From Plantibacter sp. VKM Ac-2880 (GTDB taxonomy: Bacteria > Actinomycetota > Actinomycetes > Actinomycetales > Microbacteriaceae), in NCBI RefSeq assembly GCF_015351235.1, contig NZ_JADKSJ010000001.1, positions 2,249,668 to 2,313,667 on the forward strand: a stretch of 64,000 nt of DNA. The letters run 5' to 3'. Positions within the stretch are counted from its first letter, which is position 1, and each line of letters starts with the position of its first letter. The translations under genes and the position numbers were made by a program. The notes beneath the pieces were generated by a model, which saw only the letters and a program-made list of their open reading frames with translations, was not told the origin of the DNA and ran no database searches. Positions 1 through 64,000 of the stretch are shown here, one piece after another.

Positions 1-649
1 GCTTCTGCTTGATCGCGCGGGCCTCCTTGTGCACCGAGTCGAGCTCGGTGTAGAAGGCGCGCCGGTGCTGCTCGATCGCCGCGCGGGCGGTCCTGAACCG
101 CTTCCACAGGTCGTTCGCGTCGTTCTTCGGGAGCCGTGGTCCGTCGTGCTGCTGGCGCTGCCACTCGGCGAACAGCTCGTCGAGTCGGCTGGAGGTCTGC
201 TTCCACTGCACCCGCGCGGGATCCTGCTGCGCGAGCTGTTCGGCCTCCTCGACGATGGTGAGGCGAGCTCGGACCGCCTCGTCGAGGGCCGCCTTGCTCT
301 CCTGGCTCTGCGCCTCCGTCAACTCGGTCACCGTGCCGTCGAGGGCGGCGAGGCGGGTCAGGAGGGCCTGCAGGTTGCCGACCGCGTTCGCCGATTCGAC
401 CTGCTTGGTGATCGACTTGACCGCCTTGGCGACGTCGGCTGCCGGGGCACCGCGCTTGGCGCGCTGTTCGAGCAGCGTCACCTGCCCGGCGAGATCGGTG
501 AACTTCCGTTCGAAGTAGGCGAGCGCCTCCTCCTTGGAGCCGTCAGGATACTGGCCGACCACTCGCTCGCCGTCCGCCTCACGGACGTAGACGGTACCGT
601 CGTCGTCGACACGGCCCCACGGTTCGATCTCTGGACTGGTCACGCGCAT
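1..649 (-). CDS. DUF349 domain-containing protein (3' end outside window)
   Basis: Read on the minus strand, an open frame starts at an ATG at 647-649 and runs off the left edge, so 216 codons are visible. The N-terminus (MRVTSPEIEPWGRVDDDGTV) is followed by a helical, Arg/Glu/Lys-rich protein typical of the DUF349 family. In actinobacteria these proteins consist of repeated three-helix DUF349 units; their biochemical role is not established. The segment ending at the window edge (FRTARAAIEQHRRAFYTELD) has the family's R-x-A-x-E-x-x-R-x-x-F pattern. A minus-strand TAGGCT hexamer at 701-706 lies about 50 nt upstream. The assignment is by recognition of the helical pattern; the C-terminal part cannot be seen. 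Confidence 0.75.
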   Translation of the reverse strand, partial: MRVTSPEIEPWGRVDDDGTVYVREADGERVVGQYPDGSKEEALAYFERKFTDLAGQVTLLEQRAKRGAPAADVAKAVKSITKQVESANAVGNLQALLTRLAALDGTVTELTEAQSQESKAALDEAVRARLTIVEEAEQLAQQDPARVQWKQTSSRLDELFAEWQRQQHDGPRLPKNDANDLWKRFRTARAAIEQHRRAFYTELDSVHKEARAIKQK

Positions 650-700
650 CACCCTTGCTGTGTGTTGACCGCCGTTGATGGCGATCGTGATCGATCCACA

Positions 701-706
701 AGCCTA
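701..706 (-). promoter_or_regulatory. -10 hexamer upstream of the DUF349 gene
   Basis: On the minus strand this reads TAGGCT, the commonest TANNNT form in this window. It is 51 nt before the ATG, so a short 5' UTR is expected. No clear -35 is seen. Confidence 0.4.
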
Positions 707-711
707 TTACC

Positions 712-726
712 CCGAGCAGGGCTCGG
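712..726 (-). terminator. short hairpin after the cyclophilin gene
   Basis: CCGAGC and GCTCGG form a 6-bp stem with a 3-nt loop about 50 nt past the cyclophilin stop codon on the minus strand. There is no U tract, so this is a weak terminator candidate. Confidence 0.3.
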
Positions 727-776
727 CGAGACCGCTTGCGCCGGTCGGTTCCGTCTGGTGCAGGTTACTGCACCGG

Positions 777-1583
777 CTACTGCACCGTCACCGAGGTGAT
801 CGTTGCCGGCACCGCCGGCTTCCCGTCGCCGCTGCCGTCCGCGACGCCGCCGGACACGACGCCGGAGACGAGCTGGTCCAGACCGCTCGTGATCTGCCCG
901 AGGACGGTGTACCCGCCTGCGGCGTCGGACGGGATGGTCGAGTCCTGGTAGACGAGGAAGAACTGCGAGCCGTTGCTGTACCCGTTCCCGCCCTGACGGG
1001 CCATCGCGATGGTGCCGGCCGGGTAGACGTCGTCCGTCGGGGCGTTCTCGACCGGGCCGTAGCTGTACCCGGGTCCACCGGTGCCGGTGCCGTCCGGGTC
1101 GCCGCACTGGAGGACGAAGATCCCGCTCGTCGTGAGGCGGTGGCAGGTCACCCCGTCGTAGAAGCCGGACTGCGCGAGGGAGATGAAGGACGACACGCCC
1201 TGCGGTGCGCAGGCTCCGTCGAGGGTCAAATTCATGACGACGTCGTTGATCGTCATCTCGCCGGTCCAGTCGCGATCCTCGGCGACCGTGGTCGCGGGCA
1301 CCGTTCCCGTGTTCGCTCCGTCGGTCGCGCCGGTCACGCCGCACGCTCCCGCCTCGGCGGACGCGGTCGGCGTCGCCACCGGGGCACCTGGGCCGCCGGC
1401 GAAGAAGAAGACCTGTGCGGCTGTCGCCCCGGCCAGGACGAGGACGAGCGCCGCAGCCGCGATGACGTTGTCCCGCACACGCCGCTTCGAGCGGTGCTCG
1501 TGCACGGTGCGACGGGCGTTGTAGGCACGCAGCCGTGCGCGTGCTGCGCGTGCCTCTTTGTCCGGACCCTTGCTCGTTGCCAC
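777..1583 (-). CDS. membrane-anchored peptidyl-prolyl cis-trans isomerase (cyclophilin type)
   Basis: 268 aa. The chosen start is GTG at 1581-1583, preceded by a good GGAGG six or seven nt upstream; an open frame continues further 5' but lacks such a site. A basic cytosolic N-terminus (1-39) is followed by one membrane segment (about 40-61), a Pro/Ala/Thr-rich linker and a cyclophilin domain from about residue 105 to the end. Cyclophilins catalyse prolyl isomerisation during protein folding; here the domain would face outside the membrane. The core motifs are the actinobacterial variant: CHRLTTSGIFVLQCGDP replaces the usual FHR-GFMIQGGDP, and NGSQFFLVYQD is the conserved substrate-pocket segment. 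Two extra Cys in the domain may form a disulphide. It lies downstream of the DUF349 gene on the same strand. Confidence 0.93.
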   Translation of the reverse strand: MATSKGPDKEARAARARLRAYNARRTVHEHRSKRRVRDNVIAAAALVLVLAGATAAQVFFFAGGPGAPVATPTASAEAGACGVTGATDGANTGTVPATTVAEDRDWTGEMTINDVVMNLTLDGACAPQGVSSFISLAQSGFYDGVTCHRLTTSGIFVLQCGDPDGTGTGGPGYSYGPVENAPTDDVYPAGTIAMARQGGNGYSNGSQFFLVYQDSTIPSDAAGGYTVLGQITSGLDQLVSGVVSGGVADGSGDGKPAVPATITSVTVQ

Positions 1584-1717
1584 GTCGTTCCCTCCAGGTG
1601 CCGCCGCGGTGAGCGGCGGCATCGCGCTGTCGTCTGAGCATCCCGCCTGTGGGGGGCTGCCCAGGAGAACCTTACGGGGACCGCTCCGCGCGGACCAAAC
1701 GACGCTTCGTGGAACCG

Positions 1718-1739
1718 TGTCCGAGGCTGCGGCTAGCCT
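1718..1739 (+). promoter_or_regulatory. rarA promoter: partial PafBC-type motif and leaderless -10
   Basis: TAGCCT (1734-1739) ends 6 nt before the rarA ATG, so transcription should start at or next to the start codon. TGTCCGAG (1718-1725) sits exactly 8 nt upstream and matches 6 of 8 positions of the mycobacterial damage motif TGTCRGTG. The -10 is convincing; the damage element is tentative. Confidence 0.5.
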
Positions 1740-1745
1740 GGAGGA

Positions 1746-3185
1746 ATGTTCAGTCGAGGACCCGGCATCGCCGGCGCACCGGTCCCACTCGCCGTGCGCA
1801 TGCGCCCTCGTAGCCTCGAGGAGGTCGCCGGTCAACAGCACCTGCTGCGCCCGGGTTCACCGCTCGTCCGTCTGGCCAGCGACCGCGAGGGGACGCAGGC
1901 GGCCGTTTCGGTCATCCTCTGGGGCCCGCCGGGCACCGGCAAGACGACACTGGCCCAGGCGATCGCCCACAGCTCCGGCCGACGCTTCGTCGAGCTCTCG
2001 GCGGTGACCGCCGGTGTGAAGGATGTCCGTCAGGTCATGGAAGAGGCGATGTCGAGCCGTGACCTCTACGGCAGTTCGACCGTCCTCTTCCTCGACGAGA
2101 TCCACCGCTTCACGAAAGCGCAACAGGACGCCCTGCTGCCGGGAGTGGAGAACGGCTGGGTCATCCTCGTGGCCGCCACGACCGAGAACCCGTCGTTCTC
2201 CGTCATCTCCCCGTTGCTGTCCCGTTCGCTCCTGCTCACGCTCGAGCAGCTCAGCGACGACGACCTGGGCATCCTCATCGACCGCGCCGTCACGGATCCA
2301 CGTGGCCTCGCCGGTCGTTTCACGGTCACCCCCGAAGCGCGGGCTGCGATCATCCAGCTCTCCTCCGGCGACGCCCGCCGAGCCCTCACCGCGTTGGAGG
2401 CGGCGGCGATCGCGGCCGACTCCGACCTCGGGGCCGCGATCGACCCGGACGAGCTCGACCTCGACGACGTCGGTCTTCTGGACGTCGGCGACGACGACGA
2501 GGACGAGGACGAGGAGGCGTCGGACGCAGATGATGCCGCACCGCGCGGTCCCGTCATCACCGACGAGCTCGTGTCCCAGGCGGTCGACCGCGCCCTGCTG
2601 CGATACGACCGGAACGGCGACGAGCACTACGACGTCATCAGCGCGTTCATCAAGAGCATCAGGGGTTCGGACGTCGACGCCGCGCTGCATTACCTGGCTC
2701 GCATGATCGAGGCCGGGGAAGACCCTCGCTTCATCGCTCGCCGGATCATCATCTCGGCGGCCGAGGACATCGGCATCGCCGACCCGCAGGCGCTGCCGAT
2801 CGCGGTCGCGGCGGCCGACGCCGTCCAGTTCATCGGCATGCCGGAAGGCAGGATCCCGCTCGCCGAAGCCGTGGTGTACCTGGCCACGGCGGCGAAGTCG
2901 AACGCGGCGTATGTCGCGATCGACCGGGCCATCGCCGACGTCCGCGCCGGAGCGTTCGGTCGCGTGCCCAAGCCCATGCGTGACGCCCACTACGCGGGCG
3001 CCAAGCGTCTCGGACACGGCAAGGGCTACCGCTACCCGCACGACCACCCGATCGGCGTCGTCGCCCAGCAGTACCTCCCCGACGAGCTCACCGAGGTGCG
3101 CTACTACGAGCCCACCGACCACGGTCACGAGCGCGACATCTCGGCGCGATTGGACAAGCTCCGCAAGATCGTCAGAGGCGAGTGA
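1746..3185 (+). CDS. rarA: replication-associated recombination protein A (AAA+ ATPase)
   Basis: 479 aa. RarA/MgsA is an AAA+ ATPase related to clamp-loader subunits that acts at stalled forks together with SSB and RecA. Walker A is GPPGTGKT (60-67), Walker B FLDEIH (115-120), and sensor/arginine-finger segments follow; the C-terminal tetramerisation domain ends in the conserved HDHPIG..QQYLP segment. An unusual acidic stretch (about 233-264, dominated by Asp/Glu) interrupts the ATPase and C-terminal regions. The ATG is set by the leaderless -10 and by GGAGGA immediately upstream. Next is rpsD, a neighbourhood common in actinobacteria (rarA, alaS, ruvX, mltG, aroE). Confidence 0.95.
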
Positions 3186-3226
3186 GCCAGCCGCGTCGCC
3201 GTCCGTGTTCAGAGGGCACCTCGTGC

Positions 3227-3232
3227 TAGTAT
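3227..3232 (+). promoter_or_regulatory. -10 hexamer of the rpsD promoter
   Basis: TAGTAT is one of the best -10 matches in the window. It implies transcription start near 3239 and a leader of about 170 nt before rpsD. A second candidate, TAGAAC, lies at 3242 and is a poorer match. Confidence 0.5.
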
Positions 3233-3238
3233 TGATCC

Positions 3239-3407
3239 GCCTAGAACCGGTGTGACTGCGCGGCTGCTCGATCACCGTGTTCGACGGGCGCGTTCTGTAG
3301 CCGAACAGCCCCGGCGGACCCCTCTGACTTTGTCCGGTGTGATTCCGGATCACCGGCGCGTTCTCGCGTCGGTCATTCATCGTTTGAGACTTCATTGAAA
3401 GGAAACC
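3239..3407 (+). promoter_or_regulatory. structured rpsD leader with two related hairpin blocks
   Basis: The long leader contains two blocks with the same ordered words: CCGGTGTGA, GATCACCG and GGCGCGTTCT, at 3247-3296 and again, more compact, at 3334-3364. Each block can fold by pairing CGGTG with CACCG. S4 is a known autogenous regulator in other bacteria, so this may be its target; no known S4 leader is recognised here. AAAGGA precedes the GTG start. Confidence 0.4.
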
Positions 3408-4037
3408 GTGTCTACCAAGTCACGTACCCGCAGCAAGACCCGCCTCTCGCGGGCCCTCGGCATCGCCCTCACCCCGAAGGCTGCCAAGTACCTCGAGAAG
3501 CGTCCCTACGCTCCCGGTGAGCACGGCCGCACCAAGCGCAAGGCCGACAGCGACTACGCCGTCCGTCTGCGCGAGAAGCAGCGTCTGCGTGCCCAGTACG
3601 GCATCCGCGAGGCCCAGCTCAAGATCGCCTTCCAGGAGGCGCGTCGCACGCAGGGCCTGACCGGTGAGAACCTCGTCGAGATCCTCGAGACGCGTCTCGA
3701 CGCGCTCGTCCTCCGCGCCGGTTTCGCCCGCACCACGGCCCAGGCCCGCCAGATGGTCGTGCACCGTCACATCATGGTCGACGGCCAGCTCGTCGACCGC
3801 CCGTCGTTCCGTGTGAAGCCGGGTCAGCTCATCCACGTCAAGCCGCGCTCCGAGGGCACCGAGCCCTTCCAGGTCGCTGCAGCCGGCGGCCACGTCGACG
3901 TCCTTCCGAAGGTGCCGTCGTACCTCTCGGTCGAGCTCGACAAGCTCCAGGCACGGCTCGAGCGTCGCCCCAAGCGCGCCGAGATCCCCGTGACCTGCGA
4001 GGTCCAGCTCGTCGTCGAGTACTACGCAGCCCGCTAG
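3408..4037 (+). CDS. rpsD: 30S ribosomal protein S4
   Basis: 209 aa, full length. S4 is a primary 16S rRNA-binding protein that nucleates assembly of the 30S body and takes part in mRNA unwinding at the entry channel. The N-terminal domain (1-95) has no zinc-binding cysteines (a C-minus form); the S4 RNA-binding fold spans about 96-160 (ETRLDALVLRAGFARTTAQA, then VHRHIMVDGQLV). The GTG start has AAAGGA seven nt upstream. It is a stand-alone rpsD next to rarA, away from the alpha operon. It has its own promoter, a long structured leader and a strong hairpin after the stop codon. Confidence 0.97.
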   Translation: MSTKSRTRSKTRLSRALGIALTPKAAKYLEKRPYAPGEHGRTKRKADSDYAVRLREKQRLRAQYGIREAQLKIAFQEARRTQGLTGENLVEILETRLDALVLRAGFARTTAQARQMVVHRHIMVDGQLVDRPSFRVKPGQLIHVKPRSEGTEPFQVAAAGGHVDVLPKVPSYLSVELDKLQARLERRPKRAEIPVTCEVQLVVEYYAAR

Positions 4038-4064
4038 GACTGCTGCCCGGTCCCGGGCGAACCA

Positions 4065-4098
4065 CGAAGAGGCATCGGCTCCGGCCGGTGCCTCTTCG
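4065..4098 (+). terminator. rpsD terminator hairpin
   Basis: A 15-bp stem (4065-4079 with 4084-4098, one G-U pair) and a 4-nt loop lie 27 nt after the rpsD stop. The tail is TCGTTCACC, weakly T-rich. Confidence 0.8.
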
Positions 4099-4133
4099 TC
4101 GTTCACCGACGCCATCCGGTTCCAGGGCTCGAC

Positions 4134-4139
4134 TACGAT
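4134..4139 (+). promoter_or_regulatory. -10 hexamer upstream of the 77-aa gene
   Basis: TACGAT lies about 57 nt before the ATG at 4197. GAGGAG follows just before the start codon, so this transcript would have a normal leader. Confidence 0.45.
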
Positions 4140-4196
4140 GGTTGCTTGGCACGCCCGAGCACACCCGGGCGATCGCACCGCAGATGAGGAGTCCCC

Positions 4197-4430
4197 ATGA
4201 AGAACGTGTTCTGGCTGATCGTCGGTATCGGCGCCGGCTTCGTCGTCGCCCATGAGATCAACAAGACACAGTCCGGCAAGCGGTTCTTCTCCGAGCTCGA
4301 CTCCCGCATCAGGGAGTTCACCGAAACCGTCGGCGACGCCTACAAGGAGCGCGAGGCGCAGTTGCGCGACTCGGCGGAGACCGTCGTCTCCCGCGTCGAG
4401 GACGCCGCCGAAGGCCTCACCAAGCCGTGA
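4197..4430 (+). CDS. small single-pass membrane protein, unknown function
   Basis: 77 aa. An N-terminal hydrophobic segment (about 4-20, FWLIVGIGAGFVVAHE) is followed by a charged amphipathic helix rich in Glu, Arg and Lys (25-72), the general layout of small YtxH-like membrane proteins, although no specific family is claimed. GAGGAG lies about eight nt before the ATG and a TACGAT -10 further upstream. It sits between rpsD and alaS, a position where small membrane proteins are common in Micrococcales. The function is not known; real coding is supported by the ribosome binding site, the codon pattern and the fit between the terminator and alaS. Confidence 0.75.
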   Translation: MKNVFWLIVGIGAGFVVAHEINKTQSGKRFFSELDSRIREFTETVGDAYKEREAQLRDSAETVVSRVEDAAEGLTKP

Positions 4431-4498
4431 CGGGCCGCCCACCCGGGCGCCGCCGCTACACGAACATCGACACGCACACCCCCTGACGTACGGACACC

Positions 4499-7153
4499 AT
4501 GGACACCGCTGACATCCGCTCCCGCTGGCTCACCTTCTTCGGCGATCGGGGGCACACCGTCGTCCCCTCCGCCTCCCTCGTCAGTGACGACCCGTCGTTG
4601 CTCTTCACGGTCGCTGGCATGGTGCCCTTCGTGCCGTACCTCACCGGGGTCGTCCCCGCCCCGTTCGATCGTGCGACGAGCGTCCAGAAGTGCATCAGGA
4701 CCAATGACATCGAAGAGGTCGGCAAGACGCCGCGTCACGGCACCTTCTTCCAGATGAACGGGAACTTCTCCTTCGGCGACTACTTCAAAGAGGGGGCGAT
4801 CACCTACGCCTGGGAGCTCCTCACCGGCAGCGAGTCGAGTGGCGGCCTCGCCTTCGACGAGAAGGACCTCTGGGTCACCGTCTACAAGGACGACGACGAG
4901 GCGATCGACCTGTGGAAGCGGGTCGCCGGCCTGCCGGAGCACCGGATCCAGCGTCTCGACAAGGACACCAACTACTGGTCGACCGGCCAGCCCGGTCCCG
5001 CCGGACCCTGCTCGGAGATCTTCTTCGACCGAGGCCCGAAGTACGGCATCGACGGTGGTCCCGCCACGGACGACGACCGCTACGTGGAGATCTGGAACCT
5101 CGTCTTCATGCAGTACCTGATCGAGAACGTGCGCGGCAAGGTCGACTTCGACATCGTCGGCGAGCTCCCGAAGAAGAACATCGACACCGGGATGGGTCTC
5201 GAGCGCGTCGCCTTCCTCAAGCAGGGCGTCGAGAACATGTACGAGATCGACCAGGTCCGGCCCGTGCTCGACCGCGCGGCGGAGTTGAGCGGCCGTCGAT
5301 ACGGCGCGGATCACGACGACGACGTCCGCATGCGGGTCATCGCCGACCACGTGCGGTCCTCGCTCATGCTCATGAGCGACGGGATCACCCCGTCGAACGA
5401 GGGCCGTGGGTACATCCTGCGCCGTCTGATGCGTCGGACCGTCCGTGCCATGCGCCTCCTCGGTGTCGACACGGCCACCTTCCCCGAGCTCTTCTCCGCC
5501 TCTCGCGACGCCATGAAGGCGGCCTATCCCGAGGTGGAGACCGACTTCGGCCGGATCTCGCAGAGCGCCTACGCCGAAGAGGAGACCTTCCTCCGCACGC
5601 TGGCCAGTGGCACGACGATCCTCGACCTCGCCCTCGAGAAGACCAAGGAATCCGGTCGGCAGGCACTCGCCGGAGACTCGGCCTTCCTCCTGCACGACAC
5701 CTACGGGTTCCCCATCGACCTGACGCTCGAGATCGCGGAGGAGGCGGGCCTCTCCGTCGACCGAGGCGCGTTCGACTCCCTCATGACGGCACAGCGCCAG
5801 CGGGCGAAGGCCGACGCGAAGGCGAAGAAGAGCGTCCTCGCCGATCTCTCCGTGTACAGCGACATCCGCGCCAAGGGCGAGACGGTGTTCACCGGGTACA
5901 CCGAGCTCGAGACGGAGAGCCGCATCCTCGGGATCATCGTCGACGGACACCCCGTCCAGCGTGCGGTCGCCGGAGACATCGCCGAGGTGATCCTCGCGGA
6001 AACCTCCCTCTACGCCGAGTCCGGCGGTCAGGAGGCCGACCAGGGCGTCATCGTCGGTCCCGGGTTCGAGCTCGAGGTCCTCGACGTCCAGAAGCCGGTG
6101 AAGGGCCTCATCGCGCACAAGGTGCAGGTGAGCCAAGGCGAGGTCGGTCTCGACGCCCCGGCGACCACGGTCGTCGACGCGAGCTACCGGAGAGGGGCCC
6201 AGCAGGCGCACTCGGGGACGCACATCATCCACGCCGCCCTCCGGCAGGTCCTCGGTTCCAGCGCGCACCAGTCCGGCTCGTCGAACAAGGCAGGCTACCT
6301 GCGGCTCGACTTCACCTGGAACCAGCCGCTCTCTCCGGCGACGAAGACGGAGATCGAGGAGATCTCGAACAACGCGATTCGCGACAACCTCCAGGTGTCC
6401 ACCCGCGAGATGGCGTTGGACGACGCCAAGGCGCTCGGTGCCATGGCGCTCTTCGGCGAGAAGTACGGCGAGACGGTCCGGGTCGTCGACATCGGTGGCC
6501 CCTGGTCTCGCGAACTGTGCGCGGGGACGCACGTCGACTCCAGCGCCGAGATCGGGCTCATCAGTTTGATCAGCGAGTCCTCGGTCGGTTCGACGAACCG
6601 TCGTGTCGAGTCCCTCGTCGGGCTGGAGGCCTTCCGTGACCTCACGGCTGAGCGGGCACTCGTGTCGCAGCTCTCCAGCAGCTTGAAGACCCCGAAGGAG
6701 CAGTTGCCCGAGCGCATCTCCGAGCTCGTAGCGAGCCTCAAGGCCGCCGAGAAGAAGATCGCGGCGTTCGAAGCCCGCGGCTTGAGTGAACGCCTCCCGG
6801 CGCTCGTGCAGACCGCGCACCAGGTCGGAGCGGTGTCGCTCGTGGCCGAGCACCTCGGCGAGCTCGGTTCTCCGAACGACGTCCGCACGCTGGTCACACA
6901 GCTGCGGGAACGCCTCGGTGCCGCGCCGGCGGTCGTCGCGCTCGGTGCCGTCGTCGCCGGGAAGCCTGCGATCGTCGTGGCGACGAACCAGGGCGCTCGC
7001 GACGCGGGCCTCAAGGCGGGCGCGCTCGTGCGGGTCGCCGCCGGCGTGCTCGGTGGCAACGGTGGCGGCAAGGACGACATGGCACAGGGTGGCGGCGTCG
7101 ACGCCTCCGCGCTGGGCGACGCGCTCGCGGCCGTCGCCCGTGAGATCGGCTGA
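4499..7153 (+). CDS. alaS: alanine--tRNA ligase
   Basis: 884 aa, the usual length. It charges tRNA-Ala and edits mischarged Ser/Gly. The class II catalytic core occupies about 1-240 (RSRWLTFFGDRGH at the start, GNFSFGDYFKEGAI, GMGLERVAFLKQ), then the tRNA-recognition region, and the editing domain with zinc-binding HSGTH (about 577-581) and CAGTH (about 676-680). The DHHA1 oligomerisation domain is at the C-terminus, with the glycine-rich LGGNGGGKDDMAQGGG signature. The ATG at 4499 is only 68 nt after the previous stop. ruvX follows with a one-base gap. Confidence 0.98.
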   Translation: MDTADIRSRWLTFFGDRGHTVVPSASLVSDDPSLLFTVAGMVPFVPYLTGVVPAPFDRATSVQKCIRTNDIEEVGKTPRHGTFFQMNGNFSFGDYFKEGAITYAWELLTGSESSGGLAFDEKDLWVTVYKDDDEAIDLWKRVAGLPEHRIQRLDKDTNYWSTGQPGPAGPCSEIFFDRGPKYGIDGGPATDDDRYVEIWNLVFMQYLIENVRGKVDFDIVGELPKKNIDTGMGLERVAFLKQGVENMYEIDQVRPVLDRAAELSGRRYGADHDDDVRMRVIADHVRSSLMLMSDGITPSNEGRGYILRRLMRRTVRAMRLLGVDTATFPELFSASRDAMKAAYPEVETDFGRISQSAYAEEETFLRTLASGTTILDLALEKTKESGRQALAGDSAFLLHDTYGFPIDLTLEIAEEAGLSVDRGAFDSLMTAQRQRAKADAKAKKSVLADLSVYSDIRAKGETVFTGYTELETESRILGIIVDGHPVQRAVAGDIAEVILAETSLYAESGGQEADQGVIVGPGFELEVLDVQKPVKGLIAHKVQVSQGEVGLDAPATTVVDASYRRGAQQAHSGTHIIHAALRQVLGSSAHQSGSSNKAGYLRLDFTWNQPLSPATKTEIEEISNNAIRDNLQVSTREMALDDAKALGAMALFGEKYGETVRVVDIGGPWSRELCAGTHVDSSAEIGLISLISESSVGSTNRRVESLVGLEAFRDLTAERALVSQLSSSLKTPKEQLPERISELVASLKAAEKKIAAFEARGLSERLPALVQTAHQVGAVSLVAEHLGELGSPNDVRTLVTQLRERLGAAPAVVALGAVVAGKPAIVVATNQGARDAGLKAGALVRVAAGVLGGNGGGKDDMAQGGGVDASALGDALAAVAREIG

Positions 7154-7154
7154 C

Positions 7155-7622
7155 GTGGAGGCGTTCCGCCGGGGCGTACGCCTCGGCGTCGACGTCGGGA
7201 AGGCGCGGGTCGGGGTCGCGCGGAGCGACCCCGACGGCCTGCTCGCCACCCCGGTGGAGACGGTGCAGCGCGACCTCGGGGGTGACGCCGACATCAGGGC
7301 GATCGCCGCGATCGCGACGGACCTCGGCGCCGTCGAGCTGGTCGTCGGACTCCCCATCGCGTTGTCCGGCAAGGACACCGCGTCCACGCAGGACGCCAGG
7401 GAGTTCGCGGCGAGGCTGGTGGGGCTGACGGGTGTCCCAGGCCGACTGGTCGACGAGCGGTTGACGACGGTGACCGCGCACAGCGCCTTGCGCTCGGCTG
7501 GGAAACGACAGAAGCAGACGCGTTCGATTGTCGATCAAGTGGCGGCCGTCATACTCTTGCAGTACGCCCTCGACGCCGAACGCGGTTCGGGGCGTCCCCC
7601 CGGAACCCCCGTCGACCCGTGA
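7155..7622 (+). CDS. ruvX: putative Holliday junction resolvase (RNase H-like, YqgF family)
   Basis: 155 aa from the GTG at 7155; a GTG at 7140 overlapping alaS would add five residues. RuvX/YqgF proteins have an RNase H fold and are implicated in Holliday-junction resolution and, in E. coli, in 16S rRNA maturation. Family motifs are visible: LGVDVGKARVGVARSD at the N-terminus (first catalytic Asp), VVGLPIALSGKD, the VDERLTT strand with the second acidic site, and a late Asp in SIVDQVAAVILLQ (third). Gene order alaS-ruvX-mltG-aroE is strongly conserved in actinobacteria. The short gaps suggest one transcript. Confidence 0.93.
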   Translation: MEAFRRGVRLGVDVGKARVGVARSDPDGLLATPVETVQRDLGGDADIRAIAAIATDLGAVELVVGLPIALSGKDTASTQDAREFAARLVGLTGVPGRLVDERLTTVTAHSALRSAGKRQKQTRSIVDQVAAVILLQYALDAERGSGRPPGTPVDP

Positions 7623-7635
7623 ACAGGACGTGCCT

Positions 7636-9267
7636 GTGTCGAATCTGACACCTCAGAACAGCCCAGAAGACGACCCGCTGGCGGACCTCTTCACGTCCGA
7701 GCGGAACGCCGCGGGCTCCGAGCCGCCGGTACCGATGTCCCGTCGGGAGGCCCGCCAGCGACGCGAAGCAGCCGCCGCCGCATCGACGCCGGCCGACCAG
7801 GGCGACCCCGCGGATGCTGCGGACCGTGAGACCGCGCAGGCATCCGGCGAAGCGACCCCGAGCGCCACCGCGTCGGAATCAGCCCCCTCGGACCCATCCG
7901 CATCGGTTCCGACCACCCCGCTCGGCCCGCTGCCGTCCGAGCCGTCCGATGCTTCGCCGGCCATCCCTGAGTCGCCCGAGCCGAGCGCACCAACCCCGGT
8001 GCCGGTCCATCCCGAGTCGTCCGAGGCCCGTTCGCTCGGCAAAGAGCCGTCGCCGAAGCCGGCCAGGACGACGACCATCCCGGCGTTCGAGGACCTGCTC
8101 CTCGAGGACGACTCCGCCGACGACGCCGGCGCGCAGCCGATCCACCGCGGACGACGCCGCGCTTTGGCGGGCGGCGAGCCACCGAAGCGGCGCCGCGGTC
8201 GTCGTGGACTCATCGCCCTCATCGTCTCGATCGTCGTCGTCGGCGGTCTCGTGGCCTGTGCCGCGGTCGTCTGGACGAGCTACGAGCCGCAGATCCGGAA
8301 GGTGCTCGGTTGGGAGGAGCCCAACGACTTCGAGGGCGCCGGGAGCGGTGAGGTCGTCGTGATGATCAACGAGGGCGACATCGGCGAGGACATCGCGACG
8401 AACCTGCACGACGCCGGCGTCACGAAGTCGTTCGACGCGTTCTACGACCTCCTCCTCGCGCAGCCGACCCAGCCGGAGTTCTTCCCCGGCGCGTACAAGC
8501 TGAAGCTCAAGATGAGTGCCGATTCCGCCCTCGCGGCGTTGACGGACGAGGCGAACCGCATGGAGGACACCTTCGTGATCCCCGAAGGCACGGCCGAGCA
8601 GGACGCCCTGCCGTCGATCGCCGAGGGCACCGGCATCCCGCTGGAGGAGCTGCAGGCCGCGGCTGCGGACGTCGCGTCGTTCGGTCTGCCCGCCGAGGCG
8701 ACCTCCCTCGAGGGCTTCCTCTTCCCGGCCACGTACAGCCTCCCGGACGGCGGCGACGCGCACGCCGTCCTGCAGACCCTCGTGAACCGCTCCTTCCAGG
8801 CCCTCGACGACGCCGGCGTGAAGCCCGAGGACCGCTGGAAGACGATCGTCCTCGCCTCGCTCATCCAGAAGGAGGCCGGCCTCCGCGACGACTACTACAA
8901 GGTCTCGCGCGTCTTCCTCAACCGTCTCGACCCGTCCCAGTGGGAGAGCGGCCTCTTGCAGTCCGACGCGACGGTGGCCTACGGCACGGGGAACACGCAC
9001 CGCGTCTCGACCACGGACGCCGAGCGCGAGGACGCCTCGAACCCATACAACACCTACGTCCACCCGGGGATGGTCGTGCGTCCGATCTCCAACCCGGGGG
9101 ACCTGGCGATCGACGCCGCATTGCACCCGGCGGACGGGCCTTGGCTCTACTTCGTCACCTGGAACCTCGATTCCGGCGAGACCATCTTCTCCACCACCCA
9201 GGAGGAGCACGAGGCGGCGGTCGACAAGTGGTTGTCCTGGATGGACGAACACCCCGAGTACCAGTAG
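7636..9267 (+). CDS. mltG: endolytic murein transglycosylase
   Basis: 543 aa from GTG 7636, which has AGGA seven nt upstream; GTG 7630 is an alternative. MltG cleaves nascent glycan strands at the membrane and sets their length. An unusually long Pro/Ser/Glu-rich cytosolic region (about 1-185) precedes one membrane helix (about 190-215), then a LysM-like segment and the YceG catalytic domain. The catalytic Glu is about residue 413 in SLIQKEAGL, and the conserved NTYVHPGMVVRPISNPG segment follows. The disordered N-terminus, typical of Micrococcales, may contact cytosolic partners. Thirteen nt separate it from ruvX. Confidence 0.95.
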   Translation: MSNLTPQNSPEDDPLADLFTSERNAAGSEPPVPMSRREARQRREAAAAASTPADQGDPADAADRETAQASGEATPSATASESAPSDPSASVPTTPLGPLPSEPSDASPAIPESPEPSAPTPVPVHPESSEARSLGKEPSPKPARTTTIPAFEDLLLEDDSADDAGAQPIHRGRRRALAGGEPPKRRRGRRGLIALIVSIVVVGGLVACAAVVWTSYEPQIRKVLGWEEPNDFEGAGSGEVVVMINEGDIGEDIATNLHDAGVTKSFDAFYDLLLAQPTQPEFFPGAYKLKLKMSADSALAALTDEANRMEDTFVIPEGTAEQDALPSIAEGTGIPLEELQAAAADVASFGLPAEATSLEGFLFPATYSLPDGGDAHAVLQTLVNRSFQALDDAGVKPEDRWKTIVLASLIQKEAGLRDDYYKVSRVFLNRLDPSQWESGLLQSDATVAYGTGNTHRVSTTDAEREDASNPYNTYVHPGMVVRPISNPGDLAIDAALHPADGPWLYFVTWNLDSGETIFSTTQEEHEAAVDKWLSWMDEHPEYQ

Positions 9268-9284
9268 CGGCCGTGCAGGACACC

Positions 9285-10196
9285 ATGCGTGGGACGGAAG
9301 CGACTGACGGGGGCGAGAGCCGATCGCACCTCGCCGTGCTCGGGTCTCCCATCGAGCACTCCAAGTCACCGGCGCTGCATGCAGCCGCCTACCGCGTGCT
9401 GGACCTCGACTGGAGCTACGGTCGGCACGAACTCGACGCCGCGCGGCTCGAAGGCTTCCTCGCGGACCTCGGCCCGGCCTGGCGTGGCCTCTCCCTGACC
9501 ATGCCGTTGAAGCATCGCGCGCTCGAACTCGTCGACCACGCTGACCGTGCGGCTCACGAGACCGGAGCCGTCAACACCCTTCGCATCGGGTACACCGAGA
9601 ACGGCTCACGGCGGGTGGAGGGATTCAACACCGACGTCGGCGGGATCGTGCGTGCGATCGGTGCGGCGGGTGTCGACACCGTCACCGCCGCGGTCGTGCT
9701 CGGCGGGGGAGCGACGGCGTCCTCCGCGGTCATGGCGGTGGCAGAGCTCGGCGCCCAGGAGGTGCACGTGGCACTTCGCACGCCGGCGCAGGCGCAGCCG
9801 CTCCAGACGCTGGCCGAGCACCTGGGGCTGCGATTCGGTTCGGGACCGATCGGCGGTCGGATGCCTGACGCACCACTCGTCATCAGCACGCTCCCTGGCG
9901 GTGCGCTCACCGAGCCAGGTCCGGTCCTGACGCTCGCGCCCGGCGGGCTCCTCCTCGACGTCGCGTACGATCCCTGGCCGAGCGCGCTCGCGACGGCCTG
10001 GTCGGCGGCCGGAGGGTCCGTACTCAGCGGGTTGTCGATGCTCGTCCATCAGGCGCTGCTGCAGGTGCGGATCTTCGTGGACGGCGACCCCTCGGTCCCG
10101 CTCGACGACGAACCGGCGGTCCTCAGCGCGATGCTCGCAGCCGTCGACCTGGACGCGGCGGGGACACCGGTCGCTGGGGCCCGCCCGTCGAGATGA
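9285..10196 (+). CDS. aroE: shikimate dehydrogenase
   Basis: 303 aa. It reduces 3-dehydroshikimate to shikimate with NADPH, the fourth step of the shikimate pathway. The substrate-binding domain has HSKS (25-28), the catalytic Lys in TMPLKHRAL (K76), and N115/D117 in GFNTDVGG. The Rossmann part has [15 protein letters not shown] instead of a textbook GxGGxxxA. The start chosen is ATG 9285 with AGGA four nt upstream; GTG 9273 is possible. It is followed by aroC after 76 nt. Confidence 0.94.
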
Positions 10197-10272
10197 CCGA
10201 TCGAATCACGATCGGCCGACGTCCAGCCTCCCGCGCACTGGTGGGTCCCAGCACTGTGGAAGGATAGGACCC

Positions 10273-11487
10273 ATGCTTCGTTGGCTCACTGCCGGAGAGT
10301 CTCACGGCCCGGAACTCATCGCCGTCCTCGAGGGACTCCCGTCCGGCGTCCCCGTGTCCATGGACGGCATCCGTGCCGACCTCGCCCGCCGCAAGCTCGG
10401 GTACGGCCGCGGCTCCCGCATGAAGTTCGAGGCGGACGAGCTGCACCTCTCGGGTGGCGTCCGTCACGGCTTCTCGATGGGCAGCCCGGTCGCGATCCGC
10501 GTCGGCAACACCGAGTGGCCGAAGTGGGAAGAGGTGATGAGCCCCGAGCCGACCGAGGTCTCCGAGAAGTCCCGCGGTCGCAGCGCGGCGCTCACCCGTC
10601 CTCGCCCCGGTCACGCCGATCTCGCCGGCATGCAGAAGTACGGCTTCGACGAGGCCCGCCCCGTCCTCGAGCGCGCGAGCGCTCGGGAGACCGCAGCCCG
10701 TGTCGCCCTCGGTGCCGTCGCGCGATCCTTCCTCGCTGAGCTCGGGATCACGCTCGTCAGCCACACCCTGTCGATCGGCCCCGTCCGCGTTCCGGAAGAC
10801 GCCCGGCTGCCGCTCCCGTCCGACGTCGACGCACTCGACACCGATCCGCTGCGCTGCTTCGATGCCGCCACGTCCGAGCGGATGGTCGCCGAGGTCGACG
10901 CGGCCAAGAAGGACGGCGACACCCTCGGCGGCATCGTCGAGGTCCTGGCCTACGGCCTCCCACCGGGGCTCGGCTCGTACGTCCACTGGGATCGGCGACT
11001 CGACGCCCGGCTCGCGGCCGCGCTCATGGGCATCCAAGCCATCAAGGGCGTCGAGGTCGGCGACGGCTTCCTCACCACGACACGCCGTGGCTCGGCAGCG
11101 CACGACGAACTGGTCCAGGAGGCCGACGGCATCGCCCGTCAGAGCGATCGCGCCGGCGGCACCGAGGGCGGCATGACGACGGGCACGGTCCTCCGCGTCC
11201 GCGCCGGCATGAAGCCCATCGCGACGGTCCCGCGCTCGCTCCGGACGGTCGACGTCGCGACGAGCGAGGCCGCGACCGCCCACCATCAGCGGTCCGACGT
11301 CTGTGCGGTGCCCGCCTCGGGCGTCGTGGCAGAGGCCATGGTCGCCCTCGTGCTCGCCGAGGCGGTGCTGGAGAAGTTCGGCGGCGACTCGGTCACCGAG
11401 ACGAAGCGCAACCTCGACGGATACCTCGCGGCGATCCCGTCGAACCTGCGCACGCGAGGCGACCACGCCTCCGGCGCCGATGCCTGA
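10273..11487 (+). CDS. aroC: chorismate synthase
   Basis: 404 aa. It converts EPSP to chorismate with reduced FMN, the last step of the shikimate pathway and the branch point to the trp genes found further along this window. Family signatures are present: [18 protein letters not shown] at the N-terminus, the [15 protein letters not shown] segment around residue 136, and the C-terminal [24 protein letters not shown] lies near the ATG. The stop overlaps the aroK start by eight nt, indicating translational coupling. Confidence 0.98.
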
Positions 11488-11998
11488 TCAGGCCGACGGG
11501 CTGCGGCTCCCGGTCGTCCTCATCGGACCGATGGGCTCGGGGAAGAGCCGAGTCGGCAAGCAGCTCGCGAAACGCCTCGGGCTCCCGTTCATCGACACCG
11601 ACAACGTCGTCTCCGGCGAACACGGCCCGATCGCGCGGATCTTCGAGCAACATGGTGAAGCCCGCTTCCGCGCCCTCGAGCGGGAGGCGGTCGCGGCGGC
11701 ACTCGGACAGCCGGCGATCGTGTCACTCGGCGGAGGAGCGGTGCTCGACGAGCACACGCAGAACGAACTCACCGACGCGCGGGTCGTGCTGCTGACCGTG
11801 ACCGAGCAGGCCGTGCTGGCTCGGGCCAACCTCGACAAGCGTCCGCTCCTGCGCGACGATCCCGGAGCCTGGTCCCGTATCGCCGCAGCCCGACGCCCCC
11901 TCTACGAACGACTCGCGGATGTCACCTTCGACACCTCGCACCGACCCATCTCAGGCATCGTCGACGAGCTCGTCGCCTGGGTGAAGGAGCCTGCATGA
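11480..11998 (+). CDS. aroK: shikimate kinase
   Basis: 172 aa. It phosphorylates shikimate at the 3-OH using ATP. The P-loop GPMGSGKS is at 16-23; the shikimate-binding Asp in FIDTDN (38-40), the Arg in FRALERE and the SLGGGAV strand are present, and the lid contains [11 protein letters not shown]. The frame opens upstream inside aroC, but ATG 11480 gives the family's normal N-terminus. It overlaps aroC at the 5' end and aroB (ATGA) at the 3' end. Confidence 0.97.
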
Positions 11999-13092
11999 GC
12001 ATCGAACCGACCACCTCGTCCGAGCGGACCGTCATCGAGGTCACGGGCTCCGCGCCGTATTCGATCACGATCGGCCGGGGGCTCGAGGACACGATCGTCG
12101 ACGCGCTCGGCACGGGCGTACAGCGCGTCCTCATCGTGCACCCGTCGACACTGGGGGAGAAGGCCTCGAAACTGCGCGAGTCCCTCAGCGACCGGTACCA
12201 GGTGCTCCTCGCCGAGGTGCCCGACGCCGAAGCGGGCAAGCGCGTCGAGGTCGCCGCGTTCTGTTGGGGCGTGCTCGGCCAGGCCGATTTCACGCGATCC
12301 GACGCGGTCATCGGCTTCGGCGGTGGCGCCGTCACCGACCTCGCCGGCTTCGTGGCGGCCACCTGGCTGCGCGGCGTGCGACTCGTGCAGCTCCCGACGA
12401 CGGTCCTCGGCATGGTCGATGCGGCCGTCGGCGGGAAGACCGGCATCAACACGGCCGAGGGCAAGAACCTCGTCGGCGCGTTCTACGCACCCGCCGCCGT
12501 GGTCGCGGACCTCGACACCCTCGACACGCTGCCGAAGAACGAGATCCTCGCCGGCTTCGCGGAGGTCGCGAAGGCCGGGTTCATCCGTTACCCCGAGATC
12601 CTCGACCTCATCGAGGCGGACGTCGACGCGGCCACCGATCCGACGACCCCGGCCTTCCGCCGGTGCATCGAACTGGCGATCCGGATGAAGGCCGACGTCG
12701 TCAGCGAGGACTTCACCGAGCAGGGACTCCGCGAGATCCTGAACTACGGCCACACGCTGGGTCACGCGATCGAGCACGCCGAGCGCTACCAGTGGCGGCA
12801 CGGTGCCGCCGTCGCGATCGGCATGATGTACGTCGCGGAGCTGTCCCGCCTCGCGGGTCGGCTGTCGGACGAGGTCGTCGACCGCCACCGCCGCGTCCTG
12901 GAGCTGCTCAGCCTGCCGATCTCCTATCCCGTCGGTCGCTGGAACACCCTCCTCGCCACCATGCAGCGCGACAAGAAGACCCGTGGATCGATGTTGCGGT
13001 TCATCGTGCTCGACGACTTGGCCAAGCCGACGGTCCTGCAGGGTCCCGAGACCTCGCTGCTGTTCGCCGCCTACCAGGAGATCGGCTCCTGA
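11995..13092 (+). CDS. aroB: 3-dehydroquinate synthase
   Basis: 365 aa. It cyclises DAHP to 3-dehydroquinate, the second step of the pathway, using NAD+ and a divalent metal. Clear family segments are GFGGGAVTDLAGFVAATWLRG (NAD-binding region), QLPTTVLGMVDAAVGGKTGIN, and the metal ligands in the GHTLGHAIEH motif (about residues 253-262). The ATG overlaps the aroK stop as ATGA, so the two are translationally coupled. DAHP synthase and EPSP synthase (aroA) are not in this window. Confidence 0.98.
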   Translation: MSIEPTTSSERTVIEVTGSAPYSITIGRGLEDTIVDALGTGVQRVLIVHPSTLGEKASKLRESLSDRYQVLLAEVPDAEAGKRVEVAAFCWGVLGQADFTRSDAVIGFGGGAVTDLAGFVAATWLRGVRLVQLPTTVLGMVDAAVGGKTGINTAEGKNLVGAFYAPAAVVADLDTLDTLPKNEILAGFAEVAKAGFIRYPEILDLIEADVDAATDPTTPAFRRCIELAIRMKADVVSEDFTEQGLREILNYGHTLGHAIEHAERYQWRHGAAVAIGMMYVAELSRLAGRLSDEVVDRHRRVLELLSLPISYPVGRWNTLLATMQRDKKTRGSMLRFIVLDDLAKPTVLQGPETSLLFAAYQEIGS

Positions 13093-13132
13093 TCGACACC
13101 CACGCGCGCCCCGAGCGCTCGTCCCGAACGGA

Positions 13133-13138
13133 TACCCT
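13133..13138 (+). promoter_or_regulatory. leaderless -10 of aroQ
   Basis: TACCCT ends six nt before the ATG at 13145. There is no ribosome binding site between them. This suggests aroQ also has its own leaderless transcript in addition to read-through from aroB. Confidence 0.5.
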
Positions 13139-13144
13139 CGACAC

Positions 13145-13588
13145 ATGACCACCGTGCTCGTCCTCAACGGACCGAATCTCGGACGCCTCGGCAGCCGCGA
13201 ACCCGACGTCTACGGCTCGGCCGACCTCGACGCGCTGCGCACCGTGCTCGAGGGGGAGGCGGACTCCGGGACGCGGATCGACCTGCGCCAGACGGACGAC
13301 GAGGGCGAACTCATCGGCTGGCTCCACGAGGCCGTTGATGCACGGACACCCGTGATCCTGAATCCGGCCGCGTTCACGCATTACAGCTACGGCCTCCGGG
13401 ATGCCGCGGCCATGGTCACCAAAGCGGGCCTCATCCTCGTCGAGGTGCACCTGTCGAATCCGCACGCCCGGGAGGTCTTCCGGCACACGAGTGTCATCTC
13501 GGCGGTCGCGACCGGGGTGATCGCCGGATTCGGGTTCGACTCCTACCGTCTGGCCCTCGACCTCGTGGTGCGGCGCAGCGCCGCCTGA
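13145..13588 (+). CDS. aroQ: 3-dehydroquinate dehydratase, type II
   Basis: 147 aa, typical for the dodecameric type II enzyme, which dehydrates 3-dehydroquinate to 3-dehydroshikimate (third step). Signatures are [18 protein letters not shown] at the N-terminus (flexible lid with the catalytic Arg and Tyr), [15 protein letters not shown], and [20 protein letters not shown] near the C-terminus. The ATG is placed by the leaderless -10 and by the canonical N-terminus. With aroE, aroC, aroK and aroB it gives five of the seven shikimate-pathway steps in one run. Confidence 0.97.
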
Positions 13589-13644
13589 CGACCGACACGG
13601 CCCGGAACGCCACGGCCGCGTTGGTCAGCGGTCCTCCCAGCGGT

Positions 13645-13650
13645 TACACT
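13645..13650 (+). promoter_or_regulatory. -10 hexamer of the efp promoter
   Basis: TACACT lies 54 nt before the efp ATG, giving a predicted leader of about 48 nt. It probably drives efp-nusB and the VOC gene. Confidence 0.45.
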
Positions 13651-13704
13651 CGTTCGTTGGGTCGTATCCGGCCGCACACTTTCCACGAACGGACATTCTC
13701 GCGC

Positions 13705-14268
13705 ATGGCTTCTACCGCTGACATCAAGAACGGCATCGTCCTGAACATCGACGGGCAGCTCTGGACGGTGATCGAGTTCCAGCACGTCAAGCCGGGCAAG
13801 GGTGGCGCGTTCGTCCGCACCAAGATGAAGAACATCATGACCGGCAAGGTCGTCGACAAGACGTACAACGCGGGCACGAAGATCGACGTCGAGAACGTCG
13901 ACCGCCGCGATTTCACGTACCTGTACGCGGACGGCGACTCCTTCGTGTTCATGGACAAGAGCGACTACGACCAGATCACGATCCCCGCCGTCGTCGTCGG
14001 TGACACCAAGAACTTCCTCCTGGAGAACCAGGACGTCACGGTCGCCCTCAACAACGGCAACCCGCTGTACGTCGAGCTCCCCGCGTCGGTCATCCTCGAG
14101 GTCACCTACACGGAGCCCGGTCTCCAGGGCGACCGCTCGACCGGTGGCACGAAGCCGGCGACCGTCGAGACCGGCTACGAGATCCAGGTCCCGCTGTTCC
14201 TCGAGACCGGCACCAAGGTCAAGGTCGACACCCGCACGGGTGACTACCTCGGTCGCGTCAACGAGTGA
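13705..14268 (+). CDS. efp: elongation factor P
   Basis: 187 aa, full length, with three beta-barrel domains. EF-P enters the ribosomal E site and relieves stalling at polyproline. The tip loop reads PGKGG (30-34) with Lys32 at the position modified in some bacteria. Many actinobacteria carry the PGKGP form, which works unmodified; the last residue here is Gly, so modification status cannot be deduced. The ATG is preceded by a -10 about 54 nt upstream but no strong Shine-Dalgarno. The stop overlaps nusB (GTGA). Confidence 0.97.
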
Positions 14269-14681
14269 GCGCTCGCACCAAGGCGCGGAAGCGCGCCCTC
14301 GATCTCCTGTACCAAGCCGACGTCCGTCAGCAGACCCTCGCCGAGGTCCTCTCGGCTGAGGCGGCACGTGCGGTCAGCGAACCCGACCGCCAGGCCTCCT
14401 GGCTGTACGCCCGTGAGATCGTCGACGGCGTCGGCGACCACGCCGAGGAGATCGACGAGCAGATCGAGACGTACGCCCAGGGCTGGACCCTCGCGCGGAT
14501 GCCGACGGTCGACCGCGCCATCCTCCGGATCGCCATCTGGGAGATCCTGTTCAACGACGAGGTGCCGCACGGCGTCGCCATCGACGAAGCGGTCGAGGCG
14601 GCCAAGACGCTGTCGACCGACGACTCGGCGGGGTTCATCAACGGGCTCCTCGGCAAGATCTCGCAGATCAACCCGCGATGA
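14265..14681 (+). CDS. nusB: transcription antitermination factor NusB
   Basis: 138 aa, all-helical. NusB binds boxA RNA with NusE (S10) to support rRNA antitermination. The N-terminus [20 protein letters not shown] is the basic RNA-binding helix, and the C-terminal half has the conserved [18 protein letters not shown] and [14 protein letters not shown] segments. The GTG start overlaps the efp stop as GTGA, and the stop overlaps the next gene as ATGA. The efp-nusB pair upstream of the pyr operon is the usual actinobacterial order. Confidence 0.96.
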
Positions 14682-15094
14682 CCGTGGGCGACGAGACCAG
14701 CCGGGCTCTCCCGCTGAAGCGCGTGCACCACATCGCGATCATCGCAAGCGACTACGAGCGGTCGAAGCGCTTCTACACCTCCGTGCTCGGCTGCGAGCTG
14801 ATCACCGAGGTGTACCGCGCGGAGCGTGACTCCTGGATGGGCGACCTCGCCCTGAACGGCGAATACCTCATCGAGCTGTTCTCCTTCCCGGATCCGCCGG
14901 CGCGCGCATCAGGGCCGGAAGCGCTCGGCCTGCGGCACCTCGCGTTCGCGGTCGACGACGTCGACGCCGGCCGTGCCCGTCTGGTCGAGCTGGGTGTCCG
15001 CGTCGAAGAGGTCCGGATCGATCCGCACACCTCGCGGAAGATGCTGTTCTTCTTCGACCCCGACGGTCTCCCGTTGGAGCTCTACGAGGCCTGA
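14678..15094 (+). CDS. VOC superfamily glyoxalase-like metalloprotein
   Basis: 138 aa. A single VOC (beta-alpha-beta-beta-beta) domain pair with RVHHIAIIASDYERSKRFYT at the N-terminal strand, then LGLRHLAFAVDDVDAG and the C-terminal FFFDPDGLPLELYE. Putative metal ligands are His17, Glu65 and the final Glu in LELYE. It resembles the SMU1112c/YaeR-type subgroup, whose substrate is not established. It overlaps nusB by ATGA, so it is translated with it, although no functional link to transcription is evident. It could be a glyoxalase I-like enzyme or a metal-binding protein; the substrate is unknown. Confidence 0.85.
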   Translation: MTVGDETSRALPLKRVHHIAIIASDYERSKRFYTSVLGCELITEVYRAERDSWMGDLALNGEYLIELFSFPDPPARASGPEALGLRHLAFAVDDVDAGRARLVELGVRVEEVRIDPHTSRKMLFFFDPDGLPLELYEA

Positions 15095-15103
15095 TCCGGC
15101 TGC

Positions 15104-15109
15104 TAGGCT
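15104..15109 (+). promoter_or_regulatory. -10 hexamer of the pyr operon
   Basis: TAGGCT lies ten nt after the VOC gene stop. It predicts transcription start near 15116 and a leader of about 53 nt that holds the PyrR site. Confidence 0.5.
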
Positions 15110-15130
15110 CGGGTGTTGACCAAGACAACC

Positions 15131-15160
15131 TTTAAGACCGTCCAGAGAGGCGGAGAAGGG
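15131..15160 (+). promoter_or_regulatory. PyrR-binding RNA loop overlapping the pyrR ribosome binding site
   Basis: The segment TTTAAGACCGTCCAGAGAGG followed by CGGAGAAGGG matches the Bacillus PyrR-binding hairpin, including the GTCCAGAGAGG loop and the trailing GAGAAGG. The GAGAAGGGAG here is also the ribosome binding site of pyrR. UMP-loaded PyrR should therefore mask initiation, as reported for mycobacteria, instead of causing attenuation: no separate terminator is visible in the leader. Confidence 0.85.
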
Positions 15161-15168
15161 AGTCGGCG

Positions 15169-15708
15169 ATGAGCGCACGTACCGTGCTGCACGAAGCTGA
15201 CATCACGCGGGCGTTGACTCGGATCTCCCACGAGATCCTCGAGTCCAACCGCGGAGCGGACGACCTCGTCATCCTCGGCATCCCCACCCGCGGGGTCATC
15301 CTCGCAAAGCGGATCGCCGCCTCGATCTCCGCCATCTCCGGCGCGACCATCCGCTCCGGTGCCCTCGACGTCACGATGTACCGCGACGATCTGGCGAAGC
15401 ACCCGACCCGTGCACCGCAGCCGACGACGCTCCCACCGGAGGGCATCGACGGCCGCACGGTCGTCCTCGTCGACGATGTCCTGTACTCGGGACGCACGAT
15501 CCGCGCCGCCCTCGACGCCCTCACGGACCTCGGCCGCCCGCGCGTCGTGCGGCTCGCCGCCCTCGTCGACCGCGGCCACCGCGAACTCCCGATCCGACCC
15601 GACTTCGTGGGCAAGAACCTGCCGTCCTCACAGGCGGAGCGCATCTACGTCAGGCTCGCCGAGTTCGACGGGGTCGACGCGGTCACGATCGAGGGGAGCG
15701 GCGAGTGA
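15169..15708 (+). CDS. pyrR: bifunctional pyr operon regulator / uracil phosphoribosyltransferase
   Basis: 179 aa. PyrR binds pyr mRNA when loaded with UMP and has a minor UPRTase activity. The PRPP-binding motif [13 protein letters not shown] is at 98-110, and the [14 protein letters not shown] loop lies near 37-50. The ATG is preceded by GAGAAGGGAG, which is part of the PyrR RNA target, so the gene should regulate its own translation and that of the coupled genes. It heads pyrB-pyrC-PH protein-carA-carB-pyrF, and pyrB overlaps as GTGA. Confidence 0.97.
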
Positions 15709-16664
15709 GGCACCTGCTGTCGACGAAGACGCTGACGCGCGACGAGGCGATCGAGATCCTCGACGTCGCCGAGGACATGGCCGACACGCAGTCGCGCGAG
15801 GTCAGGAAGCTTCCGACGCTCCGAGGCAAGACGGTCGTGAACCTGTTCTTCGAGGACTCGACCCGCACCAGGATCTCCTTCGAGGCTGCGGCGAAGCGGT
15901 TGTCGGCCGATGTGATCACCTTCAGCGCCAAGGGGTCGAGCGTCTCGAAGGGCGAGAGCCTCAAGGACACCGCGCAGACGCTCGCCGCCATGCACGCCGA
16001 CGCCGTCGTGATCCGGCACTCCGCCTCAGGGGCTCCGCAGACGCTCGCGGACAGCGGGTGGATCGACGCCGGCATCCTCAACGCGGGTGACGGCACGCAC
16101 GAGCACCCGACGCAGGCCCTCCTCGACGCGTTCACGATGCGTAAGCGCATCCACGGTGGCGGGTCACGCGGACGGGCGCTCGACGGCGTCGCGGTGACGA
16201 TCGTCGGTGACATCCTCCACTCGCGCGTCGCCCGCTCGAACGTCTGGTTGCTGGACACCCTCGGCGCCGAGGTCACCCTCGTCGCCCCGCCGACGCTGCT
16301 CCCGGTGGACCTCGGCCCCTGGCCGGCGACCGTCCGCTACGACCTGGACGACGCCATCGCCCAGCGCCCCGACGTCCTGATGATGCTCCGGATCCAGTCC
16401 GAACGCATGCAGGCCGCCTTTTTCCCGAACAGCCGGGAGTATTCCAGGCGCTGGGGGCTCGACGATGAACGGCTCGCGCGCCTCGACCCGGCTAGCATTG
16501 TCATGCACCCCGGACCGATGAACCGCGGACTGGAGATCTCGTCCGGGGCAGCTGACTCGCCCCGGTCCACCGTCCTCGAACAGGTCGCCAACGGGGTGTC
16601 GGTCCGGATGGCCGCGCTGTACCTGCTGCTGTCCGGCGATCGAGAGGAATCCACCCGTGTCTGA
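15705..16664 (+). CDS. pyrB: aspartate carbamoyltransferase, catalytic subunit
   Basis: 319 aa. It condenses carbamoyl phosphate with aspartate, the committed step of pyrimidine synthesis. The carbamoyl-phosphate loop STRTR is at 52-56; [10 protein letters not shown] (about residue 130), the KGES loop around 84 and the [11 protein letters not shown] segment near the C-terminus are conserved. No regulatory subunit (pyrI) is present, as expected in actinobacteria. The GTG start overlaps the pyrR stop, and the 3' end overlaps pyrC by eight nt. Confidence 0.98.
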
Positions 16665-18024
16665 GCCCGTATCGAACTCTGACGTCACGCTGATCTCCGG
16701 AGCGACGCTCGCCGACGGGTCACGCACCGACCTCCTCCTGCGCGAAGGACGGATCGCCGAGCTCGGCTCCGGCCTGAGTGCCGCGGGTGCCACCGTCGTC
16801 GATGCGGACGGCCTGCTGGCGCTGCCCGGGCTCGTCGACCTCCACACGCATCTCCGCGAGCCCGGCTTCGAGCAGAGCGAGACGGTGCTCACCGGCACTC
16901 GTGCCGCGGCGGCCGGCGGCTTCACTGCGGTGTTCGCGATGGCCAACACCTCGCCGGTGGCCGACACCGCCGGCGTCGTCGAGCAGGAACGGTCGCTCGG
17001 TGAACTCGCAGGCTACGCCACGGTGCAGCCGATCGGTGCCGTGACGGTCGGACTCGCGGGGGAGCGGCTCGCCGAACTCGGTGCGATGGCCTCCTCGCGC
17101 GCCAAGGTGCGGGTCTTCTCGGACGACGGCCTCTGCGTCTCCGATCCGCTGCTCATGCGCCGCGCGCTGGAGTACGTGAAGGCCTTCGACGGCGTCATCG
17201 CGCAGCACGCGCAGGAACCGCGGCTCACGGTGGGCGCACAGATGAACGAGGGCGCCCTCTCCGGCGAGCTCGGCCTCACGGGCTGGCCCGCGGTCGCCGA
17301 GGAGTCGATCATCGCGCGGGACGTGCTCCTCGCCGAGCACGTCGGTTCCCGCCTGCACATCTGTCACGTCTCGACGGCCGGTTCCGTCGACGTCATCCGG
17401 TGGGCCAAGGCCCGCGGGATCCCCGTCACCGCCGAGGTCACGCCGCACCACCTGCTGCTCACCGAGCAGTCCGTGGCGAGCTACGACGCCCGGTACAAGG
17501 TGAACCCGCCGCTGCGCCGCGCCGAGGACGTCCAGGCACTGCGCGAGGCCCTCGCGGACGGCACGATCGACATCGTCGCGACGGACCACGCACCCCACCC
17601 GGTCGAGGCGAAGGACTGCGAGTGGGACGCCGCGGCGAACGGCATGGTGGGCCTCGAGTCCGCCCTGTCCGTCGTGCACACGTCGATGGTGGCGACCGGG
17701 CTGCTCGACTGGAACGACGTCGCCCGGGTGCTGTCGGCGACGCCGGCGAGGATCGGACGGATCACCGGTCAGGGCTCTCCGATCGAGGTGGGCGCTCCCG
17801 CGGAACTCGTGCTGTACGACACCGCCGCCACCCGGCCGTTCGGCACCGTCGACCTGGCCGGCAAGGGCGTGAACTCGCCCTACCTCGGCTTGGAGCTGCC
17901 CGGCCGGGTCATCGCCACCTTCCACCGGGGCTACGCGACCGTGCTGGACGGCGCCGTGCTGCCGTCGGAGCGGGTCGCGGCCGCCGCACGACGCGCCGCG
18001 CGCTCCGCCGAGGTCGAGCACTGA
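16657..18024 (+). CDS. pyrC: dihydroorotase
   Basis: 455 aa, the class I amidohydrolase form. It cyclises carbamoyl aspartate to dihydroorotate at a binuclear zinc site. Metal ligands are visible: HTHLREPG (His63, His65), HAQEP near 186, HICHVSTAG near 236, and the late Asp in VATDHAPHP near 311. The start is GTG 16657 inside the pyrB end. The last base of its stop is the first base of the next gene's ATG. Confidence 0.97.
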
Positions 18025-18617
18025 TGGACGGGCGCATCCTCGCCGGTATCCTCGTCGCCGTGTTCCTCCTCGGCGTCCTCGCGCTCATGGCGCTCGCCTG
18101 GCGACGCCGGGTCTCGCGCGACGCCCTGATCGGACCGCTTCCCGAGCTCCCCGAGCCCCGTCCGGTCCCGTCCCTGACGGTCGAGGTGCTCTACGTCGCG
18201 ACCTCGAAACACGATCAGCCGCTCGAGCGTCTGGCCCTCGAAGGCCTGCGCTACCGCTCGCGGGTGACGCTCGAGCTCGGAGCCGCCGGTGTCGTCGTCG
18301 ACGTCCCGAGGGAGCGCCCGACGTTCATCCCGGCGACTCGCATCGTCGGGATCGACCAGACCAACCTCACGATCGACCGGGTCGTCGAGCCGGGCGGGCT
18401 CCTCCGTCTGAGCTGGCACCCCGTCCCGTCCGTGATCGCCGACAGCACCTTCCGCGTCCTCGAGCAGGCCGACCGCGCCCGCATCATCGACGCCGTCACG
18501 AGCATCATCCCCGCCGCGGACGCCGGACTCCGGCCGACCGGCACCCCAGACACCGTCGTCGAGGCCTCCTCGACCGACGACCGCACCCCACCGCCTCACG
18601 AGAGGGCTCGACCATGA
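18024..18617 (+). CDS. membrane-anchored PH-like domain protein of the pyr operon
   Basis: 197 aa. One N-terminal membrane helix (about 5-27) is followed by a soluble beta-rich domain (about 55-165) with the look of a bacterial PH-like fold: [36 protein letters not shown] and LRLSWHP. The C-terminal 30 residues are Thr/Pro-rich and probably disordered. A protein at the same position, between pyrC and carA, occurs in M. tuberculosis (Rv1382). Its role is unknown; stop-start overlaps on both sides (ATGA-type) make it a genuine member of the operon. Confidence 0.82.
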
Positions 18618-19780
18618 CCTCCTTCACCCCACCCAGTCCAGCGGTACTCGTCCTCGAGGACGGCAACCGGTACGTCGGGCACGCCTACGGTGCGACCGGC
18701 CGCACCCTCGGCGAGGTCGTCTTCGCGACCGGCATGACCGGCTACCAGGAGACGCTGACCGACCCGTCCTACGCCGGCCAGATCGTCCTCATGACGGCGC
18801 CGCACATCGGCAACACCGGCGTCAACCGTGAGGACATGGAGTCCGCCCGCGTCTGGGTCGCCGGGTACGTGGTGCGCGACGCCTCGCGCGTCGTCTCCAA
18901 CTTCCGTGCCGACCGCTCGCTCGACGACGAACTCGTCCAGGACGGCGTCGTGGGCATCAGCGGCATCGACACGCGCGCGGTGACCCGCCACATCCGTTCC
19001 GCCGGCTCCATGCGCGGCGGCGTGTTCTCCGGCGAGGACTTCGAGCTCTCCGGCGCCGAGCAGCTCAGTCTCGTCCGCGCCGGCGCGCAGATGGCCGGTC
19101 TCAACCTGTCCGGTCAGGTCTCCACCACCGAGCAGTACACCGTCGAGGCGGTGGGCGAGCGCGTCGGTTCCGTCGCGGTCCTCGACCTCGGCGTCAAGAC
19201 CTCGACGCTCAACCACCTCGCCGCCCGCGGCTTCGACGTCGTGGTGCTGCCGCAGTCGGTGACCTCGGCCGAGGTCCTCGCACTCGAGCCCTCCGCCCTG
19301 TTCTTCTCGAACGGCCCCGGCGACCCCGCTGCCAGCGACGCGCACGTCGCGCTGCTGCAGGACGTGCTCCGGGCCGGCGTGCCGTACTTCGGGATCTGCT
19401 TCGGCAACCAGCTGCTGGGCCGCGCGCTCGGCTTCGACACCTACAAGCTGCCCTTCGGGCACCGCGGGATCAACCAGCCGGTCCTCGACAAGGCGACCGG
19501 TCGGGTGGAGATCACCTCCCAGAACCACGGGTTCGCGGTCGACCTGCCCATCGAGGGCCGTCACGAGACGCCTGCCGGGTTCGGCCTCGCCGAGGTCAGC
19601 CACTACAGCCTGAACGACGAGGTCGTCGAAGGCATCAACTGCATCGACATCCCCGCCTTCTCGGTCCAGTACCACCCGGAGTCCGCCTCCGGTCCGCACG
19701 ACGCGGTCTACCTGTTCGACCGGTTCCGCGACCTTGTGACCGGCCACGCCACCACTTCCAGCACCAAGGAGAACAACTAG
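18614..19780 (+). CDS. carA: carbamoyl-phosphate synthase, small (glutaminase) subunit
   Basis: 388 aa. It releases ammonia from glutamine for CarB. The N-terminal CPSase small domain (1-150) has [17 protein letters not shown], and the class I glutamine amidotransferase domain has the nucleophile Cys262 in [12 protein letters not shown], with the catalytic His and Glu in [11 protein letters not shown] near the C-terminus. The ATG overlaps the previous stop, and AAGGAG near the end serves carB. In the pyr operon it supplies carbamoyl phosphate for pyrB; arginine synthesis must share it. Confidence 0.98.
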
Positions 19781-22700
19781 TGCCCAAGCGCGACGACATC
19801 AACAGCGTCCTCGTCATCGGCTCCGGGCCGATCGTCATCGGGCAGGCCGCGGAGTTCGACTACTCGGGCACCCAGGCCTGTCGGGTGCTGCGCGAGGAGG
19901 GCGTCCGCGTCATCCTCGTCAACTCGAACCCGGCGACGATCATGACCGACCCCGACTTCGCCGACGCGACCTACGTCGAGCCGATCACGTGGCAGGTCAT
20001 CGAGACGATCATCGCGAAGGAGAAGCCCGACGCCATCCTCCCGACGCTCGGCGGCCAGACGGCCCTCAACGCGGCGATCCAGCTCCACGAGCACGGGATC
20101 CTCGAGAAGTACGACGTCGAGCTCATCGGCGCGAACTTCGAGGCGATCAACAAGGGCGAGGACCGCCAGATCTTCAAGCAGCTCGTCCTCGACGCCGGCG
20201 CCGACGTGGCCCGCTCGTACATCGCCCACACGGTCGAGGAGGCCGTCGGCTACGCCGAGGACCTCGGCTACCCGCTCGTCGTCCGTCCCTCGTTCACCAT
20301 GGGCGGTCTCGGCTCCGGCTTCGCGTACACCGAGGCGGAGCTCCGGCGGATCGTCGGCGACGGCCTGCACCAGAGCCCGACCACCGAGGTGCTCCTCGAG
20401 GAGTCGATCCTCGGTTGGAAGGAGTACGAGCTCGAACTCATGCGCGACACGGCCGACAACACCGTCGTCGTCTGCTCGATCGAGAACGTCGACCCCGTCG
20501 GGGTCCACACGGGAGACTCGATCACGGTGGCTCCCGCCCTGACGCTCACCGACCGTGAGTACCAGAAGCTCCGCGACATCGGCATCGACATCATCCGCGC
20601 CGTCGGTGTCGACACCGGTGGTTGCAACATCCAGTTCGCGGTCGACCCGGCCGACGGCCGCATCATCGTCATCGAGATGAACCCCCGCGTCTCCCGCTCG
20701 AGCGCCCTCGCCTCGAAGGCGACCGGCTTCCCGATCGCGAAGATCGCGGCGAAGCTGGCCATCGGCTACCGTCTCGACGAGATCCCGAACGACATCACCA
20801 AGGTCACCCCGGCGAGCTTCGAGCCCACGCTCGACTACGTGGTCGTCAAGGTCCCGCGCTTCGCGTTCGAGAAGTTCCCGGCCGCGGACCCGACGCTGAC
20901 CACGACCATGAAGTCGGTGGGCGAGGCGATGGCGATCGGCCGCAACTACGCCACGGCCCTCCAGAAGGCGCTCCGCTCGCTCGAGAAGCGCGGCTCCAGC
21001 TTCCACTGGGGCGAGGAGCCCCGCAGCGCCGACGAGCTGCTCGAGATCTCGAAGACGCCGACCGACGGCCGCATCGTCGTGGTCCAGCAGGCGCTCCGGA
21101 TGGGTGCGACCGCCGAGCAGGTCTTCGAGGCGACCAAGATCGACCCCTGGTTCATCGACCAGATCGTCCTCATCAACGACGTCGCCGAGTGGATCGCCGC
21201 AGCCGAACGCCTCGACACCGAGGTGCTCCGGACCGCCAAGAACCACGGCTTCTCCGACGCGCAGATCGGTCAGCTGCGCGGTTTCGGCGAGCAGGAGGTC
21301 AGAGAGGTCCGGCACATCCTCGGCGTGCGTCCCGTGTACAAGACGGTCGACACCTGCGCCGGGGAGTTCCCCGCCCTCACGCCGTACCACTACTCCAGCT
21401 ACGACACGGAGACCGAGGTGGTCGCGAGCGACCGTCGCAAGGTGGTCATCCTCGGCTCCGGTCCCAACCGGATCGGTCAGGGCATCGAGTTCGACTACTC
21501 CTGTGTGCACGCCTCGTTCGCGCTGCAGGCCGCCGGCTTCGAGACCATCATGATCAACTGCAACCCCGAGACGGTCTCCACGGACTACGACACGAGCGAC
21601 CGCCTGTACTTCGAGCCGCTCACGCTCGAAGACGTGCTCGAGGTCATCCACGCGGAGAGCGAGTCCGGCGAGCTCGTCGGGGTCGTCGTCCAGCTGGGCG
21701 GTCAGACGGCCCTCGGCCTCGCGAAGGGGCTTGAAGCCGCCGGCGTCCCGATCCTCGGCACCACGCCGACCGCCATCGACCTCGCCGAGGAGCGCGGACA
21801 GTTCCAGCAGATCCTCGACGCCGCCGGGCTCGTCGCACCGAAGAACGGCACCGCCGTCGAGATCGAGGGCGCCCTTCGGGTCGCCGAGGAGATCGGCTAC
21901 CCGGTCCTCGTGCGTCCGAGCTTCGTCCTCGGCGGTCGCGGCATGGAGATCATCTACGACAGCGCTTCGCTGAAGGACTACTTCGTGCGCATCGAGGACC
22001 AGGGCATCGTGGGCCCGGCGCAGCCGCTGCTCGTCGACCACTTCCTCGACGACGCGATCGAGATCGACGTGGACGCCCTGTTCGACGGTGAGGAACTCTA
22101 CATCGGCGGTGTGATGGAGCACATCGAGGAGGCCGGGATCCACTCGGGCGACTCCAGCTGCACCCTGCCTCCGGTCTCCCTCGGCCGTGCCGAGATCGAC
22201 CGGGTCCGCACCGCCACGCTCGCGATCGCCCAGGGGATCGGTGTCCGCGGCCTGCTCAACGTGCAGTTCGCCATCGGCGCCGGCATCCTCTACGTGATCG
22301 AGGCCAACCCGCGGGCCTCCCGCACCGTGCCGTTCGTCTCGAAGGCGCTCGGCATCCCGCTGGCGAAGGCCGCATCCCTCATCATGACCGGAGCGACGGT
22401 CGCCGAACTCAAGGACTCGGGACTCCTGCCCCCGGTCGACGGGTCGCGCGTGCCGATCGACTCACCGGTGTCCGTGAAGGAGGCCGTGCTGCCCTTCAAG
22501 CGGTTCCGCACGAAGGACGGCCAGATCGTCGATAGTGTGCTCGGGCCGGAGATGCGCTCCACCGGCGAGGTGATGGGCATCGACAAGGACTTCCCGCGCG
22601 CGTTCGCGAAGAGCCAGGAGGCGGCGTACGGCGGCCTGCCCTCGAGCGGCACGGTGTTCGTCTCGGTCTCCGACCGCGACAAGCGCTCGATCATCCTCCC

Positions 22701-23070
22701 GGTGCTCCGCCTCCAGCAGCTCGGCTTCGACATCCTCGCGACCGACGGCACGGCGGAGGTCCTGAACCGGAACGGCATCAGCGCGCGCACGGTCCGCAAG
22801 TACAGCGAGACGACCGCGGCGGGGGAGGACGACTCGATCGTCGACCTCATCAACCGTGACGAGGTCGACATGGTCATCAACACGCCGAGTGGCCGGTCCG
22901 CCCGCGCGGACGGCTACGAGATCCGCGCGGCCGCGGTCGCTGCGGACAAGCCGCTCTTCACGACGATCGCGCAGTTGACGGCCGCGGTCGGCTCCTTCGA
23001 GGCACTCGGCGGGGGCTTCGAGGTCCGTTCCCTCCAGGAGTACGCGCTCGATCGGGCTGCACGCTCGTGA
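19780..23070 (+). CDS. carB: carbamoyl-phosphate synthase, large subunit
   Basis: 1096 aa, full length. It makes carbamoyl phosphate from bicarbonate, ammonia and two ATP. Two homologous ATP-grasp halves are seen: the first starts [22 protein letters not shown] (residues 8-30), the second [20 protein letters not shown] (about 555-575). The C-terminal MGS-like allosteric domain (about 950-1070) has [13 protein letters not shown] and NTPSG. The GTG start overlaps the last base of the carA TAG, with AAGGAG eight nt upstream. The 3' end overlaps pyrF. Confidence 0.98.
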
Positions 23071-23912
23071 CGGCTTCCTTCGGAACCCGGCTGGACGAGG
23101 TCTTCGTCCGGTCGGGTCGGCTCTGCGTCGGCATCGATCCGCACCGCTTCCTGCTCAAGGCGTGGGGTCTGCCCGACACCGCAGCCGGCGCCGGGGCCTT
23201 CGGGCTGGCCGTCGTCGAGGCGACCGCGGGCCGGGCCGGCATCGTCAAGCCGCAGGTGGCGTTCTTCGAACGGTTCGGGTCGGCGGGCTACGTCGCACTG
23301 GAGGGTGTCCTCGCCGCGGCACGCGACGCCGGACTCCTCGTGATCGGCGATGCGAAGCGCGGTGAGATCGGCACGAGCATGGAGGGGTATGCCGAGGCCT
23401 GGCTGACGCCGGGGTCCCCGCTCGAAGTCGACGCCCTCACCGTGAACCCGTACCTGGGTTTCGGCTCGCTCCAGCCGGCGCTCGAGCTCGCCGAACACGA
23501 GGGCAAGGGACTGTTCGTGCTCACGGCGACCTCGAATCCCGAAGGACACGACGTCCAGCTCGCCGAGGACGGTACCGGTACGACCGTCGCAGCGTTGATC
23601 CTCGAGGAGATCGACCATTGGAACCGGCGGCACCACCCCGGTTCGACCGGGTCGATCGGTGCCGTCATCGGTGCGACGCTCCACCCCGAGGAGTTCGGCC
23701 TGACCGAGGTGCCGCTCTCATCGGTCGTCCCGATCCTCGCACCCGGCTTCGGCCATCAGGGTGCAGCGGTCGCCGACCTCGAGTCCATCTACGGCGACCT
23801 CGCTCCAGGCGTCATCGTCTCCGAGTCCCGCAGCATCCTCGCTGCCGGACCCTCGGGGATCGCGGACGCCGTCGAGCGCTCCGCCGCAGCCGTGAGGAGC
23901 GCCCGTGGTTGA
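23067..23912 (+). CDS. pyrF: orotidine 5'-phosphate decarboxylase, type 2
   Basis: 281 aa, the longer type 2 subfamily usual in actinobacteria. It converts OMP to UMP. Seen are VGIDPH (21-26), [11 protein letters not shown] (61-71), and the catalytic DAKRGEIG with Lys97. The GTG start overlaps the carB stop (GTGA) and the gene overlaps gmk by eight nt. pyrD and pyrE are not in the window and must lie elsewhere. Confidence 0.96.
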
Positions 23913-24819
23913 CCAGGAACCGGACCAGCGCGCGAGGAACATGCCGGAGGTCGACCGCGCAGCCGCCTCCCGGGAGGCCGTGCGCAAGCGCCGCGCGCGC
24001 GCCACTGTGAAGGCCTCCATCGCCTCGGGCGCGCGCACGCCGCTCGAGGTCCTCGACGCCGCGACGGCCGAGCCGGACGGTATCGAAGGCGGCGTCCGCG
24101 TCACCGAGTACCTCCTGAGCATCCCGAGTATCGGGGTCACGAAGCTCGGGCGCATCCTCGAATCGCTCGGTATCTCCTCCGTCAAACGCCTCGGCGGACT
24201 CGGCCGACTGCAGCGGGAACGCCTCCGCGCGTTCATCGCGGAACGGTACCCGGGCACGACCCGCAGCCGACTCGTGGTGCTCGCCGGCCCGACGGCCGTC
24301 GGCAAGGGCACGGTCGCGGCCTACATCCGCGACCACTATCCGGAGGTGCACCTCTCCGTCTCCGCCACGACGCGGAAGCCGCGCCCGGGTGAACAGCACG
24401 AGGTCAACTACTACTTCGTGGACGACGACGAGTTCGACGGGCTCATCGCCGGCGACCGGCTGCTCGAGTACGCGACGGTGCACAACGCGTACCGCTACGG
24501 CACGCCGCGCGAGCCGATCGAGCGTGCCCTCGCCGCCGGAGACAGCGCGCTCCTGGAGATCGACATCCAGGGCGCCAGGCAGGTCAGGGCGGCGATGCCG
24601 GAGGCGACCCTGGTCTTCCTCCTCCCGCCGAGCTGGGACGAACTCGTCCGTCGGCTCGTGGGTCGGGGCACCGAGGACGAGGAGGAACGGGAGCGTAGAC
24701 TGCGCACAGCGAAGGTCGAACTGGCCGCTGCCGACGAGTTCGACCACCGTGTCGTGAACGACGACGTGGCCCGTGCGGCCCAAGAGGTCGTAGACTTGAT
24801 GAAGATTCACGGGGATTGA
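23905..24819 (+). CDS. gmk: mIHF-guanylate kinase fusion protein
   Basis: 304 aa, about 100 longer than a stand-alone guanylate kinase. Residues about 25-113 match the actinobacterial integration host factor (mIHF), with [20 protein letters not shown] (66-85) and [16 protein letters not shown] (88-103), the helix-two-turn-helix DNA-binding part. Residues about 121-304 are guanylate kinase: P-loop GPTAVGKGT (128-136), [11 protein letters not shown] and [11 protein letters not shown]. It phosphorylates GMP to GDP. In mycobacteria mIHF and gmk are separate neighbours (Rv1388-Rv1389); here the frame is continuous with no stop. It may bind DNA and make GDP, or be cut after translation. Confidence 0.95.
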
Positions 24820-24887
24820 CGTCCGACGCGCACCCCGCATCGATCAGATCTTCCCCGAACACAACCACACGAGGAGTGTGAACCTGC

Positions 24888-25145
24888 ATGGCTGACAAGC
24901 TCAAGGGCATCATCGATCCGCCCATCGACTCCCTGCTCACCAAGGTCGAGTCCAAGTACGCGCTCGTGATCTTCGCGTCCAAGCGCGCGCGCCAGATCAA
25001 CGACTACTACGCCGACCTCCACGAGGGCAGCCTGTTCGACAACGTCGGGCCGCTGGTCGACTCGTCCGTCGAGGACAAGCCGCTCTCCATCGCGATGCAC
25101 GAGATCAACGAGGACAAGCTCCAGATCAAGCCGATCGCCGAGTAG
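24888..25145 (+). CDS. rpoZ: DNA-directed RNA polymerase subunit omega
   Basis: 85 aa. Omega binds the beta' C-terminus and assists polymerase assembly. The protein reads [20 protein letters not shown] then RARQINDYY, the conserved MxKxxSRYxLVxxAAKRARQI region of the family, and ends with [14 protein letters not shown]. The start is an ATG; GAGGAG lies 14 nt upstream, somewhat far. It follows gmk by 68 nt, the usual gmk-rpoZ pair. A perfect inverted repeat follows, and coaBC, often next, is absent. Confidence 0.95.
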
Positions 25146-25154
25146 CACCCTCAC

Positions 25155-25199
25155 CACGACGAATCCGCCGGGCGCGAGACGACCGGCGGATTCGTCGTG
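25155..25199 (+). terminator. rpoZ terminator: perfect 17-bp inverted repeat
   Basis: CACGACGAATCCGCCGG (25155-25171) is repeated exactly inverted at 25183-25199, with an 11-nt loop, ten nt after the rpoZ stop. The tail is TCCGGGC with no U run. Confidence 0.85.
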
Positions 25200-25265
25200 T
25201 CCGGGCACGGCGTGCCGCCGATGACGTCCCGCGTCACGGACGGATGCCACGTCGGAGGCCTGGGC

Positions 25266-25271
25266 TAGAGT
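25266..25271 (+). promoter_or_regulatory. -10 hexamer of the metK promoter
   Basis: TAGAGT lies 75 nt before the metK ATG. The 70-nt leader shows no recognisable SAM riboswitch. GACGGGAGA precedes the start as a ribosome binding site. Confidence 0.45.
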
Positions 25272-25346
25272 GATGAAGGCTCTGGCCTCGACGTCTGCGA
25301 CGGCCGCCCCTCCACCTCCGCTCCACCACTTCCGACGGGAGACCGC

Positions 25347-26540
25347 ATGACCGAGCTGCGCCTGTTCACCTCCGAATCCGTGACCGAGGGCCACCCCGAC
25401 AAGATCTGCGACCAGATCTCGGACAGCATCCTCGACGCACTCCTCGAGGTGGATCCGCGCAGCCGAGTCGCCGTCGAGACGCTCGTCACCACCGGCCTCG
25501 TCCACGTCGCCGGTGAAGTCTCCACGAGCGGCTACGTCGACATCCCGACGATCGTCCGCGACCGCATCCGTGCGATCGGATACACCTCGTCGGACATCGG
25601 CTTCGACGGGGACTCCTGCGGGGTCAGCGTATCGATCGGCTCCCAGTCCGCCGACATCGCCGCAGGGGTCGATCACGCCTTCGAGTCCCGCGAGCAGTCC
25701 AGCGTGGACGCCTACGACCTCCAGGGTGCGGGCGACCAGGGCATCATGTTCGGGTTCGCGACGACCGAGACGCCGCAGTACATGCCGCTTCCGAGCTGGA
25801 TCGCGCACCGCCTGGCCGAGCGACTCGCCGAGGTCCGCAAGTCGGGCCAGCTCGACTACCTGCGTCCGGACGGCAAGACCCAGGTCACCATCGGCTACGA
25901 GGGGTTCATCCCGAAGACGGTCGAGACCGTCGTCGTGTCGACCCAGCACCGACCGGGTGTCTCGACGGAGCAGCTGCGTCGCGACGTCCAGCGCCACGTC
26001 ATCGAGCCGGTCCTCGCGACCGTCGAACTCGACAGCTCGAACGTCACCCACCTGATCAACCCGACCGGCATCTTCGTCGTCGGTGGCCCCATGGGCGACG
26101 CCGGCCTCACCGGACGCAAGATCATCATCGACACCTACGGTGGCGCGGCGCGTCATGGCGGCGGCGCGTTCAGCGGTAAGGACCCGTCGAAGGTCGACCG
26201 CTCGGCCGCGTACGCGATGCGATGGGTCGCGAAGAACGCCGTGGCCGCCGGCTTCGCGGAGCGCCTCGAGGTGCAGGTCGCCTATGCCATCGGCAAGGCG
26301 GCGCCGGTCGGGCTCTACGTCGAGACGTTCGGAACGGCACACGTGCCCGAAGCCGACATCACCCGAGCGATCCGGGATGTCTTCGACCTCCGGCCCGCCG
26401 CGATCATCGCCGACCTCGACCTCATCCGGCCCATCTACGCCGCCACCGCCGCCTACGGGCACTTCGGCCGCGAGCTCCCCGACTTCACCTGGGAGCGTCT
26501 CGACCGGGTGGAGGCGTTGCGGTCAGCAGCCGGGCTCTAG
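25347..26540 (+). CDS. metK: S-adenosylmethionine synthase
   Basis: 397 aa. It makes SAM from methionine and ATP. All three repeated domains are present: [20 protein letters not shown] (about 8-27) with the catalytic His, [13 protein letters not shown] around residue 130, and the P-loop-like [19 protein letters not shown] around 270. The ATG has GGGAG about seven nt upstream. priA follows after two nt, so the two are probably cotranscribed. Confidence 0.98.
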
Positions 26541-26542
26541 TC

Positions 26543-28501
26543 GTGGCAGGCGCGAGGGTCGCCAGGGTGGTACTCGACTCGCCGTTGCCGCAGCTCGACC
26601 ACCTGTTCGACTACGCCGTCCCCGCCGAGCTCGCCGACGACGCGGTGCTCGGTGCCCGGGTGACGGTCCCGTTCCGGTCGGCGGGGAGGTCGGCGAACGG
26701 GTTCATCGTCGATCTCACGGATTCGAGCGAGTTCGGTGGGACGCTCAGTCCGGTGCAGTCGGTGGTGTCGTCGGTACCCGTGCTGACCCCGGACCTTTGG
26801 ACGCTCGCCCGCCGCGTCGCCGATCGCAGCGCCGGCAGCGCGATGGACGTCCTGCGCCTCGCGATCCCGCCACGGCAGGTCCGGGTGGAGAAGACGTGGG
26901 CAGCGACCGCGCCACCGGAACCGGTCGTCATCGAGCGGCGCACCGTCCCAGGCTTCGCCCCCGGCACGCTCGACCGCGTCGAGCCTGGTGAGCGGTACGC
27001 GGTCACGGCGATCCCGGCGCTGACGGCCACCTCGGGCGGCACGTCGCTGCCCGACTGGTCCTTCACCTTCGCGGCCCTCGCGGTGAACCAGCTCGCGGCG
27101 GGACGCAGCACGATCCTCGCCGTGCCCGACTATCGCGACGTCGAGCACCTCCTCGCCGCTCTGGAGGACCTCGGGGCCGGGTCCGCCGTCGCTCGAGCCG
27201 ACGCGAAGCAGACCCCCGCGGCGCGGTACCGCTCCTACTTGGACGGACTGCACCCCGTTCCGCGGATCGTGGTGGGCAATCGTTCGGCCGTGTACGCGCC
27301 CGCCCACGACCTCGGCCTCATCGCCCTCTGGGACGACGGCGATCCACTCCATCAGGAACAGCTCGCCCCGTACGTCCACGCCCGCGACGTCGCTCTGACG
27401 AGGCAGGAGATGAGCGGTGCCGCCCTCGTCTTCGCGGCCCACTCGCGGAGCACCGAGACGCAGCGGCTGGTCGAGCTCGGATGGTTGCGCGAGGTGTCGC
27501 CGACGCCCCCCGTCCGTCCGAGGGTGGTGGTGTCCCGCGCGAGCGGTGACGACGCCATGACGAGCCAGGCCCGCATCCCGTCGAGCGCGTGGCGGGCCGT
27601 CGACGAGGCGCTGCACCACGGTCCGGTGCTCGTGCAGGTCGCACGTCCCGGGTACGCGCCGCATCTCGCCTGCCGCCGTTGCGGGACGAGGGCGCACTGC
27701 TCGGTGTGTCACGGTCCACTCCACCTGGCGACGGCACGGTCGCAGCCCTCCTGCCGTTGGTGCGGTCACCTCGCCACCGGGTGGTCGTGCGAGACGTGCC
27801 ACGACACCGCGTTCCGCGTCACGGCGGCCGGGACGGGTCGGACCGCGGAGGAACTCGGTCGTGCCTTCCCCCGATACCGGGTCGTGGTCTCCGACGGCGA
27901 CGCTCCGAAGCTCGAGGTGGGGCCGGAACCGGCCCTCGTGATCGCGACGCGGGGTGCCGAACCGATCGCGGACGGCGGGTACGCAGCCGTCCTCCTGGTC
28001 GACGCCGACCGCATGCTCGCGCGTGAATCGCTCCGCGTGGCCGAGGACTGCCTCCGATGGTGGTCGAACGCCGCAGCGCTGGCGGCGCCACGCGCTCCGG
28101 TGCTGCTCATCGGCGTCGAAGCGCCGGTCGCGAACGCCCTCGCCCTCTGGCAACAGCCACGGTTCGCGAGTGAAGAACTCGCCGAACGCCGCGAGCTCGG
28201 CTTCCCACCGGCGGTCAGGAGCGCGACGCTCACCGGCACCCGCGAGGCGGTCGACGCCGCCCTCGCCGGCCTGCCGCCGGAGTACCGGAGCCGAGTCCTC
28301 GGCCCGACGGTCGACGACGCGGGAGAGACCGTCGCGATCCTCCGCGTCGACTACGGACACGCCCGTGCGGTCGCGGAGCAGTTGCGAGCGACGGTCGTCG
28401 CCCAAGCGGCGAAGCGCCGACGACCGACCCCCGGCAGGCGAGCGCCGAAGGCCCCGCCTACACTCAGAGTACGATTCGACGATCCGGAGATGCTGTCATG
28501 A
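26543..28501 (+). CDS. priA: primosomal protein N' (PriA), degenerate helicase
   Basis: 652 aa from GTG 26543, the only start just downstream of the metK stop. PriA restarts stalled replication forks. The N-terminal 3' DNA-binding domain (1-110) and the zinc site are kept: CRRCGTRAHCSVC and CRWCGHLATGWSCETC supply eight Cys. The helicase motifs are not: the Walker A position reads STILAVPDYRDV with no GxxGSGKT, and the DEEH box is replaced by ALWDDGDPLHQEQ. Such forms are usual in actinobacteria and are thought to lack helicase activity. The stop codon lies inside an ATGA with a very short ORF. Confidence 0.92.
   Translation: MAGARVARVVLDSPLPQLDHLFDYAVPAELADDAVLGARVTVPFRSAGRSANGFIVDLTDSSEFGGTLSPVQSVVSSVPVLTPDLWTLARRVADRSAGSAMDVLRLAIPPRQVRVEKTWAATAPPEPVVIERRTVPGFAPGTLDRVEPGERYAVTAIPALTATSGGTSLPDWSFTFAALAVNQLAAGRSTILAVPDYRDVEHLLAALEDLGAGSAVARADAKQTPAARYRSYLDGLHPVPRIVVGNRSAVYAPAHDLGLIALWDDGDPLHQEQLAPYVHARDVALTRQEMSGAALVFAAHSRSTETQRLVELGWLREVSPTPPVRPRVVVSRASGDDAMTSQARIPSSAWRAVDEALHHGPVLVQVARPGYAPHLACRRCGTRAHCSVCHGPLHLATARSQPSCRWCGHLATGWSCETCHDTAFRVTAAGTGRTAEELGRAFPRYRVVVSDGDAPKLEVGPEPALVIATRGAEPIADGGYAAVLLVDADRMLARESLRVAEDCLRWWSNAAALAAPRAPVLLIGVEAPVANALALWQQPRFASEELAERRELGFPPAVRSATLTGTREAVDAALAGLPPEYRSRVLGPTVDDAGETVAILRVDYGHARAVAEQLRATVVAQAAKRRRPTPGRRAPKAPPTLRVRFDDPEMLS
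28459..28464 (+). promoter_or_regulatory. -10 hexamer before fmt
   Basis: TACACT inside the end of priA would start a transcript near 28471, carrying the short ORF at 28498 and fmt. Confidence 0.4.
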
Positions 28502-28533
28502 TCCACCCCGACCACGAATGCCGAACCGCGTGA
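28498..28533 (+). CDS. very short ORF linking priA and fmt (possible coupling peptide)
   Basis: Twelve codons including the stop, encoding MIHPDHECRTA. The ATG overlaps the priA stop (ATGA), GGAG lies eight nt upstream, and its TGA overlaps the GTG of fmt (GTGA). It could act only to carry ribosomes from priA to fmt. It may be a chance frame. Confidence 0.35.
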   Translation: MIHPDHECRTA

Positions 28534-29459
28534 GGCTCGTCTTCGCCGGAACCCCGGCCGTCGCCGTTCCGACCCTCGAGGCACTCGTCGAAGCCGGGCA
28601 CGAGATCACCGCCGTGGTGACCCGTCCCGACGCGCCGATCGGTCGCAAACGCGTCCTCACGCCGTCACCCGTCGCCACAGCCGCCGAGCGCCTCGGGCTC
28701 GACGTCATCCGCGCTGCGAGGCTCGACGACGAGGCGACCGCGCACATCTCGGCCCTGCGTCCTGATCTCGGTGTCATCGTCGCGTACGGCGGGCTCGTGC
28801 GTGAGCCGCTCCTGTCGGCTCCCGAGCACGGGTGGATCAACCTCCACTTCTCCCTGCTTCCGGCCTGGCGCGGAGCCGCTCCCGTCCAGCGCTCCGTGAT
28901 GGCCGGGGACCAGGTCACCGGGGCGTCGGTCTTCCAGCTCGTGCCGGCGCTCGACGCCGGCGACGTCTTCGCAACGATCGAGACGCCCATCGGCGCGGGG
29001 GAGACCGCGGGGGAACTCCTCGACCGCCTCGCGGAACTCGGGGCGCCGCTGACCGTGGACGTCGTCGCCAGGATCGCCGCGGGGACCGCCGTCGCCGTGC
29101 CACAGGATGGGCCGCCCACGCTCGCACCGAAGCTCGACGGCCTCGCCGGCCGCATCCAGTGGGACCGTCCCGGCAACGACGTGTGGTCACAGATCCGGGG
29201 GGTCACGCCGGAGCCCGGCGCGTACACCGTCATCGACGACGCACGGCTGAAGGTGCACGCCGCCGCTCTGGCGCCCGAACACACGATGGATCCGCCGGCA
29301 CCGGGCACGGTCGTCCAGGTCGACGGCCTGGTGCTCGTGGGGACCGGCGACACCCCGCTGCAGCTGCTCCAGGTACAGCCGGCCGGGCGGACCACCATGT
29401 CGGCCGCTGACTGGTGGCGGGGCGCCGCCAACGGTGCAGAACGGCTGGTGACCGCATGA
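28530..29459 (+). CDS. fmt: methionyl-tRNA formyltransferase
   Basis: 309 aa from GTG 28530, which gives the family's canonical N-terminus MRLVFAGTPAVAVPTL; ATG 28518 would add four residues. It formylates Met-tRNAi with 10-formyl-THF before initiation. The formyl-transferase domain has the catalytic Asn/His/Asp region INLHFSLLPAWRGAAPVQ (about 103-120) and the C-terminal OB-like tRNA-binding domain starts near 210. No ribosome binding site precedes either start, so translation probably depends on coupling from upstream. It overlaps rsmB by ATGA. Confidence 0.95.
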   Translation: MRLVFAGTPAVAVPTLEALVEAGHEITAVVTRPDAPIGRKRVLTPSPVATAAERLGLDVIRAARLDDEATAHISALRPDLGVIVAYGGLVREPLLSAPEHGWINLHFSLLPAWRGAAPVQRSVMAGDQVTGASVFQLVPALDAGDVFATIETPIGAGETAGELLDRLAELGAPLTVDVVARIAAGTAVAVPQDGPPTLAPKLDGLAGRIQWDRPGNDVWSQIRGVTPEPGAYTVIDDARLKVHAAALAPEHTMDPPAPGTVVQVDGLVLVGTGDTPLQLLQVQPAGRTTMSAADWWRGAANGAERLVTA

Positions 29460-30943
29460 GCGCGCAGCAACCCGACAACAGACCGCGCCGCGACCGACGT
29501 CCCCGGGTCGAGGAACCACGACGAGGGCGGCAGCGTCCCACCCGGCCGCGCGACTCGTCGACCGTGCAACCCGCCCGTCGGGTCGCCTTCGACGTCATCC
29601 ACGCGGTCAGCACCTCAGACGCGTACGCGAACCTCCTGCTCCCGCACCGTCTCGCGGAGGCGAAGCTGAATCCGGCGGACGCCGGACTCGCCACTGAGTT
29701 GACCTACGGCACACTCCGTCGTCGCGGCTACTACGACCGGGTGATCGCGCTCGTCGCGAAGCGCCCCGTCACGGAGATCGACGACGCGATCCTCGACGTC
29801 CTCCGGCTCGGCGCACATCAGCTGCTCTCCATGCGTGTCGCCGGCCACGCCGCGGTGAACGAGTCGGTCGAACTCGCCCGCTCGGCCGGGTCGCGGTCGG
29901 CCGCCGGATTCACCAACGGTGTGCTGCGCACCATCTCACGGACGGAACCCGCCGAGTGGGAGCGCCTCCTGCTCGGCGAGGTCACGAACGACACCGATCG
30001 CCTCGCCGTCACGACCGCCCACCCCTCGTGGGTCGTCCGGGCCATCCGCCAGTCCCTCGACCTCCAAGGGCACGGCGACGAGCTCGAAGCCGCCCTCGGC
30101 GCCGACAACCTCGCGCCGCAGGTCAACCTCGTCGCGCTGCCAGGCCTCGCCGAACGGCCGACCGACGCCGAGCCCAACCGGTTCTCGCCCTACGGATTCC
30201 GGAGCTCCGGCGGAGACCCGGTCCAGCTCGTCGGCACCGGCGGCGGCCGCCTCCGGGTGCAGGACGAAGGCTCGCAGCTCGCAGCACTCGCGCTCACCCG
30301 GGCCGAGCCGGTCACTGCCGGCGAACGCTGGCTCGACCTCTGCGCAGGACCCGGCGGGAAAGCGGCCCTCCTGGCCGCCGAAGCCCTGGCCGGGGGAGCC
30401 CACCTCGACGCGAACGAACTCGTCCCCGCTCGGGCACGCCTCGTCGAGCGCGCGCTCGCCGGGGTACCGCTCGAGGTGGCGGTGTCGACCGCCGACGGCG
30501 CGACGCTCGCGGCCTCACGTCCGGAAGGGTACGACCGCATCCTCCTCGACGCCCCGTGCACGGGCCTCGGAGCGCTGCGACGACGACCGGAGGCGCGCTG
30601 GCGGAAGACCCAGAAGGACGTGGCCGACCTGACCCGTCTGCAGTCGTCGCTCCTCGACGCCGCGATCCTGGCGCTCGCGCCCGGCGGCATCGTCGCGTAC
30701 GTGACCTGCTCACCCCACGTCGCCGAGACCGCCCTCATCGTGGAGAGCGCCCTCCGCGCCCACCCGACGATGCAGCGGATCGACACGGCCGAAGTCCTCG
30801 ACCGGGTCACGGTGGAACCGCTCGATGCGGCCGCCCCAGGCGGCGCCGTGCAGCTCTGGCCGCACCGGCAGGGGACCGACGCCATGTTCATCGCGCTGCT
30901 GCGGAAGCCGTCGCCGTCGGTCGAACCCACTGTCGATCGCTAG
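29456..30943 (+). CDS. rsmB: 16S rRNA (cytosine(967)-C(5))-methyltransferase
   Basis: 495 aa from ATG 29456. It methylates C967 of 16S rRNA with SAM. A basic Arg-rich leader (1-45) precedes a NusB-like RNA-binding domain (about 50-185) and a Rossmann methyltransferase domain with LDLCAGPGGKAALLAAEAL (SAM loop), LLDAPCTGLGALRRRPEARW (first catalytic Cys) and VTCSPHVAET (second catalytic Cys). The fmt-rsmB-rpe order is conserved in actinobacteria. The start overlaps the fmt stop. Confidence 0.95.
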   Translation: MSAQQPDNRPRRDRRPRVEEPRRGRQRPTRPRDSSTVQPARRVAFDVIHAVSTSDAYANLLLPHRLAEAKLNPADAGLATELTYGTLRRRGYYDRVIALVAKRPVTEIDDAILDVLRLGAHQLLSMRVAGHAAVNESVELARSAGSRSAAGFTNGVLRTISRTEPAEWERLLLGEVTNDTDRLAVTTAHPSWVVRAIRQSLDLQGHGDELEAALGADNLAPQVNLVALPGLAERPTDAEPNRFSPYGFRSSGGDPVQLVGTGGGRLRVQDEGSQLAALALTRAEPVTAGERWLDLCAGPGGKAALLAAEALAGGAHLDANELVPARARLVERALAGVPLEVAVSTADGATLAASRPEGYDRILLDAPCTGLGALRRRPEARWRKTQKDVADLTRLQSSLLDAAILALAPGGIVAYVTCSPHVAETALIVESALRAHPTMQRIDTAEVLDRVTVEPLDAAAPGGAVQLWPHRQGTDAMFIALLRKPSPSVEPTVDR

Positions 30944-30946
30944 GCT
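30941..30946 (+). promoter_or_regulatory. leaderless -10 of rpe
   Basis: TAGGCT overlaps the rsmB stop codon TAG and ends seven nt before the rpe ATG. No ribosome binding site is present between them. Confidence 0.55.
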
Positions 30947-30953
30947 CGTTCCC

Positions 30954-31622
30954 ATGTCCGTGCGTATCAACCCGAGCATCCTGTCCGCCGACTTCGTGAA
31001 CCTCCAGGCCGACCTGGACCGGATCGCCACCGCCGACCTCGTCCATGTCGACGTCATGGACAACCACTTCGTCCCGAACCTCACCTTCGGCACGCAGATG
31101 GTCGGACGGATCCAGGACGTCTCGCCGATCCCGCTCGACGTCCACCTCATGATCTCTGACGCCGACCGCTGGGCCCCCGGTTACGCCGAGCTCGGCGCGT
31201 ACTCCGTGACGTTCCACGCCGAGGCGGCCAGCGACCCCGTGGCGCTGGCCAGGCGCCTGCGCTCCATCGGGGCGCGCGCCGGGATCGCCGTGAAGCCGGG
31301 CACGCCCATCGAGCCGTACCTCGAGCTGTTGCCGGAGTTCGACCAGGTGCTCGTCATGACGGTCGAACCGGGCTTCGGTGGGCAGTCGTTCATGCCGGAG
31401 ACCATGCCGAAACTGCGCGCGCTCGCCGCCGAGGTCGCGCGTACGGGTCTCGACGTCTGGCTGCAGGTCGACGGTGGGATCTCCGCGGACACGATCGGGA
31501 TCGCCGCGGAAGCCGGCGCGAACACCTTCGTCGCCGGGTCAGCGGTCTACGGCGGGTCCGACCCGGCGGCCAACATCGCGCTCCTGCGGGCCGCCGCCGA
31601 GGCGTCGACGCACAGCCACTGA
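30954..31622 (+). CDS. rpe: ribulose-phosphate 3-epimerase
   Basis: 222 aa TIM barrel of the pentose phosphate pathway, interconverting ribulose-5-phosphate and xylulose-5-phosphate. Metal-site residues are in the conserved VHVDVMDNHFVPNLTFG, DVHLM and VDGGIS strands, and MTVEPGFGGQSFM is the mobile phosphate loop. The ATG is set by the leaderless -10 that overlaps the rsmB stop, although an open frame continues upstream inside rsmB. Confidence 0.97.
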   Translation: MSVRINPSILSADFVNLQADLDRIATADLVHVDVMDNHFVPNLTFGTQMVGRIQDVSPIPLDVHLMISDADRWAPGYAELGAYSVTFHAEAASDPVALARRLRSIGARAGIAVKPGTPIEPYLELLPEFDQVLVMTVEPGFGGQSFMPETMPKLRALAAEVARTGLDVWLQVDGGISADTIGIAAEAGANTFVAGSAVYGGSDPAANIALLRAAAEASTHSH

Positions 31623-31675
31623 GCCCCTGACCCGCTCCGTCCACCCCGGCGGCGCGCACCTCCGCTCGGAACCGG

Positions 31676-31681
31676 TACCCT
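31676..31681 (+). promoter_or_regulatory. leaderless -10 of hisE
   Basis: TACCCT ends seven nt before the hisE GTG at 31689. It starts the local his cluster. Confidence 0.5.
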
Positions 31682-31688
31682 GGAGCAC

Positions 31689-31952
31689 GTGAAAACCTTC
31701 GACGAGCTGTTCGACGAGCTGCGCCAGAAGGCCGAGACCCGGCCGGAGGGGTCCGGCACGGTCCGCGAACTCGACACCGGCGTGCACGGCATCGGGAAGA
31801 AGATCGTCGAAGAGGCGGCCGAGGTCTGGATGGCGGCCGAGTACCAGAGCGACATCGAGACGGCCGAGGAGATCTCCCAGCTGATCTACCACGTGCAGGT
31901 GATGATGGTGGCGAAGGGGCTCACCCCCGCCGACGTCTACCGACATCTGTAG
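31689..31952 (+). CDS. hisE: phosphoribosyl-ATP diphosphatase
   Basis: 87 aa, a stand-alone HisE. It removes pyrophosphate from PR-ATP in the second histidine step. The MazG-like metal site is in [14 protein letters not shown] (about 37-50) and the [18 protein letters not shown] helix. In this organism HisE and HisI are separate proteins, as usual in actinobacteria. It starts at a GTG placed by the leaderless -10, and is followed 107 nt later by hisG. Confidence 0.95.
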
Positions 31953-32059
31953 GCCAGACGCGTCCGGAGCACCGCTGCTTCCGGAAACCGTCACGGACGG
32001 ACCCCGACGCCACGGGTCCGCGCACCCCGCTCGCCACCACGTCACGAGATGAGATCCAC

Positions 32060-32899
32060 ATGCTGAGAGTCGCCGTGCCCAACAAGGGCTCGCTGTCCGA
32101 GACCGCCGTCGAGATGCTCCAGGAGGCCGGGTACGCCACCCGTCGCGACACCAAGGAGCTGCACGTCGTCGACGCGCGGAACGACGTCGAGTTCTTCTAC
32201 CTGCGCCCGCGGGACATCGCCACGTACGTCGGATCGGGCGCACTCGACATCGGCATCACGGGCCGCGACCTCCTGCTCGACTCGCACTCCGCGGCGACCG
32301 AACTCGCCGAACTCGGCTTCGGGGGTTCCACCTTCCGCTTCGCCGGTCCGGCGGGGGAGTTCGCGGAACTCTCCGACCTCGCCGGGAAGACCGTCGCCAC
32401 GAGCTACCCCGGCCTGGTGGGCAACTTCCTGCGCGACGCCGGTGTCGACGCGACGCTCGTCCACCTCGACGGCGCGGTCGAATCCGCCGTCCAGCTCGGG
32501 GTGGCCGACGCGGTCGCCGACGTGGTCTCCACCGGCACGACCCTCAGGAAGGCCGGCCTCGGCATCTTCGGCCCCGTGATCCTCGACTCCACGGCCGTCC
32601 TCATCGCCTCTCCCGAGACGAAGCCCAGCACGGCCACCCTCATCCGTCGTCTGCAGGGCGTCCTCGTCGCGAGGCAGTACGTGCTCGTCGACTACGACCT
32701 CCCCGTCCGGCTCCTGGAGCAGGCCACCGCGGTCGCCGGTGGCATCGAGTCGCCGACGATCTCGCCGCTGCGCGACCCCGAGTGGGTGGCCGTCCGGGTC
32801 ATGATCCCGCGCGGCGAGGCGAACGACGTCATGGACCGCCTCTACGAGCTCGGCGCGCGCGCGATCCTCGTCACGGCGATCCACGCGGCTCGACTCTGA
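32060..32899 (+). CDS. hisG: ATP phosphoribosyltransferase (long form)
   Basis: 279 aa. It starts histidine synthesis by joining ATP and PRPP. The long form with a C-terminal regulatory ACT-like domain (about 210-279, [18 protein letters not shown]) is self-sufficient and feedback-inhibited by histidine, so no HisZ is needed. Catalytic parts include [18 protein letters not shown] at the N-terminus and [15 protein letters not shown], the PRPP loop near residue 155. An ATG start at 32060 follows a 107-nt gap from hisE with no clear promoter of its own. Confidence 0.96.
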
Positions 32900-32946
32900 G
32901 TATCCACCCCATCCCAGACCGCTCCAGTCGCCCCGCGGAGGCCATC

Positions 32947-33711
32947 GTGTCACTCGCCACCAGAGTCATCCCCTGCCTCGACGTCGCCGACGGCCGCGTC
33001 GTGAAGGGGGTCAACTTCCTCGATCTCCGCGACGCGGGCGATCCCGTCGAGCTCGCCAAGCGGTACGCCGAGCAGGGCGCGGACGAACTCACCTTCCTCG
33101 ACGTCACCGCGACCGTCTCCGAACGCGAGACCACCTACGACCTCGTCAGCCGCACGGCGGAACAGGTCTTCATCCCGCTGACCGTGGGCGGCGGCGTGCG
33201 GACCACGCACGACGTGTCGCGGCTCCTCGCGAGCGGAGCCGACAAGGTCGGGGTGAACAGCGCAGCGATCGCGCGGCCCGAGCTCATCGGAGAGATCGCC
33301 GACCGGTTCGGTGCGCAGGTGCTGGTGCTGTCACTGGACGTCAAGCGGCACGCCGGCAGCGCGTCGGGATGGATCGTCACGACGCACGGTGGTCGTCGTG
33401 AGACCGAACTCGACGCGCTCGCCTGGGCGGCCGAGGCGATCGAACGCGGCGCGGGGGAGTTGCTGGTGAACTCGATCGACGCCGACGGCACCAAGGCCGG
33501 CTTCGACACCGAGCTCATCCGCGCCATGCGCGAGGTGAGCCGGGTGCCGGTGATCGCGTCGGGCGGGGCGGGCAAGCTCGCCGACTTCCCTCCGGCGATC
33601 GCCGCGGGTGCGGACGCTGTCCTCGCAGCCAGCGTCTTCCACAACGGGGAACTGACGATCGGCCAGGTCAAACAGGAGCTCGCCGATGCGGGTTGGACGG
33701 TCCGAGCATGA
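32947..33711 (+). CDS. hisF: imidazole glycerol phosphate synthase, subunit HisF
   Basis: 254 aa (beta/alpha)8 barrel from GTG 32947, with GGAG six nt upstream. It is the cyclase subunit that uses ammonia from HisH to form IGP and AICAR. Conserved Asp residues are in [16 protein letters not shown] (Asp11) and [15 protein letters not shown] (near 130), and phosphate-binding loops in VGGGVRT and ASGGAG. HisH and HisA are not in this window. The 3' end overlaps hisI as ATGA. Confidence 0.97.
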
Positions 33712-34097
33712 GCGCCGACATCACCATCCCCGTCGGTGCCGACCCGGAGACCGCGATCCGGCAGCTCACCTTCGACGCGCAGGGGCTGATCCCCGCCGTG
33801 GTCCAGCAGTGGGACTCGCGGGAGGTCCTCATGCTCGGCTGGATGGACGCCGAGGCCGTGCGACGCACGATGACCGAGGGACGCGTCACCTACTGGTCGC
33901 GATCCCGCCAGGAGTACTGGCGCAAGGGCGACACCTCCGGGCACGCGCAGTTCGTGCGGGGCGTCTCCTACGACTGCGACGGCGATACCCTGTTGGTGGA
34001 GGTCGACCAGCTCGGTGCAGCGTGCCACACGGGTACCCGCAGCTGCTTCGACGCCCGGAGCCTCGACGTCGTCGCCGCGCCATCGTCGACACCATGA
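33708..34097 (+). CDS. hisI: phosphoribosyl-AMP cyclohydrolase
   Basis: 129 aa from ATG 33708 overlapping the hisF stop. It opens the adenine ring of PR-AMP in the third histidine step. Zinc and active-site motifs are visible: [14 protein letters not shown], the [19 protein letters not shown] segment, and the Cys residues in [22 protein letters not shown] and SCF. trpE commonly follows hisI in related genomes; here the next gene starts 13 nt later and is the Trp-associated membrane protein. Confidence 0.97.
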
Positions 34098-34110
34098 ATC
34101 GAGTTCGAGC

Positions 34111-34779
34111 ATGACCGAGACCAACGAAGAACCCCCTGTGCCGGAGGAGTCCCCGGCCGACGACCTCGAGGCACGAGCCGTCCGCAGCCGACAGCGCCGT
34201 CTGAAGACGCTGCTGCTCGTCATCGCGGTCCTGGCGAACGCCCTCATCCTCGCCGCGTGGACGCAGTCCTGGCTCTCGATCAGCCTCGTCGGCGTCGGAC
34301 CGCACTCCGGCGCCCTCGACGTGGTCGGATCCGTCGCGGCCCCAGCCCTCTCGGCCCTCGCGTTGGCCGGCCTGGCGCTCGTCGCCGCCCTGGCGATCGC
34401 CGGACCGGTCTTCCGGATCATCCTCGGCGTGCTCGAGGCGGTGATCGGCGTGTGCGTCGCGATCTCGGCGATCACCGTCCTCACCGCTCCCGCGACCGCC
34501 GGCGCAGCGGCGGTGACGGAGGCGACGGGCGTCGCCGGCAACCAGTCGACCGTCGACCTCGTCGCCGCGACGTCGCTCACCGCGTGGCCGGCCGTCGCGC
34601 TGGTCCTCGGCATCGTCCTCGGTCTCGCCGGCCTCGCCACCGCGGTCACGCACCGGATGTGGCCCGGCCCGTCGCGCAAGTACCAGGCCGTGCGCTTCAC
34701 GCAGGTCGAGGCGTCGCCGAGCGCCGATCCCGTCGGCGCCTGGGACGACCTCAGTCGCGGCGACGACCCGACCCGCTGA
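34111..34779 (+). CDS. Trp biosynthesis-associated membrane protein
   Basis: 222 aa. A charged cytosolic N-terminus (1-30) is followed by four membrane helices (about 35-53, 72-92, 98-125 and 150-180) separated by short loops, matching the family of membrane proteins encoded beside trp genes in actinobacteria (PF09534 type). The function is unknown. ATG 34111 is the natural start 13 nt after hisI. The Arg-rich stretch before the first helix suggests an inside N-terminus. The identification rests on topology plus context. Confidence 0.82.
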   Translation: MTETNEEPPVPEESPADDLEARAVRSRQRRLKTLLLVIAVLANALILAAWTQSWLSISLVGVGPHSGALDVVGSVAAPALSALALAGLALVAALAIAGPVFRIILGVLEAVIGVCVAISAITVLTAPATAGAAAVTEATGVAGNQSTVDLVAATSLTAWPAVALVLGIVLGLAGLATAVTHRMWPGPSRKYQAVRFTQVEASPSADPVGAWDDLSRGDDPTR

Positions 34780-34847
34780 GTCGAGGCACGTCCTGAAGCC
34801 ACCTGGGAACTCGTGGCCCACGCACGGAAGCGTCCACGTCTTGCCGG

Positions 34848-34853
34848 TACACT
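34848..34853 (+). promoter_or_regulatory. -10 hexamer of the trpC block
   Basis: TACACT lies 30 nt before the HGxxPAAW ATG, giving a leader of about 23 nt with AGAAGGAGAA as ribosome binding site. No Trp-rich leader peptide or attenuator is seen. Confidence 0.5.
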
Positions 34854-34882
34854 GGAATCCGCACCCGCACAGAAGGAGAACC

Positions 34883-35113
34883 ATGAGCACCGACCCCTCG
34901 GACCCCGGCCACGGACACTCGCCCGCCGCCTGGACCGCCGTGATCATCATGTTGGTCGCGTTCGCCGCCGGTACGGTCTTCTTCTGGCTCGACATGCCCC
35001 TGCTCGTCTGGATCTCGGCCGGTGTGCTGCTCCTCGGTTGGATCACCGGCGGCATCCTCGCCAAGGCCGGGTACGGCGTCGGCGGCTCCGAGACCCTGGC
35101 GAAAGAGCACTGA
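34883..35113 (+). CDS. HGxxPAAW family small membrane protein
   Basis: 76 aa. The defining motif HGHSPAAW lies at about residues 10-17, followed by two membrane helices (about 18-36 and 40-57) and a short charged tail. The family is recognised by this motif in actinobacteria and usually sits between the Trp-associated membrane protein and trpC, as here. The function is unknown; the conserved linkage suggests a role in membrane-linked tryptophan or indole handling, which is unproven. AAGGAG lies six nt before the ATG, and trpC follows two nt after the stop. Confidence 0.9.
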
Positions 35114-35115
35114 AC

Positions 35116-35892
35116 ATGCTCGCCGACCTGATGGCCGGCGCGAAGGAGGACGCCCTCGGGCGCCTCGCGGGCCGTCCGGCTGCAGCCGTCGAGGCCCTGG
35201 CGGTCCATGCCCCTCCGGCGATCGACGCGCTTGCCGCGCTCGCTCCTGCCGAGCGGGTGAAGATCATCGCCGAGGTCAAGCGGTCGAGCCCCTCTCGAGG
35301 TGCCTTGGCCGACATCCCCGACCCGGCGCTCCTCGCCTCGTTGTACGAGCAGGGCGGCGCCAGCGCGGTCAGCGTCCTCACGGAAGGTCGGAAGTTCGGC
35401 GGTTCGCTGGACGACCTCGAAGCCGTTCGTGCGTCGATCCGGATCCCCGTGTTGCGCAAGGACTTCATCTCGCTGCCCTACCAGGTCTTCGAGGCTCGCG
35501 CCGCGGGCGCGGACCTCGTCCTGCTCATCGTCGCCGGCCTCGACCAGTCCACCCTGCTGTCGCTGCACGAGCTCGTCGTCCAGCTCGGCATGACGCCCCT
35601 GGTCGAGACCCACTCGGCCGACGAACTCGCTCGGGCGAGCGACATCGGCGCCCGGCTCATCGGCGTCAACGCGAGGAACCTCAGCACCTTCGAACTCGAC
35701 CGCAACCTCTTCGGCTCGCTGACGGACCGGTTCCCCGCCGACGCGATCAAGATCGCCGAGTCCGCCGTGCTCGGCGCGTCGGACGTCGCCGCCTACCGAC
35801 GTGACGGCGCGGACGTCGTGCTGGTCGGCGAAGCACTCGTCACCGGCGACCCCGTCGCCACCCTCGAACAGTTCCTGGGAGCATCCGAATGA
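35116..35892 (+). CDS. trpC: indole-3-glycerol phosphate synthase
   Basis: 258 aa from ATG 35116. It closes the indole ring from CdRP. The barrel contains [14 protein letters not shown] (catalytic Lys, about 51-64), [22 protein letters not shown] (catalytic Lys near 115), VETHS and [12 protein letters not shown], the standard order for TrpC. The ATG is two nt after the HGxxPAAW stop, and the stop overlaps the trpB start as ATGA, so the three genes are coupled. Confidence 0.97.
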
Positions 35893-37139
35893 CCCTGTCA
35901 CCCCCCACGCCCGCGGACACCGAGCCCACCCACCTGCGAGACGAAGCCGGCCCGTTCTTCGGCGACTTCGGCGGACGCTACATGCCGGAGGCGCTCATCG
36001 CCGCGGTCGACGAGCTGGCGGCCGCCTACGAGGCCGCGAAGGTCGATGAGACCTTCCAGGCCGAACTCACCACGCTGCTGCGCGACTACGCCGGCCGGCC
36101 ATCGATCATCACGGAGGTCCCGCGGTTCGCAGCCTCCGCCGGGGGAGCGCGCATCTTCCTCAAGCGCGAGGACCTCAACCACACGGGTTCCCACAAGATC
36201 AACAACGTCCTCGGCCAGGCGCTGCTGACGAAGCGCATCGGCAAGACCCGCGTGATCGCCGAGACCGGGGCAGGTCAGCACGGGGTCGCCACGGCGACCG
36301 CGGCCGCCCTGTTCGGTCTCGACTGCACGATCTACATGGGCGAGGTCGACACCGAACGACAGGCGCTCAACGTCGCACGCATGCGACTCCTCGGCGCCAC
36401 CGTCGTCCCGGTCACCTCCGGCTCGCGCACGCTCAAGGACGCGATCAACGAGGCATACCGCGACTGGGTGGCCTCGGTCGAGACGACGAACTACCTCTTC
36501 GGCACCGCTGCAGGACCACACCCCTTCCCCGTCATGGTGCGCGACTTCCAGAAGATCATCGGTGAGGAGGCTCGCGCCCAGCTCCTCGAGCTGAACGGGT
36601 CCCTCCCCGACGCGGTCGTCGCCTGCGTCGGCGGCGGCTCGAACGCCATCGGCATCTTCCACGCCTTCCTCGACGACGCGGACGTCGCGCTCTACGGCGT
36701 CGAGGCGGCCGGCGACGGCGTCGACACCCCTCGGCACGCCGCTTCCATCGGACGTGGTCGCCCCGGCGTCCTGCACGGTGCCCGGACCTTCGTGCTCCAG
36801 GACGACGACGGCCAGACCGTCGAGTCGCACTCCATCTCGGCCGGGCTCGACTACCCGGGCGTCGGCCCTGAGCACGCGTGGCTCGCCGACACCGGACGCG
36901 CCACGTACGTCCCCGCGACCGACGCGGAGGCGATGGAGGCATTCAGGCTCCTGAGCCGTACCGAGGGAATCATCCCGGCCATCGAGTCGGCGCACGCCCT
37001 CGCGGGTGCCATCGTCCTCGGCAAGGAGCTGGGTCCAGACGCGACCATCCTGGTGAACCTGTCGGGACGCGGCGACAAGGACGTCGAGACCGCGGGCGCC
37101 TACTTCGGGCTCCTCGACGAAGCCGGACACAACGCATGA
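35889..37139 (+). CDS. trpB: tryptophan synthase beta chain
   Basis: 416 aa, PLP-dependent. It joins indole and serine to form tryptophan. The PLP-binding Lys is K103 in [11 protein letters not shown], and the phosphate-binding loop is [10 protein letters not shown] near 245. [11 protein letters not shown] near residue 30 and [12 protein letters not shown] near 130 are characteristic. An N-terminal extension of about 20 residues precedes the family core. The start overlaps trpC and the stop overlaps trpA. Confidence 0.98.
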
Positions 37140-37948
37140 CCGCTCAGCAGGCGGACGCCGCCGTGGCGTCGGCCGTCTCGACGGCCATCGACGCCGCAGC
37201 GACCGAACGAGCCGGCGCACTCATCGGGTACCTGCCGGTCGGGTTCCCCGACCTCCAGACGAGCATCGACGCCGCCATCGCCTTGGCGCAGAACGGCGTC
37301 GACGTCCTCGAGCTGGGTGTGCCCTACTCCGATCCGGTCATGGACGGTGCCGTCATCCAGGCCGCCACCATGACGGCGTTGGCGGGCGGCTTCAGACTGC
37401 GCGACGTCTTCACGGCGGTCAGTGCGATCCGCGCCGCGGTCGACGTCCCGGTGCTCGTCATGACCTATTGGAACCCGGTGACGCAGTACGGCGTCGAGCG
37501 CTTCGCCTCAGACCTCGCGGCAGCAGGGGGAGCCGGTCTCATCACGCCGGACATCACCCCGGACGCCGCCGCGGAGTGGCTGGACGTCAGCGAGCGACTG
37601 GGGCTCGACCGCGTCTTCCTCGCCGCCCCGACATCGAGTGACGAGCGCCTCTCGCTCGTGACCGGGCACTCGAAGGGGTTCGTCTACACCGTCTCGACGA
37701 TGGGCATCACGGGAGCGCGGCAGGATCTCGACGCCGCCGCCAAGACGCTCGTCGGGCGCCTCCGTGCAGCCGGCGCCTCGCACGCCTGCGTGGGGATCGG
37801 GATCTCGACGGCCGAGCAGGTGCGATCCGTCCTCGAGTACGCCGACGGCGCGATCGTCGGGTCCGTCTTCGTCAAGGCCCTCGCCGACGGTGGCGTTCCC
37901 GCCGTCACCGAGGTCGTCCGGTCGCTCGCAGCCGGCACCAACCGCTGA
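37136..37948 (+). CDS. trpA: tryptophan synthase alpha chain
   Basis: 270 aa TIM barrel that cleaves indole-3-glycerol phosphate and channels indole to TrpB. The catalytic Glu and Asp are in [17 protein letters not shown] (about 55-71), with [19 protein letters not shown] and VGSVFVKAL as phosphate-site elements. The ATG overlaps the trpB stop as ATGA. It ends the trp block; lgt follows after 122 nt with its own -10. Confidence 0.97.
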
Positions 37949-38030
37949 GCCGCAAGCCCGGACCCGTCGCGGCGTTCCGTCGACGGGCGCGCTGAGGGTA
38001 GCCTCAGCACGTCCGTGATGCCGAAGGCCG

Positions 38031-38036
38031 TACACT
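38031..38036 (+). promoter_or_regulatory. -10 hexamer of lgt
   Basis: TACACT lies 34 nt before the GTG start. AAAGG at about 38055 is the likely ribosome binding site. A second hexamer, TAGCCT, at 37999-38004 is a weaker alternative. Confidence 0.45.
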
Positions 38037-38070
38037 CGATCAGAGTTCGTAACGAAAGGCGACCACTGCA

Positions 38071-39084
38071 GTGATTGCACCCCTCAGCATCCCGAGCCCG
38101 AACCCGGACATCGCGTCGTTCAGCGTGGGTCCGTTCACGGTGCACATGTACGCGCTGTGCATCATCGCCGGGATCGTCGTCGCGACCATCCTGACGTCCC
38201 GCCGACTGACCAAGCGCGGAGCCGAGCCGGGCATCGTGCTCGACATCATCCTGTGGGCCATTCCGCTCGGCATCATCGGAGCGCGGATCTTCCACGTCCT
38301 GACGCACCCAGGCGACTACTTCTACCCGGGCGCCGACCTCCTGCGCACGCTCTACATCTGGGAGGGCGGCATCGCGATCTTCGGTTCGCTCCTCGGTGGA
38401 GCCGTCGGCGCGTACATCGGCTGCCGGATGACGGGCATCCGCTTCTGGACCTTCGCCGACGCGCTGGCACCAGGGCTGCTGCTCGCACAGGCCTTCGGCC
38501 GCCTGGGCAACTACTTCAACCACGAACTGTACGGTCTGCCGACCGACCTGCCGTGGGGCCTCGAGATCGAGGCGAGCAACCCGGCGTTCCCGATCGGCCT
38601 GCCGGCCGGCACGCTGTTCCACCCGACGTTCCTGTACGAGATCGTCTGGAACCTCCTCGGCGTCGCCGTCATCCTGTGGATCGGCCGCCGCTTCAACCCG
38701 CAGTGGGGTCGGCTCTTCGGCGTCTACCTCATCTGGTACGGCGCCGGCCGCACCGTCTGGGAGACCATCCGGATCGACCCGAGCGAGTACCTCTTCGGCA
38801 TCCGCGCCAACGTGTGGGCCGCCATCCTCGCGATCGTCGTGGGTATCGCCATCATCGTCATCCAGTCGCGTCGTCACACCGGCACGGAGCCGTCGGCCTA
38901 TGTCGCCGGCCGCGCCTGGAACGATCCGAAGGCTGCGGTAGACTATTACGACACCGACGCGGAGAACCTGGGGCTGCGCAGTGCCGCGACCGGCGATGAT
39001 GCCGGTGGATCACGGAGCGCTGCATCGTCCACTCCGACGTCCAAGGACACGGTCGCCACAAGCAAGACCGGCTCACCCTCCTAG
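38071..39084 (+). CDS. lgt: prolipoprotein diacylglyceryl transferase
   Basis: 337 aa, multi-pass membrane enzyme that moves a diacylglyceryl group onto the lipobox Cys of prolipoproteins. Seven membrane helices are suggested by hydrophobicity. The family signature is FGRLGNYFNHELYG (about 145-158), and GARIFHVL near residue 72 contains catalytic-site residues. The C-terminal 55 residues are Ser/Thr/Asp-rich and soluble. The GTG start has AAAGG upstream. Placement after trpA and before gltB is common in Micrococcales. Confidence 0.96.
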   Translation: MIAPLSIPSPNPDIASFSVGPFTVHMYALCIIAGIVVATILTSRRLTKRGAEPGIVLDIILWAIPLGIIGARIFHVLTHPGDYFYPGADLLRTLYIWEGGIAIFGSLLGGAVGAYIGCRMTGIRFWTFADALAPGLLLAQAFGRLGNYFNHELYGLPTDLPWGLEIEASNPAFPIGLPAGTLFHPTFLYEIVWNLLGVAVILWIGRRFNPQWGRLFGVYLIWYGAGRTVWETIRIDPSEYLFGIRANVWAAILAIVVGIAIIVIQSRRHTGTEPSAYVAGRAWNDPKAAVDYYDTDAENLGLRSAATGDDAGGSRSAASSTPTSKDTVATSKTGSPS

Positions 39085-39092
39085 GCCAGGCG

Positions 39093-39098
39093 TACCCT
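39093..39098 (+). promoter_or_regulatory. -10 hexamer upstream of gltB
   Basis: TACCCT lies 108 nt before the gltB ATG. The leader of about 100 nt shows no recognised regulatory element; GAGGACGGTAA near the ATG is a likely ribosome binding site. Confidence 0.4.
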
Positions 39099-39205
39099 CT
39101 CTCCGGCCGGGCGGATCCCGACGACGCACGGGGTTCACCAACCGTTTCGTTCCAGGGCCAGTGACGTCCCGCTTCTGATCCCCCATTCGTGAGGACGGTA
39201 ATCCC

Positions 39206-42200
39206 ATGGCGCATGCACCGTACGCTTCGTTCAGCGCAGTCCCGCCCAAGCAGGGCATGTACGACCCGGCGAACGAGAAGGACGCCTGCGGTCTCGCGAT
39301 GGTGGCGACCCTGACGGGCGACGCCTCGCACAGCATCATCGACGCGGCCCTCGGCTCGCTCCGGAACCTGGAGCACCGAGGTGCGATCGGTTCTGACGCG
39401 GGCACCGGTGACGGCGCCGGCATCCTCACCCAGATGCCCGATGAGTTCCTGCGCGGCGTCGCCGGGTTCGAACTCCCGCCCCTCGGCGAGTACGCCGTGG
39501 GGATCGCCTTCCTGCCCACCGACGACTCGGCACGAGCGCTCCTCCAGTCCCAGATCGCCGCGATCGCCGCCGACGAGCAGCTCACGGTGCTCGGCTGGCG
39601 TGAGGTCCCGGTCGACCCCGACGAACTGGGCAAGCTCGCGCGCGCCGCCATGCCCGCCTTCGAGCAGCTGTTCGTCACCGGTTCGGACCCCTCGAAGCCG
39701 TCCGGGATCGCACTCGACCGCCTCGCTTTCCGGCTGCGGAAACGCGCGGAGCGCGAACTCGGTGCGTACTTCATCTCCCTCTCGAGCCGGACCCTCGTCT
39801 ACAAGGGCATGGTCACCACCCTGCAGCTCGAACCCTTCTACCCGGATCTCTCCGACGAACGGTTCGCGACCAAGCTCGCCATCGTGCACTCCCGGTACTC
39901 CACCAACACGTTCCCGTCGTGGCCGCTCGCGCAGCCCCTGCGGATGATGGCGCACAACGGCGAGATCAACACGGTGGAGGGCAACCGCAACTGGATGCGC
40001 GCCCGTCAGTCGCAGCTCGAGTCCGAACTCATCGGCGACGTCCGGCCGCTGCTCCCCATCATCACGCCTGGCGCGAGCGACTCCGCGTCCTTCGACGAGG
40101 TGCTCGAGCTGCTGACGCTGACGGGTCGGTCGCTGCCGCACGCGATGATGATGATGGTGCCCGAGGCCTGGGAGAAGCAGACCGGTCTCTCGCAGCAGCG
40201 GCGCGACTTCTACGAGTTCAACTCCATGCAGATGGAACCGTGGGACGGTCCGGCCGCCCTCACCTTCACCGACGGCTCGCTCGTGGGCGCCACGCTCGAC
40301 CGTAACGGGCTGCGCCCGGGACGCTGGCTGGAGACCACCGACGGTCTCGTCGTCCTCGGCAGTGAGATCGGCGTGCTCGACATCGAACCGAGTCGGGTGA
40401 AGCGCAAGGGCCGTCTGCGCCCGGGCAAGATGTTCCTCGTCGACACCGTCGCAGGACGCATCATCGAGGACGACGAGATCAAGGATGAGCTGTCCGCCTC
40501 CGCCCCCTGGGGTGAGTGGCTCGAGCAGGGCCGGATCAACCTCAGCGACCTCCCCGAGCGTGAGCACATCGTGCACACGCCCGCCTCGGTGACCCGCCGT
40601 CAGCGGACGTTCGGGTACACGGAGGAGGAGGTGCGCATCCTCCTCCAGCCGATGGGCCAGAACGGCGCGGAGCCGCTCGGGGCGATGGGCTCCGACACGC
40701 CGATCGCCGTGCTCTCGGATCGCCCACGGCTCCTGTTCGACTACTTCGTGCAGCAGTTCGCGCAGGTGACGAACCCGCCGCTCGACTCCATCCGCGAGGA
40801 GGTCGTCACCTCACTGAAGCTCGGCCTCGGACCGGAGCGCAACCTCCTCTCCTGGGGTCCGGAGCATGCGAAGCAGGTCGTGCTCGACTTCCCCGTCATC
40901 GACAACGACGAGCTCGCGAAGATCCAGCACATCGACCCGACCCCCGGGAGCCCGCTGACGGCCACGGTGCGGGCGCTGTACCGGGTCGAGGACGGAGCTG
41001 CAGGCCTCGAGTCGAGGCTCCGTGAGATGTGCGCCGAGGTCGACGAGGCGATCCTCGCGGGCTCGGAGTTCATCGTGCTCAGCGATCGCGACTCGAACTC
41101 CGATCTCGCCCCGATCCCGTCGCTGCTGTCTCTCGCCGCGGTCCACCACCACCTCATCCGCGCCGAGAACCGGATGAAGGTCGGGCTCGTCGTCGAAGCC
41201 GGCGACGTCCGCGAGGTGCACCACGTCGCTTTGCTGATCGGATACGGCGCATCGGCGATCAACCCGTACCTGGCGATGGAGAGCTGCGAGGACCTCGTCC
41301 GCAGCGGTCTCATCCAGGGTGTCACGCGCGAGCAGGCCGTGAAGAACGTGATCAAGGCGCTCGGCAAGGGCGTTCTGAAGATCATGTCCAAGATGGGCAT
41401 TTCGACCGTCTCCTCGTATGCGGGCGCACAGGCGTTCGAAGCGGTCGGCCTGAGCGAGCAGCTCGTCGAGACCTACTTCACCGGCACCGAGACGAAGCTC
41501 GGCGGTGTCGGCATCGACGTGATCGCCGAGGAGAACGCGAAGCGTCACCGTTACGCCTACCCGGAGGACGCCGCGTCGACCGCGCACGAACGCTTGCAGT
41601 CCGGTGGCGAGTACCAGTGGCGCCGCGACGGCTCACCGCACCTCTTCAACCCGGAGACCGTCTTCAAGCTCCAGCACGCCACGAAGACCCGCCGGTACGA
41701 CATCTTCCGTGAGTACACGCACCTGGTCGACTCGCAGGCTGCGCAGCTCATGACGCTCCGAGGGATGTTCACCCTCCGCACCGGCGCCCGTCCGCCGGTC
41801 CCGCTCGACGAGGTGGAGTCTGTCTCCTCGATCGTCAAGCGGTTCTCGACCGGGGCGATGAGCTACGGCTCGATCTCGAGAGAGGCCCACGAGACGCTGG
41901 CGATCGCCATGAACAGCATCGGCGCGAAGTCGAACACCGGCGAGGGCGGCGAAGACGTCGATCGTCTGCTGGATCCGACACGACGCAGTGCGATCAAGCA
42001 GGTCGCGTCGGGCCGGTTCGGCGTGACGAGCATGTACCTGACGCACGCCGACGACATCCAGATCAAGCTCGCCCAGGGCGCCAAGCCCGGCGAGGGTGGG
42101 CAGCTGCCGCCGACGAAGGTCTACCCGTGGGTGGCCAGGACCCGGCACGCGACGGCCGGTGTCGGCTTGATCTCGCCGCCGCCGCACCACGACATCTACT

Positions 42201-43768
42201 CCATCGAGGACCTCAAGCAGCTCATCTTCGATCTGAAGCGCGCCAACCCGAAGGCCCGGATCCACACGAAGCTCGTGAGCCAGTCGGGCATCGGTGCGGT
42301 CGCGGCGGGTGTCGCGAAGGCGCTCTCCGACGTGATCCTCGTCTCAGGCCACGATGGCGGGACGGGCGCGAGCCCGCTGAACTCGCTGAAGCACGCCGGC
42401 ACACCCTGGGAGCTCGGTCTCGCCGAGACCCAGCAGACCCTGATGCTCAACAACATGCGCGACCGCGTCGTCGTGCAGGTGGACGGTCAGATGAAGACCG
42501 GTCGTGACGTCGTCATCGGTGCGCTGCTCGGTGCGGAGGAGTTCGGGTTCGCGACCGCGCCGCTCGTCGTCTCCGGCTGTGTCATGATGCGCGTCTGCCA
42601 TCTCGACACCTGCCCGGTCGGCGTCGCGACCCAGAACCCCGTGCTCCGGCAGCGGTTCACCGGCAAGCCGGAGTTCGTCGTCAACTTCTTCGAGTTCATC
42701 GCTCAGGAGGTTCGCGAGTACCTCGCCGAGCTCGGGTTCCGCACGCTCGAGGAGGCCATCGGCCACAACGAGCTGATCGACGCGGATCGCGCGATCAGCC
42801 ATTGGAAGGCGTCCGGTCTCGATCTGTCGCCCGTCCTCGTCGGCCCCGTCTTCGCCGATGACGAACCGCGGATCAACCGTCGGGCGCAGGAGCACGAACT
42901 CGACAAGCACTTCGACCAGCAGCTCATCGCCGCAGCAGCGGAGGTCTTGGAGCACGGCGGTCACTTCTCCGTCGACCTGCCCATCCGCAACACCGAGCGC
43001 GCCGTCGGCACCATGCTGGGCCACGAGGTCACCCGCCGTCACGGCGAGAACGGCCTTCCCGCAGGCAGCATCGACGTCACGCTGCGCGGCTCGGCCGGGC
43101 AGTCGTTCGGCGCGTTCCTCCCGGGCGGCATCTCGCTGCGCCTGGTCGGCGACTCGAACGACTACGTCGGCAAGGGCCTGTCCGGTGGGCAGATCGTCGT
43201 CAGGCCTCCCGAGAGCGCCGCGTTCCTTCCGGAGGACAACGTCATCGCCGGCAACGTCATCGGCTACGGTGCGACCCAGGGCACGATGTTCCTCGGCGGT
43301 ATCGTCGGCGAGCGCTTCCTGGTGCGCAACTCCGGTGCCACGGCGGTCGTCGAGGGCGTCGGCGACCACGCCCTGGAGTACATGACCGGTGGGCTCGCGC
43401 TCATCCTCGGGCAGACCGGCAGGAACCTGGGTGCCGGCATGTCCGGAGGGACCGCCTACGTGTTCGACCTGCAGCGCGACCAGGTGAACCGCGACTCGCT
43501 CGCTTCCGGTGAGCTGACCCTGTCGGAGCTCGACAGCGCCGACGTCGAGATCGTCCACGACCTCCTCGAGCGACACGTCCTCGAGACGGGGTCGCCGCTC
43601 GCCGGCCGCCTGCTCGCGGACTTCGAGGACACGGTCGCCAGATTCGTCAAGGTCCTGCCGCGCGACTACGCAGCGGTCCTGGCGACCCGACAGACCGCGC
43701 TCGACGAGGGGCTCGACCCCGACGGCGACATCGTTTGGAACCGAATCTTGGAGGTGACCGGTGGCTGA
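39206..43768 (+). CDS. gltB: glutamate synthase (NADPH) large subunit
   Basis: 1520 aa. With GltD it makes two glutamates from glutamine and 2-oxoglutarate. A class II amidotransferase domain begins at Cys28 ([10 protein letters not shown]), which needs removal of a 27-residue propeptide. The central domain, the FMN-binding synthase domain with [11 protein letters not shown] (about 1050) and the 3Fe-4S site [15 protein letters not shown] (about 1128-1142) follow, and the C-terminal GXGXG beta-helix domain has [10 protein letters not shown]. The ATG has GAGGACGG upstream. The 3' end overlaps gltD by eight nt. Confidence 0.98.
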
Positions 43769-45218
43769 TCCCAAGGGATTTCTGAAGGTACCGGAGCGGG
43801 AGCTCCCGAAACGTCGGCCTGTGCCGGTCCGCATCATGGACTGGAAAGAGGTCTACGAGCAGAGCGATCCGGCGACCGTGCGGAAGCAGGCCGGGCGTTG
43901 CATGGACTGCGGCATCCCGTTCTGTCACCAGGGCTGCCCGCTCGGCAACCTCATCCCCGAGTGGAACGACCTGATGTGGCGTGGCGAGGGTCGTTCGGCC
44001 ATCGAGCGCCTGCACGCCACCAACAACTTCCCGGAGTTCACTGGACGCCTGTGCCCGGCCCCCTGCGAGAGTTCGTGCGTCCTGGGGATCAACCAGCCCG
44101 CGGTCACCATCAAGCAGGTCGAGGTGTCGATCATCGACCAGGCCTTCGCCAACGGTTGGGTCGAGTCGCACCCGCCGGAGCGGTTGACCGGGAAGACGGT
44201 CGCCGTCGTCGGATCGGGACCTGCCGGTCTCGCGGCTGCCCAGCAGCTCACCCGGGCGGGCCACACCGTGGCCGTCTACGAGCGTGACGACCGCATCGGC
44301 GGTCTGCTGCGGTACGGCATCCCGGACTTCAAGATGGAGAAGAAGCATCTCGACATCCGGCTGAAGCAGATGCAGGACGAGGGGACCCGCTTCCGCGCCG
44401 GCGTGAACATCGGTGTCGACATCACCTGGGACGAACTCCGCGCCCGGTACGACGCCGTCGTCATCGCCACCGGCGCGATGGTGCCTCGCGACCTCCCGAT
44501 CCCGGGTCGCGACCTCTCGGGCGTGCACTTCGCGATGGAATACCTCGTCCAGGCGAACCGGGTCGGCGCGGGAGACACGGTCTCGGACCAGATCACGGCC
44601 GAGGACAAGCACGTCGTCGTCCTCGGCGGCGGCGACACCGGCGCCGACTGCATCGGCACGGCCCACCGTCAGGGTGCCGCGTCCGTCACGAACCTCGCGA
44701 TCGGCACCCAGCCGGCGGGGGAGCGACCCGAGCACCAGCCGTGGCCCATGATGCCGACCCTGTTCGAGGTCGCGAGCGCGCACGAGGAGGGTGGCGACCG
44801 CGAGTTCCTGGTGTCCACCGTCGAGTTCCTCGCGAACGACGCCGGGGAGGTGCGAGCCATCCGCGTCGCGGAGACGGAGTTCGTCGACGGCCGCCGCGTC
44901 CCGAAGAGCGGGACCGAACGGGAGATCCCCGCGGACCTCGTGCTGCTCGCCCTCGGCTTCACCGGCCCGGAGGAGGCGGCCCTCGAGTCGCAGTTCCAGC
45001 TCCCGTTCACGGGTCGCGGCAACGTGGCCAGGGAGCAGGACTACCAGACGAACCAGCCCGGCGTGTTCGTGGCCGGCGACGCCGGTCGCGGTCAGTCGCT
45101 CATCGTGTGGGCGATCGCCGAGGGTCGTGCAGCCGCAGCGGCGGTCGACGAGTACCTCGAAGGCGCCACCCAGCTTCCCTCCCCGGTCCGTCCCACGGAC
45201 CAGCCCATCTCCCTCTAG
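43761..45218 (+). CDS. gltD: glutamate synthase (NADPH) small subunit
   Basis: 485 aa FAD- and NADPH-binding partner of GltB. The N-terminal adrenodoxin-reductase-like domain has two 4Fe-4S Cys clusters, [14 protein letters not shown] (about 47-60) and [12 protein letters not shown] (about 98-109). FAD binding is shown by [17 protein letters not shown] (about 148-164), NADPH binding by [18 protein letters not shown] (about 287-304), and the C-terminal [15 protein letters not shown] is typical. It starts at a GTG inside the gltB end. Confidence 0.98.
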
Positions 45219-45221
45219 GCT
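45216..45221 (+). promoter_or_regulatory. -10 hexamer of pyk
   Basis: TAGGCT overlaps the gltD stop codon and predicts a pyk leader of about 80 nt. Confidence 0.4.
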
Positions 45222-45310
45222 TTCAAGCGGACGACAAGCGTCGGACGCATCATGCCGAGCAGTGAGTACCGAAGCGCCTTGTGCGCAGAAACCATGGAGA
45301 ACACACACAC

Positions 45311-46726
45311 ATGAGACGAGCCAAGATCGTCGCAACGCTGGGCCCTGCGGTCTCCAGCTATGAGAACATCCGGGCCATCATCGATGCGGGGGTCGATGTC
45401 ACCCGGATGAACCTGAGCCACGGCAGCTATGACGTGCACGAGGCCATCTACGCCAACGTGCGGAAGGCGACGGAGGACTCCGGCCGCGCGGTCGCCGTCC
45501 TCGTCGACCTCCAGGGCCCGAAGATCCGCCTCGGCAAGTTCGAGGGCGGCCCGTACGACCTCGCCGTCGGCGACATCTTCAAGATCACCACCGAGGACAT
45601 CCTCGGGACGAAGGAGATCTCCTCGACGACCTTCAAGGGCCTGCCCCAGGACGTCAAGCCGGGCGACTTCCTGCTGATCGACGACGGCAAGGTCAAGGTC
45701 GAGGTCGTTGAAGCGGACGACACCGTCGTGACCACCCGCGTGATCGTCGCCGGTCCGGTGTCGAACAACAAGGGCATCAACCTCCCGGGTGTCGCCGTCA
45801 ACGTCCCAGCGCTCAGCGAGAAGGACGAAGCGGACCTCCGTTGGGGACTGCGTCTCGGCGCCGACCTCATCGCGCTGTCGTTCGTCCGTGACGCAGCGGA
45901 CATCGACCGCGTGCACGAGATCATGGCGGAGGAGGGCCGCAAGGTCCCCGTGATCGCCAAGATCGAGAAGCCGCAGGCCGTCGAGAACCTCGAGAGCATC
46001 GTCGAAGCGTTCGACGCCATCATGGTCGCCCGCGGCGACCTGGGTGTCGAGCTCCCGCTCGAGGCCGTCCCGATCGTGCAGAAGCGCGCGGTCGAGCTGG
46101 CCCGCCGCATGGCGAAGCCGGTCATCGTGGCGACGCAGATGCTCGAGTCGATGATCTCCAGCCCGATCCCGACGCGCGCTGAGACCTCCGACGTCGCGAA
46201 CGCGGTGCTCGACGGCGCGGACGCGGTCATGCTGAGTGGCGAGACCAGCGTCGGCGCCTACCCGGTGATCACGGTCCAGACCATGGCCCGCATCGTGGAG
46301 TCGACCGAGATCCACGGTCTCGACCGTGTCCCGCCGCTCGGCACGAAGCCGCGCACGCAGGCCGGTGCGATCACCCTCGCGGCGGTCGAGGTCGCCGACT
46401 TCGTCGAGGCGAAGTTCCTCTGCGTCTTCACGGAGTCGGGGGAGTCGGTGCGCCGGATGGCGCGCCTGCGCAACCGGATCCCGATCCTCGCGTTCACGCC
46501 CGACCCGGCGATCCGTCGTCGCATGGCGCTCAACTGGGGCGTCGAGTCCTTCGTGGTGGAGCGCGTCACGCACACCGACCAGATGGTCGCCCAGGTGGAC
46601 GAGGTCCTCGTCGCCACCGGTAAGGCCGCGGTCGGCGAGCCCGTCATCATCATCTCCGGTTCCCCTCCCGGGATCCCCGGAACGACGAACGACATCCGCG
46701 TCCACAAGGTGGGCGACGTCCTCTAG
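45311..46726 (+). CDS. pyk: pyruvate kinase
   Basis: 471 aa from ATG 45311; an upstream in-frame GTG (45281) would add ten atypical residues. It converts PEP and ADP to pyruvate and ATP. The barrel has KIVATLGPAVSSYENIRAII (about 5-24), NLSHG, VLVDLQGPKIRLG, the catalytic Lys in IAKIEKPQAVEN and the MVARGDLGVELP metal site. The C-terminal allosteric domain starts near residue 350. GGAG lies 11 nt before the start. A strong hairpin follows the stop. Confidence 0.97.
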   Translation: MRRAKIVATLGPAVSSYENIRAIIDAGVDVTRMNLSHGSYDVHEAIYANVRKATEDSGRAVAVLVDLQGPKIRLGKFEGGPYDLAVGDIFKITTEDILGTKEISSTTFKGLPQDVKPGDFLLIDDGKVKVEVVEADDTVVTTRVIVAGPVSNNKGINLPGVAVNVPALSEKDEADLRWGLRLGADLIALSFVRDAADIDRVHEIMAEEGRKVPVIAKIEKPQAVENLESIVEAFDAIMVARGDLGVELPLEAVPIVQKRAVELARRMAKPVIVATQMLESMISSPIPTRAETSDVANAVLDGADAVMLSGETSVGAYPVITVQTMARIVESTEIHGLDRVPPLGTKPRTQAGAITLAAVEVADFVEAKFLCVFTESGESVRRMARLRNRIPILAFTPDPAIRRRMALNWGVESFVVERVTHTDQMVAQVDEVLVATGKAAVGEPVIIISGSPPGIPGTTNDIRVHKVGDVL

Positions 46727-46740
46727 TCGGATGTGGTAGC

Positions 46741-46780
46741 CGAAGGCCGTGGTCCTCCCGTACGGGGACCACGGCCTTCG
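46741..46780 (+). terminator. pyk terminator: perfect 15-bp stem
   Basis: CGAAGGCCGTGGTCC at 46741-46755 pairs perfectly with 46766-46780 across a 10-nt loop. The tail is TCGTCCAGC. Confidence 0.85.
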
Positions 46781-46823
46781 TCGTCCAGCGCGATGGTCAC
46801 ACCGACACCGTCCGCTGTGGGTC

Positions 46824-46829
46824 TAGCCT
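46824..46829 (+). promoter_or_regulatory. leaderless -10 of the CoA transferase gene
   Basis: TAGCCT ends seven nt before ATG 46837 and one nt before ATG 46831. The usual spacing favours 46837 as the true start. Confidence 0.5.
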
Positions 46830-46836
46830 GATGCCC

Positions 46837-48177
46837 ATGGCCAGCTCCTTCCTCGTCGACGACGCCCTGCGCCATGCCGTGGGGCTGAGCCTGCCAGGTG
46901 TCGACCGTGACGCGATCGGGCCGACGGGGCTCCTGGCCTCGCGATTCGCCGTCCTCGAGCTCGCCGCGGTCGCGGTCGGCGCCGTGGAGGACGCCGCGGA
47001 CCGACTCCGTGTCGCCCTCGGATACGAGCCGGTGCACGCGGTCCTCGACCTCGAGCGCATCGCCGCGGCCTACCAGAGCGACCGCCTGCTCCGAATCGAC
47101 GGAGCTGCGGTCGATGCGTTCGCGCCGTTGTCCGGCTTCTTCCCGGCTGCGGGCGGTTGGGTGCGGACGCATGCGAACTACCCCCACCATCGTCGCCGCC
47201 TGAGCGCCATGCTCGGGATCGGCGACGACGCCACCCGCGCAGAGCTCGCCTCGGCGATCGCCTCCCGATCGGCTGTCGACCTGGAATCGGAGGCTGCCGG
47301 AGTCGGCGCCCTCGTCGTCGCCGTCCGGACTGCCGTCGCGTGGACGTCCACTCCACAGGCCATCGTCGGTGATGGGCCGCTCGTCGGGCGTCACGGCGGC
47401 TCCGCCGGATCGAGGATCGCCTCTGCGTTGCGGCCGACGAGACTGCACCCTTTGCGTGGACTCCGCGTCCTCGATCTCACCCGCGTCATCGCCGGTCCGG
47501 TGGCGACCAGGACGCTTGCGCTGCTCGGAGCAGAGGTCCTCCGTATCGACCCGCCGCAGGTTCCGGAGATCCCGTGGCAGCATGCCGACACCGGGCAGGG
47601 GAAGCGCACGGCCACCCTGGACGCCTCGACCGCGTCCGGCCTCGCGACCCTGCAGTCGTTGGCTGATGAGGCGCACGTCCTGGTCACGGGGTATCGGCCG
47701 CACGCCATCGAGCGCCTCGGCCTGGTGCCGCAAGCGGGGCTCGTCACCGGTTCCGTCGACGCGTGGGGGACGACCGGGCCGTGGGGCGATCGTCGTGGCT
47801 TCGACAGCCTGGTCCAGGCAGCGACCGGCATCGCCCTCATCGAGGGCGCCGACGGGGCTCCTGGCGCACTTCCGGCGCAGGCACTCGATCACACGAGCGG
47901 GTACCTGTTGGCGGCGTCGCTCATCGACGAGGTGGCGGGCGGGGTCGAGGGCCGCACCGCCGGCGACGTCCACGTGTCATTGGCCAGGGTCGGTGCCGCA
48001 CTCCGGGGCCTGCCGCGGGCGACCCACGATGCGGCCGTCGCGATTCCTGGCGAGCGCTGCCTGGCTGATCACGGTGCCGTGCAGACCGCGCGCCCCGCGC
48101 TCAGCGGGTTCGATGACTACCCGTTCCCGGCACGGGGTCTGGGGAGTGCCGAACCGCGATGGCGGACACGCCGCTGA
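46837..48177 (+). CDS. CoA transferase family III (CaiB/BaiF-like)
   Basis: 446 aa. Family III enzymes move CoA between carboxylic acids through an enzyme-anhydride intermediate. The family core starts around residue 203 with HPLRGLRVLDLTRVIAGPVA; then LLGAEVLRIDPP, the RRGFDSLVQAATGIA segment and a likely catalytic Asp (about residue 351) in the DHTSGYLLAAS strand. Residues 1-190 are a divergent, partly duplicated-looking half. The substrate cannot be deduced and neighbours give no hint. The start is set by the -10 spacing. Confidence 0.85.
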   Translation: MASSFLVDDALRHAVGLSLPGVDRDAIGPTGLLASRFAVLELAAVAVGAVEDAADRLRVALGYEPVHAVLDLERIAAAYQSDRLLRIDGAAVDAFAPLSGFFPAAGGWVRTHANYPHHRRRLSAMLGIGDDATRAELASAIASRSAVDLESEAAGVGALVVAVRTAVAWTSTPQAIVGDGPLVGRHGGSAGSRIASALRPTRLHPLRGLRVLDLTRVIAGPVATRTLALLGAEVLRIDPPQVPEIPWQHADTGQGKRTATLDASTASGLATLQSLADEAHVLVTGYRPHAIERLGLVPQAGLVTGSVDAWGTTGPWGDRRGFDSLVQAATGIALIEGADGAPGALPAQALDHTSGYLLAASLIDEVAGGVEGRTAGDVHVSLARVGAALRGLPRATHDAAVAIPGERCLADHGAVQTARPALSGFDDYPFPARGLGSAEPRWRTRR

Positions 48178-48224
48178 TCGTCGCGACCTCGGACGCGCCA
48201 GACGCGGCGCCGTCGTCGTTCGCC

Positions 48225-48230
48225 TACCCT
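48225..48230 (+). promoter_or_regulatory. leaderless -10 of the histidine phosphatase gene
   Basis: TACCCT ends six nt before ATG 48237. GGAGG also lies in the gap, only one nt from the ATG, too close for a normal ribosome binding site. Confidence 0.5.
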
Positions 48231-48236
48231 GGAGGT

Positions 48237-48899
48237 ATGCGCCTCATCCTCATCAGACATGGTCAGACCTCGTCCAACGTCGCCGGCCTGCTCGACACGG
48301 CGATCCCCGGGGCCGTCCTCACCGATCTCGGCGAGACGCAGGCAGCCGCGCTGCCCAAAGCGCTCGTGGGGGAGCAGATCGACGCCGTCTACGCGTCGAC
48401 CGCGGTCCGGGCGCAGCAGACCGCCGCCCCGATCGCCGAGGTTCGAGGAGTCCCCGTGACCGTCCGCGACGGCCTCCGTGAGATCAGCGCCGGCGACAAC
48501 GAGATGCACGCGTCGCCCGAGGCCGTCCAGGTCTACATCGACACCATCGTGGCCTGGGCCATGGGGGACCTCGACACCCGGATGCCGGGCGGCGAGAACG
48601 GCCACGAGGTGTTCGCGCGCTTCGACGCGGTGGTCGAGGAACTCGAGGGCTCCGGACTGGAGAACGTCGTGGTCGTGAGCCACGGGGCGATGCTCCGGTC
48701 CTGGCTCGGGCTGCGCTCGACGAACGTCGACGGACATTTCATCGGCACGCACCCCATCACGAACACGGGCGTCATCATCGTCGACGGCGACACGACGACC
48801 GGTTGGCGGGTCGACACGTGGACGGGCGATGCCGTCGGCGGACCGGAGCTGACGACGGAGGCCGACGGTCCGGCCGCCGCCGTCGAGCGCGGCTTCTGA
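48237..48899 (+). CDS. histidine phosphatase family protein (phosphoglycerate mutase-like)
   Basis: 220 aa. The frame extends 78 nt upstream into atypical sequence, but the -10 and the canonical MRLILIRHGQTSSN start choose ATG 48237. The catalytic RHG motif is at 8-10, the second His in VVVSHGAMLRSW near 146, and EIS near 83. These enzymes dephosphorylate various small phosphates; a cofactor-dependent mutase function is less likely because the classic mutase inserts are missing. The substrate is unknown. It is convergent with the small unknown gene at 48900. Confidence 0.88.
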   Translation: MRLILIRHGQTSSNVAGLLDTAIPGAVLTDLGETQAAALPKALVGEQIDAVYASTAVRAQQTAAPIAEVRGVPVTVRDGLREISAGDNEMHASPEAVQVYIDTIVAWAMGDLDTRMPGGENGHEVFARFDAVVEELEGSGLENVVVVSHGAMLRSWLGLRSTNVDGHFIGTHPITNTGVIIVDGDTTTGWRVDTWTGDAVGGPELTTEADGPAAAVERGF

Positions 48900-49172
48900 T
48901 CAGTTCGCGTCGTCGGCCGAGGTCGCGCCGTCCGTGAGGAACGGTCCGGGCTCGTCGCCGGGCTGACCCGGGAGTGAACCGACGAGTCGGTCGAGTTCGG
49001 CAGCGTCGACGTCGATGCCCTGGTCGCTGAGACGGTCCGCCAGCGCTGCCCGGACGTCGAGGTCGGGGGTGAGGGACCGGTCTGCTGCGACCTGGACGAG
49101 GATGCCCTGGAGGCGGTCGTCGGTGCTGGCGTCGTGCACGTCCTGGCGGGGGTCGTTCTGCTCTGCAGTCAT
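48900..49172 (-). CDS. small acidic protein, unknown function
   Basis: 90 aa from ATG 49172 (95 aa from ATG 49187). It is polar, Asp/Gln-rich and predicted helical, with no membrane segment or recognised domain. It abuts the convergent histidine phosphatase stop with no gap, and lies downstream of the tRNA-Leu array on the same strand, so it could be partly read from that promoter. A minus-strand TAGCGT near 49225 may be its own -10. I do not recognise the family; coding is supported only by codon pattern and context. Confidence 0.55.
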   Translation of the reverse strand: MTAEQNDPRQDVHDASTDDRLQGILVQVAADRSLTPDLDVRAALADRLSDQGIDVDAAELDRLVGSLPGQPGDEPGPFLTDGATSADDAN

Positions 49173-49293
49173 GGAGTCGGGTCCCATCGTGTCGGACGAC
49201 GTCCTGCACGTCGTGTCTTCGACGTTACGCTACGGCGTCCGCCGACCCCGCCCGAAGGGCTTGACCGCCTCGTCCTGGGTCGTTCAGGGGAGC

Positions 49294-49505
49294 TTCGTGG
49301 TACCGGTGGTGGGACTCGAACCCACACGTCTTTCGACAAAGCACGTTGAGTGCGCCCGACGGGGATTCCCCACGTTCGTGGTACCGGTGGTGGGACTCGA
49401 ACCCACACGTCTTTCGACAAAGCACGTTGAGTGCGCCCGACGGGGATTCCCCACGTTCGTGGTACCGGTGGTGGGACTCGAACCCACACGTCTTTCGACA
49501 AAGCA
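49294..49505 (-). repeat. 81-bp tandem array of tRNA-Leu 3' halves
   Basis: TTCGTGGTACC occurs at 49294, 49375 and 49456, an exact 81-bp period. Units 49294-49374 and 49375-49455 are identical. The third copy is the 3' end of the real tRNA-Leu and shares 50 bp (49456-49505). Read on the minus strand, each partial unit contains an anticodon-like stem-loop (GCAC-TCAAC-GTGC), the variable arm, the T arm (GTGGG/CCCAC), the acceptor 3' strand and CCA, but lacks the acceptor 5' strand and D arm, which are replaced by a short GGGGAATCCCC hairpin. It resembles the E. coli tyrT/rtT repeats in layout. It is not CRISPR: there are no variable spacers. Confidence 0.9.
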
Positions 49506-49543
49506 TTTTGAGTGCTCCGCGTCTGCCATTCCGCCACACCGGC
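49460..49543 (-). tRNA. tRNA-Leu (anticodon CAA)
   Basis: 84 nt with encoded CCA. The acceptor stem GCCGGTG pairs with CACCGGT (one G-U), the anticodon stem GAGCA/TGCTT holds the loop CTCAAAA with CAA, a long variable arm (GTC-GAAA-GAC) is typical of class II Leu tRNA, and the T arm is GTGGG-TTCGAGT-CCCAC. Reads UUG. Direct tandem copies of its 3' half follow downstream. A minus-strand TACTCT about 34 nt upstream is the likely -10. Confidence 0.95.
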
Positions 49544-49576
49544 GCGTCCGCCGCACGGCGAACAGCAACCTGCATC

Positions 49577-49582
49577 AGAGTA
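49577..49582 (-). promoter_or_regulatory. -10 hexamer of tRNA-Leu
   Basis: TACTCT on the minus strand is 34 nt before the tRNA 5' end. It is three bp from the divergent pdtaR -10, so the two promoters overlap. Confidence 0.4.
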
Positions 49583-49585
49583 CCG

Positions 49586-49591
49586 TAGGAT
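49586..49591 (+). promoter_or_regulatory. leaderless -10 of pdtaR
   Basis: TAGGAT ends six nt before GTG 49598. There is no Shine-Dalgarno. Confidence 0.5.
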
Positions 49592-49597
49592 TTGAGG

Positions 49598-50203
49598 GTG
49601 ACCGAGCAAGAGACCCCTCCCGTAGCCCCGCGGCGCGTCGTCGTCGCTGAGGACGAATCCCTCATCCGCCTCGACATCGTCGAGATCCTTCGCGACAACG
49701 GTTTCGAGGTCGTCGGCGAGGCCGGCGATGGCGAGACCGCCGTCGCGCTCGCGACCGAGCTCCGCCCGGACCTCGTGATCATGGATGTGAAGATGCCCCA
49801 GCTCGACGGCATCTCCGCCGCCGAGCGCATCGGCAAGGCGCACATCGCACCGGTGGTGCTCCTCACCGCGTTCAGCCAGAAGGAACTGGTCGAGCGGGCG
49901 AGCGAGGCCGGTGCCCTGGCGTATGTCGTGAAGCCGTTCACCCCGAACGACCTCCTGCCCGCGATCGAGATCGCCCTCTCGCGGTACCAGCAGATCATCA
50001 CGCTCGAGGCCGAGGTCGCCGACATGGTCGAGCGCTTCGAGACGCGGAAGCTCGTCGACCGCGCGAAGGGCCTCCTCAACGAGAAGATGGGACTCACCGA
50101 GCCCGAAGCCTTCCGTTGGATCCAGAAGGCGTCCATGGACCGCCGCCTCACCATGCACGATGTCGCGCAGGCGATCATCGAGCAGTTGAGCGCCAAGAAG
50201 TAG
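49598..50203 (+). CDS. pdtaR: ANTAR response regulator (PdtaR-like)
   Basis: 201 aa from GTG 49598; TTG 49592 is in frame but lies inside the promoter gap. A receiver domain (about 12-128) has the acidic pair E18/D19, phospho-acceptor D63 in LVIMDVKMPQLDG, and the VVKPF Lys near 113. The C-terminal ANTAR RNA-binding helices (about 138-197) contain VDRAKGLLNEKMGLTEPEAF. Phosphorylated ANTAR proteins bind tandem hairpins and prevent termination. The matching kinase (PdtaS) is not in the window. It lies between pyk and polA, as in M. tuberculosis (Rv1626). Confidence 0.93.
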   Translation: MTEQETPPVAPRRVVVAEDESLIRLDIVEILRDNGFEVVGEAGDGETAVALATELRPDLVIMDVKMPQLDGISAAERIGKAHIAPVVLLTAFSQKELVERASEAGALAYVVKPFTPNDLLPAIEIALSRYQQIITLEAEVADMVERFETRKLVDRAKGLLNEKMGLTEPEAFRWIQKASMDRRLTMHDVAQAIIEQLSAKK

Positions 50204-50223
50204 CGCTCTCCCACCTCGTCGCA

Positions 50224-50257
50224 AGAGCGGCCCGTCCCTGCGGGGGCGGGCCGCTCT
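50224..50257 (+). terminator. pdtaR terminator hairpin
   Basis: A 15-bp stem (50224-50238 with 50243-50257, one G-U pair) and TGCG loop lie 21 nt after the pdtaR stop. The tail GCGTTGTCC is the same as that of the rpsA terminator. It can also serve the convergent thioesterase gene. Confidence 0.85.
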
Positions 50258-50280
50258 GCGTTGTCCGCGAGCAGTGCGGG

Positions 50281-50703
50281 TCAGCTACCCGGTGCGTCCT
50301 TGATGAGGTTCGTGATGCGGATCGTCGAGCAGCGTCGGCCCTGCTCGTCGCTGACCGCGATCTCGTGGACGGTGAGAGACCGCCCGAGGTGGATCGGCGT
50401 GCAGACCCCGGTCACGATCCCCTCGGTTGCCGAACGGGTGTGCGTGGCGTTGATGTCGATGCCGACGGCGAGCTTGCCGGGGCCCGCGAAGAGGTTGGCG
50501 GCCATCGACCCGAGGGATTCACCGAGGACGACGTAGGCGCCGCCGTGCAGCAGCATCGCCGGTTGCGTATTGCCCTCGACCGGCATGGTGGCGACGGACC
50601 GTTGGACCGTGAACTCCGTGAACTCGATGCCCATCTTGGCGGCGAGTGCGCCGCTGCCTCTCGTCCGCAGGAACTCGAGGGCTTCGTCGGTCTCGTTCGT
50701 CAT
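50281..50703 (-). CDS. hotdog-fold thioesterase (PaaI-like)
   Basis: 140 aa from ATG 50703, which has GAAGGTG upstream; ATG 50739 would add twelve residues. Hotdog thioesterases hydrolyse acyl- or aryl-CoA. The fold is recognised from MPVEGNTQPAMLLHGGAYVVLGES, with the HGG motif that forms the active site at the start of the central helix, and IDINATHTRSATEG, the paired strand. The substrate is not known. It is divergent from polA; the two starts are 55 bp apart. Confidence 0.85.
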   Translation of the reverse strand: MTNETDEALEFLRTRGSGALAAKMGIEFTEFTVQRSVATMPVEGNTQPAMLLHGGAYVVLGESLGSMAANLFAGPGKLAVGIDINATHTRSATEGIVTGVCTPIHLGRSLTVHEIAVSDEQGRRCSTIRITNLIKDAPGS

Positions 50704-50730
50704 GTCCACCTTCGGATCGGTCCTGAACCG

Positions 50731-50752
50731 TGTCGGCACCGGCTTGTAGGCT
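50731..50752 (+). promoter_or_regulatory. polA promoter: leaderless -10 with partial PafBC-type motif
   Basis: TAGGCT (50747-50752) ends six nt before the polA GTG. TGTCGGCA (50731-50738) is exactly 8 nt upstream and matches six of eight positions of TGTCRGTG. The -10 is solid; damage control is tentative. Confidence 0.5.
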
Positions 50753-50758
50753 GGGCGC

Positions 50759-53419
50759 GTGTCGGAATCAGAAAAGCCTACCCTCCTCGTCGTCGACGGC
50801 CACTCGCTCGCCTTCCGGGCGTTCTACGCCCTGCCGGTCGACAGCTTCCAAACCCGCGACGGCCAGCACACGAACGCCATCCACGGCTTCATCTCGATGC
50901 TGATCAGCCTGCTGAAGAACGAGAACCCGAGCCACCTCGCCGTGGCCTTCGACATCTCGCGCCGCTCGTTCCGGACCCGTGAGTACCCCGAGTACAAGGG
51001 GACCCGCGGCGAGACCCCGCCCGAGTTCAAGGGTCAGGTGCCGCTGTTGGAAGAGGCGCTCAAGGCGATGAACATCACCACGATCAGCAAAGAGGACTAC
51101 GAGGCCGACGACATCCTCGCCACCCTCGCCAAGCAGGGCGCCGAGGAGGGCTTCCGCGTCCTCGTCGTCTCGGGCGACCGCGACACCATCCAGTTGGTGA
51201 CCGACGACGTGACGCTGCTCTACCCGTCCAGTCAGGGCGTCTCGGCACTGACGCGATACGACGGCGCCAAGGTGTTCGAGCGCTACGGTATCCGGCCCGA
51301 GCAGTACCCGGAGATCGCCGCGCTCGTCGGCGAGACGAGCGACAACCTCCCGGGCATCCCGAAGGTGGGCGAGAAGACCGCCGTCAAGTGGCTCAACCAG
51401 TTCGGCTCACTCGAGCAGATCCTGGAACGCGCGGACGAGATCACCGGCAAGGTGGGGGAGAGTCTCCGCGAACACAAGGAGAACGCCGTCCGCAACCGGC
51501 GGCTCAACCGGCTCCTCACCGACGTCGAACTGCCGGTCGGCCCGAAGGACCTCGAACGACGTCAGATCGACGCCGACGCCGTGGCCGCCGTGTTCGGCCG
51601 ACTGGAGTTCCGCACACTCCTCGACCGGGTCTTGAAGCTCGACGGTCTCGAGGCGAACACCGACGTCTCGGCGTCGCACGCGGTCGGTGTGGTGATGCCG
51701 CCTCGGAAGGAACTGCTCGACGAAGAGCTCGAGGCCTGGCTCGCGCGCGCGGTCGCGGCCCACCCGGGCGGCATCGGACTCCACCTCGACCTGGACGGCG
51801 ACCTGCCGGTCGCGGCCGGTCTGGCCACATCCACGGAGATCGTGTCCCTCGCCTGGCGTCCCGGGGAGGCCGATTACGCGCCGCTCGAAGCCTGGCTCGC
51901 GAGCGACGCCCCGAAGATCATGCACGACGCGAAACCGCAGGTGAAGGCGGTCACCCGGGCCGGCCTCGCGCTCGAAGGCCTGGCGTACGACACGGCCGTC
52001 GCCGGCTGGCTGCTCCGCCCGAGTGGCGGCGACAAGAACCTCGGCGACCTCACCGCACGGTACCTCGACGAGACGATGCCCGTGGCCGACCCGAACCAGC
52101 TGGTTCCGGAGACCGACCCGGTCGGTGTCGGAGGGACCGCCTGGTACGCGCTCCGCGTCGCAGAGGCCACCCGTGCAGCCCTCGATCCGGGCTCCCTCAG
52201 CGTCCTGCTCGACATGGAACTCCCGGTCCTCCAGGTGCTGGCGCACATGGAACTCACGGGGGTGACGGTCGACCACGGCATCCTGAGCGGACTGTCGGAG
52301 CAGCTCGGGAACCGGTCCGCGGAATTGGCGAGCAACGCCTACGCCGAGATCGGACGTGAGGTCAACCTCGGCTCGCCGAAGCAGCTCCAGGAGGTGCTTT
52401 TCGACCAGTTGGCCATGCCCAAGACACGGGCCAACAAGACCGGGTTCTCCACCGACGCCGGTGCCCTCGCCGACCTCCAGGAGAAGAGCCCGCACCCGTT
52501 CCTCGGCCTGCTCCTCGAGCACCGCGACGCGACGAAGCTCCGTCAGATCGTGGAGACGCTCGACAAGGCGATCACCGACGACGGTCGTATCCACACCACG
52601 TACGTCCAGATCGGGACGAGCACGGGCCGGATCTCGTCGACCGACCCGAACCTGCAGAACATCCCCGTTCGCACCGAGGAGGGACGACGCATCCGCGCCG
52701 CCTTCCAGGCCGGGAGCGGGTACGAGACCCTGCTGACGGCCGACTACTCGCAGATCGAGATGCGGATCATGGCCCACCTCTCGGGCGATGCGGGCCTCAT
52801 CGAGGCGTTCAAGTCCGGCGAGGACCTCCACCGCTTCGTGGGCGCACGCATCTTCGGCGTGGCCGCGGAAGACGTCACCCCCGCGATGCGCAACAAGGTG
52901 AAGGCCATGTCCTACGGTCTCGCCTACGGGCTCAGCGCCTTCGGCCTCTCGAAGCAGCTCCGGATCTCCAGCGCCGAGGCGAAGCAGCTCATGGTCGACT
53001 ACTTCGAGCGGTTCGGAGCCGTGCGCGACTATCTGCGGAACGTCGTCGAGCAGGCGAAGCTCGACGGGTACACCGAGACCATCTTCGGTCGTCGTCGGCT
53101 GTTCCCCGAGCTCGCGAGCCCGAACCGACTCGTCCGCGAGAACGCCGAACGGCAGGCGCTGAACGCTCCGATCCAGGGTTCCGCAGCGGACATCATGAAG
53201 CGGGCCATGATCGGCATCGAGTCGGACCTCCGGTCGCAGTCACTCCGTTCCCAGATGATGCTGCAGGTGCACGATGAATTGATCTTCGAGGTCGCTGAGG
53301 GGGAGTGGGACGCCCTCGAGGCGATCGTCCGGACGCAGATGGCGGGTGCCGCCGAGCTGTCGGTGCCCCTCGACGTCCAGATCGGGCACGGCCACGACTG
53401 GGACTCCGCCGCGCACTGA
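50759..53419 (+). CDS. polA: DNA polymerase I
   Basis: 886 aa. It fills gaps after excision repair and removes RNA primers. The 5' nuclease domain (about 1-300) keeps YKGTRGETP, DDILATLA, SGDRDTIQ and DNLPGIPKVGEKTA. The middle 3'-5' exonuclease region (about 320-480) has no Asp-x-Glu or other carboxylate motifs, so proofreading is lost, as in other actinobacterial Pol I. The polymerase domain has LTADYSQIEMRIMAH (catalytic Asp) and QVHDELIFE (second catalytic Asp). The GTG is set by the leaderless -10. Confidence 0.97.
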   Translation: MSESEKPTLLVVDGHSLAFRAFYALPVDSFQTRDGQHTNAIHGFISMLISLLKNENPSHLAVAFDISRRSFRTREYPEYKGTRGETPPEFKGQVPLLEEALKAMNITTISKEDYEADDILATLAKQGAEEGFRVLVVSGDRDTIQLVTDDVTLLYPSSQGVSALTRYDGAKVFERYGIRPEQYPEIAALVGETSDNLPGIPKVGEKTAVKWLNQFGSLEQILERADEITGKVGESLREHKENAVRNRRLNRLLTDVELPVGPKDLERRQIDADAVAAVFGRLEFRTLLDRVLKLDGLEANTDVSASHAVGVVMPPRKELLDEELEAWLARAVAAHPGGIGLHLDLDGDLPVAAGLATSTEIVSLAWRPGEADYAPLEAWLASDAPKIMHDAKPQVKAVTRAGLALEGLAYDTAVAGWLLRPSGGDKNLGDLTARYLDETMPVADPNQLVPETDPVGVGGTAWYALRVAEATRAALDPGSLSVLLDMELPVLQVLAHMELTGVTVDHGILSGLSEQLGNRSAELASNAYAEIGREVNLGSPKQLQEVLFDQLAMPKTRANKTGFSTDAGALADLQEKSPHPFLGLLLEHRDATKLRQIVETLDKAITDDGRIHTTYVQIGTSTGRISSTDPNLQNIPVRTEEGRRIRAAFQAGSGYETLLTADYSQIEMRIMAHLSGDAGLIEAFKSGEDLHRFVGARIFGVAAEDVTPAMRNKVKAMSYGLAYGLSAFGLSKQLRISSAEAKQLMVDYFERFGAVRDYLRNVVEQAKLDGYTETIFGRRRLFPELASPNRLVRENAERQALNAPIQGSAADIMKRAMIGIESDLRSQSLRSQMMLQVHDELIFEVAEGEWDALEAIVRTQMAGAAELSVPLDVQIGHGHDWDSAAH

Positions 53420-53487
53420 CGGTCCGGTGGATCCCCGTCACACGCACCCGCGGACGGATCCGCCGCGTGCGCGTCCGAGGCGCGGAC

Positions 53488-53493
53488 TAGGCT
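53488..53493 (+). promoter_or_regulatory. leaderless -10 of the DUF885 gene
   Basis: TAGGCT ends seven nt before ATG 53501, with no ribosome binding site in the gap. Confidence 0.5.
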
Positions 53494-53500
53494 CGTCGGC

Positions 53501-55177
53501 ATGTCTCACGAAGAACCTCGCCAGAGCACACCGATCGACGCCATCGCCGAAAGCTGGGTGGAGACGCTCGTCCAGCTGCGGCCCGAGGTCGGCACCTACA
53601 TCGGCCGGACGGACGTCGGCGGACGCTACGGCGACACGTCGCCGGCCGGGCACGAAGCCTACGTCGAGGCCGTCTCGCGCACGCTGAACACGCTTCGATC
53701 GGCCACACCCGTCGACGCCGTCGATCGCGTCACCCAGACCGACCTCACCGCGGAGCTGGAGCTCGACCTCGCCTCGTCCGAAGCCGGTCTGCAGTACCGG
53801 GATCTGAATGTGATCGCGTCGCCGTCGCAGGAGCTCCGCGACGTCTTCGACCTCATGCCGACGGCCACGGTCGACGACTGGAGCACGATCAGCACCCGTC
53901 TGGGTGCGTTGCCCGAAGCGGTGGACGGCTACATCGAGACGCTCCGCGAGGGGATCGCGAAGGGCATCACCCCAGCACGACGCCAGGTGAAGGAGGTCTA
54001 CGACCAGGTGCTCCGCACCGGCGCCGACGACGGCTTCTTCATCGGCTTCGCCGCGGAAGCCGGACCGGAGGACGGCCAGCTCCCGGCCTCGCTCGCCGGA
54101 GAGCTGTCGACCGGCGCCGGCGCCGCTGCCGTCGCCTACAACCGCCTCGCCGACTTCCTCGCCCACGAACTCATGCCGGCCGCGACCGAGGAGGACGCGA
54201 TCGGCCGCGAGCTGTACGCCCTGCAGTCTCGACGGTTCCTCGGCGCGACGGTCGACCTCGACGAGAGCTACGAGTGGGGGATCGAGGAGCTGGCGCGCAT
54301 GGTCTCCGAGCAGGAATCGATCGCGAACGAGATCCTGCCCGGAGCCTCGGTGGAGGAGGCGGTCGCCTTCCTCGAACAGGATCCCGCGCGCAAACTGCAC
54401 GGCACGGAAGCCTTGCAGCGTTGGATGCAGGAGACGAGCGACCGCGCGGTCGAAGAACTCGGCCGCACCCAGTTCGACATCCCGCAGGAGATCCGCGCGC
54501 TCGAGTGCATGATCGCCCCCACGCAGGAGGGTGGGATCTACTACACGGGCCCGACCGACGACTTCTCGCGTCCCGGCCGCATGTGGTGGTCGGTCCCCGT
54601 CGGCGTCACCGAGTTCGACACCTGGCGCGAGCTGACGACGGTGTACCACGAGGGCGTTCCCGGGCACCACCTGCAGATCGGTCAGGCGGTCGTCAACCGC
54701 AAGACCCTCAACCTCTGGCGCCGGCAGCTCGCCGGGACCTCCGGACACGCGGAGGGTTGGGCGCTGTATGCGGAGCGCTTGATGGAGCAGCTCGGCTATC
54801 TCGACGACCCGGCCGACCGGCTGGGCATGCTCGACGGTCAGCGGATGCGTGCTGCCCGGGTCGTCCTTGACATCGGCGTGCACCTCGGCAAGCGGCTCCC
54901 CGATGGGAGCGGCACCTGGACCGCCGAGTACGCTTTCGACTTCATGGGCCGGAATGTGAACATGTCTCCGGAGTTCGTCCGCTTCGAGGTGAACCGCTAC
55001 CTCGGCTGGCCCGGACAGGCACCGTCCTACAAGATCGGGCAGCGCATCTGGGAGCAGCTCCGCGACGACGCGGCCCGCCGTGCTGGGGACGCCTTCGACA
55101 TCAAGGACTTCCACCGTCGAGCGCTCGACCTCGGGGGCGTCGGGCTCGACACGCTGCGGTCGGCGATGCTCGAATGA
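53501..55177 (+). CDS. DUF885 family putative zinc metallopeptidase
   Basis: 558 aa, helical, no signal peptide. The zinc-site motif HEGVPGHH is at about 383-390, preceded by ELTTVY, and the downstream Glu is likely in GHAEGWALYAERLM near 416. DUF885 proteins are thought to be peptidases related to carboxypeptidase Taq-like folds; the substrate is not known. GGIYYTGPTDDFSRPG near 346 is a conserved family segment. It overlaps the next gene as ATGA, so the two are cotranscribed. Confidence 0.88.
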   Translation: MSHEEPRQSTPIDAIAESWVETLVQLRPEVGTYIGRTDVGGRYGDTSPAGHEAYVEAVSRTLNTLRSATPVDAVDRVTQTDLTAELELDLASSEAGLQYRDLNVIASPSQELRDVFDLMPTATVDDWSTISTRLGALPEAVDGYIETLREGIAKGITPARRQVKEVYDQVLRTGADDGFFIGFAAEAGPEDGQLPASLAGELSTGAGAAAVAYNRLADFLAHELMPAATEEDAIGRELYALQSRRFLGATVDLDESYEWGIEELARMVSEQESIANEILPGASVEEAVAFLEQDPARKLHGTEALQRWMQETSDRAVEELGRTQFDIPQEIRALECMIAPTQEGGIYYTGPTDDFSRPGRMWWSVPVGVTEFDTWRELTTVYHEGVPGHHLQIGQAVVNRKTLNLWRRQLAGTSGHAEGWALYAERLMEQLGYLDDPADRLGMLDGQRMRAARVVLDIGVHLGKRLPDGSGTWTAEYAFDFMGRNVNMSPEFVRFEVNRYLGWPGQAPSYKIGQRIWEQLRDDAARRAGDAFDIKDFHRRALDLGGVGLDTLRSAMLE

Positions 55178-56160
55178 CGTCCGAGCGGATCGTCGTCGCC
55201 GGAGCGTCGGGGTTCATCGGGCGTCGGCTCGTCGAGTCCTTCCGGGCCGACGGCGCAACGGTCTCCGTCATCGGTCGAGGTGCGGCCGATGCCCGGTGGG
55301 GCGATCCAGCGGGCATCGCGCGGCTGGTCGACTGCGCCGACCTCCTGGTCAACCTGGCGGGGAAGAGCGTGAACTGCCGGTACACCGCAGCGAACCGTGC
55401 CGCGATCCTGCGGTCACGCGTCGACACGACGACGGAACTGTCGCAAGCGGTCCGCGAAGCGGCCTCGCCTCCTCCGCTCTGGATCAACGCGTCGACGGCG
55501 ACCATCTACGGTGACGCGGACGACCGCGCCATGACGGAAACCGACGGCGAGATCGGATCGGGGTTCTCCGTGGACGTCGCGACGGCGTGGGAGCAGGCGT
55601 TGTTCGCCGACGACCTGCCGGACACGCGACGGGTGGCTCTCCGGATCGCCATCGTGCTCGGTGACGGGGGAGCGCTCACCCCGTTGCTGCGGTTGGCGCG
55701 TCTCGGCCTCGGGGGACCGCAGTTGGACGGTCGCTGGCCCCGTTCACGATCGCGTCGGGCCGCGGGGACCGGTCACCGGTTCACGACACCCCACGGCCGG
55801 CAACGGTTCAGCTGGATCCACCTGGACGACGTCATCGGCATCGTCCGGTTCCTCCGCGACCACCCGGAACTCGACGGCGCCGTCAACGTGACGTCGCCGG
55901 ATCCGACGGACAACCGCGGCTTCATGCGGACCCTGCGCTACGCGATCGGGATGCCGATCGGCATCCCGGCGCCCCGCTGGCTCCTCGAGGTCGGGATGTT
56001 CCTCCTGCGCACCGAGACCGAGCTCGTCCTGAAGAGTCGCTGGGCGCTGCCCGAGCGGTTACTGCAGGCAGGCTACCGGTTCGAGCACCCCATCCTGGAG
56101 CCAGCGTTGCGCGACATCGTCCAAGCACGCGGCTTGCCTGCAGGCCCTCGATCTCGCTAG
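55174..56160 (+). CDS. TIGR01777 family NAD(P)-dependent epimerase
   Basis: 328 aa. Extended SDR fold: GASGFIGRRLVES (9-21) is the nucleotide-binding glycine motif, VNLAGKSVNCRYT is the characteristic TIGR01777 segment (about 63-75), and FSWIHLDDVIGIVRF and VNVTSPDPTDNRGFM lie in the second half, ending in a DUF1731-like region with RWALPERLLQAGYRF. The substrate is unknown. It overlaps DUF885 (ATGA) and its stop codon TAG is part of the rpsA -10. Confidence 0.9.
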   Translation: MTSERIVVAGASGFIGRRLVESFRADGATVSVIGRGAADARWGDPAGIARLVDCADLLVNLAGKSVNCRYTAANRAAILRSRVDTTTELSQAVREAASPPPLWINASTATIYGDADDRAMTETDGEIGSGFSVDVATAWEQALFADDLPDTRRVALRIAIVLGDGGALTPLLRLARLGLGGPQLDGRWPRSRSRRAAGTGHRFTTPHGRQRFSWIHLDDVIGIVRFLRDHPELDGAVNVTSPDPTDNRGFMRTLRYAIGMPIGIPAPRWLLEVGMFLLRTETELVLKSRWALPERLLQAGYRFEHPILEPALRDIVQARGLPAGPRSR

Positions 56161-56180
56161 ACTGGACTGTCACAATTGTG
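56158..56180 (+). promoter_or_regulatory. rpsA promoter with CACAATTGTG palindrome at the predicted start
   Basis: TAGACT (56158-56163) overlaps the preceding stop. A perfect 10-bp palindrome CACAATTGTG (56171-56180) falls where transcription should begin, a position suited to an operator. It is AT-richer than its surroundings. The leader would be about 165 nt. Confidence 0.45.
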
Positions 56181-56335
56181 GCGTCCTATCCGCCTGCCCG
56201 TCTCGCAGAGCGATCCCGATCCCCGGATCGGTTCACACAACAGCATCGCCCCGATCAACGTCCGTGGTCATCCACGGGTCCGGAGCAGTGCGCGAGGCAC
56301 GGCCTGAATCATTGTCCACCTGGAGCAATTACTAC

Positions 56336-57793
56336 ATGACAAGCGCAACGACCGCCCCCAAGCAGGTCGCAATCAACGACATCGGATCTGCTGAGGACTT
56401 CCTCGCAGCGGTCGAAAAGACTCTGAAGTTCTTCAACGACGGCGACCTCATCGAGGGCACCGTGGTGAAGATCGACCGCGACGAGGTCCTCCTCGACGTC
56501 GGCTACAAGACCGAGGGTGTCATCCCCTCGCGTGAACTCTCCATCAAGCACGACGTCGACCCCTCCGAGGTCGTCAACGTCGGCGACACGATCGAGGCTC
56601 TCGTTCTCCAGAAGGAGGACAAGGAAGGCCGTCTGATCCTGTCGAAGAAGCGCGCGCAGTACGAGCGTGCTTGGGGCGACGTGGAGAAGATCAAGGAATC
56701 CGACGGCGTCGTCACCGGTTCGGTCATCGAGGTCGTCAAGGGCGGCCTCATCGTCGACATCGGCCTCCGTGGCTTCCTCCCGGCTTCGCTCATCGAGCTG
56801 CGCCGCGTCCGCGACCTCACGCCGTACCTCGGCCAGGAGATCGAGGCGAAGATCCTCGAGCTCGACAAGAACCGCAACAACGTGGTCCTGTCGCGCCGTG
56901 CGCTCCTCGAGCAGACGCAGTCCGAGAGCCGCACCACCTTCCTCAACAACCTCCAGAAGGGACAGGTCCGCAAGGGCGTCGTCTCCTCGATCGTCAACTT
57001 CGGCGCGTTCGTCGACCTCGGCGGCGTCGACGGTCTCGTCCACGTCTCCGAGCTCAGCTGGAAGCACATCGAGCACGCCAGCGAGGTCGTCGAGGTCGGT
57101 CAGGAAGTCACCGTCGAGATCCTCGAGGTCGACCTGGACCGCGAGCGCGTCTCGCTGTCGCTCAAGGCGACCCAGGAGGACCCGTGGCAGGTCTTCGCCC
57201 GCACCCACGCCATCGGCCAGGTTGCACCGGGTAAGGTCACCAAGCTGGTTCCGTTCGGTGCGTTCGTCCGCGTGGCAGACGGCATCGAGGGCCTCGTGCA
57301 CATCTCGGAGCTCTCCGGGAAGCACGTCGAGCTCGCCGAGCAGGTCGTGTCGGTCGGCGAAGAGGTCTTCGTCAAGGTCATCGACATCGACCTCGAGCGT
57401 CGCCGCATCTCGCTGAGCCTCAAGCAGGCCAACGAGGGTGTCGACCCCGAGGGGACCGAGTTCGACCCGGCCCTCTACGGCATGCTCACGGAGTACGACG
57501 AGCTCGGGAACTACAAGTACCCCGAGGGCTTCGACGCCGAGACGCAGGAGTGGAAGGAAGGCTTCGACGCCGAGCGCGAGAAGTGGGAGCAGGACTACGC
57601 TGCCGCCCAGGCTCGCTGGGAAGCGCACAAGAAGCAGGTCGCGGCTGCAGCCGTCGAAGAGGCCAACCAGGCCTCCTCGTCGACCGCTTCCTCGTCGGCC
57701 GGTTCCTCGTTCTCGAGCGACTCCGCCGGTGGCGGAACGCTCGCCGACGACGAGTCCCTCGCGGCACTCCGCGAGAAGCTCTCGAGCAACTAG
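56336..57793 (+). CDS. rpsA: 30S ribosomal protein S1
   Basis: 485 aa from ATG 56336; an in-frame ATG at 56264 would add an atypical N-terminus. S1 helps mRNA bind the 30S subunit. Four S1 (OB) repeats are visible: about 36-105 (DLIEGTVVKIDRDEVLLDVG), 123-190, 208-276 (GVVSSIVNFGAFVDLGGVDG) and 294-362 (GKVTKLVPFGAFVRVADGIEG). The tail (about 375-485) is acidic, then Ala/Gln-rich and Ser-rich. The 165-nt leader may allow autoregulation, as S1 does elsewhere. Two hairpins follow the stop. Confidence 0.97.
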   Translation: MTSATTAPKQVAINDIGSAEDFLAAVEKTLKFFNDGDLIEGTVVKIDRDEVLLDVGYKTEGVIPSRELSIKHDVDPSEVVNVGDTIEALVLQKEDKEGRLILSKKRAQYERAWGDVEKIKESDGVVTGSVIEVVKGGLIVDIGLRGFLPASLIELRRVRDLTPYLGQEIEAKILELDKNRNNVVLSRRALLEQTQSESRTTFLNNLQKGQVRKGVVSSIVNFGAFVDLGGVDGLVHVSELSWKHIEHASEVVEVGQEVTVEILEVDLDRERVSLSLKATQEDPWQVFARTHAIGQVAPGKVTKLVPFGAFVRVADGIEGLVHISELSGKHVELAEQVVSVGEEVFVKVIDIDLERRRISLSLKQANEGVDPEGTEFDPALYGMLTEYDELGNYKYPEGFDAETQEWKEGFDAEREKWEQDYAAAQARWEAHKKQVAAAAVEEANQASSSTASSSAGSSFSSDSAGGGTLADDESLAALREKLSSN

Positions 57794-57802
57794 TCACCAC
57801 CG

Positions 57803-57820
57803 CACCGACTTCGGTCGGTG
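57803..57820 (+). terminator. first hairpin after rpsA
   Basis: CACCGAC-TTCG-GTCGGTG, a 7-bp stem with a UUCG tetraloop, lies nine nt after the stop codon. It is the first of two hairpins. Confidence 0.65.
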
Positions 57821-57822
57821 TC

Positions 57823-57856
57823 CAGCAGGGGGTCGCCTTCGGGCGGCCCCCTGCTG
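57823..57856 (+). terminator. second, main hairpin after rpsA
   Basis: A 15-bp stem (57823-57837 with 57842-57856, one G-U pair) closed by TTCG. The tail CGTTGTCC matches that of the pdtaR terminator. Confidence 0.85.
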
Positions 57857-57898
57857 CGTTGTCCGGGGCACACCCGAAAAGCTCGATGGCGCCACGGG

Positions 57899-57904
57899 TA
57901 CGCT
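57899..57904 (+). promoter_or_regulatory. leaderless -10 of coaE
   Basis: TACGCT ends seven nt before ATG 57912. Confidence 0.5.
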
Positions 57905-57911
57905 GGCAGGC

Positions 57912-58541
57912 ATGTACCTCATCGGCCTCACCGGCGGTATCGCCTCCGGCAAATCGACCATCGCGACCCGGCTCGCCGAGCACGGAGCCGTCGTCATCGA
58001 CGCGGACGTGCTCTCCCGCGAGGTCGTCGAACCGGGCACTCCTGGGCTGGCGGCCATCGCCGCGCGGTTCGGGCCGGACGTGATCGGTCCCGACGGCGCG
58101 CTCGACCGTCCGGCTCTCGGCGCCGTCGTCTTCTCCGACGACCAGGCCAGGGCCGATCTCAACGCGATCGTCCACCCCGAGGTCAAGCGCCGCTCACAGG
58201 CCAGGATCGCCGAGGCGTCGGCAGACCCGGCGGCGATCATCGTCTACGACGTCCCGTTGCTCGTGGAGACCGGCCGTGCCGACGAGTTCGACCTCGTGGT
58301 GGTCGCTTCGGCACCCGAAACGGTGCGTGCCGATCGTCTCGTCGAACTGCGCGGGCTCGAGCGGGGCGAGGCTGAACGTCGGATCGCCGCGCAGGCGACG
58401 GAAGCGCAACGCGCGGCCGTCGCCGACGTCGTGATCGACACGGCGGGCACCCTCGCGCAGACGCTCGAGCAGGTCGACGCGGTGTGGGGCCGCGCGTTGT
58501 CGGGCGCCGCACCGGACGCCGCTCGCGACGCCGGCGCCTGA
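57912..58541 (+). CDS. coaE: dephospho-CoA kinase
   Basis: 209 aa. It adds the 3' phosphate to dephospho-CoA, the last step of CoA synthesis. The P-loop TGGIASGKST is at 7-16, the IDADVLSREVVEPG segment binds substrate (about 32-45), and IIVYDVPLLVETG (about 112-124) is the conserved DVPLL strand. The start is set by the -10. It lacks the extra C-terminal UPF0157-type domain found in mycobacterial CoaE. It lies between rpsA and uvrB, as in M. tuberculosis. Confidence 0.96.
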   Translation: MYLIGLTGGIASGKSTIATRLAEHGAVVIDADVLSREVVEPGTPGLAAIAARFGPDVIGPDGALDRPALGAVVFSDDQARADLNAIVHPEVKRRSQARIAEASADPAAIIVYDVPLLVETGRADEFDLVVVASAPETVRADRLVELRGLERGEAERRIAAQATEAQRAAVADVVIDTAGTLAQTLEQVDAVWGRALSGAAPDAARDAGA

Positions 58542-58582
58542 GCCGGACCCCTCGCTCCGCTGTGGGCGAAGCGGGGGAGTGC

Positions 58583-58604
58583 TGTCGGTGGTCCTCCGTA
58601 GACT
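58583..58604 (+). promoter_or_regulatory. uvrB promoter: exact PafBC-type damage motif
   Basis: TGTCGGTG (58583-58590), an 8-nt spacer and TAGACT (58599-58604) fit the mycobacterial RecA-independent damage promoter TGTCRGTG-N8-TANNNT exactly. The -10 ends six nt before the ATG. No LexA box (TCGAAC-N4-GTTCGA) is seen here. Confidence 0.8.
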
Positions 58605-58610
58605 CGGAGT

Positions 58611-60677
<2,067 letters not shown>

Positions 60678-60701
60678 CCAAGGCTTCGCTGAGAGCGCAG
60701 T

Positions 60702-60737
60702 ACCACAGACACCGCTCGGGAGTCCGGTGTCGGTGGT
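60702..60737 (+). terminator. hairpin after uvrB overlapping the uvrA damage motif
   Basis: A 13-bp stem with one mismatch (60702-60714 with 60725-60737, 10-nt loop) lies 24 nt after the uvrB stop. Its right arm contains the TGTCGGTG element of the uvrA promoter. It may terminate uvrB or be a by-product of the promoter sequence. Confidence 0.5.
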
Positions 60738-60749
60738 GCTGCGTAGACT
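60728..60749 (+). promoter_or_regulatory. uvrA promoter: exact PafBC-type damage motif
   Basis: TGTCGGTG (60728-60735), 8-nt spacer, TAGACT (60744-60749), ending six nt before the GTG. The 28 nt upstream of the start codon match uvrB at 24 positions. Confidence 0.8.
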
Positions 60750-60755
60750 CGAAGG

Positions 60756-63647
<2,892 letters not shown>

Positions 63648-63648
63648 C

Positions 63649-64000
63649 GTGGCGGCTGCCCGCGGGGGGAGCGGCCTGGCGTACCGGCCGAAGGCAGGGG
63701 AGATCCCCACCCTGCCCGGCGTCTACCGTTTCAGTGACGATTCGGGGAGGGTCCTCTACGTCGGCAAGGCGATGAACCTCCGCGCGAGGTTGAGCAACTA
63801 CTTCGCACCGCTGCACACCCTGCACGAGCGCACCCGGCGGATGGTCACGACCGCGACGGGCGTGACCTGGACGACGGTCGGAAGCGACGTCGAGGCGCTG
63901 CAGTTGGAGTACACCTGGATCAAGGAGTACGACCCGCCCTTCAACGTCAAGTTCCGCGACGACAAGTCCTACCCCTATCTCGCCGTGACCCTCGGCGACG
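63649..64000 (+). CDS. uvrC: excinuclease ABC subunit C (3' part outside window)
   Basis: 117 codons are visible from GTG 63649. UvrC makes both incisions in excision repair. The N-terminal GIY-YIG nuclease domain is clear: [20 protein letters not shown] (about 19-38), then [14 protein letters not shown] and the [18 protein letters not shown] segment with the catalytic Glu, leading into [12 protein letters not shown]. It is separated from uvrA by one nt, so it is surely cotranscribed and shares the damage promoter. The UvrB-binding and RNase H-like domains lie outside the window. Confidence 0.96.

What the first reader, a model, noticed from the sequence alone, without database searches (positions are those of the whole stretch)
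49294..49543. Tandem array of tRNA-Leu(CAA) 3' halves directly downstream of the intact tRNA gene
Seen: an exact 81-bp period, two identical partial units, and a 50-bp core identical to the 3' end of the real tRNA, including CCA. The partial units keep an anticodon-like stem-loop with a TCAA-containing loop whose stem bases differ from the tRNA but still pair, plus the variable arm and T arm, but replace the D arm and acceptor 5' strand with a GGGGAATCCCC hairpin. Known: the E. coli tyrT locus has tandem repeats carrying the tRNA-Tyr 3' end that release a small RNA (rtT), and integrative elements often use tRNA 3' ends as attachment sites. Inference: this is either an rtT-like processed RNA array (possible tRNA mimic or sponge) or a scar of repeated integration and excision. 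No integrase is nearby.
Basis: partly seen in the sequence, partly recalled or inferred. Interest (0 to 1): 0.85.

Follow-up and report, generated by a model that had tools for sequence, protein, structure and literature searches.

The report
Tandem tRNA 3'-end arrays in Microbacteriaceae
Right behind several transfer-RNA genes, this bacterium and some relatives carry head-to-tail copies of the tRNA's own 3' end that stay matched to the working gene, a repeat like one known at an E. coli tRNA locus; what it does, if anything, is unknown.

Summary
On the minus strand, tRNA-Leu(CAA) is followed by two identical 81-bp units: a 28-nt spacer plus the tRNA's 3' part. The genus is Plantibacter. Whole units occur in 5 of 7 Plantibacter genomes (0-2 copies); a Leu-type pattern found them in no other genus among 398 Microbacteriaceae genomes.

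It is not a one-off. The same genome has such arrays after 4 of 48 tRNA genes (Leu-CAA, Arg-UCU, Pro-CGG, Ser-UGA). The Arg-UCU array occurs in 25 of 398 family genomes (8 genera), plus one genome of a ninth genus. Its units follow each species' own tRNA (80 of 80 variable-site comparisons), yet all 50 units read C where the tRNA has A37; a search for other bases there found none.

Best reading: an rtT-like trailer array, made by local duplication and kept identical to the tRNA by recombination (concerted evolution). Folding gives no support for an RNA role; a plain integrase scar fits poorly. The A-to-C change sits at A37 in Arg and most Leu units and at A58 in Pro units. That coincidence is unexplained and is the most interesting lead.

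The parts
49463..49543 (-). intact tRNA-Leu(CAA), 81-nt body; A37 at 49507
   Evidence: ARAGORN (49460-49543); Rfam RF00005 55.9 bits
49382..49462 (-). unit 1: spacer (49435-49462) plus tRNA-Leu 3' part (49382-49434); C37 at 49426, G38 at 49425
   Evidence: 81-bp exact repeat; positions read
49301..49381 (-). unit 2, identical to unit 1 (spacer 49354-49381; C37 at 49345)
   Evidence: 81-bp exact repeat; positions read
49294..49300 (-). 7-nt CCACGAA tail, repeated after the tRNA and after each unit
48900..49187 (-). next ORF downstream on the same strand, 95 aa, no Pfam family at E 1e-5
49592..50203 (+). divergent neighbour: response regulator with ANTAR domain

Best explanation
It is an rtT-like tRNA trailer array. 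A segment made of the tRNA-Leu(CAA) 3' part plus a short spacer was duplicated next to the gene, probably before the Plantibacter species split. Recombination between the copies then expands, contracts and homogenises the array (shown: copy number 0-2, truncated remnants, identical units within a genome; the recombination itself is inferred). The intact tRNA gene acts as the template that keeps the 3' part of each unit identical to itself (supported for the Arg-UCU array by units that track each genome's own tRNA; inferred for Leu, where the tRNA is identical in all seven genomes). The array is probably transcribed as the 3' trailer of the tRNA, because no terminator-like site was found between them (inferred, no expression data). 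In the Arg-UCU array a TCGCGG block and C37 recur across genera although the tRNA cannot template them, so some constraint may act there (inferred).
For: Repeat structure; copy numbers and remnants in the seven genomes; two clades about 89% identical over 4.5 kb upstream, with units in both; spacers identical in 19-22 of 29 alignment columns between clades while the 3' part is the same; four such arrays among 48 tRNAs in the own genome; Arg array in 25 of 398 family genomes; 31 of 38 units identical to own tRNA at 38-73, and 80 of 80 agreements at the four variable sites in 20 genomes, reached by 0 of 20,000 permutations, and by 12 of 40,320 with one genome for each of 8 genera; no terminator-like site in 48900-49700; E. 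coli control.
Against: The 5' part of the Leu unit is not recognisably a decayed tRNA 5' half (352-1259 of 2,000 shuffles score as well), so how the first duplication arose is unexplained. Simple homogenisation does not explain why 50 of 50 Arg units keep C37. Only four tRNA-Arg positions vary, so the tracking test has little room. Seven of 38 Arg units differ from their tRNA within 38-73. No transcript evidence exists, and terminator absence is weak evidence.
Confidence: 0.62

Rival explanations
1. Scar of integrative elements: the units are attR-like remnants left where elements that use the tRNA 3' end as attB were deleted, later amplified in tandem.
For: The repeated block runs from the anticodon loop to the 3' end, like phage common cores; tRNA-Leu(CAA) is attB-11 of mycobacteriophages Omega (44-bp core) and Gaia (PMC10865867 section 10); extra copies of the Ser, Arg, Pro and Leu 3' ends lie kilobases from the tRNA in some relatives; G311 has a 17.3-kb prophage in tRNA-Arg(UCU).
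Against: No integrase among ten flanking ORFs; a C37 difference lies inside the block. Exact patterns with C37 found 0 viral contigs; the A37 pattern found 18, of which 16 read as whole tRNA genes and two, with the same sequence, as attP-like. The G311 prophage used the tRNA and neither of its two C37 units; repeated deletions would hardly leave 62-94-bp units in nine genera.
Confidence: 0.17
2. Functional RNA: the units are processed from the tRNA trailer into small RNAs that act as decoys or regulators (rtT-like).
For: Same architecture as E. coli rttR; TCGCGG before the block in 20 of 26 genomes and C37 in all 50 Arg units, neither of which the tRNA can template; T arm kept.
Against: Unit RNAs fold no better than shuffles (z -0.64 to 0.96; mean z 0.22 over 34 units); no covariation; copy number falls to zero in close relatives; patchy presence.
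Confidence: 0.15
3. Units are cDNA copies: reverse transcription of mature tRNA from its 3' end, with an error at a modified adenosine, produced the A-to-C change and the 5' truncation, and the copy recombined next to its gene.
For: C replaces A37 in 50 of 50 Arg units and in 6 of 7 whole Leu units, and A58 in 6 of 6 Pro units. These positions are modified in an actinobacterial relative: m1A58 by TrmI, and genes for ms2i6A and t6A, in M. tuberculosis (PMC10531406 passages).
Against: No reverse transcriptase was looked for; Ser units keep A58 and do not fit; one Leu unit (G006) has A37; t6A is usually not an RT block (recalled); the E. coli repeats do not show the change (read by eye); one ancestral mutation per family explains the sharing too.
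Confidence: 0.05

Closest known systems
E. coli tyrT-tyrV repeats (rttR/rtT RNA and tpr), fetched from K-12 MG1655
   Same: Tandem units directly downstream of a tRNA gene, each ending in an exact copy of the tRNA 3' end. Copy number varies there too: a 175-bp VNTR at rtT RNA in Salmonella (PMC2658671, one passage).
   Different: 178-bp period and 19-nt tRNA piece there, 81 bp and 43 nt of tRNA body here; no RtT covariance match; the ORF through the repeats needs an 81-nt period, and the period is 82 in G004 and G003.
attR fragments of tRNA-integrating phages and islands (e.g. mycobacteriophage Omega at tRNA-Leu-CAA)
   Same: Block from anticodon loop to tRNA 3' end (PMC10865867; general account in PMC9897764, passages).
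   Different: No element found beside it, tandem 81-bp period, internal C37 difference, same place in several species.
Tandem tRNA gene duplications and tRNA pseudogenes
   Same: Period of tRNA length (81) and concerted evolution.
   Different: 5' half not recognisable in the Leu unit; not called as tRNA.

Membership tests
rtT/RttR (E. coli tyrT type) | tandem repeats after a tRNA gene, each carrying the tRNA 3' end | tested here: met
rtT/RttR (E. coli tyrT type) | match to the Rfam RtT model | tested here: not met
   Searches (gathering; E up to 10): no RtT match
rtT/RttR (E. coli tyrT type) | small ORF (tpr) in the repeats | tested here: not met
   a 94-aa ORF exists at 49284-49568 minus, but the period is 82 in G004 and G003, so no frame is kept through the repeats
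rtT/RttR (E. coli tyrT type) | released small RNA | not testable with these tools
   no expression data
integrase attachment site (attB/attR) | 3' tRNA block starting at the anticodon loop | tested here: met
integrase attachment site (attB/attR) | integrase or element adjacent, or an element ending in the unit | tested here: not met
   for ten ORFs of the window. For Arg, loci read have the tRNA just before the units, or begin at a contig end or masked stretch; G311 has the prophage inside the tRNA. Two places without a locus (G324:C65, G315:C45) were not read
integrase attachment site (attB/attR) | unbroken identity with the tRNA across the anticodon loop | tested here: not met
   C37 in 50 of 50 Arg units and 6 of 7 whole Leu units
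tRNA pseudogene (full-length duplicate) | recognisable 5' half | tested here: inconclusive
   Leu: 352-1259 of 2,000 shuffles as good, 7 spacers. Arg: 6-24 of 1,000 shuffles as good in 8 of 26 genomes, 41 or more in the other 18

The most novel reading that the evidence does not exclude
Microbacteriaceae keep a class of short selected elements, tRNA 3'-half arrays, and the recurrent A-to-C change at one adenosine (37 in Arg-UCU and most Leu-CAA units, 58 in Pro-CGG) is the key to them. Either the units are DNA copies of modified tRNAs made by a reverse transcriptase, or they are attB decoys with one mismatch in the crossover region that spare the tRNA from phage integration. The core of the G311 prophage, TAATCTCTTGGTCGC, differs from the Arg units at just that base.
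Probability: 0.1. Interest if true: 0.88.

Novelty: new variant of a known kind. Interest (0 to 1): 0.58.

Why it matters
The classic array of tRNA 3' ends is the E. coli/Salmonella tyrT locus, whose purpose has stayed unclear (recalled). Here the same architecture turns up at four tRNA loci of one genus and, for tRNA-Arg(UCU), in nine genera of one family, with natural copy-number variation (0 to 7), concerted evolution and one base change shared by every unit read. That gives a comparative system in which the origin (recombination, integrase or reverse transcription) and any role of such trailers can be tested. It also warns that partial tRNA copies need not mark genomic islands.

Tried and rejected
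Conserved RNA structure for the units: folds and z-scores, alignment fold without covariation. The spacer part has mean z -0.95 (34 units), from pairing of a GGCACC-type tRNA end with GGTGC in many genera, but the Plantibacter units lack it. That script put the letters GGCA before every spacer, which is wrong for the three genomes whose tRNA ends in G (G404, G315, G046), so I do not build on it.

Decayed full tRNA copy: shuffling test not significant for the 7 Leu spacers, mixed for Arg. Protein from the repeats: the frame is lost at period 82. Phage or plasmid carriers of the Leu array: tRNA-length matches in phages, and in plasmids one three-piece match that covers a single 84-bp place; no exact 31-nt core in viral contigs. 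Terminator position as evidence of co-transcription: hairpins after the Arg arrays are stronger than inside in 19 of 20 loci, but loci without arrays give values of the same size. Shared T-loop or anticodon-loop boundaries as proof of integrase action: they fit, but fail at C37.

Literature: seven searches gave a listing of ten allowed; none of the titles shown describes such arrays in actinobacteria. The lists were cut and the library holds open-licence papers only, so this is not proof of absence from print.

Full report
Check of the observation. The window reads on the minus strand: tRNA-Leu(CAA) 49543-49463, then two identical 81-bp units. In gene direction each unit is a 28-nt spacer followed by the tRNA's 3' part, from GCACTCAA in the anticodon stem-loop through variable arm and T arm to the discriminator base. 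The unit differs from the tRNA at two bases of the anticodon loop (AAAA to AACG in this species); from there the two match for 50 nt, 43 of them in the tRNA. Two details are species-specific: the hairpin and the extra stem pair are not kept in relatives. CCA reads CCG in four of seven genomes.

Where it is. Three of the close genomes have contigs of the same lengths as records titled Plantibacter, family Microbacteriaceae. The seven genomes held of this genus have the tRNA at the same place, with the same 60 bp upstream. Copy number: two units in G000 (this genome), two plus a truncated third in G004, one each in G001, G003 and G006, a truncated unit in G005 that runs straight into the leader of the next gene, none in G002. 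Flanks put G000 and G002 in one clade and the other five in another, about 89% identical upstream, so the array is older than that split or has moved between the clades, and units have been lost. A pattern for a tandem Leu-type T arm matched 5 of 398 Microbacteriaceae genomes, all five Plantibacter.

Not a single case. I scanned the 48 tRNA genes that ARAGORN finds in stretches of this genome. Four have copies of their own 3' end downstream: Leu(CAA); Arg(UCU), three 62-bp units; Pro(CGG), two units of about 100 bp that each include a terminator-like hairpin; Ser(UGA), one unit. In the seven Plantibacter genomes Arg units are present in seven (G003 is cut by a contig end, G002 has masked bases), Pro units in five (six units) and Ser units in two. 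In two other genera only Arg(UCU) showed it: 42 of 54 tRNAs were scanned in G172 and 37 of 45 in G423. Ten of 45 scanned in G338 showed none; its Arg gene was not in that set.

The Arg array across the family. A pattern with C at position 37 matched 25 of 398 Microbacteriaceae genomes in 8 of 85 genera; G046, of a ninth genus, has a unit that the pattern missed. Up to seven units stand in a row. In the loci read, the units stand directly behind the tRNA, or the locus begins at a contig end or masked stretch, or, in G311, a prophage has split the tRNA. In a sample of 396 genomes of the order a pattern with any base but A at 37 matched only this genome. Because the family pattern demanded C37, I searched the same 398 genomes for units with A, G or T there, 10-40 nt behind a tRNA-Arg end: none. 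The same geometry with C37, run on the loci held, sees 24 of the 26 array genomes. All 50 units read by a script that allowed any base at 37 carry C.

Concerted evolution. The tRNA-Arg 3' part varies among 20 of these genomes at four positions (59, 60, 68, 73). The first unit of each agrees with its own tRNA in 80 of 80 comparisons; no permutation of 20,000 did as well, and with one genome for each of eight genera 12 of 40,320 did. Of 38 units compared, 31 are identical to their own tRNA from 38 to 73; seven are not. The tRNA therefore templates the units, or both are exchanged. The spacer cannot be templated that way; most of it differs between genera, but TCGCGG just before the block occurs in 20 of 26 genomes, at least one in each of nine genera. 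It is missing from four of the five g36 genomes, G372 and G172.

The A-to-C coincidence. Read from the 3' end, Arg units first depart from the tRNA at A37 (A to C; 31 of 38 units, the other seven also differ nearer the 3' end). Leu units do so at A37 in three genomes and at 38 then 37 in G000, and Pro units at A58 (CAAAT to CACAT, six of six). One Leu unit (G006) has A37, as conversion by the tRNA would give. Ser does not fit. In M. tuberculosis TrmI makes m1A58, and genes for ms2i6A and t6A are present (PMC10531406, passages); that A37 of tRNA-Leu(CAA) and tRNA-Arg(UCU) are the targets is recalled. Positions 37 and 58 also lie in the two loops where tyrosine integrases cross over (recalled). 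Three cases are few, and the comparison was made after seeing the data. I report it as unexplained.

Integrases. Such tRNAs are known targets: tRNA-Leu(CAA) is attB-11 of phages Omega and Gaia (PMC10865867, abstract and section 10 read), and Rhodococcus phage Mbo4 has an annotated attP for tRNA-Arg. G311, an array-bearing genome, has a 17.3-kb element in tRNA-Arg(UCU): a Phage_integrase gene near the right end, a 15-bp core shared by the ends, no restored host tRNA at the left end, and its own tRNA-Arg(UCU) gene. This looks like the tRNA-dependent lysogeny described in that paper. The element entered the tRNA, not either C37 unit. The exact A37 block occurs in 18 viral contigs, 16 of which read as whole tRNA genes and two, with the same sequence, as attP-like; two exact C37 patterns found none. 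So the units do not look like simple scars of such phages.

RNA role. No promoter or terminator pattern was found in 48900-49700. Folding gives z-scores near zero and no covariation. A transcribed trailer is plausible; a structured regulatory RNA has no support.

Comparison with the known. E. coli K-12 tyrV carries 178-bp repeats that each end in the last 19 nt of the tRNA, annotated rttR and tpr. The kind is the same, the family is not: different tRNA, different length, no Rfam RtT match, no kept ORF. I file this as a new variant of a known kind.

Verdict. Real, recurrent, at the same place in several species, and (for Arg) evolving in concert with its tRNA; most likely an rtT-like trailer array kept by recombination (0.62). 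What keeps C37 in every Arg unit is the open question.

Noticed in passing
L294 (G311:C1:1006500-1026499), element about 1006798-1024064: A 17.3-kb prophage-like element in tRNA-Arg(UCU) with a 15-bp core, an unrestored host tRNA, a Phage_integrase gene and its own tRNA-Arg(UCU): a probable case of tRNA-dependent lysogeny in Microbacteriaceae.
   Followed up: partly
L093-L098 and L123-L129, after the Arg and Pro arrays: Palindromic repeats of the type CCCTTCGACAAGCTCAGGGACC follow the arrays at both loci in Plantibacter, sometimes many in a row.
   Followed up: no
G077:C5:16280-143432: Seven further copies of the tRNA-Ser(UGA) 3' end spread over 127 kb beside the gene, as expected for serial integration of elements.
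   Followed up: no
L006 (G005 locus): A truncated Leu unit runs straight into the leader of the next gene; the stretch that separates them in the other six genomes, which may hold a promoter, is missing (read by eye).
   Followed up: no
window 39394-39487: ARAGORN reports a tRNA of unknown type with a four-base anticodon; Rfam does not call it, probably a false positive.
   Followed up: no
window 49544-49603: The 60 bp upstream of the tRNA, reaching into the start of the divergent ANTAR regulator gene, are identical in all seven Plantibacter genomes; they may hold two overlapping promoters (inference).
   Followed up: no
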